From a virus, in the IMG/VR virus record IMGVR_UViG_3300044695_002738, positions 1-36,893 of that record: a stretch of 36,893 nucleotides of DNA; one strand, written 5' to 3'. Positions within the stretch are counted from its first letter, which is position 1; the number at the start of each line of letters is the position of its first letter. This document shows, piece by piece, positions 1 through 36,893 of this stretch. The translations under genes and the position numbers were made by a program. The notes beneath the pieces are model-generated. The model was given only the letters and a program-made list of their open reading frames with translations, had not been told where the DNA came from and ran no database searches.

Positions 1-66
1 GATCCCGACTCGGCAGACGATAATGGCGAAGATGACACCGAGGACACCGATGGACCTATCGCGTGA
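1..66 (+). CDS. C-terminal end of an upstream gene, probably the portal protein (partial)
   Basis: Frame 1 is open from the window edge to a TGA at 64-66 and encodes about 21 residues that are almost all Asp, Glu, Asn, Thr and Gly. Such acidic tails are common at the end of siphovirus portal proteins, and the portal normally lies directly upstream of the prohead protease. The reading overlaps the likely ATG at 50 of the next gene. The identity is inferred from position and composition only. Confidence 0.45.
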   Translation, partial: DPDSADDNGEDDTEDTDGPIA

Positions 67-1939
67 TCTTGAGGGGCAGCTGCTGAAGCGCGCCGAGGTA
101 GCTGACTTCCAGGTCAGCGAAGACGAGCGCAGCATTGAGTTCCCCTTCAGCTCCGAATACCCCGTTGCTCGCTACTTCGGCAACGAGATCCTGGCCCACA
201 CGCGCGAGGCGGTGGATCTGGCTCGCCTAGAGGATGGCGCACCCCTGCTGTTCAACCATGACCCCGCCAAGGTGATCGGCGTGGTGGAGCGGGCCTGGAT
301 CGACGGCAAGAAGAAGCGCGGCTACGTGGCGGTCAAGTTCAGCCGCAATGCCTTCGCGCAGGAAGTGCTCGCCGATGTACGCGACGGCGTGCTGCGCAAT
401 GTGTCCGTCGGCTATCAGATCGCCGACATGGAACAACGCGGTGAAGACTTCGTAGCGACCCGATGGAGTCCTTACGAAGTGAGCGTGGTTAGCATACCCG
501 CAGACCCAACGGTCGGCGTCGGGCGTGCTCTCGACGCTCAACCTGCGGCCCCCGCCGCATCACCAACCCCCCAACCAGAACCTGAGGTTCCGATGGAAAA
601 CACCCCTGACCTGTCAGCGGTGCGGGCTGAAGCGGCTGCCGAGGCTGCTAAGGCTGAGCGCGCCCGTATTGCCGGCATCACTGCCCTGACCGAGAAGCAC
701 GGCATGGCCGATCTGGGCCGCCAGCTGATCGAAGGCGGCCGCAGCCTCGATGAGGCCCGCGCTGCCGTGCTCGACAAGCTGGGCATCAAGCCCGTCGAGA
801 CCGTGGCTCCCGTTGAGATGGCCGCTCAGGAGCGCGCCTCCTACAGCATCACCGCCGGCATCCGCGCGATGCTGACCGGCGACTGGTCGAGCCGCGAGGC
901 TGGCTTGGTGCGTGACCTCTCCCGCGAGGTTGAGAAGTCCGGCGTGGCCAAGACCACCGAGCGTTCGTTCTTCGTGCCGTTCTCGGCTCTGAGCGGCCAG
1001 CGCGCCACCTACGTGACCAGTGGCGCCACCACCGGCGGCAACCTGGTGCAGACCGACCTGCTCGATCAGGACTTCATCGAGTTCCTGCGGAACACCGGCG
1101 TGATGCTGCAGCTGGGCGTGCGCACCATGCCTGGCCTGGTCGGCAACGTGGCGATTCCCCGCCGCTCCGGTGTGGCCTCGACCTACTACCTGAGCACCCA
1201 GACCACCGCGATCACCCAGTCGGAGTCCACCTTCGACCAGGTGACCATGGCTCCTAAGAACCTGGCCGCCCTGTCTAAGTACAGCCGCCAGACCCTGCTG
1301 CAGGGCACCCCTGGCATCGAGGAGCTGGTGCGCCGTGACCTGACCGATGGCATCAACCTGGCCATCGATCTCGGCATCCTGAACGGCTCCGGTTCCAGCG
1401 GCCAGCCCACCGGCATCATGCAGACCTCCGGCATCGGCTCGGTGGCCATGGGCACCAACGGTGGCGCCATCACCCTCGAGAAGGTGGTGGATCTGGAAGC
1501 TGCGGTGATGACCGTGAACGGCGCCGTCAACCCCGGCTCCGTGGCCTACCTCACCAACTACAAGGTGATGGCAGCCCTGAAGAAGCTGCGCGCTGGCGGT
1601 TCCACCACCGGCGACGGCCCCTTCCTGTTCAACGCTGACGCTGCTCGCATCGGCCGCGGCCCCACCCCCGGCACGCTGAACGGCTACCCCCTGGCCGCCT
1701 CCAACCAGGTGCCCAGCACCCTCACCAAGGGCTCCAGCTCTGGCGTGTGCTCGGCCCTGCTGATGGGCGATTTCAGCCAGGCCATGGTCGGCTTCTGGGG
1801 CAACGGCCTTGAGATCACCGTGGGCGAGGACAGCGACGACTTCAGCAAGGCTCTGACCAGCGTCCGCGGCATCGTCACTTACGACGTGGCCGTGCGCGAT
1901 CCCAAGAGCTTCGCCGCCATCCTGGACATCACCACCTGA
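50..1939 (+). CDS. Prohead protease fused to HK97-type major capsid protein
   Basis: A single 629-residue frame joins an S78-type prohead protease (residues about 1-163) to an HK97-fold capsid subunit (about 182-629). Protease landmarks are His70 in LFNHDP, Ser119 in NVSVGY and Glu143 in YEVSVVS, matching the His/Ser/Glu triad of the family. A Pro/Ala-rich linker (about 164-181) follows. Residues 182-270 are Ala/Glu-rich and helical, like the delta scaffold domain removed during maturation. The rest is the shell protein. ATG 50 is preferred because GAGG lies about 7 bases upstream; ATGs at 23 and 32 are in frame and possible. An internal ATG at 593, with GAGG 5-6 bases upstream, could give free scaffold-capsid. 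The gene ends 9 bases before an intrinsic terminator. Most HK97-like phages encode these parts as separate genes. Confidence 0.93.
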   Translation: MDLSRDLEGQLLKRAEVADFQVSEDERSIEFPFSSEYPVARYFGNEILAHTREAVDLARLEDGAPLLFNHDPAKVIGVVERAWIDGKKKRGYVAVKFSRNAFAQEVLADVRDGVLRNVSVGYQIADMEQRGEDFVATRWSPYEVSVVSIPADPTVGVGRALDAQPAAPAASPTPQPEPEVPMENTPDLSAVRAEAAAEAAKAERARIAGITALTEKHGMADLGRQLIEGGRSLDEARAAVLDKLGIKPVETVAPVEMAAQERASYSITAGIRAMLTGDWSSREAGLVRDLSREVEKSGVAKTTERSFFVPFSALSGQRATYVTSGATTGGNLVQTDLLDQDFIEFLRNTGVMLQLGVRTMPGLVGNVAIPRRSGVASTYYLSTQTTAITQSESTFDQVTMAPKNLAALSKYSRQTLLQGTPGIEELVRRDLTDGINLAIDLGILNGSGSSGQPTGIMQTSGIGSVAMGTNGGAITLEKVVDLEAAVMTVNGAVNPGSVAYLTNYKVMAALKKLRAGGSTTGDGPFLFNADAARIGRGPTPGTLNGYPLAASNQVPSTLTKGSSSGVCSALLMGDFSQAMVGFWGNGLEITVGEDSDDFSKALTSVRGIVTYDVAVRDPKSFAAILDITT

Positions 1940-1948
1940 TAGGAGACG

Positions 1949-1973
1949 GGGCGGGCAACCGCCCTTTTTTTTT
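1949..1973 (+). terminator. Strong intrinsic terminator after the capsid gene
   Basis: A perfect 6-bp stem (GGGCGG/CCGCCC, 1949-1954 with 1959-1964) closes a GCAA tetraloop of the stable GNRA class and runs straight into nine T residues (1965-1973). It lies 9 bases after the capsid stop and 3 bases before the next start codon, so it probably reduces read-through from capsid into the connector and tail genes. Confidence 0.9.
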
Positions 1974-1976
1974 CTC

Positions 1977-2156
1977 ATGAAGGTTCTGATCGAAAGCGAC
2001 TGCGCTGCTCGGGGCGAATACCTCGAGGCCGGCAAGGTCTACGAACTGGACAGCGACGTGGCTGCCGAGCTGCTGCGCATGGGCCGCGCTGTCGAGGCGC
2101 CGGCCGAGGAGCCCAAGCCACGCGTGCGCAAGGTGAAGGCCGATGGCGATCAGTGA
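1977..2156 (+). CDS. Small head protein, 59 aa, unknown
   Basis: The frame encodes 59 residues starting MKVLIESDCAARG. The central part (GEYLEAGKVYELDSDVAAELLRMGRAVEA) reads like the short phage proteins that follow capsid genes. The C-terminus is Lys/Arg/Pro-rich. The ATG lies directly after the terminator T-run and has no purine-rich ribosome site. The last 14 bases overlap the next gene at 2143. Its role is unknown; its place suggests a head or connector accessory. Confidence 0.7.
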   Translation: MKVLIESDCAARGEYLEAGKVYELDSDVAAELLRMGRAVEAPAEEPKPRVRKVKADGDQ

Positions 2157-2751
2157 AGACCTGACGGTGTTCCTGAACGACTTTGGCGTCAGCTGCACGG
2201 CTGGCGCCATTTCTGCGCTCGGGATCCTGGACATGCCGAGCCAGATCATCTCGGGCGACATGGTGCTGACCACCGACTATTCGCTGACGGCGCGCGCTGC
2301 TGATTTCGGCGGCCTGCTGTTCGGCGACGGCATCACGGTGGATGGGGTCAACTACCAGGTGCGCGAGGTGCGCAAGCTGGACGATGGCGCCATGGTCGAG
2401 ATCGGCCTGCAGCGCTTGGCGCCGAGCAGCACCGCACCGGGCCAGAACCCGCGGACATTCGGCCTGTCAGATCTGACCGATGTGGAGCTGACCAGTCCCA
2501 CAGCCGGCGAGGTGCTGAAGTACGACGGCGCGCAATGGGTGGATGGCCAGGACGAAGGCGCCGCCTACGTGTTCACGCAGTCATCGCCGGCCGCAACCTG
2601 GACGATCAACCACAACCGCGGCGTGGTTCCGTCGGTGGAGGTGTTCGACAGCGGCAGCCAGGAGATTGAAGCCGATGTGTCGCATCCCAGCGTCAACACC
2701 ACGGTTATCGTGTTTGCAGTCCCCGTCGCTGGCTTCGCGAGGCTGATCTGA
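2143..2751 (+). CDS. Head-tail joining protein with fused C-terminal fibre domain
   Basis: The 202-residue product has two parts. Residues 1-92 resemble small head-tail joining (gpFII-like) proteins, with a start MAISEDLTVFLNDFGV and a beta-rich core ending DGAMVEIGLQRL. Residues about 105-202 look like phage fibre sequence: an LSDLTDVELTSPTAGEVLKY segment, common in fibre shafts, then a beta-sandwich-like end with TINHN, VEVFDSG and DVSHPSVNT. This last domain recurs at the end of the next gene. The connector should sit at the neck, so the fused fibre domain would be displayed there. Domain names are recalled from family patterns, not from a search. Confidence 0.7.
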   Translation: MAISEDLTVFLNDFGVSCTAGAISALGILDMPSQIISGDMVLTTDYSLTARAADFGGLLFGDGITVDGVNYQVREVRKLDDGAMVEIGLQRLAPSSTAPGQNPRTFGLSDLTDVELTSPTAGEVLKYDGAQWVDGQDEGAAYVFTQSSPAATWTINHNRGVVPSVEVFDSGSQEIEADVSHPSVNTTVIVFAVPVAGFARLI

Positions 2752-2752
2752 G

Positions 2753-3541
2753 ATGCCTAAGAAGATCTTCACAGACTTCGACTTCCAGTCGGTCTCCAAA
2801 GTCATCAACCTGCCCAGCCCGTCAGCTACAGGCGACGCGGTGCCGAAGTCCTATGTGGACTCGCTGGTCGAAGGCTTGGCATGGAAGGACGGCTGCCGAG
2901 TCGCGACGCAGGCCAACCTGAACCTGGCCAGCCCTGGTGCCACGATCGACGGCATCACGATGGCGTCGGGCGACCGCATCCTGGTGCGGGCTCAATCGAC
3001 AGCATCAGAAAACGGCATCTACATCTGGAACGGGGCCGCCAGCGCTGCTACGCGCTCGCTGGACGCCAGCACCTTCCCCGAGCTGGAGCAAGCCGTCACA
3101 ACGGTCGAGGAAGGCACCAGCGCCGCCACGACCTACCGGCAGGATCAGATCAACGGCACGATCGGTTCCAGCAACATCAGCTGGGTCACGTTCGGCACCT
3201 CCGCGCCTGCTGCAAGTGAGACGACCTCCGGCATCGCTGAAATTGCCACGCAGGCCGAGGTCAACACCGGCACCGACGATCTGCGGTTTGTCACGCCGCT
3301 GAAGCTGGCCAGCTGGAGCGGCCGCATCAAGAAGTTCGCGGTCAGCATCGGCGACGGCACGAACACCAGCTACACGGTGACGCACAACCTCAACAGCCTC
3401 GATGTGGCTGTGACGGTCTTCCAGAACAGCAACGGCGAGGAAGTGATCACCGATGTGACGCACGCCACGGTGAACACGCTGACGGTGGTGTTCGCCTCTG
3501 CTCCAGCCTCTAACGCCTACCGCGTCGTGGTGGTTGGCTGA
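2753..3541 (+). CDS. Fibre-like structural protein
   Basis: The 262-residue product begins after one spacer base from the upstream stop. Residues about 20-130 carry a pattern common in phage tail fibres: PKSYVDSLVEGLAWKDGCRVAT, SGDRILVRAQ and ENGIYIWNG. Residues 195-262 repeat the C-terminal domain of the upstream joining protein (TVTHN, VTVFQNS, DVTHATVNT, VVFA). Its place between connector and tail terminator is unusual for a tail fibre and suggests a neck or head fibre. Confidence 0.75.
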   Translation: MPKKIFTDFDFQSVSKVINLPSPSATGDAVPKSYVDSLVEGLAWKDGCRVATQANLNLASPGATIDGITMASGDRILVRAQSTASENGIYIWNGAASAATRSLDASTFPELEQAVTTVEEGTSAATTYRQDQINGTIGSSNISWVTFGTSAPAASETTSGIAEIATQAEVNTGTDDLRFVTPLKLASWSGRIKKFAVSIGDGTNTSYTVTHNLNSLDVAVTVFQNSNGEEVITDVTHATVNTLTVVFASAPASNAYRVVVVG

Positions 3542-4608
3542 TGACCGTCAACCTGCTCACAGGCGCGAACTTCCGTGGCCCGCTTGAGCTAAGCGGCTCT
3601 GCTGGCACATCCGGCCAGGTGCTGCAATCAGCCGGCGCTGGCGCAACCCCGACCTGGGCATCCGCTCCAGCTGCTGGCGCGGGCGGCAGCACGGGTCAGG
3701 TGCAGTTCAACAACGCCGGCGCTCTGGCTGGCGCTGGTGATGTGACGATCCACGAGGGCGATCTGGTTCTTGCGGACAACGCTGCAGCGACCGCACCGGG
3801 AGCAGGCAGCAAGCTCGCGGCGCTGTCAATCGGCGGCCGCTCCATGCCGAGCTTCAAGAACAGCTCCACATCGGCCGCTGCTGTACTGCAGCCGACATTT
3901 GCTCAGAACCGCGTGAGCATCTGGCAGGGCGCCTGTGGATCGAACGCTCCTGTTGCCTTGGGCATTGCCACGCTGACCGCAACAGGCACCGCAACATCCG
4001 CCAACATCGCCACCACCAACAGGCAGACGCGAACGCAGCGCCTTGAGTATCTCGTTACGACCGCAGCCACTACAGCGGTTGCCGGCTGGCGCTACCCCAA
4101 CCTGGGCTGGACGGTCGGCGGCGCTGCTGCGAATGAAGGCGGCTTCTTTTATGTCTGCCGCTGGGGACCAGCCACCGGCGTGGCAACAACCACGAACCGT
4201 GCCTTTGTCGGCATGGCCAACACCACTGCCGCGCCGACCGACGTTGAGCCGAGCACGATCACCAACATCGTCGGCATGGGCTGGGACGCGGCAGACGCCA
4301 ACATCCAGATCATGCACCGGGGCACTGCTGCAATCACCAAGGTCAACCTCGGCGCCAGCTTTCCCGTGCCAACAACAGACCGCACCAAGGCTTATGAGCT
4401 GGTGATGTTCTCACCCCCCGGCAGTACGCAGTCGGTGAGCTACACCGTGACCGATCTCGGCACCGGAGCCACGGCCTCTGGCACGATCAACACCAACATG
4501 CCAACCACCACCACGCTTCTGACCCAACGTGGCTGGATGAGCGTGGGCGGCACCAGCAGCGTCATCGGCATCGCCCTGATGAGCTGCTACCTGGAGACCG
4601 ACTACTGA
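3541..4608 (+). CDS. Fibre-like or decoration structural protein
   Basis: The 355-residue product has low-complexity Ala/Gly/Thr sequence at residues 1-90, with fibre-type GTSGQVLQSAG and GSTGQVQFNNAG repeats. A compact domain follows, rich in Trp, Thr and aromatic residues (GWRYPNLGWTVGG, GFFYVCRWGP, IVGMGWDAAD, YELVMFSPPG), resembling a receptor-binding or carbohydrate-binding head. The start shares a base with the previous stop (TGATG), so the genes are translationally coupled. The exact family is not recognised. Confidence 0.65.
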   Translation: MTVNLLTGANFRGPLELSGSAGTSGQVLQSAGAGATPTWASAPAAGAGGSTGQVQFNNAGALAGAGDVTIHEGDLVLADNAAATAPGAGSKLAALSIGGRSMPSFKNSSTSAAAVLQPTFAQNRVSIWQGACGSNAPVALGIATLTATGTATSANIATTNRQTRTQRLEYLVTTAATTAVAGWRYPNLGWTVGGAAANEGGFFYVCRWGPATGVATTTNRAFVGMANTTAAPTDVEPSTITNIVGMGWDAADANIQIMHRGTAAITKVNLGASFPVPTTDRTKAYELVMFSPPGSTQSVSYTVTDLGTGATASGTINTNMPTTTTLLTQRGWMSVGGTSSVIGIALMSCYLETDY

Positions 4609-5033
4609 TGACAACCCGCCGCGAGACCATCCTGGCTGCCATCCGCACAGCGCTTACCGACACCACGGGCGTCGGCACGCGGATCTACCGCACGCGGGTG
4701 GAACCAATCGCGCGTGAGGAGAGCCCCGCCATCGTGGTGGAACCGATCAGCGACACGGCGCAGCAGAACACCAGCCTGCCAACGCTCGACTGGTCGATGA
4801 CGGTGCGGGTCAGTGTGATCGTGCGCGGGGCCATCCCGGACCAGCAGGCCGACCCGATCATCGAGAGCCTGCACAGCAAGCTGATGGCCGACCTGACGCT
4901 GGGCGGCTACGCGATCGACGTTCAGCCCACGAATGTCACCTTCGTCTTTACCGAGGCTGATGGCGCAGCCGGTGAGATCCAGTGCGACTATCGTGTGCTG
5001 TATCGGACCTCTGTCACAAATCTCGCGAGCTGA
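4608..5033 (+). CDS. Tail terminator (tail completion) protein, gpU-like
   Basis: The 141-residue product begins with the helix TTRRETILAAIRTALTDT, followed by TRIYRTRVEPI and a beta-rich body ending CDYRVLYRTS. This is the usual pattern of siphovirus tail terminator proteins, which cap the tail tube and contact the head. It starts with TGATG coupling to the fibre gene. Its position just before the tube protein is the standard one. Confidence 0.75.
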   Translation: MTTRRETILAAIRTALTDTTGVGTRIYRTRVEPIAREESPAIVVEPISDTAQQNTSLPTLDWSMTVRVSVIVRGAIPDQQADPIIESLHSKLMADLTLGGYAIDVQPTNVTFVFTEADGAAGEIQCDYRVLYRTSVTNLAS

Positions 5034-5035
5034 TC

Positions 5036-5209
5036 ATGGCTACGATGGTGGACGAATACTGGGGACAAGGCGGCGAATACCTGCTGGACCCCAAAACCGG
5101 CAAGCGGAAGCTCATCGAGCGGACGGAGCCGGCCCAACCCTCCCAACCTGACGAGGTAGAGAGCAATGCCGCTCCTGAGCCGCAAACGCCTGATCCTGGC
5201 GAAGACTGA
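5036..5209 (+). CDS. Small hypothetical protein, 57 aa
   Basis: The frame begins at ATG 5036, two bases after the upstream stop, and encodes 57 residues: a short folded-looking part (VDEYWGQGGEYLLDPKTGKRKLI) and an acidic, Pro-rich tail ending PDPGED. It overlaps the tube gene by 44 bases. Similar short proteins often precede tube genes, but I do not recognise the function. Confidence 0.6.
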   Translation: MATMVDEYWGQGGEYLLDPKTGKRKLIERTEPAQPSQPDEVESNAAPEPQTPDPGED

Positions 5210-6098
5210 AGCCACCTACGGCACCAACAGCACCCCTGCTGGCACCGATGCCGTGCTGGTCCGCAACCTGGAAGTGACCCCGCTCGAGGCGGACGTGGTC
5301 AGCCGTGACCTGATCCGCCCCTACCTGGGCAACAGCGACGCGCTGCTGGCCAACCCCCGCGTGCGTGTGAGCTGCGAGGTGGAGCTGGCTGGTTCTGGCA
5401 CCGCTGGCACCGCTCCCCGCTTCGGCCCGCTGCTGCTGGCCTGTGGCACTGCCGCGACCACCGTGGCATCGACTTCGGTGACCTACGCGCCGGTGAGCTC
5501 CGCCTTCAGCAGCTGCACCATCCTCTACAACGTGGACGGTGTGCAGCATGTTCTGACTGGCTGCCGTGGCACCTTCACGATGAACTGCCAGCTGGGTCAA
5601 ATCCCGACGCTGCAGTTTGAGATGACCGGCATCTACAACGCCCCGACGGATACAGCACAGCCGGCTGTGACTTATGCGGCGCAGGCCACTCCGCTGATCT
5701 TCCGCGACGGCAACACGTCGGCGTTCTCCTTCATGAGCTACTCCGGCTGCCTCATGTCGGTGGACTTCAACCTGGCGAATGACATCGTCTATCGCGAGCT
5801 GATTGGTTGCACCAAGGAGGTTCTCGTAACTGATCGCAAGCCTGCCGGCACTGTGATGATTGAGGCGGTGACCTTGGCCACCAAGAACTACTTCACGGAT
5901 GCTCTTGGTAGCACCACCGGCAACCTGACGTTCCTGCATGGCACGACTGCCGGCAACCGAGTAACCTTCAGCTCGCCCCAGTCTGACGTGACTCAGCCGA
6001 CCTATTCGGAAAGCGACGGCGTTCAGATGCTCAGCATCCCCTACGTTTCGCTGCCCACCACGGCCGGCAACAACGAGTTCAGCCTGGCCTTCACCTGA
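5166..6098 (+). CDS. Major tail (tube) protein
   Basis: The 310-residue product begins LSRKRLILAKTEATYGTNST and contains LEADVVSRDLIRPYLGN and an AGSGTAGTAPRFGPLLLACG segment, all typical of a widespread siphovirus tube protein type. Repeated VTYAPVSS and VDGVQHVLTGCRG segments fit its beta-barrel. It forms the stacked rings around the tape measure. ATG 5166 follows GAGAG at short range. Its place between terminator protein and chaperones is standard. Confidence 0.88.
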   Translation: MPLLSRKRLILAKTEATYGTNSTPAGTDAVLVRNLEVTPLEADVVSRDLIRPYLGNSDALLANPRVRVSCEVELAGSGTAGTAPRFGPLLLACGTAATTVASTSVTYAPVSSAFSSCTILYNVDGVQHVLTGCRGTFTMNCQLGQIPTLQFEMTGIYNAPTDTAQPAVTYAAQATPLIFRDGNTSAFSFMSYSGCLMSVDFNLANDIVYRELIGCTKEVLVTDRKPAGTVMIEAVTLATKNYFTDALGSTTGNLTFLHGTTAGNRVTFSSPQSDVTQPTYSESDGVQMLSIPYVSLPTTAGNNEFSLAFT

Positions 6099-6110
6099 TA
6101 GGAGCCCTGC

Positions 6111-6455
6111 ATGGCATTCGTTCTGTCTCAGAGCGAGTCGTACACCTGGCCGGTCACCGTCGAGTTCCCCATCGACGGTGGCCGGTTCGACAAACAGACC
6201 TTCGACGCCGAGTTCAAGCGGCTGCCGCAGGCGCGGATCCGCGAGATCTGGGACCAGATTCAGTCGGGCGACCTGACCGACGATGAGCTCTGCGATCAGG
6301 TGCTGGTGGGCTGGAGCGGCATCCAGGACGGCAAGGGCGGCGAGGTGCCCTACAGCGAGAAGGCCAAGGCCGACCTGCTGAACGTGCCGCTGGTGGCCGC
6401 GGCCGTGGTCAGCAGCTGGCTCGACAGCCTCAGCAAAGGCAAGAGAAAAAACTGA
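6111..6455 (+). CDS. Tail assembly chaperone, G-like (zero-frame product)
   Basis: The 114-residue acidic protein begins MAFVLSQSESYTWPVTVEFP and ends in a basic SKGKRKN tail. The gene lies between tube and tape measure, where lambda G and T are found. The last codons are AGA AAA AAC TGA, so a canonical -1 slippery heptamer, A AAA AAC (6446-6452), ends on the base before the stop. Most ribosomes should stop here. Some should slip and make the G-T fusion listed next. GGAG lies 8 bases before the ATG. Confidence 0.88.
   Translation: MAFVLSQSESYTWPVTVEFPIDGGRFDKQTFDAEFKRLPQARIREIWDQIQSGDLTDDELCDQVLVGWSGIQDGKGGEVPYSEKAKADLLNVPLVAAAVVSSWLDSLSKGKRKN
6446..6452 (+). promoter_or_regulatory. Programmed -1 frameshift heptamer A AAA AAC
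   Basis: The heptamer is in the right phase of the G frame (A, then AAA AAC) and is followed directly by TGA. The GC-rich inverted repeat GCCGCC...GGCGGC at about 6458-6484 lies 6 bases downstream and could act as the stimulatory structure. Confidence 0.85.
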
Positions 6456-6775
6456 TAGCCGCCGCCGAGCATTGGGCCGGCGGCGGGAAAGACAGCGGCA
6501 AGCAGCTGGACGATGACGCGGCCGCGTTCGGCGTGATCATCGAGGAGCCGGAGCGGGATGAGTTCGAGGTGTGGCCGGAGAACTGGGACGCGATCGACAT
6601 GTGGTGCCGGGTGCAGACGCAATGGCGCACCAGTGCTGGCGGGGCCATCGGCCTCGATTACTCGGTGCTGGCCTGGCTCTTTAAGATGTACTCAGTGCAA
6701 GACCAGCGCGCGCTCCTGGAGGATCTGCAGGTGATGGAAGGCGCGGCGCTGGCAGCGATGAACCGGGAGGGCTGA
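6452..6775 (+). CDS. T part of the G-T frameshift product
   Basis: After a -1 slip on A AAA AAC, reading continues from base 6452 in the frame that ends at 6775, adding 107 residues to the 114-residue G protein (221 in total). The segment contains FEVWPENWDAIDMWCRVQTQW and GLDYSVLAWLFKMY, like the DUF1799-type proteins that serve as T domains in other siphoviruses. It has no good start of its own; GTG 6533 would cut off the front. The fusion is expected to bind the tape measure during tail assembly. Confidence 0.82.
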   Translation: MIAAAEHWAGGGKDSGKQLDDDAAAFGVIIEEPERDEFEVWPENWDAIDMWCRVQTQWRTSAGGAIGLDYSVLAWLFKMYSVQDQRALLEDLQVMEGAALAAMNREG

Positions 6776-6778
6776 GCC

Positions 6779-9700
6779 ATGGCGATGACCCTCGACACGG
6801 CGATCAAGTTCACCGCAAAGCTGGAGGGCACGGGGCTCGATCAGCTGAAGCGCAACCTGCAGGGCCTGAGCCAGCAGAGCAACGTCAGCAAGCGATCGCT
6901 CGATCAGCTCTACACCGCGACCAAGGCGCTCGGCAGCGCCTCGAACAACACCGTCGCGGGTCTGCAGCGGACTGTCGGCGCGCTGAAGGCGCTGCGCGAT
7001 AACGCTGAGTTCGGCAGCCGGAAGTTCAAGCTGCTGACCAATGACATCGAGGCCGCTGAGCGGCGGCTGCAGCGCTTCCAGAGCACTGCATCGTCATCGG
7101 GCGGCCTATCACGCGGCGGAGCGCTGCTGGCGGGCGCTGCAGGTGGCGTCGCGGGCGCTTTGGCGGTGCAGGGCGCTGATCTGGCCAGGCGCGGCGTGCA
7201 GGGCATCGGGCAGGTGGGTCTGGACGCAGAAAGCTCGCGGGTGCGCCTGCGCGCGCTCGCCAATGAGTTCGGCGAATACAACGCGGCGCTGGCAGCCACC
7301 GACCGCATTGCCAAGACGCTGCGGCTGAGCAACACCGAAGCGGAGCAGAGCTTCGCCAGCCTCTACGCCTCGCTGCGCCCCACTGGCATCACGCTGGCCG
7401 AGCTCGAGAAGGCCTTCATCGGTTTCTCTGCTGCGGCCCGCAACAGCGGCGCCACGGCGCAGGAGACCAGCAACGCGCTGATCCAGCTGAAGCAGGGCCT
7501 GGCGTCCGGCGTGCTGCAGGGTGAAGAGCTGCGCGCGATCCGCGAGCAGGCGCCGCTGGCAGCGCAGGCGATCGCAAAGGAGCTCGGCGTCACGATCGGC
7601 GAGCTGAAGGATTTGGCCGCTGAGGGCAAGGTCACCACCGACGTGGTGCTGCGCGCGCTGGGCAAGCTGAACGACACGCAGCTGGGCAAGCTGAACGAAC
7701 AGTTCCAGACCGGCCAGCAGGCGATCAAGGATTTCCAGGTTGCCACGCAGGAGCTCGGCATCGAGCTGGCGCGGATCTTCGGGCCTACGGCGATCAGCCT
7801 GCTGCGCAACTTCACCGGGGCACTGAAGGAAGCCAGCGACGTGCTCGGCGGCATCACCGGCAACGGCGAAGCAGGCCGGCGTGCGCAGCTGCGGGTGCAG
7901 GCCAACCAACAGGCGGCGCGCGAGACCACCGACAAGTTCGGGGTGTTCTCCTTCTTCCAGCAGGGCTCGAAAAACCAGTTCCTGCTGAAGCGCGAGCAGG
8001 AGATCTTTCAAGAGCTGCTGCAGCAACAGACGCGGCCGGCGGATCAGGTGAGCGCCAGCCAGCGGGAGGCGCAGGAACGGGCGGCCCGCGAGCGCGCATC
8101 TGCCGCAGAGCGGTCAGCGATGGACAAGGCCAAGAAGAACCTGGCCGATCAGCTGAAGACCCGCGAGGACATGGAGAAGCGGCTGGCGGACTTCCGCGAG
8201 CAGTCGATCCAGCGCGCGGCTGACCTCGAACGGCAGCTGGGCGACCAGCGGCTGGACTTGGAGCGCAGCACGGCTGAAGCCCGGCGGCGGGTGCAGGAAC
8301 AGCAGCAGGATTTCGCCCTGGAGGCCGAGCGGCAGCGGCTGCGCGGCGCTGGGCTTGGCACCGATGCGCTCGACACCCAGGCACGGCTCAACGAAGCCAC
8401 GCGGCGCTTCACCGAGCAGAAGATCCAGATCGAGCAGAACGCCACCGATCGGAAGGTGCAGCTCGAGCGCACGCTCGAGGACTACAAGCTGAACGTGGCG
8501 CGCGGGATCCGGGACATCCTGGTGGACGGCGCCGAGAAGATGGCGGCCAAGATGCGCGAAGGTGCGCGCGGCGCTGCTGGTGCCATGGGCGTTCCGATGG
8601 CACCGGGCGGCATCATCGCCCGCACCGGCAGCACGGGGCAGAGCACCGGCCCGCACCTTGACGCGCGCTGGGCTGATGGCCGGCGGATCACGGCTGCTGA
8701 TGCCGATCGCTACCTGAGCGTGAACGGCCGCAGCCCCTCCAGCTTTGGCGTCACCAGCGGCTACGGCCCGCGCAACCTGTTCGGCCGCAGCTTCCACCGC
8801 GGCATCGACTTCGGCACTCCCTCCGGCAGCGGCGTCAGCCTGAAGGGCGGCGCGAGCCTGCTGCGTGATCTGGGCTTCACCGGCGCCGGCGGCTACGCGG
8901 TGGAGATCGACACCCCCGAGGGCCGGATGCGGCTCCTGCACCTGCAGGGCGGCTCTGTGGCCCGTCCGGTGGGCAGCGCGCGGCAACTGATCGGCCGGCC
9001 CGGTGCGGCTGCTGCAGCGGCTTCTGGCGTCAGCATGAGCGACATTGATGCGGCAGGCAGGCGGCTCGATGCAGCATCTGGCGCCAACCGATCGGCCGGC
9101 CTGGCCGCGGCTGCCGGTGAGCTGGTCAACAGCCGCCAAGCCGAGCTCGGCACCATCACCAGCCAGCTGGATCAACAGCGCAAGTCGGTGCGTGAACAGC
9201 GGGAAGATTTCGAGCGGCTGCTGGAGCTGCAGCGCAGTGGGCTGAGCCCTGAGCTGGCCCGGCAGACCGTAGAGCGTGAGCGGGCCGCAACGGCCGAAAC
9301 AGCCAGCCTGCAGGCGCTGCAGCAGCAGCTGGTACTGGACCTGCAAAGCAAGGACATCACTGCGGAGCAGCGTGCGAATCTCGAGGCCATCCTGAAGGCC
9401 ACGCAGGGCCGACTGGCTTCTCAGCCCGGCATCCTCGATGGCCTCAACACCGAGGAGCAGGCGCTCGAGCGCCTCAAGCTGGCCTACGAGGAGAAGAAGC
9501 AGCTGGTTCAAGGCATTGCCAACTCGATCGGCAACGGCATCGGCTCCGCGATCGACCTGCTGATCGATGGCACCGACAACTGGGGCGACAGCCTGCGCAG
9601 CATTGCGGCCGGCGTGCTGAAGGACATCGCGCGCCAGATCGCGCAGACCATGGTGATCGCGCCGATCGTGAAGGGCATCACCTCGGCGTTCGGCTTCGCC

Positions 9701-10021
9701 AATGGCGGCATCATGACCAGCGACGGTCCGCTGCCCCTGCGCAAGTACGCCGGCGGCGGCATCGCCAACAGCCCGCAGCTGGCCATGTTCGGCGAGGGCT
9801 CGATGCCCGAGGCCTACGTGCCCCTGCCTGATGGCCGGCGAATCCCCGTGGCGATGAAGGGCGGCGGCGGTGGCACCAACGTGGTGGTGAACGTGGACGC
9901 CAGCGGCAGTCAGGTGCAGGGCGACGCCGGCCGCGGCGAGCAGCTGGGTCGTGCGATCTCGCAGGCGGTGCAGCAGGAGCTGGTCCGCCAAAAACGGCCT
10001 GGCGGTTTGCTTGCTGCCTAG
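6779..10021 (+). CDS. H: Tape measure protein with a degenerate M23 peptidase-like domain
   Basis: The 1080-residue product sets tail length. The order is: N-terminal helices; a tape-measure domain at about 145-300 (GEYNAALAATDRIAKTLRLS, GITLAELEKAF, GVLQGEELRAIREQAPLAAQ); long charged coiled coil at about 410-590; an M23/LytM-like domain at about 655-735; more coiled coil; and a Gly-rich C-terminus (GFANGGIMTSDG, MPEAYVPLPDGRRIPV) typical of lambda H-like proteins. The peptidase domain keeps the HxxxD motif (His673, Asp677) and one His of the HxH motif (His721), but position 723 is Gln where a zinc-binding His is expected. It may be inactive, or may bind peptidoglycan only. The ATG follows the T stop by three bases. 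Confidence 0.93.
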   Translation: MAMTLDTAIKFTAKLEGTGLDQLKRNLQGLSQQSNVSKRSLDQLYTATKALGSASNNTVAGLQRTVGALKALRDNAEFGSRKFKLLTNDIEAAERRLQRFQSTASSSGGLSRGGALLAGAAGGVAGALAVQGADLARRGVQGIGQVGLDAESSRVRLRALANEFGEYNAALAATDRIAKTLRLSNTEAEQSFASLYASLRPTGITLAELEKAFIGFSAAARNSGATAQETSNALIQLKQGLASGVLQGEELRAIREQAPLAAQAIAKELGVTIGELKDLAAEGKVTTDVVLRALGKLNDTQLGKLNEQFQTGQQAIKDFQVATQELGIELARIFGPTAISLLRNFTGALKEASDVLGGITGNGEAGRRAQLRVQANQQAARETTDKFGVFSFFQQGSKNQFLLKREQEIFQELLQQQTRPADQVSASQREAQERAARERASAAERSAMDKAKKNLADQLKTREDMEKRLADFREQSIQRAADLERQLGDQRLDLERSTAEARRRVQEQQQDFALEAERQRLRGAGLGTDALDTQARLNEATRRFTEQKIQIEQNATDRKVQLERTLEDYKLNVARGIRDILVDGAEKMAAKMREGARGAAGAMGVPMAPGGIIARTGSTGQSTGPHLDARWADGRRITAADADRYLSVNGRSPSSFGVTSGYGPRNLFGRSFHRGIDFGTPSGSGVSLKGGASLLRDLGFTGAGGYAVEIDTPEGRMRLLHLQGGSVARPVGSARQLIGRPGAAAAAASGVSMSDIDAAGRRLDAASGANRSAGLAAAAGELVNSRQAELGTITSQLDQQRKSVREQREDFERLLELQRSGLSPELARQTVERERAATAETASLQALQQQLVLDLQSKDITAEQRANLEAILKATQGRLASQPGILDGLNTEEQALERLKLAYEEKKQLVQGIANSIGNGIGSAIDLLIDGTDNWGDSLRSIAAGVLKDIARQIAQTMVIAPIVKGITSAFGFANGGIMTSDGPLPLRKYAGGGIANSPQLAMFGEGSMPEAYVPLPDGRRIPVAMKGGGGGTNVVVNVDASGSQVQGDAGRGEQLGRAISQAVQQELVRQKRPGGLLAA

Positions 10022-10030
10022 GATTGAGCC

Positions 10031-10366
10031 ATGGCGACCTTCACCTATACACCCTCGTTCGAGGCCACCGAGAGCAGCCAGCCCCGCGTTCGGCAGTTCA
10101 AGGCCGGCGATGGCTACGAGCAGCGGGTGCGCTTCGGCCTGAACACCAACCCGAAGGAGTGGGACCTGACCTTCTCCAACCGCACCGACACCGAGCGCGA
10201 TCAGATCGCAGCATTCCTCGATGCACGCGGCGGGGTGGAGAGTTTCGACTGGACGCCACCCCGCGGCACGGCTGGTAAATACGTCTGCGACAGCTGGCAG
10301 ATCATACTGAGCAACTGCAACAATAATCAGATCAGGGCCAAGTTCCGGGAGGTTTTCGAGCCATGA
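10031..10366 (+). CDS. M: Minor tail protein M-like
   Basis: The 111-residue product begins MATFTYTPSFEATESSQPRV and contains GYEQRVRFGLN, EWDLTFSN, FDWTPPRG and the end IRAKFREVFEP, the pattern of lambda gpM proteins of the tail tip. It lies straight after the tape measure, as in lambda, and overlaps the next start by 4 bases (ATGA). Confidence 0.9.
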   Translation: MATFTYTPSFEATESSQPRVRQFKAGDGYEQRVRFGLNTNPKEWDLTFSNRTDTERDQIAAFLDARGGVESFDWTPPRGTAGKYVCDSWQIILSNCNNNQIRAKFREVFEP

Positions 10367-11403
10367 GCAGCATCACCACACGCGCCGCCAAGGGCAGCCC
10401 CCTGACCCATGCTGAGGTTGATGCCAACTTCACCAACCTGAACACTGACAAGGCGGAGACCGCTGCGCCGACGTTTACAGGTGCGGTGAAGATTGCTGCC
10501 GGTTCGGCTGCAGCACCTGCGCTGACGTTTACCGGCGACCTCAACACCGGCATCTACAGCCCCGGCGCGGACCAGCTGGCGCTGAGCACGGCCGGCACCG
10601 AACGCCTCCGCATCGACAGCTCCGGCCGCGTAGGGATTGGGACTAGCTCGCCTGCAAGCCTGTTCCATTTGAATGCTTCTGCTTCCGGTGGTGGAGCAAT
10701 CTTTGCGAACCAAGGATATAACTACGCTACCGTCTCTCAGGTAATTTCAAGCGCAGATGCCATATTTGGGGGTGGCGTTATTGCTAGTGATGTTGGCCAA
10801 GAAGTTAAAAAGAACAATGCTGATGCGGCGCATTACATAAAAATCCAAAGTGGCGAAGGTATCTCCTTCCACACCAACATTACAGGTGCGTCAGGTACTT
10901 CAGTAAATCGCGGGACCAACGAACGCCTCCGCATCGCCAACGGAGGTACAATTCATTTCCCGTCTGTCGGCACCACCGCATCCGCTGCTAACGCTTTCCT
11001 GGACAGCGCAAGTTCACCGGCAAACCAGCTGCTGCGGTCTACCTCTTCGCGGCGGTACAAGACTGACATTGAAGATCTGCAAGATCAGAATGCTGATGCA
11101 ATCCTTGGCCTTCGCCCGGTCTGGTATCGGTCACTTGCTGAAGCTGATCGCAAAGACTGGTCTTGGTACGGCCTCATCGCCGAAGAAGTGGCTGAGGTTG
11201 AGCCGCGTCTTGTCTTCTGGACCTACCTAGAAGATGCCTACGAAGAAGTCGATGACAAGCGCCAACTCAAGGCTGACGCCGAAATGGTGCCTGATGGCGT
11301 TCAATACGATCGCTTGACGGTGTTGCTGCTGGATCTGGTGCAGCGCCAGAACGAGCGCATCGAAGCCCTTGAGGCCAAGGTCGCAGCGATGGAGGGCAGC
11401 TAA
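10363..11403 (+). CDS. Tail fibre with C-terminal S74 intramolecular chaperone
   Basis: The 346-residue product begins with fibre N-terminal sequence (HAEVDANFTNLNT), then the repeat NTGIYSPGADQLALSTAG and ERLRIDSSGRVGIGTSSP. The C-terminal 120 residues are an S74 chaperone domain, with Ser228 and Lys233 of SSRRYK forming the self-cleavage pair, a WYGLIAEEVAE motif and a final coiled coil (LVQRQNERIEALEAKV). The domain trimerises the fibre and then cleaves itself off. Bases about 10640-10920 are clearly lower in GC than the surroundings, suggesting a recently exchanged receptor-binding part. Insertion between M and L breaks the lambda order. Confidence 0.88.
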   Translation: MSSITTRAAKGSPLTHAEVDANFTNLNTDKAETAAPTFTGAVKIAAGSAAAPALTFTGDLNTGIYSPGADQLALSTAGTERLRIDSSGRVGIGTSSPASLFHLNASASGGGAIFANQGYNYATVSQVISSADAIFGGGVIASDVGQEVKKNNADAAHYIKIQSGEGISFHTNITGASGTSVNRGTNERLRIANGGTIHFPSVGTTASAANAFLDSASSPANQLLRSTSSRRYKTDIEDLQDQNADAILGLRPVWYRSLAEADRKDWSWYGLIAEEVAEVEPRLVFWTYLEDAYEEVDDKRQLKADAEMVPDGVQYDRLTVLLLDLVQRQNERIEALEAKVAAMEGS

Positions 11404-11435
11404 TGAACCCCGCCCCCCCCTGGAGCTAATCACCG
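11404..11435 (+). other. Short intergenic with a C-run
   Basis: The spacer between the S74 fibre and the L gene contains CCCCGCCCCCCCC followed by TGGAG. The GGAG is 9-10 bases before ATG 11436 and is a credible ribosome site. The C-run could be slippage-prone, but no frame continues through it. Confidence 0.4.
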
Positions 11436-12185
11436 ATGGCCGTCATCAACCCCCTGTATGTTGTCCCCGAATACTGGGTAAACGGTTACGCCGAAGGCGA
11501 CGGCTTTTATCAACTTCAAGCCGAAATCCAAAAAGCCGCGCCCAGTGCTGTCATTGAGTTGTTTGAACTGGAGCTGAACGCACTCCAGCACGGCGTCGTA
11601 GATACTTACCGTTTTCACGCAGGCGTCAATCTCAACAGCAACGGCGAGGTTATCTGGATCGGCAACAGCTATCTACGCTTTCCGGTTGAGGCCGAGGGCT
11701 TTGAGTACAGCGGTAACGGCCAGCTGCCGCGGCCGAAAGTGCGGGTGAGCAACATCCTCGGCACCATCACCGCGCTGCTGCTCAGCCTGCCTGATGGGCT
11801 TGAGGGCGCCAAGCTGACGCGGATCCGCACGCTGGCCCGCTACATCGACGGCGCCAACTTCCCCGGCGGCACCAACCCCTACGGCACGCCAGATCCGACC
11901 GCGGAGTTTCCGCGTGAGATCTTCTACATCGACCGGAAGACGGCCGAGACGCGCGACGTGGTGGAGTTCGAGCTGGCGGCATCCTTTGACCTTGCCGGCG
12001 TGCGGGCACCCAAGCGGCAGTGCATCGCGAACATCTGCCAGTGGGTCTACAAGTCGGCGGAGTGCGGCTACACCGGCGGCTTGGCCACCTGCGAGAAGAC
12101 CCTTGACGACTGCAAGGCGCATTTCGGCGCGACCGCTGATCTGCCCTACGGCTCGTTCCCCGGTATCGGCACGTTCTTCGCATGA
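11436..12185 (+). CDS. L: Minor tail protein L-like
   Basis: The 249-residue product has the L layout: a beta-rich N-terminal domain and a C-terminal Cys cluster at 196, 201, 210, 219 and 226 ([19 protein letters not shown]). In lambda gpL, cysteines of this region bind an iron-sulfur cluster. The central [20 protein letters not shown] and [11 protein letters not shown] segments are typical. The first 75 residues are less GC-rich and may have been joined on. ATGA overlap couples it to the K-like gene. Confidence 0.9.
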
Positions 12186-12907
12186 CCATGACCTGGCGCA
12201 CCGCAGCACTTGATCACGCCAAAGCCGAGGATCCCCGCGAGGCCTGTGGCCTGCTGGTGGTGGTCAAAGGGCGCGAGCGCTACTGGCCATGCCAGAACCT
12301 CTCCGGCGGCACCGATCAGTTCATCCTGAGCCCGGACGACTACGCGGCCGCCGAGGATGCCGGCGAGATCATCGCGGTGATCCACAGCCACCCCGTCACC
12401 CCGCCGCAGCCCAGCGGGCCGGATCTGGTGGCGTGCGAGAAGAGCGGGCTGCCCTGGCACATCGTCAACCCGAAGACCGAAGCATGGGGCGGCTGCGAAC
12501 CATCGGGGTACAAGGCGCCGCTGATCGGCCGAGAATGGGCGTGGGGCGTCACCGACTGCTGGACGCTGGCGCGCGACTGGTGGCAGGCGCAGGGCCTGCA
12601 GCTGCCCGACTGGGAGCGCCCACTGACGCCGCAGGATTTCGAGGCGGCGCCGATGTTCGACGGCTGCTGGAAGGCTGCAGGCTTCCGCGAGCTGGACGAT
12701 GAGGATGAGCTGCAGGTGGGTGATGCGCTGCTGATGAGCATCAGCGGGCCGGGCTTGAATCACGTCGGCGTCTACATCGGCGACGGCCTGGTGCTCCATC
12801 ACATCCGCGGCAGGTTGAGCAGCCGCGACCTTTATGGCGGGTGGCTGCAGAAATGCACGGGCCGGCGGTTACGCCATCCTGAGTTCACTACGATGGGTGG
12901 AGGCTGA
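12182..12907 (+). CDS. K: Tail tip protein K-like: JAMM plus NlpC/P60 peptidase
   Basis: The 241-residue product carries two peptidase domains, as in lambda gpK. The JAMM (Mov34/MPN) part has Glu20 in EACGLL, His68 and His70 in HSHP, and Ser78 and Asp81 in SGPD, a complete metal-site motif. The NlpC/P60 part has Cys126 in TDCWTL, His194 in LNHVGVYIG and His206/207 further on. It is thought to act on cell-wall peptides or on tail proteins during tip assembly and DNA entry. Confidence 0.92.
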
Positions 12908-12915
12908 GCGGGGCC

Positions 12916-13488
12916 ATGCTGCGCGAGATCCGGGTCTATGGGCGGCTGGCAAAGTTCCTCGGCCGGCGCGTGTTCCGCGCGGAGGTGGCGACCGCTGCTG
13001 AGGCTGTGCGGTTCCTGCTGGCCAACTTCCCGCAGCTCGAGAAGCACATGGCCGACCAGCACTACCGGGTGAGCGTCGGCGGCTATGACCTGAGCCTCGA
13101 GGAGATCCACGACCCGGCCGGGCAGCAGGAGATCAAGATTGTCCCCGTGCTGGCTGGCGCTGGCGCGGTGGGGCGGATCATTGCCGGCGTGGCACTGCTG
13201 GTTGTTGGCTTCTTCGTTCCAGGCATCGGCGCCCTTGGCGCTCAGATCCTGATCGGTGTCGGCGCCAGCCTGGTGCTCGGCGGGGTGGCGCAGCTGCTCA
13301 CGCCGGTGCCGAACGTGCCGCAGGGCGCGGCATCCAACACCGACCAGGACCCGCGCAAGTCCTACAGCTTCTCCGGCATCCAACAGACCAGCCGCCAGGG
13401 CGTGCCCGTGCCGATCGTCTACGGCGAGACGCTGGTGGGCTCGGTCGTGATCTCGGCCGGCGTTGACACTGTGCAGGTGGCCGGATGA
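12916..13488 (+). CDS. I: Tail assembly protein I-like
   Basis: The 190-residue product has a ubiquitin-like N-terminal domain (VYGRLAKFLGRRVFRAEV, VRFLLANFPQLEKHM), a central hydrophobic Gly/Ala-rich segment at about 82-125 and a C-terminal part with NVPQGAASNTDQDPRKSYSF and GVPVPIVYGE, as in lambda gpI. ATGA overlap leads into J. Confidence 0.92.
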   Translation: MLREIRVYGRLAKFLGRRVFRAEVATAAEAVRFLLANFPQLEKHMADQHYRVSVGGYDLSLEEIHDPAGQQEIKIVPVLAGAGAVGRIIAGVALLVVGFFVPGIGALGAQILIGVGASLVLGGVAQLLTPVPNVPQGAASNTDQDPRKSYSFSGIQQTSRQGVPVPIVYGETLVGSVVISAGVDTVQVAG

Positions 13489-16400
13489 GCAGGATCGTCG
13501 GCGCAGGTGGCGGTGGGTGCTTCCTAGGGCACACGCTGGTTCGGGTGCCCGATGGGCAGCGGCGCATCGATGAGCTACACCCCGGCGATCTGGTGCTCAG
13601 CTTCGATGACCGGGGCACGGTCCACCAGGCCAAGGTGCTCAAGGTTCACGTCCACGAAGGCGAGCGGGTCAACCGCTACCGCCTGTGGGGCGGCGCCGCG
13701 CTGGATGCCACGCCGAATCACTGGGTGCTGAACCAGTTCAACGCGTTCGTGGAGATCGACACGCTGGGCGGTGACGACTGCTTGGTGGATGAGAACGGCC
13801 ACCTGCGGCCGATCGTGGACCGCGCTGAGTTCTGCGTCGGCACCGTCTACAACCTGACCGTTGAGGGCCACCACACCTTCATCGCCGGCGGGATTCGCGT
13901 TCACAATGCAGGCCTTGGCCTCGGCGTGATCGCTGGCGCAGGCGGCGGCGGCGGCAAGGGCGGCGGTGGCGGCGAGCAGCGCACGCCAACAGAAGCAGGC
14001 GACAACCTCAACAGCTCGCAGTATGCGCAGCTGCTGGACCTGCTCAGCGAAGGCGAGATCGAGGGCCTGAAGGCCGGCGCGCAGTCGATCTTTCTGAACA
14101 ACACGCCGCTGCAGAACGCCAACGGCACCTACAACTTCCAGAACGTCACCGTCTACACCCGCAACGGCACGCAGGATCAGGCTTACATCCCCGGATCGCC
14201 TGGCGTCGAGGATGCGAAGCCGGTGGGCGTGCAGGTGCAGCAGGCCACGCCGATCGTGCGCACGATCACCGACGCGAATGTGGACGCGGCACGGATCACC
14301 ATCACGGTGCCGCAGCTGCAGGAGTTCACCAACCAAGGCGACATCAACGGCACCGACGTGCGGTTGCAAATCGCCGTGCAGTACGGCGGCGGCGGCTACA
14401 CCACGGTGATCGATGACACGATCGCCGGCCGCACCGCTGACGCCTATCAACGCGACTACTTGGTGGCGCTGAGCAGCACCCCGGCCGACATCCGCGTGAC
14501 CCGGATCACGCCGGACAGCAGCAGCGCGAAGCTGGCCAACACTTTCACCTGGACCAGCTACACCGAGATCACCTACGCCAAGCTGCGCTACCCCAACAGC
14601 GCGCTGGTCGGCCTGCGGGTGGACGCTGAGCAGTTCTCAAGCATCCCAAGCCGCTCCTACCTGATCCGCGGCATCAAGGTGCGCATCCCGTCCAATGCGA
14701 CGGTGGACGCCACCAACGGCCGGCTGGTCTACAGCGGCATCTGGAATGGCAGCTTCGGCGCTGCACAGTGGTGCTCGGACCCGGCGTGGATCCTGTGGGA
14801 TCTGCTGACCTCCGCGCGCTACGGCTTCGGAGATCACATCCAGGCCGCGCAGCTCGACAAATGGGCGTTCTATGCCGCGAGCCAGTATGCCTCCGAGCTG
14901 GTGCCCAACGGCTTTGGCGGCACCGAGCCGCGTTTCTCCTGCAACGTCAACATCCAGACGGCTGAGGAGGCCTACAAGCTGATCAATGACATGTGCTCGG
15001 TGTTCCGGGCCATGCCGTACTGGAGCACCGGCGCGCTGACGATCAGCCAGGACCGGCCGGCCGATTCGGCCTACCTGTTCACGCTGGCCAACGTTTCCGA
15101 GGAAGGCTTCAGCTACCAGGGCAGCAGCCGCAAGACCCGCCCGACCGTGGCGGTGGTGAGCTACCTCGACCTGAGCCTGCGCGACATTGCCTACGAGGTG
15201 GTCGAGGATCAGACCGCGATTGCCAAGCACGGCGTGGTGTCCACGCAGATCAGCGCCTTCGCCTGCACCTCCCGCGGCCAAGCCAGCCGCATCGGTGAGT
15301 GGCTGCTCTATTCCGAGCAGTACGAAGGCGAGGTGGTCAGCTTCACCGCATCGATCGATGCCGGTGTGCTGGTGCGACCGGGGCAGATCATCGAGATCAG
15401 CGACCCGGTAAAGGCCGGCTCACGGCGCGGCGGCCGCATCACTGCAGCCACCACCACCTCGGTGACCGTCGATGATGCCAGCGGAATCGCAGCTGGTGCA
15501 GCCGCCACCCTCTCAGTGATCCTGCCCGATGGCACGGTGCAGAGCAGAGCGGTGACAACGATCGCCGGCAACGTGGTCAGCCTGGCCACCCCGCTGGCCG
15601 CAGCGCCCAACGCGAACAGCGTGTGGCTCTACCAGACATCCAACATCCAAACCTCGACCTGGCGCGTGCTCAGCGTGCAGGAGCAGGACGGGGCGAAGTA
15701 CGCGATCAGCGCGCTGGCCTACAACGCCAGCAAGTACGACTACATCGAGCGCGGCGCTGCGCTGCAGCCGCGAGACATCACCGACCTCAACATCATCCCG
15801 GAGGCGCCCACCAACCTGCAGGCCGCCGAGACGCTCTATGAGCTGAACGGACGCGCGCTGGCCAAGCTGATCATCAGCTGGCAGCCTGTGGTCGGCGTGA
15901 ACGAGTATCGCGTGCGCTGGCGGCCGCAAAACGGCAACTGGACCAGCACCACACAGGCGCGGCCTGATTTCGAGATCCTCGACACCACGGCCGGCGTCTA
16001 TGAGGTGCAGGTCTACAGCATCAACGCAGCGCTGCGGCAGTCGGTGGAGCCGGCAAAGCTGACCGTGCAGGCCTTCGGCAAGACCGCACCACCCGAGAGC
16101 GTCACCGGCCTGTCGCTGATCCCGATCGACAACGCCAGCGCCATCCTCAGCTGGGATCGCTCCCCCGAGCTGGACGTGGTGCTCGGCGGCAAGGTGCTGA
16201 TCCGCCACAGCGTGTTGCTCACCGGCGCGATCTGGGAGGAGAGCCAAGAGATCGTGGCCGCGGCAGCCGGCAGCCAGACACAGAAGCAGGTGCCGGTGCT
16301 CGAGGGCACCTATCTGGTGAAGTTCGAGGATGACGGCGGCCGCCGGTCGCTGGTGGCCAGCACCGTGATCGTGGACCTGCCCACACCGCAGCCGCGGCAG

Positions 16401-17198
16401 CTGGTGCAGACCTATGCCGAGGAGCTGGAGAGCCCGCCCTTCAACGGCAACTACACCGACATGTTCTATGTGGCCAACCTGGCCGAAGCAGGCGGCGTCA
16501 GCGGTTTGATCCTGAGCACCGGCCTCACGGTGGACGCGATGGCCACTGACGGAGACTGGGACGCGCTGGCATCGATCGACAGCGTGGGCGGCGTGCTGCC
16601 GGCGGGCGAATACGAGTTCGGCTCGACCTACGCCTTTCCCGGCGTGTTCGACTGCAACCTGCGCCGCCGGCTGGTCACGCTGCCCTACATCCCCGGCGAC
16701 TTCTGGGATGACCACCTCGATGACATCGACACCTGGGACTTCATCGACGGCACCGACGCCGATCGCGTGAACGCGCTCACCTACGTGCGCACCACGCAGG
16801 ACGACCCCAGCGGCACACCAACCTGGAGCACCTGGCGCGAGTTCGCCAACGCGATTGTGCGGGGCCGTGGCTTCCAGTTCAAGACGGTGGCCACCAGCAC
16901 CGACCCGACGCAAAACATCATCACCGTGGAGCTAGGCGCCGAGCTGGAGCTGCAGCAACGCACCGAGCAGTCTGCGGTGCTGACAAGTGGCGCTGGCACG
17001 TATACGGTCATCTTCACGAATGCCTTCTTTGATCCGCCCAGTGTCGGCGTGACGGGGTTCAACATGGCCACCGGCGACTACTTCGCGATAGCTTCCGTGA
17101 CGCGGACCGGATTCCAAGTAACATTCAGGAACAGCGCCGGCAGTGCCGTGAGCCGCCAGTTCACCTACACAGCCATCGGGTTCGGGAGGCAGATCTAA
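13485..17198 (+). CDS. J: Tip attachment protein J with N-terminal Hint (intein-like) domain
   Basis: The 1237-residue product is the central tail-tip and host-range protein. From residue about 165 it follows lambda J closely: RTPTEAGDNLNSSQYAQLLD, SEGEIEGLKAG, YPNSALVGLRVDAEQF, YSGIWNG, WILWDLLTSARYGFG, SRGQASRIGEWLLYSE, then fibronectin-like repeats and a C-terminal beta domain ending AIGFGRQI. Before this, residues 12-141 form a complete Hint domain, described separately. Flanks are Gly-rich (GAGGGG before, AGAGGGGG after). If the Hint domain cleaves rather than splices, mature J would start at Ala142. ATGA overlap couples it to I. Confidence 0.95.
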   Translation: MSRIVGAGGGGCFLGHTLVRVPDGQRRIDELHPGDLVLSFDDRGTVHQAKVLKVHVHEGERVNRYRLWGGAALDATPNHWVLNQFNAFVEIDTLGGDDCLVDENGHLRPIVDRAEFCVGTVYNLTVEGHHTFIAGGIRVHNAGLGLGVIAGAGGGGGKGGGGGEQRTPTEAGDNLNSSQYAQLLDLLSEGEIEGLKAGAQSIFLNNTPLQNANGTYNFQNVTVYTRNGTQDQAYIPGSPGVEDAKPVGVQVQQATPIVRTITDANVDAARITITVPQLQEFTNQGDINGTDVRLQIAVQYGGGGYTTVIDDTIAGRTADAYQRDYLVALSSTPADIRVTRITPDSSSAKLANTFTWTSYTEITYAKLRYPNSALVGLRVDAEQFSSIPSRSYLIRGIKVRIPSNATVDATNGRLVYSGIWNGSFGAAQWCSDPAWILWDLLTSARYGFGDHIQAAQLDKWAFYAASQYASELVPNGFGGTEPRFSCNVNIQTAEEAYKLINDMCSVFRAMPYWSTGALTISQDRPADSAYLFTLANVSEEGFSYQGSSRKTRPTVAVVSYLDLSLRDIAYEVVEDQTAIAKHGVVSTQISAFACTSRGQASRIGEWLLYSEQYEGEVVSFTASIDAGVLVRPGQIIEISDPVKAGSRRGGRITAATTTSVTVDDASGIAAGAAATLSVILPDGTVQSRAVTTIAGNVVSLATPLAAAPNANSVWLYQTSNIQTSTWRVLSVQEQDGAKYAISALAYNASKYDYIERGAALQPRDITDLNIIPEAPTNLQAAETLYELNGRALAKLIISWQPVVGVNEYRVRWRPQNGNWTSTTQARPDFEILDTTAGVYEVQVYSINAALRQSVEPAKLTVQAFGKTAPPESVTGLSLIPIDNASAILSWDRSPELDVVLGGKVLIRHSVLLTGAIWEESQEIVAAAAGSQTQKQVPVLEGTYLVKFEDDGGRRSLVASTVIVDLPTPQPRQLVQTYAEELESPPFNGNYTDMFYVANLAEAGGVSGLILSTGLTVDAMATDGDWDALASIDSVGGVLPAGEYEFGSTYAFPGVFDCNLRRRLVTLPYIPGDFWDDHLDDIDTWDFIDGTDADRVNALTYVRTTQDDPSGTPTWSTWREFANAIVRGRGFQFKTVATSTDPTQNIITVELGAELELQQRTEQSAVLTSGAGTYTVIFTNAFFDPPSVGVTGFNMATGDYFAIASVTRTGFQVTFRNSAGSAVSRQFTYTAIGFGRQI
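13518..13907 (+). other. Hint / bacterial intein-like (A-type BIL-like) domain inside J
   Basis: Residues 12-141 of J (130 aa) have all intein splicing blocks and no endonuclease. Block A is CFLGHTLVRVPDG with Cys12 as first residue. Block B is DATPNHWVL with the TxxH motif. Block F is VYNLTVEGHHTFIAGG. Block G ends VHN at 140-141. The next residue is Ala142, not the Cys, Ser or Thr needed for normal splicing. This is typical of bacterial intein-like domains, which cleave themselves more often than they splice. Cleavage at both ends would remove the first 141 residues. Confidence 0.9.
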
Positions 17199-17201
17199 GG
17201 C

Positions 17202-17801
17202 ATGGCTCAGCACGACTACAACCTGGCCAACCAGTCCGGCCTTGCCTTCCGGCAGGACCTGAACAACGCGCTGGCGGCAATCGTCAGCCAGAACAGCGGC
17301 GCAGCGCAGCCCAGCACCACCTACGCCTACCAGTGGTGGGCGGACACCACCACGGGCCTGCTGAAGCTGCGCAACGCAGCAAACAGCGCGTGGATCACGA
17401 TCGGCACGCTGGCCAGCGCCAACCTTGGCCTAGCCACCGCAGCCAGCCCCACCTTCAGCGGCACAGCCACCTTTAGCGGCGATGTGCTGCTGAGCGGAAC
17501 CGGCCACCTCGACCTACCTGTAGGCACTACAGCCCAACGCCCTGGAACGCCCAACTCGGGCATGATCCGCTTCAACAGCACGCTTGGACAGTTTGAGGGC
17601 TACAACGGCACTCTCTGGGGCCAGCTCGGCGCAGGCGCAACAGGTGGCGGCAGTGACACGGTGTTTCTGGAGAACAACCAGACAGTGACTACCAACTACA
17701 CCCTGAGCACCAACAAGAATGCCGTATCGGCCGGCCCCGTTACGATCAACGCAGGCATTACGGTCACCGTGCCGTCCGGCGCCAGCTGGGTGATCGTCTA
17801 A
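17202..17801 (+). CDS. Short tail fibre protein
   Basis: The 199-residue product begins MAQHDYNLANQSGLAFRQDL and contains YAYQWWADTTTGLLKLRNAA, a block common in cyanophage fibres, followed by a collagen-like or beta-helical shaft (PTFSGTATFSGDVLLSG) and a DLPVGTTAQRPGTPNSGMIR segment. It starts three bases after the J stop. It is probably part of the adsorption apparatus. Confidence 0.75.
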   Translation: MAQHDYNLANQSGLAFRQDLNNALAAIVSQNSGAAQPSTTYAYQWWADTTTGLLKLRNAANSAWITIGTLASANLGLATAASPTFSGTATFSGDVLLSGTGHLDLPVGTTAQRPGTPNSGMIRFNSTLGQFEGYNGTLWGQLGAGATGGGSDTVFLENNQTVTTNYTLSTNKNAVSAGPVTINAGITVTVPSGASWVIV

Positions 17802-17812
17802 CCGAAAGGATC

Positions 17813-18337
17813 ATGCCCATTTCACTCGATGGATCAGGACCAGTCACGGGGATCACGTCCGGCGTGGGTCCGATTGCGGCCACCGTTCAGGCCTCGACCA
17901 GCGGCACCTCGATCGACTTCACCGGCATCCCCAGCTGGGCCAAGCGCGTCACGGTGATGCTGAGCGGCGTGAGCACGAATGGCACCGCGCAGCCGATGTT
18001 TCAGATCGGCACCAGCGGCGGCGTGCAGACCACCGGCTATTCGGCAAATACCACCAGCATCACCACGGCTGCCAACGCCGTCACGAACTACACCAACGGC
18101 TGGCAGCTCTACACCAGCCTTGCCGCCAACGTCTTCAGCGGTGTGCTCACGTTGGTGCAGCAGGACGCAGCCACTGGCACGTGGGCCGGCACTGGCCTGT
18201 TCTCAGTCGGCATCCCCAGCCTGGTCATCACATGCGGGGTCAAGACCCTCTTTGGCACGCTTGATCGGGTGAGGATCACCACCGCCAACGGCACCGACAC
18301 CTTCGACGCCGGTTCCATCAACATCCTCTACGAGTGA
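17813..18337 (+). CDS. Fibre-tip-like protein, paralogue 1
   Basis: The 174-residue product starts after a good ribosome site (AAAGGA). Residues 30-60 (SGTSIDFTGIPSWAKRVTVM) and the last 30 (LDRVRITTANGTDTFDAGSI) are nearly the same as in the next gene, while the middle differs. The fold looks beta-rich and may be a receptor-binding tip. I do not recognise a named family. Confidence 0.7.
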   Translation: MPISLDGSGPVTGITSGVGPIAATVQASTSGTSIDFTGIPSWAKRVTVMLSGVSTNGTAQPMFQIGTSGGVQTTGYSANTTSITTAANAVTNYTNGWQLYTSLAANVFSGVLTLVQQDAATGTWAGTGLFSVGIPSLVITCGVKTLFGTLDRVRITTANGTDTFDAGSINILYE

Positions 18338-18341
18338 AGCC

Positions 18342-18968
18342 ATGACCCTCAGACTCAACGGCTCCACCTCCGGCTACACCGAGATCGACGCTCCGGCGGT
18401 GGCTGGATCGAACACGCTCAGGCTGCCGACAGGCAATGGCAGCGATGGCAACATTCTCGGCACTGATGGCGCCGGCAACCTGAGCTGGGTGAATGGGCGC
18501 ATGGTGCTCGCCACCGCTCAGAACACCACCAGCGGCACCAGTATCGACTTCACCGGGATCCCAAGCTGGGTGAAGAAGGTTTCGGTGATGCTTAACGGGG
18601 TGAGCGGAAACGGCTCGTCTATCTTGCAGCTTCAACTGGGATCTGGATCTTTTGTAACTACTGGCTACAGCGTCAACGCTGGGTATGCACTAAACGCGGG
18701 AGCCAGTGTCATCGCCAACGCCACCACGGGGTTCATTCTTTCTGGCGCATCGGCTGCCGGGTCTTTTTACAGTGGGAGTGCGCTTTTCACTGCCATGGGT
18801 AACAACACCTGGGTCTTCAGCTGGTCGGGGACAATCGGGAGCCTGACGTTTTGCGCAGGCGGTGGCTCCGTTCTTCTCTCTGGGGCACTCGACCGCATCC
18901 GCCTCACCACCGTCAACGGCACCGACACCTTTGACGCGGGGTCGATCAACATTCTCTACGAGGGCTGA
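18342..18968 (+). CDS. Fibre-tip-like protein, paralogue 2
   Basis: The 208-residue product has a fibre-shaft N-terminus (LRLPTGNGSDGNILGTDGAG) and then the same framed domain as the upstream gene: SGTSIDFTGIPSWVKKVSVM near residue 65 and LDRIRLTTVNGTDTFDAGSI at the end. The middle, bases about 18590-18800, is lower in GC and unlike its neighbour, so the pair looks like a duplicated module with exchanged centre. Confidence 0.7.
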   Translation: MTLRLNGSTSGYTEIDAPAVAGSNTLRLPTGNGSDGNILGTDGAGNLSWVNGRMVLATAQNTTSGTSIDFTGIPSWVKKVSVMLNGVSGNGSSILQLQLGSGSFVTTGYSVNAGYALNAGASVIANATTGFILSGASAAGSFYSGSALFTAMGNNTWVFSWSGTIGSLTFCAGGGSVLLSGALDRIRLTTVNGTDTFDAGSINILYEG

Positions 18969-18970
18969 TC

Positions 18971-19186
18971 ATGAGCACGCTCAGCACCACCAACATCAAA
19001 AACCCCAGCGCGGCCAGCAACAACGTTGTGCTGAACGCTGATGGCACCGTGCGGCTTCCCGTGTCGTCAACCCCAGCATCGGCTTCGGCCACCGGCTCCG
19101 CTGGAGAAATCCGCTGGGACGGCACCTACATCTACATCTGCACAGCTACAAACACTTGGCGCCGCATCCTTCACGCCACTTGGTAA
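18971..19186 (+). CDS. Small fibre-associated protein
   Basis: The 71-residue product begins MSTLSTTNIKNPSAASNNVV and ends GEIRWDGTYIYICTATNTWRRI, a block often found at the ends of phage fibres (sequence displaying Trp-rich GEIRWDG). It may be a separate fibre adaptor or a split-off fibre end. Confidence 0.65.
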   Translation: MSTLSTTNIKNPSAASNNVVLNADGTVRLPVSSTPASASATGSAGEIRWDGTYIYICTATNTWRRILHATW

Positions 19187-19189
19187 GAC

Positions 19190-19327
19190 ATGGCCGTCCG
19201 CAGCAAGCAAGGCACCGCACGTCTTGAGCATCAGCCGGGGCCGCCCAAGACCACCCGTCAAGGATTCGGCGCCCACAGCAGGCCTCGCCGGCGCGGTCGC
19301 AAGCCGCTCAGAGGGCAGGGGCGATGA
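19190..19327 (+). CDS. Small basic protein, 45 aa
   Basis: The 45-residue product is very rich in Arg, Lys, Gly and Pro and ends SRPRRRGRKPLRGQGR. I recall similar short basic proteins in cyanophage structural regions, of unknown role; the composition would suit nucleic acid or virion binding. It has ATGA overlap with the next gene. Confidence 0.6.
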   Translation: MAVRSKQGTARLEHQPGPPKTTRQGFGAHSRPRRRGRKPLRGQGR

Positions 19328-19824
19328 GCACCGTGATTCTCCACCTCGGTGGCAACATCGCCCGGCTGGAGAAAACCGCAGAGCTGGCATGGCAGCACCC
19401 CACCGCTCAAGTGGTCATCAGCTCTGAGCTGCCGCGATCTGAAATCATCCGCCAGCTGCAGCTGCTCGGCGTCAACCTCGAGCGCTGTCACTTGGACTTC
19501 AAGGCATGGGACACGGTGACCAACTTCACTAAGACCCTGCCGCTCCTGCGCACCCTTCGCGCCCGTCGCGTGCTGGTCGTCACTGACCAGTTCCACATGC
19601 GCCGCTCGATGGCCATCGCTCGCGCGGCCTACTTCCTGCGCGGCATCACACCGATCGCCTGCCCCTACAAAAGTGGAGACTTGACCCTCGCAGAAGACGA
19701 TCAGCTTGTGCAGACCGACACTTTCCGCGCTTGGTTCTGGCGCGTCACCGGATGGCTGCTTTACTACCGGCACGTCTATAACGAGCGAATGCCCGCCTTG
19801 CGAGCCGCCGAGCTGGAGCAGTAA
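19324..19824 (+). CDS. YdcF/SanA-like DUF218 protein
   Basis: The 166-residue product shows the DUF218 pattern: an early VILHLGGNIARLEKTAEL strand-loop, VVISSELPRSEIIRQLQLLG, DFKAWDTVTNFTKTL in place of the usual E-x-T-x-N segment, and RVLVVTDQFHMRRSMAIARA. Family members in bacteria act in envelope metabolism but have no settled reaction. The C-terminal Trp/Tyr-rich helix (FRAWFWRVTGWLLYYRHVY) may touch the membrane. It lies between fibres and lysis genes, so it may be a moron acting on the host envelope. Confidence 0.75.
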   Translation: MSTVILHLGGNIARLEKTAELAWQHPTAQVVISSELPRSEIIRQLQLLGVNLERCHLDFKAWDTVTNFTKTLPLLRTLRARRVLVVTDQFHMRRSMAIARAAYFLRGITPIACPYKSGDLTLAEDDQLVQTDTFRAWFWRVTGWLLYYRHVYNERMPALRAAELEQ

Positions 19825-19997
19825 TGGACGGTCAAACCCGCGAGAACTGGCGCAAGATCCGCGACGCGCTGGAAGCAGCGGGCAAGACCGAGAACCACTA
19901 CTACCGACGCGCTCTTGCCATCCTCGCCGGCAGGCCTGATCCCTTCGATCGTTACGATGGAAGCGTGCCCGGATCAGCCGATGGCGGACGAACCTAA
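19824..19997 (+). CDS. Small hypothetical protein, 57 aa
   Basis: ATG 19824 shares one base with the upstream TAA. The 57-residue product (TRENWRKIRDALEAAGKTEN, then HYYRRALAILAGRPDPFDRY) looks helical. It overlaps the next gene. The function is not recognised. Confidence 0.6.
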   Translation: MDGQTRENWRKIRDALEAAGKTENHYYRRALAILAGRPDPFDRYDGSVPGSADGGRT

Positions 19998-20214
19998 GAC
20001 GGTCGGCGGCGTGTTCGCTGCTTCCCTCCCGGCAGCACTCGGCGCCGGCATGTTCGCCATCGGCGCCCTGCTCATCTCCATGCAGGTGCAGTTCGCGCGC
20101 GTTGAGGCCACCGTTCAGCAGATGGCCCGCGCCGTCGAGGAGCTGAAGAACGACAGCAGGGCCGAGCTAGCACAGCTCGATCAGCGCGTTCGTGCTCTTG
20201 AGATGCGCAAGTAA
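19981..20214 (+). CDS. Single-span membrane protein with coiled coil; lysis candidate
   Basis: The 77-residue product has one membrane segment at about 10-33 (VFAASLPAALGAGMFAIGAL) and then a heptad-like helix to the end (QFARVEATVQQMARAVEELK, AQLDQRVRALEMRK). This suits an i-spanin-like or holin-accessory protein, and the gene lies two genes before the endolysin. ATG 19957 would add eight residues. No sequence family is recognised. Confidence 0.6.
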   Translation: MADEPKTVGGVFAASLPAALGAGMFAIGALLISMQVQFARVEATVQQMARAVEELKNDSRAELAQLDQRVRALEMRK

Positions 20215-20229
20215 CCTGAGGGCATCGCC

Positions 20230-20379
20230 ATGGACATCATGAGCCCCGAAACCGCCGCGATCATCGCCATCGTCATCGCTGCCGGCAGCGAGATCATCGC
20301 CCTGTCGCCGCTCAAGTCCAACAGCTGGCTGCAGCTGCTGCTGCAGGCTGGCCGGATGATGTTCCCCAAGCGCCGCTGA
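20230..20379 (+). CDS. Small membrane protein, 49 aa; holin-like candidate
   Basis: The 49-residue product has a membrane segment (AAIIAIVIAAGSEIIALSPL) followed by SNSWLQLLLQAGRMMFPKRR with a basic end. I recall similar short proteins from cyanophages. Its size, single span, basic tail and position 3 bases before the endolysin fit a small holin, but this is inference. Confidence 0.6.
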   Translation: MDIMSPETAAIIAIVIAAGSEIIALSPLKSNSWLQLLLQAGRMMFPKRR

Positions 20380-20382
20380 GCA

Positions 20383-21465
20383 ATGGCCAACGCCGCCCCG
20401 ATCACACTGGAGCAGCTGTTCCGCTACTTCAAGGGCGCGCCGCATCAGGCCGCGGCCATCAGCCAGCTGGAGCAAGACCTGGCGGTGAACGGCTACGCCG
20501 CGGCCATGCGCCGTGACCGGGCGTGGTTCAACACCTGGAGCCAGGACGGCAAGCAAGCGGACCTCAGCGCGGCGCTGAGCATGATCCAGCAGTTCGAGGG
20601 TTGCCACCTCGACGCCTACCCTGACCCGGCCAGCGGTGGTGATCCGTGGACGATCGGCTACGGGACCACCCGCTACGGCGACGGCCGGCCGGTCAAGCGC
20701 GGCGACAGGATCAACGCCGTCGAGGCAGACATGCTGCTGCGGCAGGAGGTGGATCGGATCGCTGACAAGCTGCGCGCCACGGTGCCGCACTGGGGCGAGA
20801 TGGCAGACCACCAGAAGTGCGCGCTGATCAGCTTCGCCTACAACCTCGGCAGCGGGTTCTACGGCGCCAAGGGCTTCGAGACCATCAGCAAGCGACTGCG
20901 CGAGAAGGACTGGCCCGGCGTGCCTGATGCCCTGCTGCTCTACCGCAACCCTGGCACCAACGTCGAGGCCGGCCTAAAGCGGCGCCGCATCGCTGAGGGC
21001 GATCTGTGGGGCCGAGAGCGGCAGACCACTGGGCCGATCGAGGCGACGTTCACGCCCGAGTCGCCGTTCAGCTTCAAGATCACGCCGCACATCACCTACG
21101 GCGAGTTCGCGCTGAACCAGGAGGGGCGGCGCTTCGATCACCAGCATCAGTGCGACACCGCGGTGAAGCTGGCGCAGTTCCTCGAGAAGGCGCGCGCACG
21201 GTTCGACGGCAAGGCGGTGATCATCACCTCCGGCTACCGGCCCGCTGCCATCAACCGGGCCGTGGGTGGCGCCAGCCAGTCGGAGCACCTCTACGACGCG
21301 CCAGGCGTCGGTGCGGTGGACTTCTTCATCGACGGCGTGGACATCAACGCGGTGCAGGACTGGTGCGACAGGCAGTGGCCCTACTCGCTGGGCTACGGCG
21401 CACCCAAGGGCTTTGTGCACCTTGGCATCCGTCAGGGCAGCCCTAGGGTGCGTTGGATTTACTGA
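20383..21465 (+). CDS. Two-domain endolysin: GH24 lysozyme plus M15 peptidase
   Basis: The 360-residue product has a T4-type lysozyme at about 60-210, with Glu72 in FEGCHLDAYPDP, Asp81 nine residues later and Thr95 in IGYGTT, matching the Glu/Asp/Thr triad. Residues 228-360 form an M15-type D-Ala-D-Ala peptidase with SGYRP, zinc ligands His302 (SEH), Asp313 (VDFF) and His346 (HLGI). Cutting both glycan and peptide bonds suits the thick cyanobacterial peptidoglycan. Two catalytic domains in one phage lysin are less common in Gram-negative hosts. Residues 1-55 are a helical addition of unknown role. Confidence 0.92.
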   Translation: MANAAPITLEQLFRYFKGAPHQAAAISQLEQDLAVNGYAAAMRRDRAWFNTWSQDGKQADLSAALSMIQQFEGCHLDAYPDPASGGDPWTIGYGTTRYGDGRPVKRGDRINAVEADMLLRQEVDRIADKLRATVPHWGEMADHQKCALISFAYNLGSGFYGAKGFETISKRLREKDWPGVPDALLLYRNPGTNVEAGLKRRRIAEGDLWGRERQTTGPIEATFTPESPFSFKITPHITYGEFALNQEGRRFDHQHQCDTAVKLAQFLEKARARFDGKAVIITSGYRPAAINRAVGGASQSEHLYDAPGVGAVDFFIDGVDINAVQDWCDRQWPYSLGYGAPKGFVHLGIRQGSPRVRWIY

Positions 21466-21472
21466 CGACCGC

Positions 21473-21988
21473 GTGCCTCTCCCCGACTACGAGATCCACC
21501 ACCTGTGCAAGAAGCACGCGATGGTGCTGCCGTTCGATCCTGGGCTGGTAAACCCGGCCAGCATCGACGTGCTGTTGGGCGATCGGATCATGATCGAGGT
21601 GGCCGAGAGCCCCGAGCTGCAGATTCATGGCATCAGCGGCCACACGGCCGAGGATCCCTACTGGCTGCAGCCGGGTGAGTTCTGCCTGGCGGAGACGCGC
21701 GAGATCTTCAACCTGCCCGACTCAATCGCCGCGCAGTTCGTGCTCAAGTCCAGCCGCGCCCGTGAAGGGCTGGAGCACCTGCTGGCCGGCTACTGCGATC
21801 CAGGGTGGCATGGCAGCCGGCTGACGCTGGAGCTGCAGAACGCGCGGCGGATGCACCCGATCGCGCTGTGGCCCGGCATGAAGATCGGGCAGATGGTCTT
21901 CCACAAGATGGAGGGCATCCCGGCGCGCAGCTATGCGATCACCGGCCGTTACAACCAGGACGCAGCCGTGACGGCCAGCAAGGGCTAG
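21473..21988 (+). CDS. dcd: dCTP deaminase-like nucleotide enzyme
   Basis: GTG 21473 gives 171 residues, 7 bases after the endolysin stop. Motifs of the dCTP deaminase/dUTPase superfamily are visible: ASIDVLLGDRI, YWLQPGEFCLAETREIFNLP, VLKSSRAREGL, GYCDPGWHG, and LTLELQNARR, whose Glu aligns with the catalytic Glu of E. coli Dcd. ALWPGMKIGQMVF follows. The product should make dUTP (or dUMP) for dTTP supply. The stop lies in the CTAG that also holds the integrase stop on the other strand. Confidence 0.85.
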   Translation: MPLPDYEIHHLCKKHAMVLPFDPGLVNPASIDVLLGDRIMIEVAESPELQIHGISGHTAEDPYWLQPGEFCLAETREIFNLPDSIAAQFVLKSSRAREGLEHLLAGYCDPGWHGSRLTLELQNARRMHPIALWPGMKIGQMVFHKMEGIPARSYAITGRYNQDAAVTASKG

Positions 21989-23097
21989 CCCACCAGCGCC
22001 GCCACCTTGGCCGCGGCGGCCGCTGCAGCCTCATCGATGAGGTGCGCATACCGCTGGGTGGTCTGCGGGCTGGCATGGCCCAGCAGGCCGCCAATCTGCG
22101 GCAGGCTCAGCCCGGCGCTCACACCGAGGCTGGCGAAGTTGTGGCGCAGGTCATGCACCCGCAGGTTGCGGATCTCGGCCGCGGCCAGCAGGTCGTCCCA
22201 CATCCGCCAGTAGCCGACCAGGTGGCTGTCATCATCGCCGGCGATCACCCAGGCGCTGTTGGACCGCTGCCGTAGCTCTCGTAGGATCTGAATGGCCGCG
22301 GGTGGTAGATGCACTTTGCGATCGTTGCCATCCTGTCCGGTCTTGTGGGCCTCGGCCGGCACCAGCAGCACCGCTGCATCGAGATCGAGCCAGTCCCATC
22401 GCGCGCACATCACCTCCCGCACGCGGCAGCCGGTGACCAGCAGCAGCCGAATCAGTTGCGCAAACCGCCACCGCACACCGGCCTCGGCGAACGTGTCCAA
22501 TGCGGCCAGCAGCCGCTTGAGCTCCTCCCTGGTCAGGTAGCGCCGGCGCTTGCGTTCGCTGTTGGCATTGAGCCGCACGCAAGGGTTGGAACCGGCGGGC
22601 CGCAGCTCCCACAGCTCGGCCAGATTCATCGCCTTGCTGAGCACCTCCAGGCAGCGATTGGCACGCACCGGCCGCTCAAGGCTGGCGCGGTGAAACCAGT
22701 CCGCCACGTGCCGCTGCTGGAGCTCTGAAACCTTCAAGGCGCCAAACTCGGGCAGCAGGTGGCGGCGCCAGATCAGCTCATTGTTCACCACGCTGCCGGG
22801 CCGCAGCTTGCGCCAGTGCTCGCGCTTGATGCGCTCAAGCAGCTGAGCAACGGTCGGCGCCCTGCGGCGCTCCTGGCGCGCACTGGTGGGTGCCTGGCCG
22901 GTGGCCACAGCCGCCAGGATCTTGTGGGCCTGCTCGCGCGCGGTGGTGACGTTGACCGAGTCGGCCCGGCCGATGCGGTGGTGCTGCTGCTTGCCGCTCG
23001 GCTCCCGGTAGCGCAGGTACCAGGTGCGCACGCCTGACGGCAGCACCATCACACCCAGGCCCGGCACCTTCCGATCGGCGATCCACTGCTTGCTCAT
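21985..23097 (-). CDS. int: Tyrosine recombinase integrase
   Basis: The 370-residue product is a P4/lambda-type integrase. A short N-terminal DNA-binding domain (PGLGVMVLPSGVRTWYLRYR) is followed by a SAM-like core-binding domain at about 80-180 and the catalytic domain with Arg225 (TGCRVREV), Lys252 (HKTG), His315 and Arg318 (HDLRH), His341 (LLGHAS) and nucleophile Tyr350 (TQRYAH). All catalytic residues are present. The C-terminus is Ala-rich. The gene points away from attP, whose core lies about 140 bases upstream of the start. One arm-type repeat overlaps the start codon, so bound integrase could repress its own gene. Confidence 0.95.
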   Translation of the reverse strand: MSKQWIADRKVPGLGVMVLPSGVRTWYLRYREPSGKQQHHRIGRADSVNVTTAREQAHKILAAVATGQAPTSARQERRRAPTVAQLLERIKREHWRKLRPGSVVNNELIWRRHLLPEFGALKVSELQQRHVADWFHRASLERPVRANRCLEVLSKAMNLAELWELRPAGSNPCVRLNANSERKRRRYLTREELKRLLAALDTFAEAGVRWRFAQLIRLLLVTGCRVREVMCARWDWLDLDAAVLLVPAEAHKTGQDGNDRKVHLPPAAIQILRELRQRSNSAWVIAGDDDSHLVGYWRMWDDLLAAAEIRNLRVHDLRHNFASLGVSAGLSLPQIGGLLGHASPQTTQRYAHLIDEAAAAAAAKVAALVG

Positions 23098-23147
23098 TCG
23101 CGCACCTTTCGCGCAAAAACCCCAGAACGGCCAGGATCTTGCGCGAA
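23097..23147. repeat. Left arm-type integrase sites
   Basis: The octamer TTCGCGCA occurs at 23097-23104 and 23108-23115, 11 bases apart start to start, and inverted at 23140-23147. The first copy overlaps the integrase start codon. Matching pairs lie on the other side of the att core, so these are probably the P-arm sites bound by the integrase N-terminal domain. Confidence 0.7.
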
Positions 23148-23234
23148 CGACCGGGAACGGGTCAAGCGGGAAATCATTGAGCGCGCAGAGGTTTAGGGAA
23201 GCAGCGTGAACAATCAGGAGCCACAGCAGTGAGG

Positions 23235-23279
23235 CTCATAACCTGAAGGTCACAGGTTCAAATCCTGTCCCCGCAACCA
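23235..23279 (+). other. attP core: 3' half of a tRNA-Met(CAT) gene
   Basis: The 45 bases match the 3' part of a methionine tRNA, from the anticodon loop (CTCATAA, anticodon CAT at 23237-23239) through the variable loop AAGGTC, a perfect T arm (ACAGG-TTCAAAT-CCTGT), the acceptor strand CCCCGCA and ACCA at the end. No matching 5' half lies upstream: the expected acceptor strand and D arm are missing. Integration would rebuild a whole host tRNA from this fragment. The identity is attachment core, not a working tRNA. Confidence 0.85.
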
Positions 23280-23283
23280 GATT

Positions 23284-23312
23284 CGCCCGCTAGGTCAAGC
23301 ACTTAGCGGGCG
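23284..23312 (+). terminator. Hairpin after the tRNA fragment
   Basis: A perfect 9-bp stem (CGCCCGCTA with TAGCGGGCG) closes an 11-base loop and is followed by CTTTCGTT. It lies 4 bases after the CCA end, where a tRNA terminator would be. The T-tract is short, so it may be a weak terminator for the restored tRNA after integration, or a recombination structure. Confidence 0.5.
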
Positions 23313-23542
23313 CTTTCGTTATGAGGCCACGGCCGTTCGCGCACTATTCGCGCAGACTGCGCCATCGGATGCTTCAGCTCCGCCATGCGCAGGCGGTGGA
23401 TCCGGCCAGGCGCCTCTGCAGGGTCATCAAGCGGGACCAGGGTGTAGTCGTCGCACCCGTGCGTCTCGGCGAAATGCTGGGCCGCGATGTGGGTCGGGAA
23501 TGGCCCGACGTGCCACGGGCCGATGCGGAGGATGTAGGTCAT
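23303..23542 (-). CDS. Conserved-looking hypothetical protein, 79 aa
   Basis: The product begins MTYILRIGPWHVGPFPTHIA and has a small alpha/beta pattern with LVPLDDPAEAPGRIHRL. I recall similar proteins from picocyanobacterial phages, with no known role. The last 20 residues are encoded by the right attP arm, so the end of the protein may differ between phages. ATGA overlap with the upstream gene. Confidence 0.65.
   Translation of the reverse strand: MTYILRIGPWHVGPFPTHIAAQHFAETHGCDDYTLVPLDDPAEAPGRIHRLRMAELKHPMAQSARIVRERPWPHNESAR
23336..23354. repeat. Right arm-type integrase sites
   Basis: TTCGCGCA occurs at 23336-23343 and 23347-23354, again 11 bases apart. The pair lies about 57 bases after the att core, inside the 3' end of the small leftward gene 23303-23542, and mirrors the left pair. 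Confidence 0.7.
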
Positions 23543-23742
23543 GGGTGGGACTGTTCGCGGAGAATGCGGGCAATCTCAAAGACGGTAAGCCGCGGATCCT
23601 GCTGGTGCAGCACCAGCAGCTCGAAGGCCAAATGCTCCAGCACAGCGGCTGTGCAAGTGTCGCGCCAGTCTTCAAGATCACTGGTCAGCTCGTAGGCGTC
23701 GCCAAGGGCCGCTACGCAGCGGCCTAGCAGTGTGTTTTCCAT
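23539..23742 (-). CDS. Hypothetical protein, 67 aa
   Basis: ATG 23742 gives MENTLLGRCVAALGDAYELT followed by helical sequence with LEHLAFELLVLHQQDPRLTV and a short EIARIL helix. The start is preceded by a CA-rich, G-free leader (CCCACCACCACCACT) also seen before the next gene upstream. No family is recognised. Confidence 0.65.
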   Translation of the reverse strand: MENTLLGRCVAALGDAYELTSDLEDWRDTCTAAVLEHLAFELLVLHQQDPRLTVFEIARILREQSHP

Positions 23743-23759
23743 AGTGGTGGTGGTGGGCC

Positions 23760-23894
23760 TCAGGCGGCCCGGCGTTGCTGTTCGATCACCAGCTCCTTGA
23801 GGTAGGTGGCGTTGCGCTCTTTGCGGATGCCGGTGAGCTTGGGGTGCTGAGCGCAGAGATCGGCGATCATCATGCTCAGGCTGGCGTCGCTCAT
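23760..23894 (-). CDS. Small hypothetical protein, 44 aa
   Basis: The product begins MSDASLSMMIADLCAQHPKL and continues GIRKERNATYLKELVIEQQRR, a helical, charged peptide. ATG 23894 is chosen because the same CA-rich leader lies directly before it; ATG 23915 would add seven residues. It is the first gene of the leftward unit behind the promoter at 23936-23944. Confidence 0.6.
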   Translation of the reverse strand: MSDASLSMMIADLCAQHPKLTGIRKERNATYLKELVIEQQRRAA

Positions 23895-23935
23895 GGTGGT
23901 GGTGGGGATGCGCATCGGTCGGTTGCGTTGATGAA

Positions 23936-24002
23936 CTAACTATACCCCGCCCACAGGGCATCCTGCCCCGCATCCGGGGCACCTTTGCAAACTGTCACAC
24001 GG
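23936..24002 (-). promoter_or_regulatory. Leftward promoter/operator, copy 1
   Basis: On the minus strand the core reads GGGGTATAGTTAG, with TATAGT as a plausible -10 box. The plus-strand block CTAACTATACCCCGCCCA to 23960 matches 22 of 25 bases of a second block at 28236-28260. A GCCC-ACA-GGGC dyad lies next to the core, and a 7-bp hairpin (TGCCCCG/CGGGGCA) is at 23964-23981. Both copies also share a CACACGG box further out. No good -35 box is visible, so an activator or a phage factor may be needed. Confidence 0.6.
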
Positions 24003-24049
24003 GGCGCACCCGTCGCACCCGCTACCGTTGGCCAAGCCGGGCCGCTCCC

Positions 24050-24235
24050 ATGCGGGCTTACATCGTGGAGATCAGCGCCAAGCTGATCATCCGCTCCGAC
24101 ACCGACCCCGAGGAGCTGCCCGCAGACATCTACAGCCAGATCGCTGAGTTCATCCGCAACGACGACGACCTCCTGGACCTCGAAGTCCACGCCGTTCCCC
24201 TGCCAGCCGACCTCAGTGGATCAGCACCACATTGA
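24050..24235 (+). CDS. Small hypothetical protein, 61 aa
   Basis: The product begins MRAYIVEISAKLIIRSDTDP and continues EELPADIYSQIAEFIRNDDD, a short beta-alpha pattern with an acidic helix. It runs opposite to its neighbours and overlaps the HNH gene by 20 bases. The function is not recognised. Confidence 0.6.
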   Translation: MRAYIVEISAKLIIRSDTDPEELPADIYSQIAEFIRNDDDLLDLEVHAVPLPADLSGSAPH

Positions 24236-24521
24236 CGAGACCCGCCTGGTCACACGCCGCTCCGCGCGCGATCAGATCCACCTCGCCTGGAACTACGAGT
24301 GTGCATACTGCGGCGATCCGCTCGGCCGCAGTCCGACCCTCGATCACGTCATCCCCAAGGTGCACGGCGGCCTGACCGTGCGCGAGAACCTCGTCAGCTG
24401 TTGCCTCATGTGCAACAGCCAGAAGGGCCACAAGCCGTGGACCGACTGGTATCGCGCTCAGCCGTTCTGGACCGCAATGGGCGAGTGGGCAATCGCGCGC
24501 TGGGTCGCCGGTGAGGGCTAA
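24216..24521 (+). CDS. HNH endonuclease
   Basis: From GTG 24216 the 101-residue product has the full HNH pattern: CAYCGDPLG, LDHVIPKVHGG with the catalytic His, NLVSCCLMCNSQKG with the second Cys pair. This small stand-alone form works as a nicking or cutting enzyme; near terminase genes such proteins support packaging, but here it lies in the early region. It and the upstream gene form a rightward pair between two leftward units, like an inserted cassette. Confidence 0.88.
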   Translation: MDQHHIDETRLVTRRSARDQIHLAWNYECAYCGDPLGRSPTLDHVIPKVHGGLTVRENLVSCCLMCNSQKGHKPWTDWYRAQPFWTAMGEWAIARWVAGEG

Positions 24522-24571
24522 GGTGACGGTCCATTGCTTCCAGCATTGGGCGTCCGTTGCAGGCCGGCAGC

Positions 24572-24618
24572 GGTGAGGTGGGTTAGGCGCGCGAGCCACC
24601 ATCACCGGCCACCCTTTT
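24572..24618 (+). terminator. Terminator after the HNH gene
   Basis: GGTGAGGTGG (24572-24581) pairs with CCACC-A-TCACC (24596-24606) with one bulged base, giving a 10-bp stem, and is followed after GGCCACCC by TTTT (24615-24618). It stands between the convergent HNH gene and the leftward operon. The spacer 24522-24617 holds no gene that I can see. Confidence 0.5.
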
Positions 24619-24707
24619 CACGGCAGAATCCGCTTGCAGATGCAGAGCACCAAGCCGCAGATCAGCCAGTACATCCCGATCAGGTAGAACGCTTCAGAGA
24701 GGGTCAT
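24618..24707 (-). CDS. Membrane microprotein, 29 aa
   Basis: The 29-residue frame (MTLSEAFYLIGMYWLICGLV, then a Cys-containing basic end) is one hydrophobic span with a KRILP tail. It is coupled by ATGA to the gene upstream. The function is unknown; the tight coupling is the main evidence that it is a gene. Confidence 0.5.
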   Translation of the reverse strand: MTLSEAFYLIGMYWLICGLVLCICKRILP

Positions 24708-24877
24708 CGCGCCAGCAGATGGGTCAGGTACAGCTCCGCCTGCCACAGGTCCGAGCTGTACCGGCAGTAACCGCTCGCGCAGCTCCTGTAGTACAGCTCG
24801 CCGCCACCAGCAGGCTCGAGCGTCTCGATGTAGCCGCCGTCGCGATCGAGCCGGCTGATCACTTCAGGCTCGCTCAT
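24704..24877 (-). CDS. Small hypothetical protein, 57 aa
   Basis: ATG 24877 gives MSEPEVISRLDRDGGYIETL followed by ELYYRSCASGYCRYSSDLWQ and an AELYLTHLL helix. It is coupled on both sides by ATGA overlaps. The function is not recognised. Confidence 0.6.
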   Translation of the reverse strand: MSEPEVISRLDRDGGYIETLEPAGGGELYYRSCASGYCRYSSDLWQAELYLTHLLAR

Positions 24878-25200
24878 CGCACCGCCTCGAACATCTCGCA
24901 TCGTGGCGCGAACCGGCCGCCGCTGCGCCGGCACTCTGGGATGCCCAGCTCGCAGCAGTTGCACCGCGGATCCCATTGGATGCAATCCCAGCACATCCGC
25001 TGGCTGTCGGCTGGCCGGATGCTGGCCACCGCCTCCTGATAGATCACCTGCGCACGTTGCAGCGCCTCATAGAGCTTCGAGGTACTGGTGTCGGCCTCAA
25101 GCTGGTATTCAGGCTTCGGCCCAAGCACCACATGCGCGTGCCAAGTGCGGCTGGAGCGGCTGCACACCAGCAGCAGGCGGCCGGCGTGCAGGCTGATCAT
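24874..25200 (-). CDS. Cys-rich hypothetical protein, 108 aa
   Basis: The N-terminal half is a beta-alpha segment (LLLVCSRSSRTWHAHVVLGP, YEALQRAQVIYQEAV). The C-terminal 40 residues hold a Cys cluster CWDCIQWDPRCNCCELGIPE with two further Cys, a likely zinc-binding knuckle. I recall similar Cys-rich ends in cyanophage proteins of unknown role. ATGA overlaps on both sides. Confidence 0.65.
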   Translation of the reverse strand: MISLHAGRLLLVCSRSSRTWHAHVVLGPKPEYQLEADTSTSKLYEALQRAQVIYQEAVASIRPADSQRMCWDCIQWDPRCNCCELGIPECRRSGGRFAPRCEMFEAVR

Positions 25201-25427
25201 TCTTCCTCCCCGTACGCCGGCTGGTGGTACAACCGCTCGAGCTGCATCGAAAGCGGCTCGACCTCGCCGTTGGTGACGTGCGCCGCCACCGGATCGCGCG
25301 GATCACTGGCGACAAACACCGACGGCCAGGCGTGCTCCTTCACCACCACCAAGCTGGTGCGCGGGCTGCGGCATAGGATCCACAGCGCCAGCCGCTCGAT
25401 CAGATTCAGCCCTGCGAGGTAGAACAT
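25197..25427 (-). CDS. Hypothetical protein, 76 aa
   Basis: The start MFYLAGLNLIERLALWILCR could lie in or on the membrane. The rest, SLVVVKEHAWPSVFVASDPR and VEPLSMQLERLYHQPAYGEEE, looks like a small soluble fold. It overlaps the DUF3310 gene by 22 bases. The function is unknown. Confidence 0.6.
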   Translation of the reverse strand: MFYLAGLNLIERLALWILCRSPRTSLVVVKEHAWPSVFVASDPRDPVAAHVTNGEVEPLSMQLERLYHQPAYGEEE

Positions 25428-25636
25428 GGCTCCAGTTTGGCGAGAAGTCGGCGGAGATACCACAGCGCTTTGGCGAGTGACTCACCGCCGCCTTTGTGGC
25501 GCTCGCGCCAGGTGTACTTGATCACGTTGCCTTTGCAGTAGCCGCGGAACTCCTCAGGCGTCAGAGCAGCCTCAATTGCTTCGATGCACTCGATCTCGCC
25601 TTGTTTGTAGTGGTCTGGGTTGATCGGGTCAGTCAT
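25406..25636 (-). CDS. DUF3310 protein
   Basis: The 76-residue product begins MTDPINPDHYKQGEIECIEA and continues LTPEEFRGYCKGNVIKYTWR and an ESLAKALWYLRRLL helix, the full DUF3310 pattern (DHY, GN-x-IKY, KA-x-WYL) found in many phages, sometimes annotated as nucleotide-kinase-like. The role is unsettled. TGATG coupling to the gene upstream. Confidence 0.88.
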   Translation of the reverse strand: MTDPINPDHYKQGEIECIEAIEAALTPEEFRGYCKGNVIKYTWRERHKGGGESLAKALWYLRRLLAKLEPCSTSQG

Positions 25637-25959
25637 CAGATCACCGTGCGGGTGTTGTAGTTGGGGTCGGATTCATCCAGGTGGCACTCCGGGCCGAAAC
25701 CAGTGGCCAGCAGCTCAGGCGATAGCGGCTGCGCTGGAGGTGCCTCAGCTGCCGCCGGCTCCTCAAAGCTGTTGAGCCACTCGCGGAACCGATCGCCGGT
25801 CGGTGTCTTGGTCGGCCAGGCCACGAACTTCAGCAGCTCCTTCCGCGCGCGAAACGCCATGCTCACGCTCGGCTTCCACGCGATGAACAGCGCACCGTTC
25901 CAGCGGTCCCACTGACGGACCACCAGCAGACCGGGCGCTGTGAACGTGTCGGTCTTCAC
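25636..25959 (-). CDS. Hypothetical protein, 107 aa
   Basis: GTG 25959 is chosen because it overlaps the upstream stop (GTGA), giving a start VKTDTFTAPGLLVVRQWDRW. The next part, GALFIAWKPSVSMAFRARKE, is basic; the middle is Pro/Ala-rich and the end acidic. No family is recognised. Confidence 0.6.
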   Translation of the reverse strand: MKTDTFTAPGLLVVRQWDRWNGALFIAWKPSVSMAFRARKELLKFVAWPTKTPTGDRFREWLNSFEEPAAAEAPPAQPLSPELLATGFGPECHLDESDPNYNTRTVI

Positions 25960-26225
25960 CGCCAACGCTCCCCGAGCAGCTGCTGGCGGCAGACCTCGAT
26001 CGCCTGCTGCGCCTGCTTCTGCGTCATCACCGAGCCGGTGGCATCCATCGCGGCGCACACCCGATCAAGCAGTTCCGGGTAGTAGGTATCGCGGAAGTTG
26101 GCGGCCATCTCGAGCGCAAACTCCTCCCACAACCCGGTGTAGGTGCAGCAGGTGCGGCCGCTGCGTTGGTAGAGCGCCTCCATCATGTCGGCGCGCTGCT
26201 GGTCGATCCTGATGCGGTGGTTCAT
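25956..26225 (-). CDS. Hypothetical protein, 89 aa
   Basis: The product begins MNHRIRIDQQRADMMEALYQ and is mostly helical, with RTCCTYTGLWEEFALEMAAN and a Gln-rich C-terminal helix. It is coupled on both sides. The function is not recognised. Confidence 0.6.
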   Translation of the reverse strand: MNHRIRIDQQRADMMEALYQRSGRTCCTYTGLWEEFALEMAANFRDTYYPELLDRVCAAMDATGSVMTQKQAQQAIEVCRQQLLGERWR

Positions 26226-26422
26226 GGGTCAATCAACTGGCGAAGCTGGAGCAACTCAGCGCACATCTGCTCCCGGTTGCGGATGCCGACGACACCACGC
26301 AACTGGTCGATGCGAACATCAATCAAGCTGCGCAGGCGCTGGCGTTCATCCTGCTGGCCTTGACGGTAGGTGCCGCTGTCGGTGATCAGCGCTTCCAGCT
26401 TGGCGCGGATGGGGTCATTCAT
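26222..26422 (-). CDS. Hypothetical helical protein, 66 aa
   Basis: The product begins MNDPIRAKLEALITDSGTYR and is rich in Arg, Gln, Glu and Leu in heptad-like spacing (LRSLIDVRIDQLRGVVGIRN), so it may form a coiled coil. Coupled by ATGA to the gene downstream. The function is unknown. Confidence 0.6.
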   Translation of the reverse strand: MNDPIRAKLEALITDSGTYRQGQQDERQRLRSLIDVRIDQLRGVVGIRNREQMCAELLQLRQLIDP

Positions 26423-26534
26423 GTCCCAACCTCAGCAGCAACGGCAGCAGGCGCACGAAGATCGCCTTGATGCACAGCTCAACCGCTGCGCCAAGAGCAA
26501 GCAGCAGGGCGAGGGTGAGCAGGGCGTTAAGCAT
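26415..26534 (-). CDS. Membrane microprotein, 39 aa
   Basis: The 39-residue frame (MLNALLTLALLLALGAAVEL, then CIKAIFVRLLPLLLRLGHE) is almost wholly hydrophobic, with two short spans or one long one. A strong ribosome site GGAGG lies 7 bases before the ATG, the best in this operon. Overlaps the neighbouring genes at both ends. Confidence 0.65.
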   Translation of the reverse strand: MLNALLTLALLLALGAAVELCIKAIFVRLLPLLLRLGHE

Positions 26535-26862
26535 CGCAATCCTCCGGCCCTGGCAGGCGCTCACTCACCGGCACCGGCTCGATGGCGGGGCGGCCCCAGC
26601 GGGCGAGGGCAGCTTGGGCGTAGGCGGCCATGCTTCCGCATTCGATCACATCGGAGACTGAACGCTCGTCGGTTTCAGACCCCCACCAGTAGATAGCGAA
26701 CTCGTCCAGCTCCTCATCCGTCGGCCCCTGCGGCTTGGGCTGGGCCAGGGCGGCGCGGGCGCGGGCCAGCACCTCAGCGTTGGGGCCATCCGGGCTTGCA
26801 TAGCACTGCCATCCCTCTAGTTGTTTCGCCAGCTCAGCGCACAGCGCACGGAAGTCAGTCAT
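26527..26862 (-). CDS. Truncated DUF551-type protein
   Basis: The 111-residue product begins MTDFRALCAELAKQLEGWQC and contains LARARAALAQPKPQGPTDEE, AAYAQAALARWG and the end VPVSERLPGPEDCDA. The last block normally opens a DUF551 domain, which then continues with a Trp-rich stretch. Here the stop comes directly after it, so the domain is cut off. The role of the family is unknown. The stop overlaps the start of a membrane microprotein. Confidence 0.7.
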   Translation of the reverse strand: MTDFRALCAELAKQLEGWQCYASPDGPNAEVLARARAALAQPKPQGPTDEELDEFAIYWWGSETDERSVSDVIECGSMAAYAQAALARWGRPAIEPVPVSERLPGPEDCDA

Positions 26863-27145
26863 TGCCACCCTCCAGCTCGGCGGCGATGCCGAGGAGTTTG
26901 TGGCGGAGTTGGCGGCGGACATGCCAGCGGGTCCAGTCCTGCACATATTCAGCAGGCTCATACCCGATTCCATAGCCAGGCGGTTCGGCTGGCTCCTCCT
27001 TTATCGGCACCACCTGATCCGCAGCAGCTCGCAGGGCGGCGGCGGCAATCATCCCTTCGTCGTTGGGGGCTTCCTGTTCGGCAGACCAATAGGCAGAGAA
27101 AGCAGCATCAAACACCGCCTGCGCGGCGGGGGAGAAGTCAGTCAT
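26855..27145 (-). CDS. Hypothetical protein, 96 aa
   Basis: The product begins MTDFSPAAQAVFDAAFSAYW and contains MIAAAALRAAADQVVPIKEE and a basic C-terminal helix (RWHVRRQLRHKLLGIAAELE). I recall this type from Synechococcus and their phages; the role is unknown. The first residues match those of the next gene downstream (MTDF), a possible shared start module. Confidence 0.65.
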   Translation of the reverse strand: MTDFSPAAQAVFDAAFSAYWSAEQEAPNDEGMIAAAALRAAADQVVPIKEEPAEPPGYGIGYEPAEYVQDWTRWHVRRQLRHKLLGIAAELEGGND

Positions 27146-27260
27146 TGCAGCAGCACCTCAGCGTAAAACAGAGCGTCAGAGCCATCAGCGCCAGCCAGGG
27201 ATGGTTGGCAATCACCAGCGCAGTCGTGGCGATCAGCAGAACCCAGATGAGCAGATACAT
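27138..27260 (-). CDS. Membrane microprotein, 40 aa
   Basis: The 40-residue frame (MYLLIWVLLIATTALVIANH, PWLALMALTLCFTLRCCC) has two hydrophobic spans divided by NHPW, and ends Cys-Cys-Cys-Asn-Asp. It shares a base with the upstream stop (TGATG) and overlaps the gene downstream by 8 bases. Confidence 0.6.
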   Translation of the reverse strand: MYLLIWVLLIATTALVIANHPWLALMALTLCFTLRCCCND

Positions 27261-27496
27261 CACGCCGCCTCCACGTCAGCACCCGGCCAGCGGTTCTGCG
27301 CGTAGCGAATCGCGTGCCGTTTGGTCTCCGCGCGTGTGATCCACGTCAGCGGCCTGGCGCCGGTCGGGTAGACGATCAGCTTGTATTCGCGAGTGCGGCT
27401 GCCGGGCTTCGGCCGGCTGATGCCATCGCCCAGCTTCGCTGGTGATGGATCCTCTGCCCAGATGAAGGGCAGCATCGCTCCAGTGATCTCAGGCAT
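27260..27496 (-). CDS. Hypothetical protein, 78 aa
   Basis: The product begins MPEITGAMLPFIWAEDPSPA and continues SRTREYKLIVYPTGARPLTW and ITRAETKRHAIRYAQNRWPG, a likely small alpha/beta fold with a conserved-looking basic helix. The function is not recognised. Confidence 0.6.
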   Translation of the reverse strand: MPEITGAMLPFIWAEDPSPAKLGDGISRPKPGSRTREYKLIVYPTGARPLTWITRAETKRHAIRYAQNRWPGADVEAA

Positions 27497-27665
27497 GAAT
27501 GGACGGGTCGGTGACGGTTTCAGGGTTGAGCCATTCGATCTGGTCCCACCACGGCAGCCATTCGCTTGCGGCCAGGTGCTTGGCCTCGGTGAAGCTGTGA
27601 GCCGTGATGCACTCGATGATGTTGGCGGACTTGATCTGGAAGTAGAAGCGGCGTGGGCGGGTCAC
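27489..27665 (-). CDS. Hypothetical protein, 58 aa
   Basis: GTG 27665 overlaps the upstream stop (GTGA). The product VTRPRRFYFQIKSANIIECI, TAHSFTEAKHLAASEWLPWW and EWLNPET resembles a small beta-alpha-beta domain. Similar short proteins with a Trp-Trp pair occur in cyanophages as I recall; the role is unknown. Confidence 0.6.
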   Translation of the reverse strand: MTRPRRFYFQIKSANIIECITAHSFTEAKHLAASEWLPWWDQIEWLNPETVTDPSIHA

Positions 27666-27790
27666 TTGCGCACCTCCAGCTGCGTGCCGCTGTGGGTCAT
27701 GCCGGGCTGGTTGCTGGCATCGAGGCCGATCATCGCGAACACGGCCGCGGCGATCAGAAAGCAGATGGTGTTGTTGATGCGGTTGATCAT
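27662..27790 (-). CDS. Membrane microprotein, 42 aa
   Basis: The 42-residue frame starts MINRINNTICFLIAAAVFAM and has one span, followed by a polar tail (DASNQPGMTHSGTQLEVRK). It could also be a secreted or lipid-linked peptide. ATGA/GTGA overlaps on both sides support translation. Confidence 0.55.
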   Translation of the reverse strand: MINRINNTICFLIAAAVFAMIGLDASNQPGMTHSGTQLEVRK

Positions 27791-27981
27791 GATGCGAGCG
27801 CCCGGCGGACGCGGTGACGGGTGATGTTGAGGCGGGTGGCGATCTGCAGCTGGCTGAGACCAGTGCGGCGCAGGATGCGAACGCGGCGATCGTCAGAGGC
27901 GGTGAGCCAGTCGATCACTGCGACCACAACCAGCAGCGGCAGGAGCAGCTTCCAGATCACCAGAAGGGTGGTGGTGAGCAT
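27787..27981 (-). CDS. Membrane-anchored helix-turn-helix protein, 64 aa
   Basis: The N-terminus (MLTTTLLVIWKLLLPLLVVV) is a membrane span. Residues 30-64 are a basic helix-turn-helix (SDDRRVRILRRTGLSQLQIA, then TRLNITRHRVRRALAS) like the DNA-reading part of small sigma-region-4 or resolvase-type proteins. Joining both in 64 residues would hold a DNA-binding unit at the membrane. Its start follows a CA-rich, G-poor leader. Similar proteins are, as I recall, present in picocyanobacteria, without a known role. Confidence 0.7.
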   Translation of the reverse strand: MLTTTLLVIWKLLLPLLVVVAVIDWLTASDDRRVRILRRTGLSQLQIATRLNITRHRVRRALAS

Positions 27982-28009
27982 GGGTGGAGTGGTGTGGGAG
28001 CCCGGAGGC

Positions 28010-28183
28010 TCAGGCCAGATGCCCTCGGCAGGACTCGATCCAGCGCAGCAGCTCGCCGTGACGACGGCTCAGCTCCAGGTAACGGCCCGGATCCTTGTGA
28101 GGCAGGCTGCCGCGCAGCTCCTGAGCGATGTCATGAGCCTCAGCATTGAACTGAGCGATCAGGGCAATGATCTGATCCTGCAT
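28010..28183 (-). CDS. Hypothetical protein, 57 aa, first gene of leftward unit 2
   Basis: ATG 28183 gives MQDQIIALIAQFNAEAHDIA followed by KDPGRYLELSRRHGELLRWI, an all-helical protein. It is the first gene behind the promoter element at 28236-28260, with a leader of about 45 bases. The function is unknown. Confidence 0.6.
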   Translation of the reverse strand: MQDQIIALIAQFNAEAHDIAQELRGSLPHKDPGRYLELSRRHGELLRWIESCRGHLA

Positions 28184-28235
28184 GTTCAGCGCAGCCTCTG
28201 GGCTGCCGAGTGGAGGACTGATCGCCTCCGGTCCC

Positions 28236-28293
28236 CTAAGTATGCCCCGCCCACGGGGCACCTGCCATCCCGCTGTGACAGTTCTTCACACGG
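28236..28293 (-). promoter_or_regulatory. Leftward promoter/operator, copy 2
   Basis: The minus-strand core is GGGGCATACTTAG, with CATACT as -10-like box. It matches copy 1 at 23936-23960 in 22 of 25 bases, including the GCCC-ACG-GGGC dyad, and shares the outer CACACGG box. Next to that box is an imperfect TGTGA-N7-TCACA palindrome (28275-28291), one base wider than a CRP-type site. The stretch also contains the stop of the zinc-ribbon gene. Confidence 0.6.
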
Positions 28294-28513
28294 CCTCTTT
28301 GCCCACCGCCAAGTCCACAGGCACACGCAGCACCGGCACTGACTTCCCCGTCCCGCGTGTCCAGCCGATCACTGCCACGCTCACCGGCAGCTCGACCGTG
28401 TACCACGTGTGCCGGCACTTCAGGCACCTCCGCTGACGGGTCACCCTGCCGGCCTCCTTGCCGTTGGTCGTGATCGTCCTGATCTCGCCGCTGGTGCACC
28501 GCGGACACTCCAT
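28286..28513 (-). CDS. NrdR-like zinc-ribbon protein without ATP-cone
   Basis: ATG 28513 gives 75 residues starting MECPRCTSGEIRTITTNGKE, then TRQRRCLKCRHTWYTVELPV. The two CxxC pairs and the arginine-rich strand match the N-terminal zinc ribbon of NrdR, which represses ribonucleotide reductase genes. The ATP-cone that senses nucleotides is missing; instead there are about 30 unrelated residues. It could be a DNA-binding regulator. An AT-rich stretch with CATAAT and ATTATACC lies between it and the divergent gene at 28550. Confidence 0.72.
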   Translation of the reverse strand: MECPRCTSGEIRTITTNGKEAGRVTRQRRCLKCRHTWYTVELPVSVAVIGWTRGTGKSVPVLRVPVDLAVGKEAV

Positions 28514-28549
28514 CGGTATAATTCCAAGGTACCCCGCCATTATGGCACC
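28514..28549. promoter_or_regulatory. Divergent promoter region
   Basis: The 36-base gap between divergent genes holds TATAAT at 28517-28522 (rightward -10 for the NblA-like gene) and, on the minus strand, CATAAT (28538-28543) about 25 bases before the zinc-ribbon start. It is one of the few AT-rich stretches in the early region. No clear -35 box is seen for either. Confidence 0.5.
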
Positions 28550-28753
28550 ATGCGGTTCGGCGAGTGGATGGCGGTGGAGCTCACCACCGAGCAGCAGTTC
28601 ACCATCGAAAAACAAGCCCGCGCCCTGCTCGAAAGCAAGGACGCAGGCGTTCTGGCTGCTGCTCTCCTCAAGCAGGCCTGCTACCAGCAGCAGCTGCTGC
28701 AGCAGGCCGTCAACGAGATCGCTCGCCTCGAATGCGAGCTGATGAACTCCTAG
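28550..28753 (+). CDS. NblA-like small protein (tentative)
   Basis: The 67-residue product (or 61 from ATG 28568) contains MAVELTTEQQFTIEKQARAL, then GVLAAALLKQACYQQQLLQQ. The ELTTEQQF start and the second helix with a Gln-rich pattern resemble NblA, the two-helix adaptor that directs phycobilisomes to proteolysis and is carried by some freshwater cyanophages. The usual middle REQAQ block and the final WGL are not present, so the match is partial. It has its own TATAAT box and is alone on the plus strand. Its stop shares a CTAG with the convergent gene. Confidence 0.5.
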   Translation: MRFGEWMAVELTTEQQFTIEKQARALLESKDAGVLAAALLKQACYQQQLLQQAVNEIARLECELMNS

Positions 28754-29067
28754 AACAGATCCACATCCAGCACTTCCCCATCCACCGCCTGGGCCAGGCT
28801 CTGCGCGGCGCTCTGCGCGCTCACAGGCGGCACCCAGTCGCGCGGCGGCTGCGCCACGGCGCTCACATACGCCAGACCCTTGCTGCTGGTCTTCTTCCAG
28901 CCGCTGATCGGCACCTGCACGCTGCCATACTGGTCCGGCGTCTGGCTCATCACGAACGCGCAGAACGCGTCCAGCTCCTCCACCTTCACGTTCATCATTC
29001 CGGTGAAGTCGACCTTGCTGTCAGGCTTGGTGCTCTTGAAGATCGACAGGTTCAGCTTGAAGGTCAT
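28750..29067 (-). CDS. Recombination-cluster protein, possible ssDNA-binding role
   Basis: The 105-residue product starts MTFKLNLSIFKSTKPDSKVD and has a beta-rich middle (GSVQVPISGWKKTSSKGLAY) and a linker ending in the acidic-hydrophobic tip DGEVLDVDLF. Such tips end bacterial SSB proteins and recruit partners. It is the last gene of the exonuclease/RecT-like unit, where phages often keep an SSB. The fold itself is not recognised. Confidence 0.55.
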   Translation of the reverse strand: MTFKLNLSIFKSTKPDSKVDFTGMMNVKVEELDAFCAFVMSQTPDQYGSVQVPISGWKKTSSKGLAYVSAVAQPPRDWVPPVSAQSAAQSLAQAVDGEVLDVDLF

Positions 29068-29291
29068 CGGTTGGGTTGCGAAGGGTTGTTAGGCAGGCCG
29101 CGCAGGTTGCGCTGTTCGTAGGCTTCGACCTCCACCACTGGGTAGAGAACTCGGCCGCCGATCTTCACAAACCGCGGGCCACGGTTCTGGCTGCTGCGCC
29201 AGTTGTCGAGCGTGCTGAGCGAGACGATGTTCCGCCATCGCGCAGCCAGCTCGCGCGGTGTCAGGTATCCAGACTCAGAAGATCTCGTCAT
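29064..29291 (-). CDS. AlpA/Xis-like helix-turn-helix protein
   Basis: The 75-residue product has GYLTPRELAARWRNIVSLST, LDNWRSSQNRGPRFVKIGGR and VLYPVVEVEAYEQRN, the winged-helix pattern of AlpA/excisionase proteins (MerR-type). It could be the recombination directionality factor for the integrase, or a regulator of the early unit. The gene is 6 kb from int, which is far for a Xis. ATGA overlap with the gene downstream. Confidence 0.78.
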   Translation of the reverse strand: MTRSSESGYLTPRELAARWRNIVSLSTLDNWRSSQNRGPRFVKIGGRVLYPVVEVEAYEQRNLRGLPNNPSQPNR

Positions 29292-29961
29292 CAGCAGGCT
29301 CCTCCACAGGTGTGATCACCACCGGCGGTGGGTTGGCGATCTGTTGGTTCAGGGTTTCCAGGCTCGCCTTCGGCTGCTGAGGCTCGGCAGCGCGCACCGT
29401 CACCGGCTCCACGTCCACCACTTCCTCTTCGGTCTGGATGCCAACCAGCAGCTCGGGGATGTACAGCCGGCCCCAGAAGGCCGCGGCCCGGTAGCGGATC
29501 ATCAGCTCGGGCATGGTCTGCCACTTGCTGCCGCTCTTGGTGGCCCACCCTTCCTTCTTCGCCATCGCCATGCTCACCGCCGGTCCCTTCAGATCGTTGC
29601 CGCTGGCCAGCTCGGTGGCGACGCAATAGCAGGCCAGGCCGTCGCCGGTGCCGGTCATCTCGTAGCGCAGCGGGCTGAACCGGCCGCAGCCGTTGACCAG
29701 GCCGATGATGAACTGGCTGCTCCAGCTGGGGCGGCCGTGGATGATGTGGAGGTTCTGCATCACCTGGAACGGACTCATCCGCATTCGGTGCGAGATCTCC
29801 AGCGCCACCAGGCAGTTGGCGAACCCCTGCTGCCCTTGGAACTGCGGTGGAATCAGCGTCGAGCTGGCGAGTGCCTTGGCGATGCGCTGCGCATCCTCGA
29901 ACGCCTGGATGCCCGAGAACACGCTGCCCTGCGTGGTGGTCAGTGCTGTGGATTGGGTCAT
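29275..29961 (-). CDS. RecT-like annealing protein (tentative)
   Basis: The 228-residue product contains GFANCLVALEISHRMRMSPF, VMQNLHIIHGRPSWSSQFII, GNDLKGPAVSMAMAKKEGWA and WQTMPELMIRYRAAAFWGRL, followed by IPELLVGIQTEEEVVD. These blocks recall a phage RecT-type family that is paired with PD-(D/E)XK exonucleases. The product ends ADDEIF, an SSB-like acidic tip. Together with the exonuclease it would anneal recessed ends during replication and circularisation. The assignment depends on remembered patterns and on the neighbours. Confidence 0.65.
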   Translation of the reverse strand: MTQSTALTTTQGSVFSGIQAFEDAQRIAKALASSTLIPPQFQGQQGFANCLVALEISHRMRMSPFQVMQNLHIIHGRPSWSSQFIIGLVNGCGRFSPLRYEMTGTGDGLACYCVATELASGNDLKGPAVSMAMAKKEGWATKSGSKWQTMPELMIRYRAAAFWGRLYIPELLVGIQTEEEVVDVEPVTVRAAEPQQPKASLETLNQQIANPPPVVITPVEEPADDEIF

Positions 29962-30095
29962 GACTTAAGTGCCATCAGGATGAAAAACGAACCGGCGGCC
30001 GCCGTGAGCAGCGACGCGTCGGTGATGTGCTGCAGGAAGATCGCTCCGCACGAGTTGGTGATCGCGATCACGATGAGGTTGGCCATCTGATCCAT
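29958..30095 (-). CDS. Membrane microprotein, 45 aa
   Basis: The 45-residue frame begins MDQMANLIVIAITNSCGAIF and has two hydrophobic stretches (the second TAAAGSFFILMALK). It lies between the exonuclease and RecT-like genes with TGATG and ATGA overlaps on its sides. Its role is unknown. Confidence 0.6.
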   Translation of the reverse strand: MDQMANLIVIAITNSCGAIFLQHITDASLLTAAAGSFFILMALKS

Positions 30096-30940
30096 CAGAA
30101 GGCCTCGATCTCGGCTGGCGCTGCAGGCACCGAGCCATCCGGCCGCGGCCGCATCCAGGGCGGCAGGTCGAGCACCTCGATCTGGTTCGAGTACCCCGGC
30201 CATTCGCCGGACTCCTTGCACAGCGCCAGCCGGGCCAGATCACCCTCGGCCGTGATCGCGCCGGTGGCCACCATCTCCACGCTCGCGGCATAGACCGCCA
30301 CCGCGTGCGGTGGTTTCTTCTCCACGCAGATGAAGATGAACTGCTCGGGCCGGCGGCCGGTGGCGCGTTCGAGTCCGTCGAGATACCAGGCCGCCTGGAC
30401 GTGGTAGCGGAAGTTGGCCACCGACTTGCGGAACCCGGCCGGGCTCGCATCCTCGGTGGTCTTCAGGTCCACGATCAGCTGCCCGTCGGTGGTCATCCAG
30501 TCCGGCCGGCATTTGCACTCCAGCCCGGTCGCCTCATCCGTCCAGAGGTAGGTCTGCTCGGCCAGGCCGGGACGCTGCAACAGGAACGCCGCAGCAGGAT
30601 GCGCATAGATCGCCTGACCCATCCGCATCACCAGATCGGCGTCGGCCTTGCTCAGCACCGTGCGGTTGCTGCTGGCCACAGAGAACGCCTCCCATTCGGC
30701 CTTCCCTTGCTTGGTGCGCCGGTCGATGCCTTCAGGGCAGGTGACGTAGCGCTGATCCCATGTGTCGAGCTCGAGCACGTGGGTGTGCACGGCTGAGCCG
30801 ATCACCATCGCAGGCGTTGCCTCGCGTGGCTGGCGGTTGGGGTCCAGGTACGCCGCCCAGTAATGCAACGGGCTGCGTGCCACCTGGTCGAGGTGGCTCT
30901 TCGATACCGCGCTGTGGCGGTGGTAGTCGGCGATCTCCAT
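30095..30940 (-). CDS. PD-(D/E)XK exonuclease (RecE/YqaJ type)
   Basis: ATG 30940 gives 281 residues starting MEIADYHRHSAVSKSHLDQV. Motifs are AMVIGSAVHTHVLE, LECKCRPDWMTTDGQLIVDL and KTTEDASPAGF, then FRYHVQAAWYLDGL. The catalytic residues are the Asp of RPDW, the Asp of IVDLKT and its Lys. This nuclease resects double-strand ends for the partner annealing protein. The product ends PAEIEAF, again acidic-aromatic. The upstream ATG 30994 is open but less likely. Confidence 0.85.
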   Translation of the reverse strand: MEIADYHRHSAVSKSHLDQVARSPLHYWAAYLDPNRQPREATPAMVIGSAVHTHVLELDTWDQRYVTCPEGIDRRTKQGKAEWEAFSVASSNRTVLSKADADLVMRMGQAIYAHPAAAFLLQRPGLAEQTYLWTDEATGLECKCRPDWMTTDGQLIVDLKTTEDASPAGFRKSVANFRYHVQAAWYLDGLERATGRRPEQFIFICVEKKPPHAVAVYAASVEMVATGAITAEGDLARLALCKESGEWPGYSNQIEVLDLPPWMRPRPDGSVPAAPAEIEAF

Positions 30941-31089
30941 AGGCAGGCCGCAGTGAATGCTCCCAGAACTTACCACGATTTCCCGGCTTCTCATCCCTTC
31001 CCCCAGTAGTTCTAAGTATTTCCTGCCCTGCCGGCTAGCATCGGGCCGCTCGCCTTGGTATTGCTTCCCGGCAGCTCAGGTCAAGTCCC
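30941..31089. promoter_or_regulatory. Divergent control region, with leftward element copy 3
   Basis: The 149-base gap separates the leftward recombination unit from the rightward replication unit. CTAAGTATT at 31012-31020 is the third copy of the core seen at 23936 and 28236 (minus strand AATACTTAG), preceded on that strand by GGCAGGGCAGG. A TAGCAT box at about 31036 could serve rightward transcription. No open frame is supported here. Confidence 0.5.
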
Positions 31090-32475
31090 ATGAGTCTCAC
31101 GCTTCGTGACTATCAGGCCCGCGCAATACACGATCTGCGCACGGCTTACCGCTCAGGCGCACGCGCGCCGTTGCTGGTGCTGCCCACTGGCGGTGGCAAG
31201 ACCATCGTGTTTGCCGCCATCACTGCTGGGGCCGTCGAGCGTGGTCGTCGTGTGCTGATCCTCGTCCACCGGCGTGAGCTGATCCGTCAGGCGAGCGCAA
31301 AGCTCACCTGGGCCGGCGTCGAGCATGGCGTCATCGCCGCTGGCTTCGAGCCGTCGGATCACCCGGTGCAAGTCGCGTCGGTGCAGACACTCGCCCGCCG
31401 CCTTAAGCTGCAGACCTGGCAGCCCGATCTCGTCGTTGTTGACGAAGCGCACCACGCCGTCGCCGGCACGTGGTCGCAGATCCTCGACCACTGGCCCAAT
31501 GCCCTTCGCCTTGGCGTCACCGCTACCCCGGTGCGCCGTGACGGCCGCGGCCTTGGTGCAATGTTTGATCGCCTTGTGCTCGGTCCCTCGATGCAGGATC
31601 TGGCTGCACAAGGCTTCCTCACAAGGGCGCGAATCTACTCACCCCAAATCAGATTCCAAGAGGCGAATCTGCGAGTCCGATCAGGCGATTACGCGCCAGA
31701 GCAAGCCGCAGCCGAGCTAGACAAGCCATCCATCACCGGCGACGCAATTGAGCATTATCAACGCCTTGGCCGCGGCTGCGGCGCGATCGCCTTCTGCTGC
31801 ACCACCGCTCACGCTGAGCACGTCGCCGCACAATTCCGCGCCAGCGGCATCACGTCGCAGACCGTACTTGGTACTACTTCCGTTCAGGATCGTGAACTTG
31901 CGATCAACAATCTCGCTACTGGCGCGTTACAGGTTCTCGTGTCGGTGGACGTGATCTCAGAAGGCACCGACGTGCCATCTGTCGGGTGCGCCATCTTGCT
32001 GCGTCCCACGCAATCCGAAGGGCTCTACCTCCAGCAGGTCGGCCGCGTGCTCAGGCCGGCAGTTGACAAAAAAGTGGCAATCATCCTCGACCATGTTGGC
32101 AATGTTCACCGCCATGGCTTCCCGGACGATGTACGGACATGGTCGCTGGATGATGCCCGGCGACGAACCGGCAAGGGCGGCCCATCGGCTCCAGCGGTGC
32201 GCACCTGCGAGAGCTGCTTCGCTGCGTTCAAGCCCGCGCCAGTGTGCCCGTGCTGCGGTGCAGCGTGCGCGCCACCGCCCCGCACAATCCGCCAGCAGGA
32301 TGGTGAGCTGAAGGAGCTGGCTCGGCAAGCTGTGCAGCGCGCTCACCGCCGCGATCAAGGGCAAGCCCGCACCCTTCAGCAGCTGATCCACCTCGGCCAG
32401 CAGCGTGGCATGAAAAACCCTGTAGCCTGGGCAAAACACGTTCACTTCGCCCGACAGCAGAGGGCAAGCTCATGA
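31090..32475 (+). CDS. SF2 DNA helicase with zinc-finger end
   Basis: The 461-residue product is a DEAH-type helicase of the UvsW/RadD-like group. Walker A is LPTGGGKT (31-38), motif II DEAH (118-121), motif III TATP (144-147) and motif VI QQVGRVLRP (315-323). A Cys cluster (373, 376, 386, 389: CESC...CPCC) forms a zinc finger, and a basic helical tail follows. It probably remodels forks or recombination intermediates. ATGA overlap leads to the methyltransferase. Confidence 0.93.
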   Translation: MSLTLRDYQARAIHDLRTAYRSGARAPLLVLPTGGGKTIVFAAITAGAVERGRRVLILVHRRELIRQASAKLTWAGVEHGVIAAGFEPSDHPVQVASVQTLARRLKLQTWQPDLVVVDEAHHAVAGTWSQILDHWPNALRLGVTATPVRRDGRGLGAMFDRLVLGPSMQDLAAQGFLTRARIYSPQIRFQEANLRVRSGDYAPEQAAAELDKPSITGDAIEHYQRLGRGCGAIAFCCTTAHAEHVAAQFRASGITSQTVLGTTSVQDRELAINNLATGALQVLVSVDVISEGTDVPSVGCAILLRPTQSEGLYLQQVGRVLRPAVDKKVAIILDHVGNVHRHGFPDDVRTWSLDDARRRTGKGGPSAPAVRTCESCFAAFKPAPVCPCCGAACAPPPRTIRQQDGELKELARQAVQRAHRRDQGQARTLQQLIHLGQQRGMKNPVAWAKHVHFARQQRASS

Positions 32476-33380
32476 CCCTCCGCATCATCGACACTTTCAG
32501 CGGAATCGGCGGCTTCTCGCTTGCCGCCCGCTGGCTTGGCGGCTTCCAGACCGTGCAGTTCGTTGAATGGGAGCCCTATTGCCAGCAGATCCTTGCCCAA
32601 CACTTCCCCGACACACCCATTCATGGCGACATCACCACCTTCTTCCCCGCAGCGGGAGCAGCTGACGTTATTTGCGGTGGCTTCCCTTGCCAAGACATCA
32701 GCACCGCAGGCAAGCAAGCCGGCATCAAGGAAGGCACCCGCTCGGGGCTGTTCTACGAACTCATGCGTGTCGTTCGCTTGGTACAGCCCCGATACGTTGT
32801 CTTGGAGAACGTCGCAGCGATCACTGCTAACGGAATGGACTGTGTACTCGGAACGCTGGCCGAGGCAGGGTTTGATGCTGAGTGGGCGTGTATTCCGGCA
32901 GCAGATGTGGGCGCCTGCCATCGGCGCGATCGGTGGTGGTGCGTTGCCTACGCCAACCACGCAGGAGTGGAAGCGTCGAGGCCCGAACAGCTCGCAGCAA
33001 GGGCTGAGCAACACAGAAAATTGGGCGCTGCCCACGCCCAAGGCCAACGATGCGGAGAAGCGGGGCAACTTCGACCCACACAATCCGAGGAATGGCCTGC
33101 CGGCGGCAGTGAGGCTCCTGCCCACCCCCACCACCAACGACAGCAAGAACGCCAGCTTGCCGCCATCGCAAGCGGAACGGGATGGACTGGCTGGGGCGAT
33201 GCTCCGGGACGACTCAATCCCGACTGGCGCAGCTACCTATCTGAACCCGTCCTTCGTCGAGGAGATGATGGGCTTTCCGGTCGGGTGGACCGTCTCAAGG
33301 CACTAGGCAACGCCGTCGTGCCGCAGGTGGCGATGATTCCCCTGCAGCGCGTTCTGGATCATCACTGTGCCCAACAATGA
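32472..33380 (+). CDS. C5-cytosine DNA methyltransferase
   Basis: The 302-residue product has motif I DTFSGIGGF (7-15), motif IV GGFPCQDIS with catalytic Cys73, motif VI LENV (111-114), motif VIII RRDRWW (151-156) and the C-terminal motif X-like RVDRLKALGNAVVPQ. The target-recognition part (about 162-275) is His/Gln/Arg-rich and low in obvious structure. Over this stretch the +1 frame gives a better-looking protein (see the next entry). The enzyme would methylate phage DNA against host restriction. The length is near the family minimum. Confidence 0.9.
   Translation: MTLRIIDTFSGIGGFSLAARWLGGFQTVQFVEWEPYCQQILAQHFPDTPIHGDITTFFPAAGAADVICGGFPCQDISTAGKQAGIKEGTRSGLFYELMRVVRLVQPRYVVLENVAAITANGMDCVLGTLAEAGFDAEWACIPAADVGACHRRDRWWCVAYANHAGVEASRPEQLAARAEQHRKLGAAHAQGQRCGEAGQLRPTQSEEWPAGGSEAPAHPHHQRQQERQLAAIASGTGWTGWGDAPGRLNPDWRSYLSEPVLRRGDDGLSGRVDRLKALGNAVVPQVAMIPLQRVLDHHCAQQ
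32623..33306 (+). CDS. Overlapping +1-frame protein inside the methyltransferase
   Basis: The +1 frame stays open from 32476 to a TAG at 33304-33306. From ATG 32623 it gives 227 residues starting MATSPPSSPQREQLTLFAVA. It contains WRTSQRSLLTEWTVYSERWP, three LPTPTT/LPTPK blocks and YLNPSFVEEMMGFPVGWT. This is the pattern of a phage protein type that I recall as separate genes near methylases. Its motifs sit directly on the catalytic motifs of the zero frame: LTLFAVASLAKTS is the shift of DVICGGFPCQDIS. No ribosome site is seen, so expression is not shown. The alternative start TTG 32521 is possible. Confidence 0.55.
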   Translation: MATSPPSSPQREQLTLFAVASLAKTSAPQASKPASRKAPARGCSTNSCVSFAWYSPDTLSWRTSQRSLLTEWTVYSERWPRQGLMLSGRVFRQQMWAPAIGAIGGGALPTPTTQEWKRRGPNSSQQGLSNTENWALPTPKANDAEKRGNFDPHNPRNGLPAAVRLLPTPTTNDSKNASLPPSQAERDGLAGAMLRDDSIPTGAATYLNPSFVEEMMGFPVGWTVSRH

Positions 33381-33735
33381 GACCACCCTCCAGCAGCAGA
33401 TCCGCCTCGCGCTCGGCACCGATCCGCAGACCAGACTGTTCCGTAACCAGTGCGGGGCTTTGCCCGACCCCCGCACCGGCCGGCTGGTCACCTTCGGCCT
33501 GGCACGCGGTTCCGCTGATCTGATCGGCTGGCGCACCATCGTGGTCACCCCCGACATGGTGGGCACCACCCTGGCCGTGTTCACGTCCATCGAGATCAAG
33601 ACCCCCACGGGCCGCCTCACGCCGCAGCAGCGCAGCTGGCGCGATGCCGTCCACCTCGCCGGTGGCATCGCCGGCGTTGCCCGATCGGTGGGTGACGCTC
33701 TGCAAATCGTCACAGCCACCTGCCAACCTCGCTAA
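33367..33735 (+). CDS. VRR-NUC nuclease
   Basis: From GTG 33367 the 122-residue product has LFRNQCGALPDPRTGRLVTF, GLARGSADLIGW and IEIKTPTGRLTPQQRSWRDA, the VRR-NUC motifs: Asp of SADLIG and E-x-K of IEIK. Such small nucleases go with phage replication modules and cut branched DNA. It overlaps the end of the methyltransferase by 14 bases. Confidence 0.88.
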   Translation: MPNNETTLQQQIRLALGTDPQTRLFRNQCGALPDPRTGRLVTFGLARGSADLIGWRTIVVTPDMVGTTLAVFTSIEIKTPTGRLTPQQRSWRDAVHLAGGIAGVARSVGDALQIVTATCQPR

Positions 33736-33771
33736 CCTTCGCCCAACATCTGCAGCGCATGAGCCACATGA

Positions 33772-35796
33772 ATGACTCTCCTCGATCAGCTCGCTGCACT
33801 CCCTGACAACTGGGCGCTCGTCGCCGTCGGTCACGACAAGCGCCCCTACCAGCCCGAATGGCAGAAGCACCCCATCAGCCGCGCCGATCTCACAGCTGAG
33901 ATCCAGGCCGGCCGTGCCGTTGCGATCGGCGTCATCGCCGGCCCGCAGTCCGGTGGCCTCCTCTTCGTTGATCACGACGGCCTCGGTGCTTCCGAGGTGC
34001 TCGAACAGCTCGGCGCACCACTGCGCGATCTCCCCAAGTCCTGGGCCGTCACCTCCGGCCGTGACGGGCGCCTCCAGATCATCTACCAGGTGCCCGAACC
34101 CTTCTGGACCACCATCAAGACCACCAAGCTGCGATCCTCCATCAAGGGCGAGCAGCTCGAACTTCGCTGGGCTGGCTGCCAGTCCGTCGTCGCAGGCGCG
34201 CACCCCATCACAGGCGCCTACCGCTGGCTCAAAGGCCGCGGCCCCGGCAGCCTCCCACTAGCCGAGGCGCCATCGCTGCTGCTCCAGCAGATGCAGCGCC
34301 AGCAGCCTGAGCCCGCACCCCTGCTGCGCCTCCCGGACACCGACGCCAGCCGCGCACGGGATTACCTCGCGTCTATCCCATCTGCCGAGGCCGACGACTA
34401 CGACCGCTGGGTTCAGGTCGGCATGGCACTGCACAGCGTCGGGCATGACAGCTTGCTGGCCGACTGGATCGAATGGTCAGCCATCTCCGGCAAGTTCGAG
34501 CCCGGTGCCTGCGAAGCCAAGTGGGCCACCTTCAACGGCCACGGCGTCACCCTCGGCACCCTCGCCCATCTCGCCGGCCATCAGAAGGCGTCACGGCCTA
34601 CCCCAGCACCGCCCAAGCGCCAGGCCGCGCAGGCGGATCCCACCGTCACCCCGTCGCAGGGCAAGCTTCTCAAGCTCGAATCCAACGAGCTGCTCCAGCT
34701 GCTGCGCCAGCAGATGGCCGATCGCCTGCGCTGGAACACCTTCACCCAGGCCATCGAGCTTGATCAGAAGCCCATCGAGCACATCGAGCACTTCTACCTG
34801 AAGCTCGCGCAGGATGGCGTCAAGGTCACCAAGGAGCTCGCCGCCGACGCTGTGCACGTCGTCGCCGTCGAGAACCCCTACGACCCCGTGCGCGAATACC
34901 TCGAGCACGTCGCAGACAATGTGCCACCCGTGCCGATCGACCACCTCGCCACCGCATACCTGCGGCCCGGCGATCAGCCCGGCAGCCTCTACGACGCGAT
35001 GCTCAAGGCCACCCTGATCGCTGCCGTCCGTCGCATCTTCGAGCCCGGCTGCAAGCACGATTCCGCCTGCGTCCTGATGGGACCGCAGGGCTGCGGCAAG
35101 TCCACCTTCTGGCGCAACCTCGGCGGCCTCTGGTTTTCCGATGCCCTGCGCGACATCGGCTCAAAGGATGACCTGATGGTGCTCCACCGCTCCTGGCTGA
35201 TGGAGTGGGCCGAGCTCGATCACATCACCGGCCGCAAGCACGCCGGTCAGGTGAAGGCGTTCCTTACGCAGCAGACCGACATGTTCCGCGCGCCCTACCA
35301 GCGCACCACCGAGTCGTTCCCACGCCGCTCCATCATCGTCGGCAGCACCAACCGGGACACCGGCTTCCTGGTCGACGACACCGGCAACCGCCGCTTCTGG
35401 GTCATCCCCGTGACCACCGCGCCGCACATCCCCGTTGATGGCCTGCTGCTCGAGCGCGATGCCATCTGGTCCGCAGCTGTTGCCGCCTACAAGGCCGGCG
35501 AACCCAACCACCTCGGCGCCCAGCACTCCCAGCAGGTGGATCAGGAAAACCAGTCCTACCTGGTGGACAGCCCGTGGAAGGCGGCCATCCAGGAGTGGCT
35601 CGGCGCCCCGCGCAATGCCGGCCGACCCATCACCAGCGAGCTACTGCTGACCGAGGCGATCAGCAAGCCGGTCGAGCGCCAAGGCCGCGCGGACCAGATG
35701 CAGGTTGCGTCGATCATGAGAGACCTGGGATACGAAAAGAAGCGCGCATGGTTGGAAGGTCGGAACAAATGGGTGTTTGTCCAACCTCCCGGATGA
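33772..35796 (+). CDS. Primase-helicase (Prim-Pol, PriCT-2, VirE-type ATPase)
   Basis: The 674-residue product has a Prim-Pol-like N-terminal domain (1-170), with FVDHDG at 65-70 holding the metal-binding acids. A PriCT-2-like linker domain lies at about 195-270 (DYDRWVQVGMALHS, FEPGACEAKWATF), and a VirE/VapE-type ATPase from about 365 to the end. Walker A is GPQGCGKS (437-444); the following WLMEWAELDHITG and FPRRSIIVGSTNRD blocks hold Walker B and sensor residues. The protein would make primers and unwind DNA for phage replication. No DNA polymerase is in the window. Confidence 0.9.
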   Translation: MTLLDQLAALPDNWALVAVGHDKRPYQPEWQKHPISRADLTAEIQAGRAVAIGVIAGPQSGGLLFVDHDGLGASEVLEQLGAPLRDLPKSWAVTSGRDGRLQIIYQVPEPFWTTIKTTKLRSSIKGEQLELRWAGCQSVVAGAHPITGAYRWLKGRGPGSLPLAEAPSLLLQQMQRQQPEPAPLLRLPDTDASRARDYLASIPSAEADDYDRWVQVGMALHSVGHDSLLADWIEWSAISGKFEPGACEAKWATFNGHGVTLGTLAHLAGHQKASRPTPAPPKRQAAQADPTVTPSQGKLLKLESNELLQLLRQQMADRLRWNTFTQAIELDQKPIEHIEHFYLKLAQDGVKVTKELAADAVHVVAVENPYDPVREYLEHVADNVPPVPIDHLATAYLRPGDQPGSLYDAMLKATLIAAVRRIFEPGCKHDSACVLMGPQGCGKSTFWRNLGGLWFSDALRDIGSKDDLMVLHRSWLMEWAELDHITGRKHAGQVKAFLTQQTDMFRAPYQRTTESFPRRSIIVGSTNRDTGFLVDDTGNRRFWVIPVTTAPHIPVDGLLLERDAIWSAAVAAYKAGEPNHLGAQHSQQVDQENQSYLVDSPWKAAIQEWLGAPRNAGRPITSELLLTEAISKPVERQGRADQMQVASIMRDLGYEKKRAWLEGRNKWVFVQPPG

Positions 35797-35998
35797 GGTT
35801 GGAAGGCAAAAATCCCTGTTACTTCAAGGGGTGTCCTATCCTCTCTAACCTTCTAACCTTAGTAGTATTCTATAGAATAGAGAGAGGGTGCAGGGAAAAA
35901 GGAGCTATAGGGGCAACGTTGGCGTGGTTGGAAGGTTGACAGGAGCCCTTACCGCCATTTCGATCGACCACCACCGGCTCGCGCCCTACCCTTGGCGC
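35797..35998. repeat. Repeat-rich non-coding stretch; candidate replication origin
   Basis: This 202-base gap is the most AT-rich part of the window. GGTTGGAAGG occurs at 35797-35806 and 35926-35935, and a third time at 35750-35759 inside the end of the primase gene. AACCTT is repeated at 35847-35852 and 35855-35860, inverted with respect to AAGGTT at 35932-35937. A perfect 14-bp palindrome TATTCTATAGAATA lies at 35866-35879. Iteron-like repeats, a palindrome and AT-rich DNA next to a primase gene fit an origin; a promoter for the late genes is the alternative. Confidence 0.5.
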
Positions 35999-36784
35999 AT
36001 GGCACTGCTGCAGGTCACCACCAACGTCGAGGAAGCCATCAGGCAGCTGGACAAGCGCGTCCAACTGCTGACGGATCGGAACGTGGCTTTCATGGCCGCG
36101 CGCGCAATGACCCGTTCGGCTCAGGCTGCACAGACCAAGCTGAAGCAGGACATGTCTCGCTTCATTGATCGACCCACGTCCTTCACCCTCAACAGCACCT
36201 ACGTGCGGTTCGCCAAGCCCACCAACCTCAGCGTTGAAGTGGGTTTCAAGCAGTTCGCATCGAAGGGCACACCAGCTGGCCGCTACCTGCAGCCCATGGC
36301 CGGTGGCGGTGGCAGGCCCCTCAAGTCCAGCGAGCGGCAGCTGCAATCCCGTGGCCTGCTGCCTACTGGCCGCTACTTGGTGCCGACCGGCGTCACGCCA
36401 CTTCGCCTGAACCAGTACGGCAACCTCTCCGGCTCGAGTTACACGCAAGTGATCAGCCGCCTCGGCGGCTTCGGTCAACAGGGCTACACCGCCAACGTCT
36501 CGCGGTCCGCTGCTTCACAAGCCAAGCGGCGTCAGCGGGACTACTTCATCGGACGCCCTGGTGGGCTGCCCCTGGGGATCTATGCCCGCCTTGGCAAGCG
36601 ACCCAAGGGCGGCGGCCTGCCCCGTGGCTTTCACACGGTCTTCTACATCACGCGCCAGCCCAACTACCGGGCCACCTTCCCCATCAGCCAGCTGCTCAGC
36701 GACGCTTACGGCCAAGCCTGGCCGATCGAGCTGCGCGCGGCATTCCAAGCCGAGCTGGTCAGGCGCTTGGGGAGTGGTCGCTGA
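35999..36784 (+). CDS. Minor tail protein Z-like (GPZ)
   Basis: ATG 35999 gives 261 residues. The start MALLQVTTNVEEAIRQLDKR, the helix NVAFMAARAMTRSAQAAQTK, then FIDRPTSFTLNSTYVRFAKP and a long basic region (SRSAASQAKRRQRDYFIGRP) fit prophage minor tail Z-type proteins, which help connect tail and head. Its place before the terminase region, far from the tail genes, is unusual for Z but occurs in some siphoviruses. Confidence 0.7.
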   Translation: MALLQVTTNVEEAIRQLDKRVQLLTDRNVAFMAARAMTRSAQAAQTKLKQDMSRFIDRPTSFTLNSTYVRFAKPTNLSVEVGFKQFASKGTPAGRYLQPMAGGGGRPLKSSERQLQSRGLLPTGRYLVPTGVTPLRLNQYGNLSGSSYTQVISRLGGFGQQGYTANVSRSAASQAKRRQRDYFIGRPGGLPLGIYARLGKRPKGGGLPRGFHTVFYITRQPNYRATFPISQLLSDAYGQAWPIELRAAFQAELVRRLGSGR

Positions 36785-36787
36785 GAT

Positions 36788-36804
36788 CCCTTGCGCCGCA
36801 AGGG
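36788..36804. terminator. Hairpin after the Z-like gene
   Basis: CCCTTGC and GCAAGGG form a 7-bp stem with a 3-base loop a few bases after the stop, followed by GTTTGGG. There is no T-run, so termination is uncertain. Confidence 0.35.
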
Positions 36805-36826
36805 GTTTGGGCCGAGGGGTGCACTA

Positions 36827-36843
36827 TTGAGAATGATTCTCAA
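36827..36843. promoter_or_regulatory. Fur-box-like palindrome
   Basis: TTGAGAATGATTCTCAA is an 8-1-8 perfect inverted repeat. The inner TGAGAAT-G-ATTCTCA has the 7-1-7 form of Fur boxes (TGATAAT-N-ATTATCA) with one changed base per arm. GCAC and GTGC flank it, with two extra bases on the left. No gene starts within the remaining 50 bases, which hold only an imperfect TCCCGG-ATT-CCGGGA dyad. Confidence 0.5.
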
Positions 36844-36893
36844 GTGCAGGTCGCGGGTCCTCCCGGATTCCGGGAATGCGGGTGTATTCGAAC

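Follow-up and report, generated by a model that had tools for sequence, protein, structure and literature searches.

A predicted self-processing Hint domain of the A-type BIL kind near the N-terminus of a lambda-type tail tip protein J

The DNA analysed here (the window) is a stretch of 36,893 nucleotides comprising positions 1 to 36,893 of IMG/VR virus record IMGVR_UViG_3300044695_002738, and its source is a tailed, temperate phage. Gene J (13485..17198, plus strand) is an open reading frame for a lambda-type tail tip or central fibre protein of 1237 amino acids. In the family search its relation to the lambda tip protein J appeared as matches to PF24801 (FNIII-A_GpJ) and PF13550, together with a match to NF049904 (lambda_TipJ) covering residues 159-865 and one to phrog_31 with an E-value of 9e-259. 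The homologues of L, K and I lie directly upstream in that order and on the same strand: the minor tail protein L (11436..12185; PF05100, E 2.5e-48), the K homologue with its JAB and NlpC/P60 domains (12182..12907; PF14464 and PF00877) and the tip plug protein I (12916..13488; phrog_32, E 4e-50), whose stop codon overlaps the start of J in the sequence ATGA. A temperate phage is indicated by a tyrosine integrase with an arm-binding domain encoded on the minus strand at 21988-23097, which found a single match, 33% identical, among 200 genomes of the candidate host order. Elsewhere on the plus strand, an endolysin-like protein joins a phage lysozyme domain to a peptidase M15 domain (20383-21465), a single open reading frame fuses a prohead protease with an HK97-type major capsid protein (23-1939), and an HNH domain (PF01844), possibly of the packaging type, is encoded at 24300-24434 and is present in 16 of 17 related contigs.

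Close behind its start, J carries a Hint domain of 130 residues that resembles the A-type bacterial intein-like (BIL) domains and runs from Cys12 to His140-Asn141 (13518..13907, plus strand). An earlier note on this DNA, written from the letters alone, had described residues 12-141 as a complete Hint domain, and this was borne out: Cys12, T76-P77-N78-H79, H140-N141 and the following Ala142 are all in place. The domain matched PF01079 (Hint) at 8e-8, Intein_splicing at 2e-6 and PT-HINT at 9e-6, as well as TIGR01443 and TIGR01445, and a sequence search of the PDB returned mini-inteins and BILs. Among 55 diverse homologues, Hint and Intein_splicing were matched by all and PT-HINT (PF07591) by 54, the best E-values being 8.8e-14 for PT-HINT versus 2e-9 for Intein_splicing. 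AlphaFold2 modelled residues 11-140 with a pLDDT of 92-98 (about 95) and left the flanks disordered. In the profile comparison the nearest solved structure was the BIL domain 2LWY of Clostridium thermocellum (E 1.7e-9 over the full length of the domain), ahead by a small margin of the Mtu RecA mini-inteins (1.5e-8). The best Foldseek matches were BIL and intein structures, headed by 6Y75 and 6TMM of Tetrahymena BIL2, and 2LWY was superposed with an rmsd of 1.7 Å and a TMt of 0.87; the closest viral predicted structure was A0A218MKA3, an uncultured-virus protein (37% identical). Since families, the PDB sequence search, AlphaFold2 and Foldseek agree, and since 124 distinct homologues and six distant ones share 49 invariant positions, a chance origin of the signal is excluded.

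Conservation was followed in 124 Hint-bearing J genes remaining after removal of duplicates and in six more distant copies, 130 in all. The domain is 130 residues long in each of the 124. Cys12 (Cys1 of the Hint domain, 13518..13520), the predicted nucleophile of an N-to-S acyl shift, is invariant in both sets; the glycine at position -1 (Gly11 in the window) is invariant too. Block B (T76-P77-N78-H79, 13710..13721) reads TPNH in 115 of the 124 and TANH in the other nine. His140-Asn141 (13902..13907), where Asn cyclisation and cleavage on the C side are predicted, do not vary, and the flank that follows opens with the conserved AGLG (13908..13919), whose first residue, the non-nucleophilic Ala142, is the +1 residue and is alanine in 124/124. 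In Hint numbering, Cys1, Thr65, Asn67, His68, the block F His119, His129 and Asn130 are invariant in 130/130, +1 is always Ala, and 49 of the 130 positions show no change at all. The six distant copies (L397-L401 and L403) have AGIG in place of AGLG after the HN pair; their Hint domains start with CFTGDT, are 65-67% identical to that of the window and belong to J genes of an MTQxKY clade, in which empty alleles are known as well.

The codons behind this constancy are informative. The +1 alanine is written GCC in 63 genes, GCT in 41, GCG in 11 and GCA in 9, so that all four codons are used and synonymous change has been plentiful, while Ser, Thr and Cys never arose at +1; a single base change would give Ser or Thr, yet neither is seen in the 124. 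Four-fold sites have diverged to a similar extent in the Hint domain and in the J core (about 0.55 versus 0.6 in deep pairs, with r 0.76 over all pairs) and are close to saturated, whereas amino-acid divergence is near 0.21 in the domain versus 0.4-0.6 in the core. Because four-fold divergence tracks the core while protein divergence stays low, the domain is an old resident of J under strong purifying selection, tighter than that on its host. A decayed intein was ruled out by the invariance of the catalytic residues and Ala+1 at near-saturated synonymous divergence. That the non-nucleophilic alanine is kept argues for BIL-type processing as a selected end state and not for a broken intein. The invariance of Cys1 and block B suggests that chemistry on the N side matters too, although it is only moderately informative, since many of the 49 invariant positions lie outside the active site. 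Three residues outside the usual catalytic set, His46, Cys88 and His95 (J residues 57, 99 and 106, encoded at 13653-13655, 13779-13781 and 13800-13802 on the plus strand), are also invariant in all 130 copies and could form a metal or redox site. As proposed in the earlier note, J is predicted to process itself, and this conservation supports the idea strongly.

Homologues of J with and without the domain, for which that note had suggested looking, were both found, and 124 Hint-bearing and 133 empty genes were examined. Close relatives with an empty site have J cores 92-98% identical. In one such pair, with cores 92% identical, the empty allele starts with MSRIVGAGGGGGGGKGGGG and the window reads MSRIVGAGGGG-Hint-AGLGLGVIAGAGGGGGKGGGG; the insert is about 426 bp and consists of the Hint domain followed by AGLGxG-I-x-GAGG. 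The Gly-rich repeat reported on both sides of the domain is real. The N-flank MSRIVGAGGGG (13485..13517) is a first copy of the ordinary N-terminal motif of J, [ILV]xG[AS]G, which occurs once, at the start, in 129 of the 133 empty genes and is found in 119 of the 124 N-flanks. The C-flank LGVIAGAGGGGGKGGGGGEQ (13920..13979, plus strand like the N-flank) holds a second copy, present in 122/124, followed by a Gly-rich linker, and the motif part moves as a piece of the Hint cassette. With 58% of their four-fold sites different, the two copies within one gene are no recent duplicates of each other, yet both have been kept; four-fold sites of the N-flank diverge at 0.52. In a few events the flanks vary together: LQG stands in both in one clade, and in L079 both read IQGASTGGG and differ only synonymously.

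The origin suggested earlier for this repeat, a duplication made at insertion, did not hold up in L216, the one recent gain that could be dated. The core of L216 is 98% identical to that of the empty L228, while L062 has a Hint domain 96% identical to that of L216 but a core only 41% identical; L216 is thus a clear horizontal gain of the cassette. Its insert measures 426 bp. Of its two flanks, the N-flank MTSPDFPIEITGAGGGG stems from the recipient and the C-flank AGLGIGIAGAGG is similar to that of the donor, which makes the second motif copy a part of the cassette. On a tree of 247 J cores, parsimony placed 20 changes between presence and absence, at least 10 of them forced by well-supported branches. 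The unit of inheritance appears to be a cassette of about 426 bp that brings the Hint domain and its own replacement J N-terminus to one site. Since GAGGGG is encoded on either side, deletion between these repeats would return the gene to its empty state without a scar, and the cassette would be regained by recombination. Two side observations concern the empty genes: one locus (L104) has an unusual start, MSIHGGRIAGGPLVTGAGGGG, that might be a remnant or another insertion, and in the empty genes of the L216 group (L232-L288) the Gly-rich linker is replaced by one rich in Pro, Gln and Val (e.g. PQQTVVQNVTV) while ISGAGG is kept.

Horizontal spread as the general cause of the high Hint identity was ruled out by the correlation between Hint and core four-fold divergence; local exchange of the domain does exist (L216, L025, L017, L148 and L042). 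Homing by a linked endonuclease was likewise rejected: no LAGLIDADG endonuclease was found in 17 contigs, and among the 16 that carry the HNH domain are three of the four without Hint. These data bear on a reading in which the insertion is a selfish element only, mobile and mini-intein-like, which stays active because an unprocessed J would be lethal and which brings the phage nothing. Presence and absence at a single site, clean empty alleles and the gain in L216 all fit it, while the same lack of LAGLIDADG and the indifference of the HNH gene to Hint weigh against it, as does the slower evolution of the domain compared with its host core, with invariant stretches outside the active site that suggest more than self-removal. 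We regard it as a tenable minority view. The reading that we prefer, and consider likely, is that the insert in J is a mobile cassette of the A-type BIL kind and cuts itself out by cleavage on the C side, between Asn141 and Ala142, with or without ligation.

In order to judge how widespread the arrangement is, several collections were searched. A J gene with a Hint domain was not found among 50,697 GenBank phage records (to August 2025), in which the weak matches were mostly inteins of TerL, helicase and RNA ligase. At least 452 stretches of IMG/VR encode the domain; these collections hold fragments, and the counts are of distinct loci and not of phage species. In the cellular genome collection the only match was one contig of a cyanobacterial MAG, and a second cellular copy was not found in 299 genomes of the order of that MAG. 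The retrieval started from the Hint domain and J of the window, so that remoter forms, including those with another +1 residue, may be missed, and the E-values of the related-locus search apply to the candidates only. A pattern scan for a canonical J version with Ser, Thr or Cys at +1, limited by its requirement for a CAC codon, Gly at +2 and KGGGG, gave 12 stretches, none of them a Hint domain. No second Hint domain was found elsewhere in the same contigs; a further match in one of them (G016), situated where the contig ends, resembles a wrap-around fragment. In the open-access literature we found no earlier report of a Hint domain in J.

By its fold and its blocks A, B, F and G the domain belongs to the Hint superfamily. 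Its His-Asn end followed by a +1 residue other than Cys, Ser or Thr, in 124/124 and in the six distant copies, is that of A-type BILs, and in sequence it lies nearer to BIL and PT-HINT domains than to inteins, with the small margin between 2LWY and Mtu RecA noted above. The C. thermocellum domain shares Cys1, the block B TxxH and the C-terminal HN, but is only about 24% identical, and in J the +1 residue is always Ala followed by the rest of AG[LI]G; 2LWY represents a type without a +1 nucleophile which, according to the account of Dassa 2004 and Aranko 2013 in PMC4031507, can splice and mostly cleaves. Type A BILs have been described at varying positions in variable, often secreted bacterial proteins, whereas the J domain occupies one fixed site of a conserved virion protein in every locus examined, which makes it less of a typical BIL without implying that it works otherwise. 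Tetrahymena BIL2, from the BUBL1 polyubiquitin locus, is alike in fold and in autoprocessing without the canonical route; it differs in being eukaryotic, 24-25% identical and in passing a ubiquitin-like flank to lysine, while the flank in J has 11 residues. Polymorphic-toxin PT-HINT domains, matched as PF07591 in 54/55 of the J homologues, have a proposed role in autoproteolytic release (PMC3482391); the J domain differs by its tail tip host, its N-terminal place and the absence of a toxin domain after it.

Class 1 mini-inteins (gp41-1, the Mtu RecA splicing domain, DnaB) share the fold, blocks A, B, F and G and a presence/absence polymorphism at a fixed site, but they have Cys, Ser or Thr at +1, where J has Ala in 130/130, and the J insert differs further by its host-like C-flank and the lack of an exact extein junction and of an endonuclease domain. 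The inteins of aquatic phages, such as those in TerL of Mic1 and phiCbK and in the dCTP deaminase of CL131, show that cyanophages and caulophages carry Hint elements too; unlike the J domain they sit in enzymes, some with homing endonuclease domains. Class 3 inteins lack Cys1 and have a Cys at position 4 of block F and a WCT motif; this class was ruled out, as Cys1 is present and block F (TVYNLTV), judged by eye, has Asn at F:4. Hedgehog domains, in which a sterol attacks the N-side thioester with the help of a sterol-recognition region and no Asn step occurs, were dismissed on account of the HN end and the J core that follows directly. A B-type BIL was rejected because the HN end is invariant and the B type has no intein-like block G, and a homing intein because all copies have 130 residues, with the endonuclease results given above. 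Judged from sequence and fold, the domain appears to be a phage-borne form of the A-type BIL kind, with activity predicted.

As type B BILs and Hint relics show, possession of a Hint fold does not by itself determine which products form. In type A BILs, Cys1 forms a thioester, Asn cyclises at the C end and the free amine then attacks the thioester, with cleavage dominating (PMC4031507); where a +1 nucleophile is lacking, splicing can proceed through aminolysis of the thioester at the N-terminus, for which that article cites Dassa 2004 and Aranko 2013. The earlier expectation that normal splicing would not occur therefore stands for the canonical route only: type A BILs can splice, and Ala+1 does not exclude ligation. 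That J processes itself in some way is very probable. In the proposed scheme, the J precursor would carry the autoprocessing domain in its disordered N-terminal linker; after folding, Cys12 would form a thioester with Gly11 and Asn141 would cyclise, cutting the Asn141-Ala142 bond and freeing a J that starts with Ala-Gly-Leu-Gly...I-x-Gly-Ala-Gly-Gly and so regains the motif that opens empty J genes. The thioester may then be attacked by the released amine of Ala142, which would ligate the N-flank of 11 residues to J and place MSRIVGAGGGG before AGLG...IxGAGG, or it would be hydrolysed. Cleavage on the C side would be expected in most molecules and ligation in a fraction. Since a 130-residue domain left on the N-terminal side of J would probably get in the way of tip assembly, its removal before or during assembly seems likely, and the J of the source phage probably trims or splices itself before it is used.

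Given self-processing, we lean towards mainly cleavage and hold mainly ligation to be the less favoured outcome, though a substantial one. If ligation were the main outcome, a mini-intein-like reaction by aminolysis through the Ala amine would leave a mature J with its own N-terminus and a short AGLGLGxI scar. Cys1, Gly-1 and TxNH are invariant, and the J signature of the N-flank is kept in 119/124, with Gly invariant, despite a four-fold divergence of 0.52. This retention would be needless if the peptide were simply discarded, and it counts against a dominance of cleavage. For the BIL to which 2LWY, the closest solved relative, belongs, ligation in the absence of a nucleophilic side chain has moreover been reported (Aranko 2013, as presented in PMC4031507). 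On the other hand, type A BILs yield mainly cleavage products (PMC4031507), Ala+1 never became Ser or Thr though one base change suffices, and the second J motif of the cassette is unneeded for splicing; on balance we are doubtful of ligation as the principal route.

A further step from the preferred self-excising cassette would be its domestication as a transferable maturation cassette, with J competent only after folding or after binding, for example to I or L or to a metal at His46/Cys88/His95, which would amount to an assembly checkpoint; this we consider unlikely. Less probable still is a domain that has lost its catalytic role and remains part of the virion for structure or adhesion. Siphophages are known to vary particularly in N-terminal extensions of gpJ (PMC13243795), but neither the catalytic residues nor Ala+1 vary in the 130 copies, in which synonymous divergence is near saturation. 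Transfer in trans, in which a lysine of a neighbouring tip protein would take over the MSRIVGAGGGG thioester, is the least probable, even though BIL2, the top fold match, can pass its N-flank to lysine as an isopeptide bond with activation by zinc bound by two His (PMC8616854), the conserved Gly-rich N-flank ends beside Cys1 and the extra invariant His46, Cys88 and His95 call for an explanation, because no partner is known here for a Gly-rich tag of 11 residues.

The predicted self-excising cassette in J has several implications. Most known phage inteins reside in enzymes, whereas the host of this intein-like domain is a structural protein that has to form a precise three-fold tip, and the domain lies where J meets the plug protein I. 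Hint-bearing J genes are frequent in environmental phage contigs, in which they number hundreds, yet they are absent from the GenBank phage collection searched. Natural pairs of near-identical J genes, of which one has the cassette and the other lacks it, allow a direct test of whether it costs or benefits the phage, and a Hint domain of 130 residues could serve as a tool for ligation or cleavage. If J is indeed freed with a new N-terminus, this would bear on how lambda-type tips assemble.
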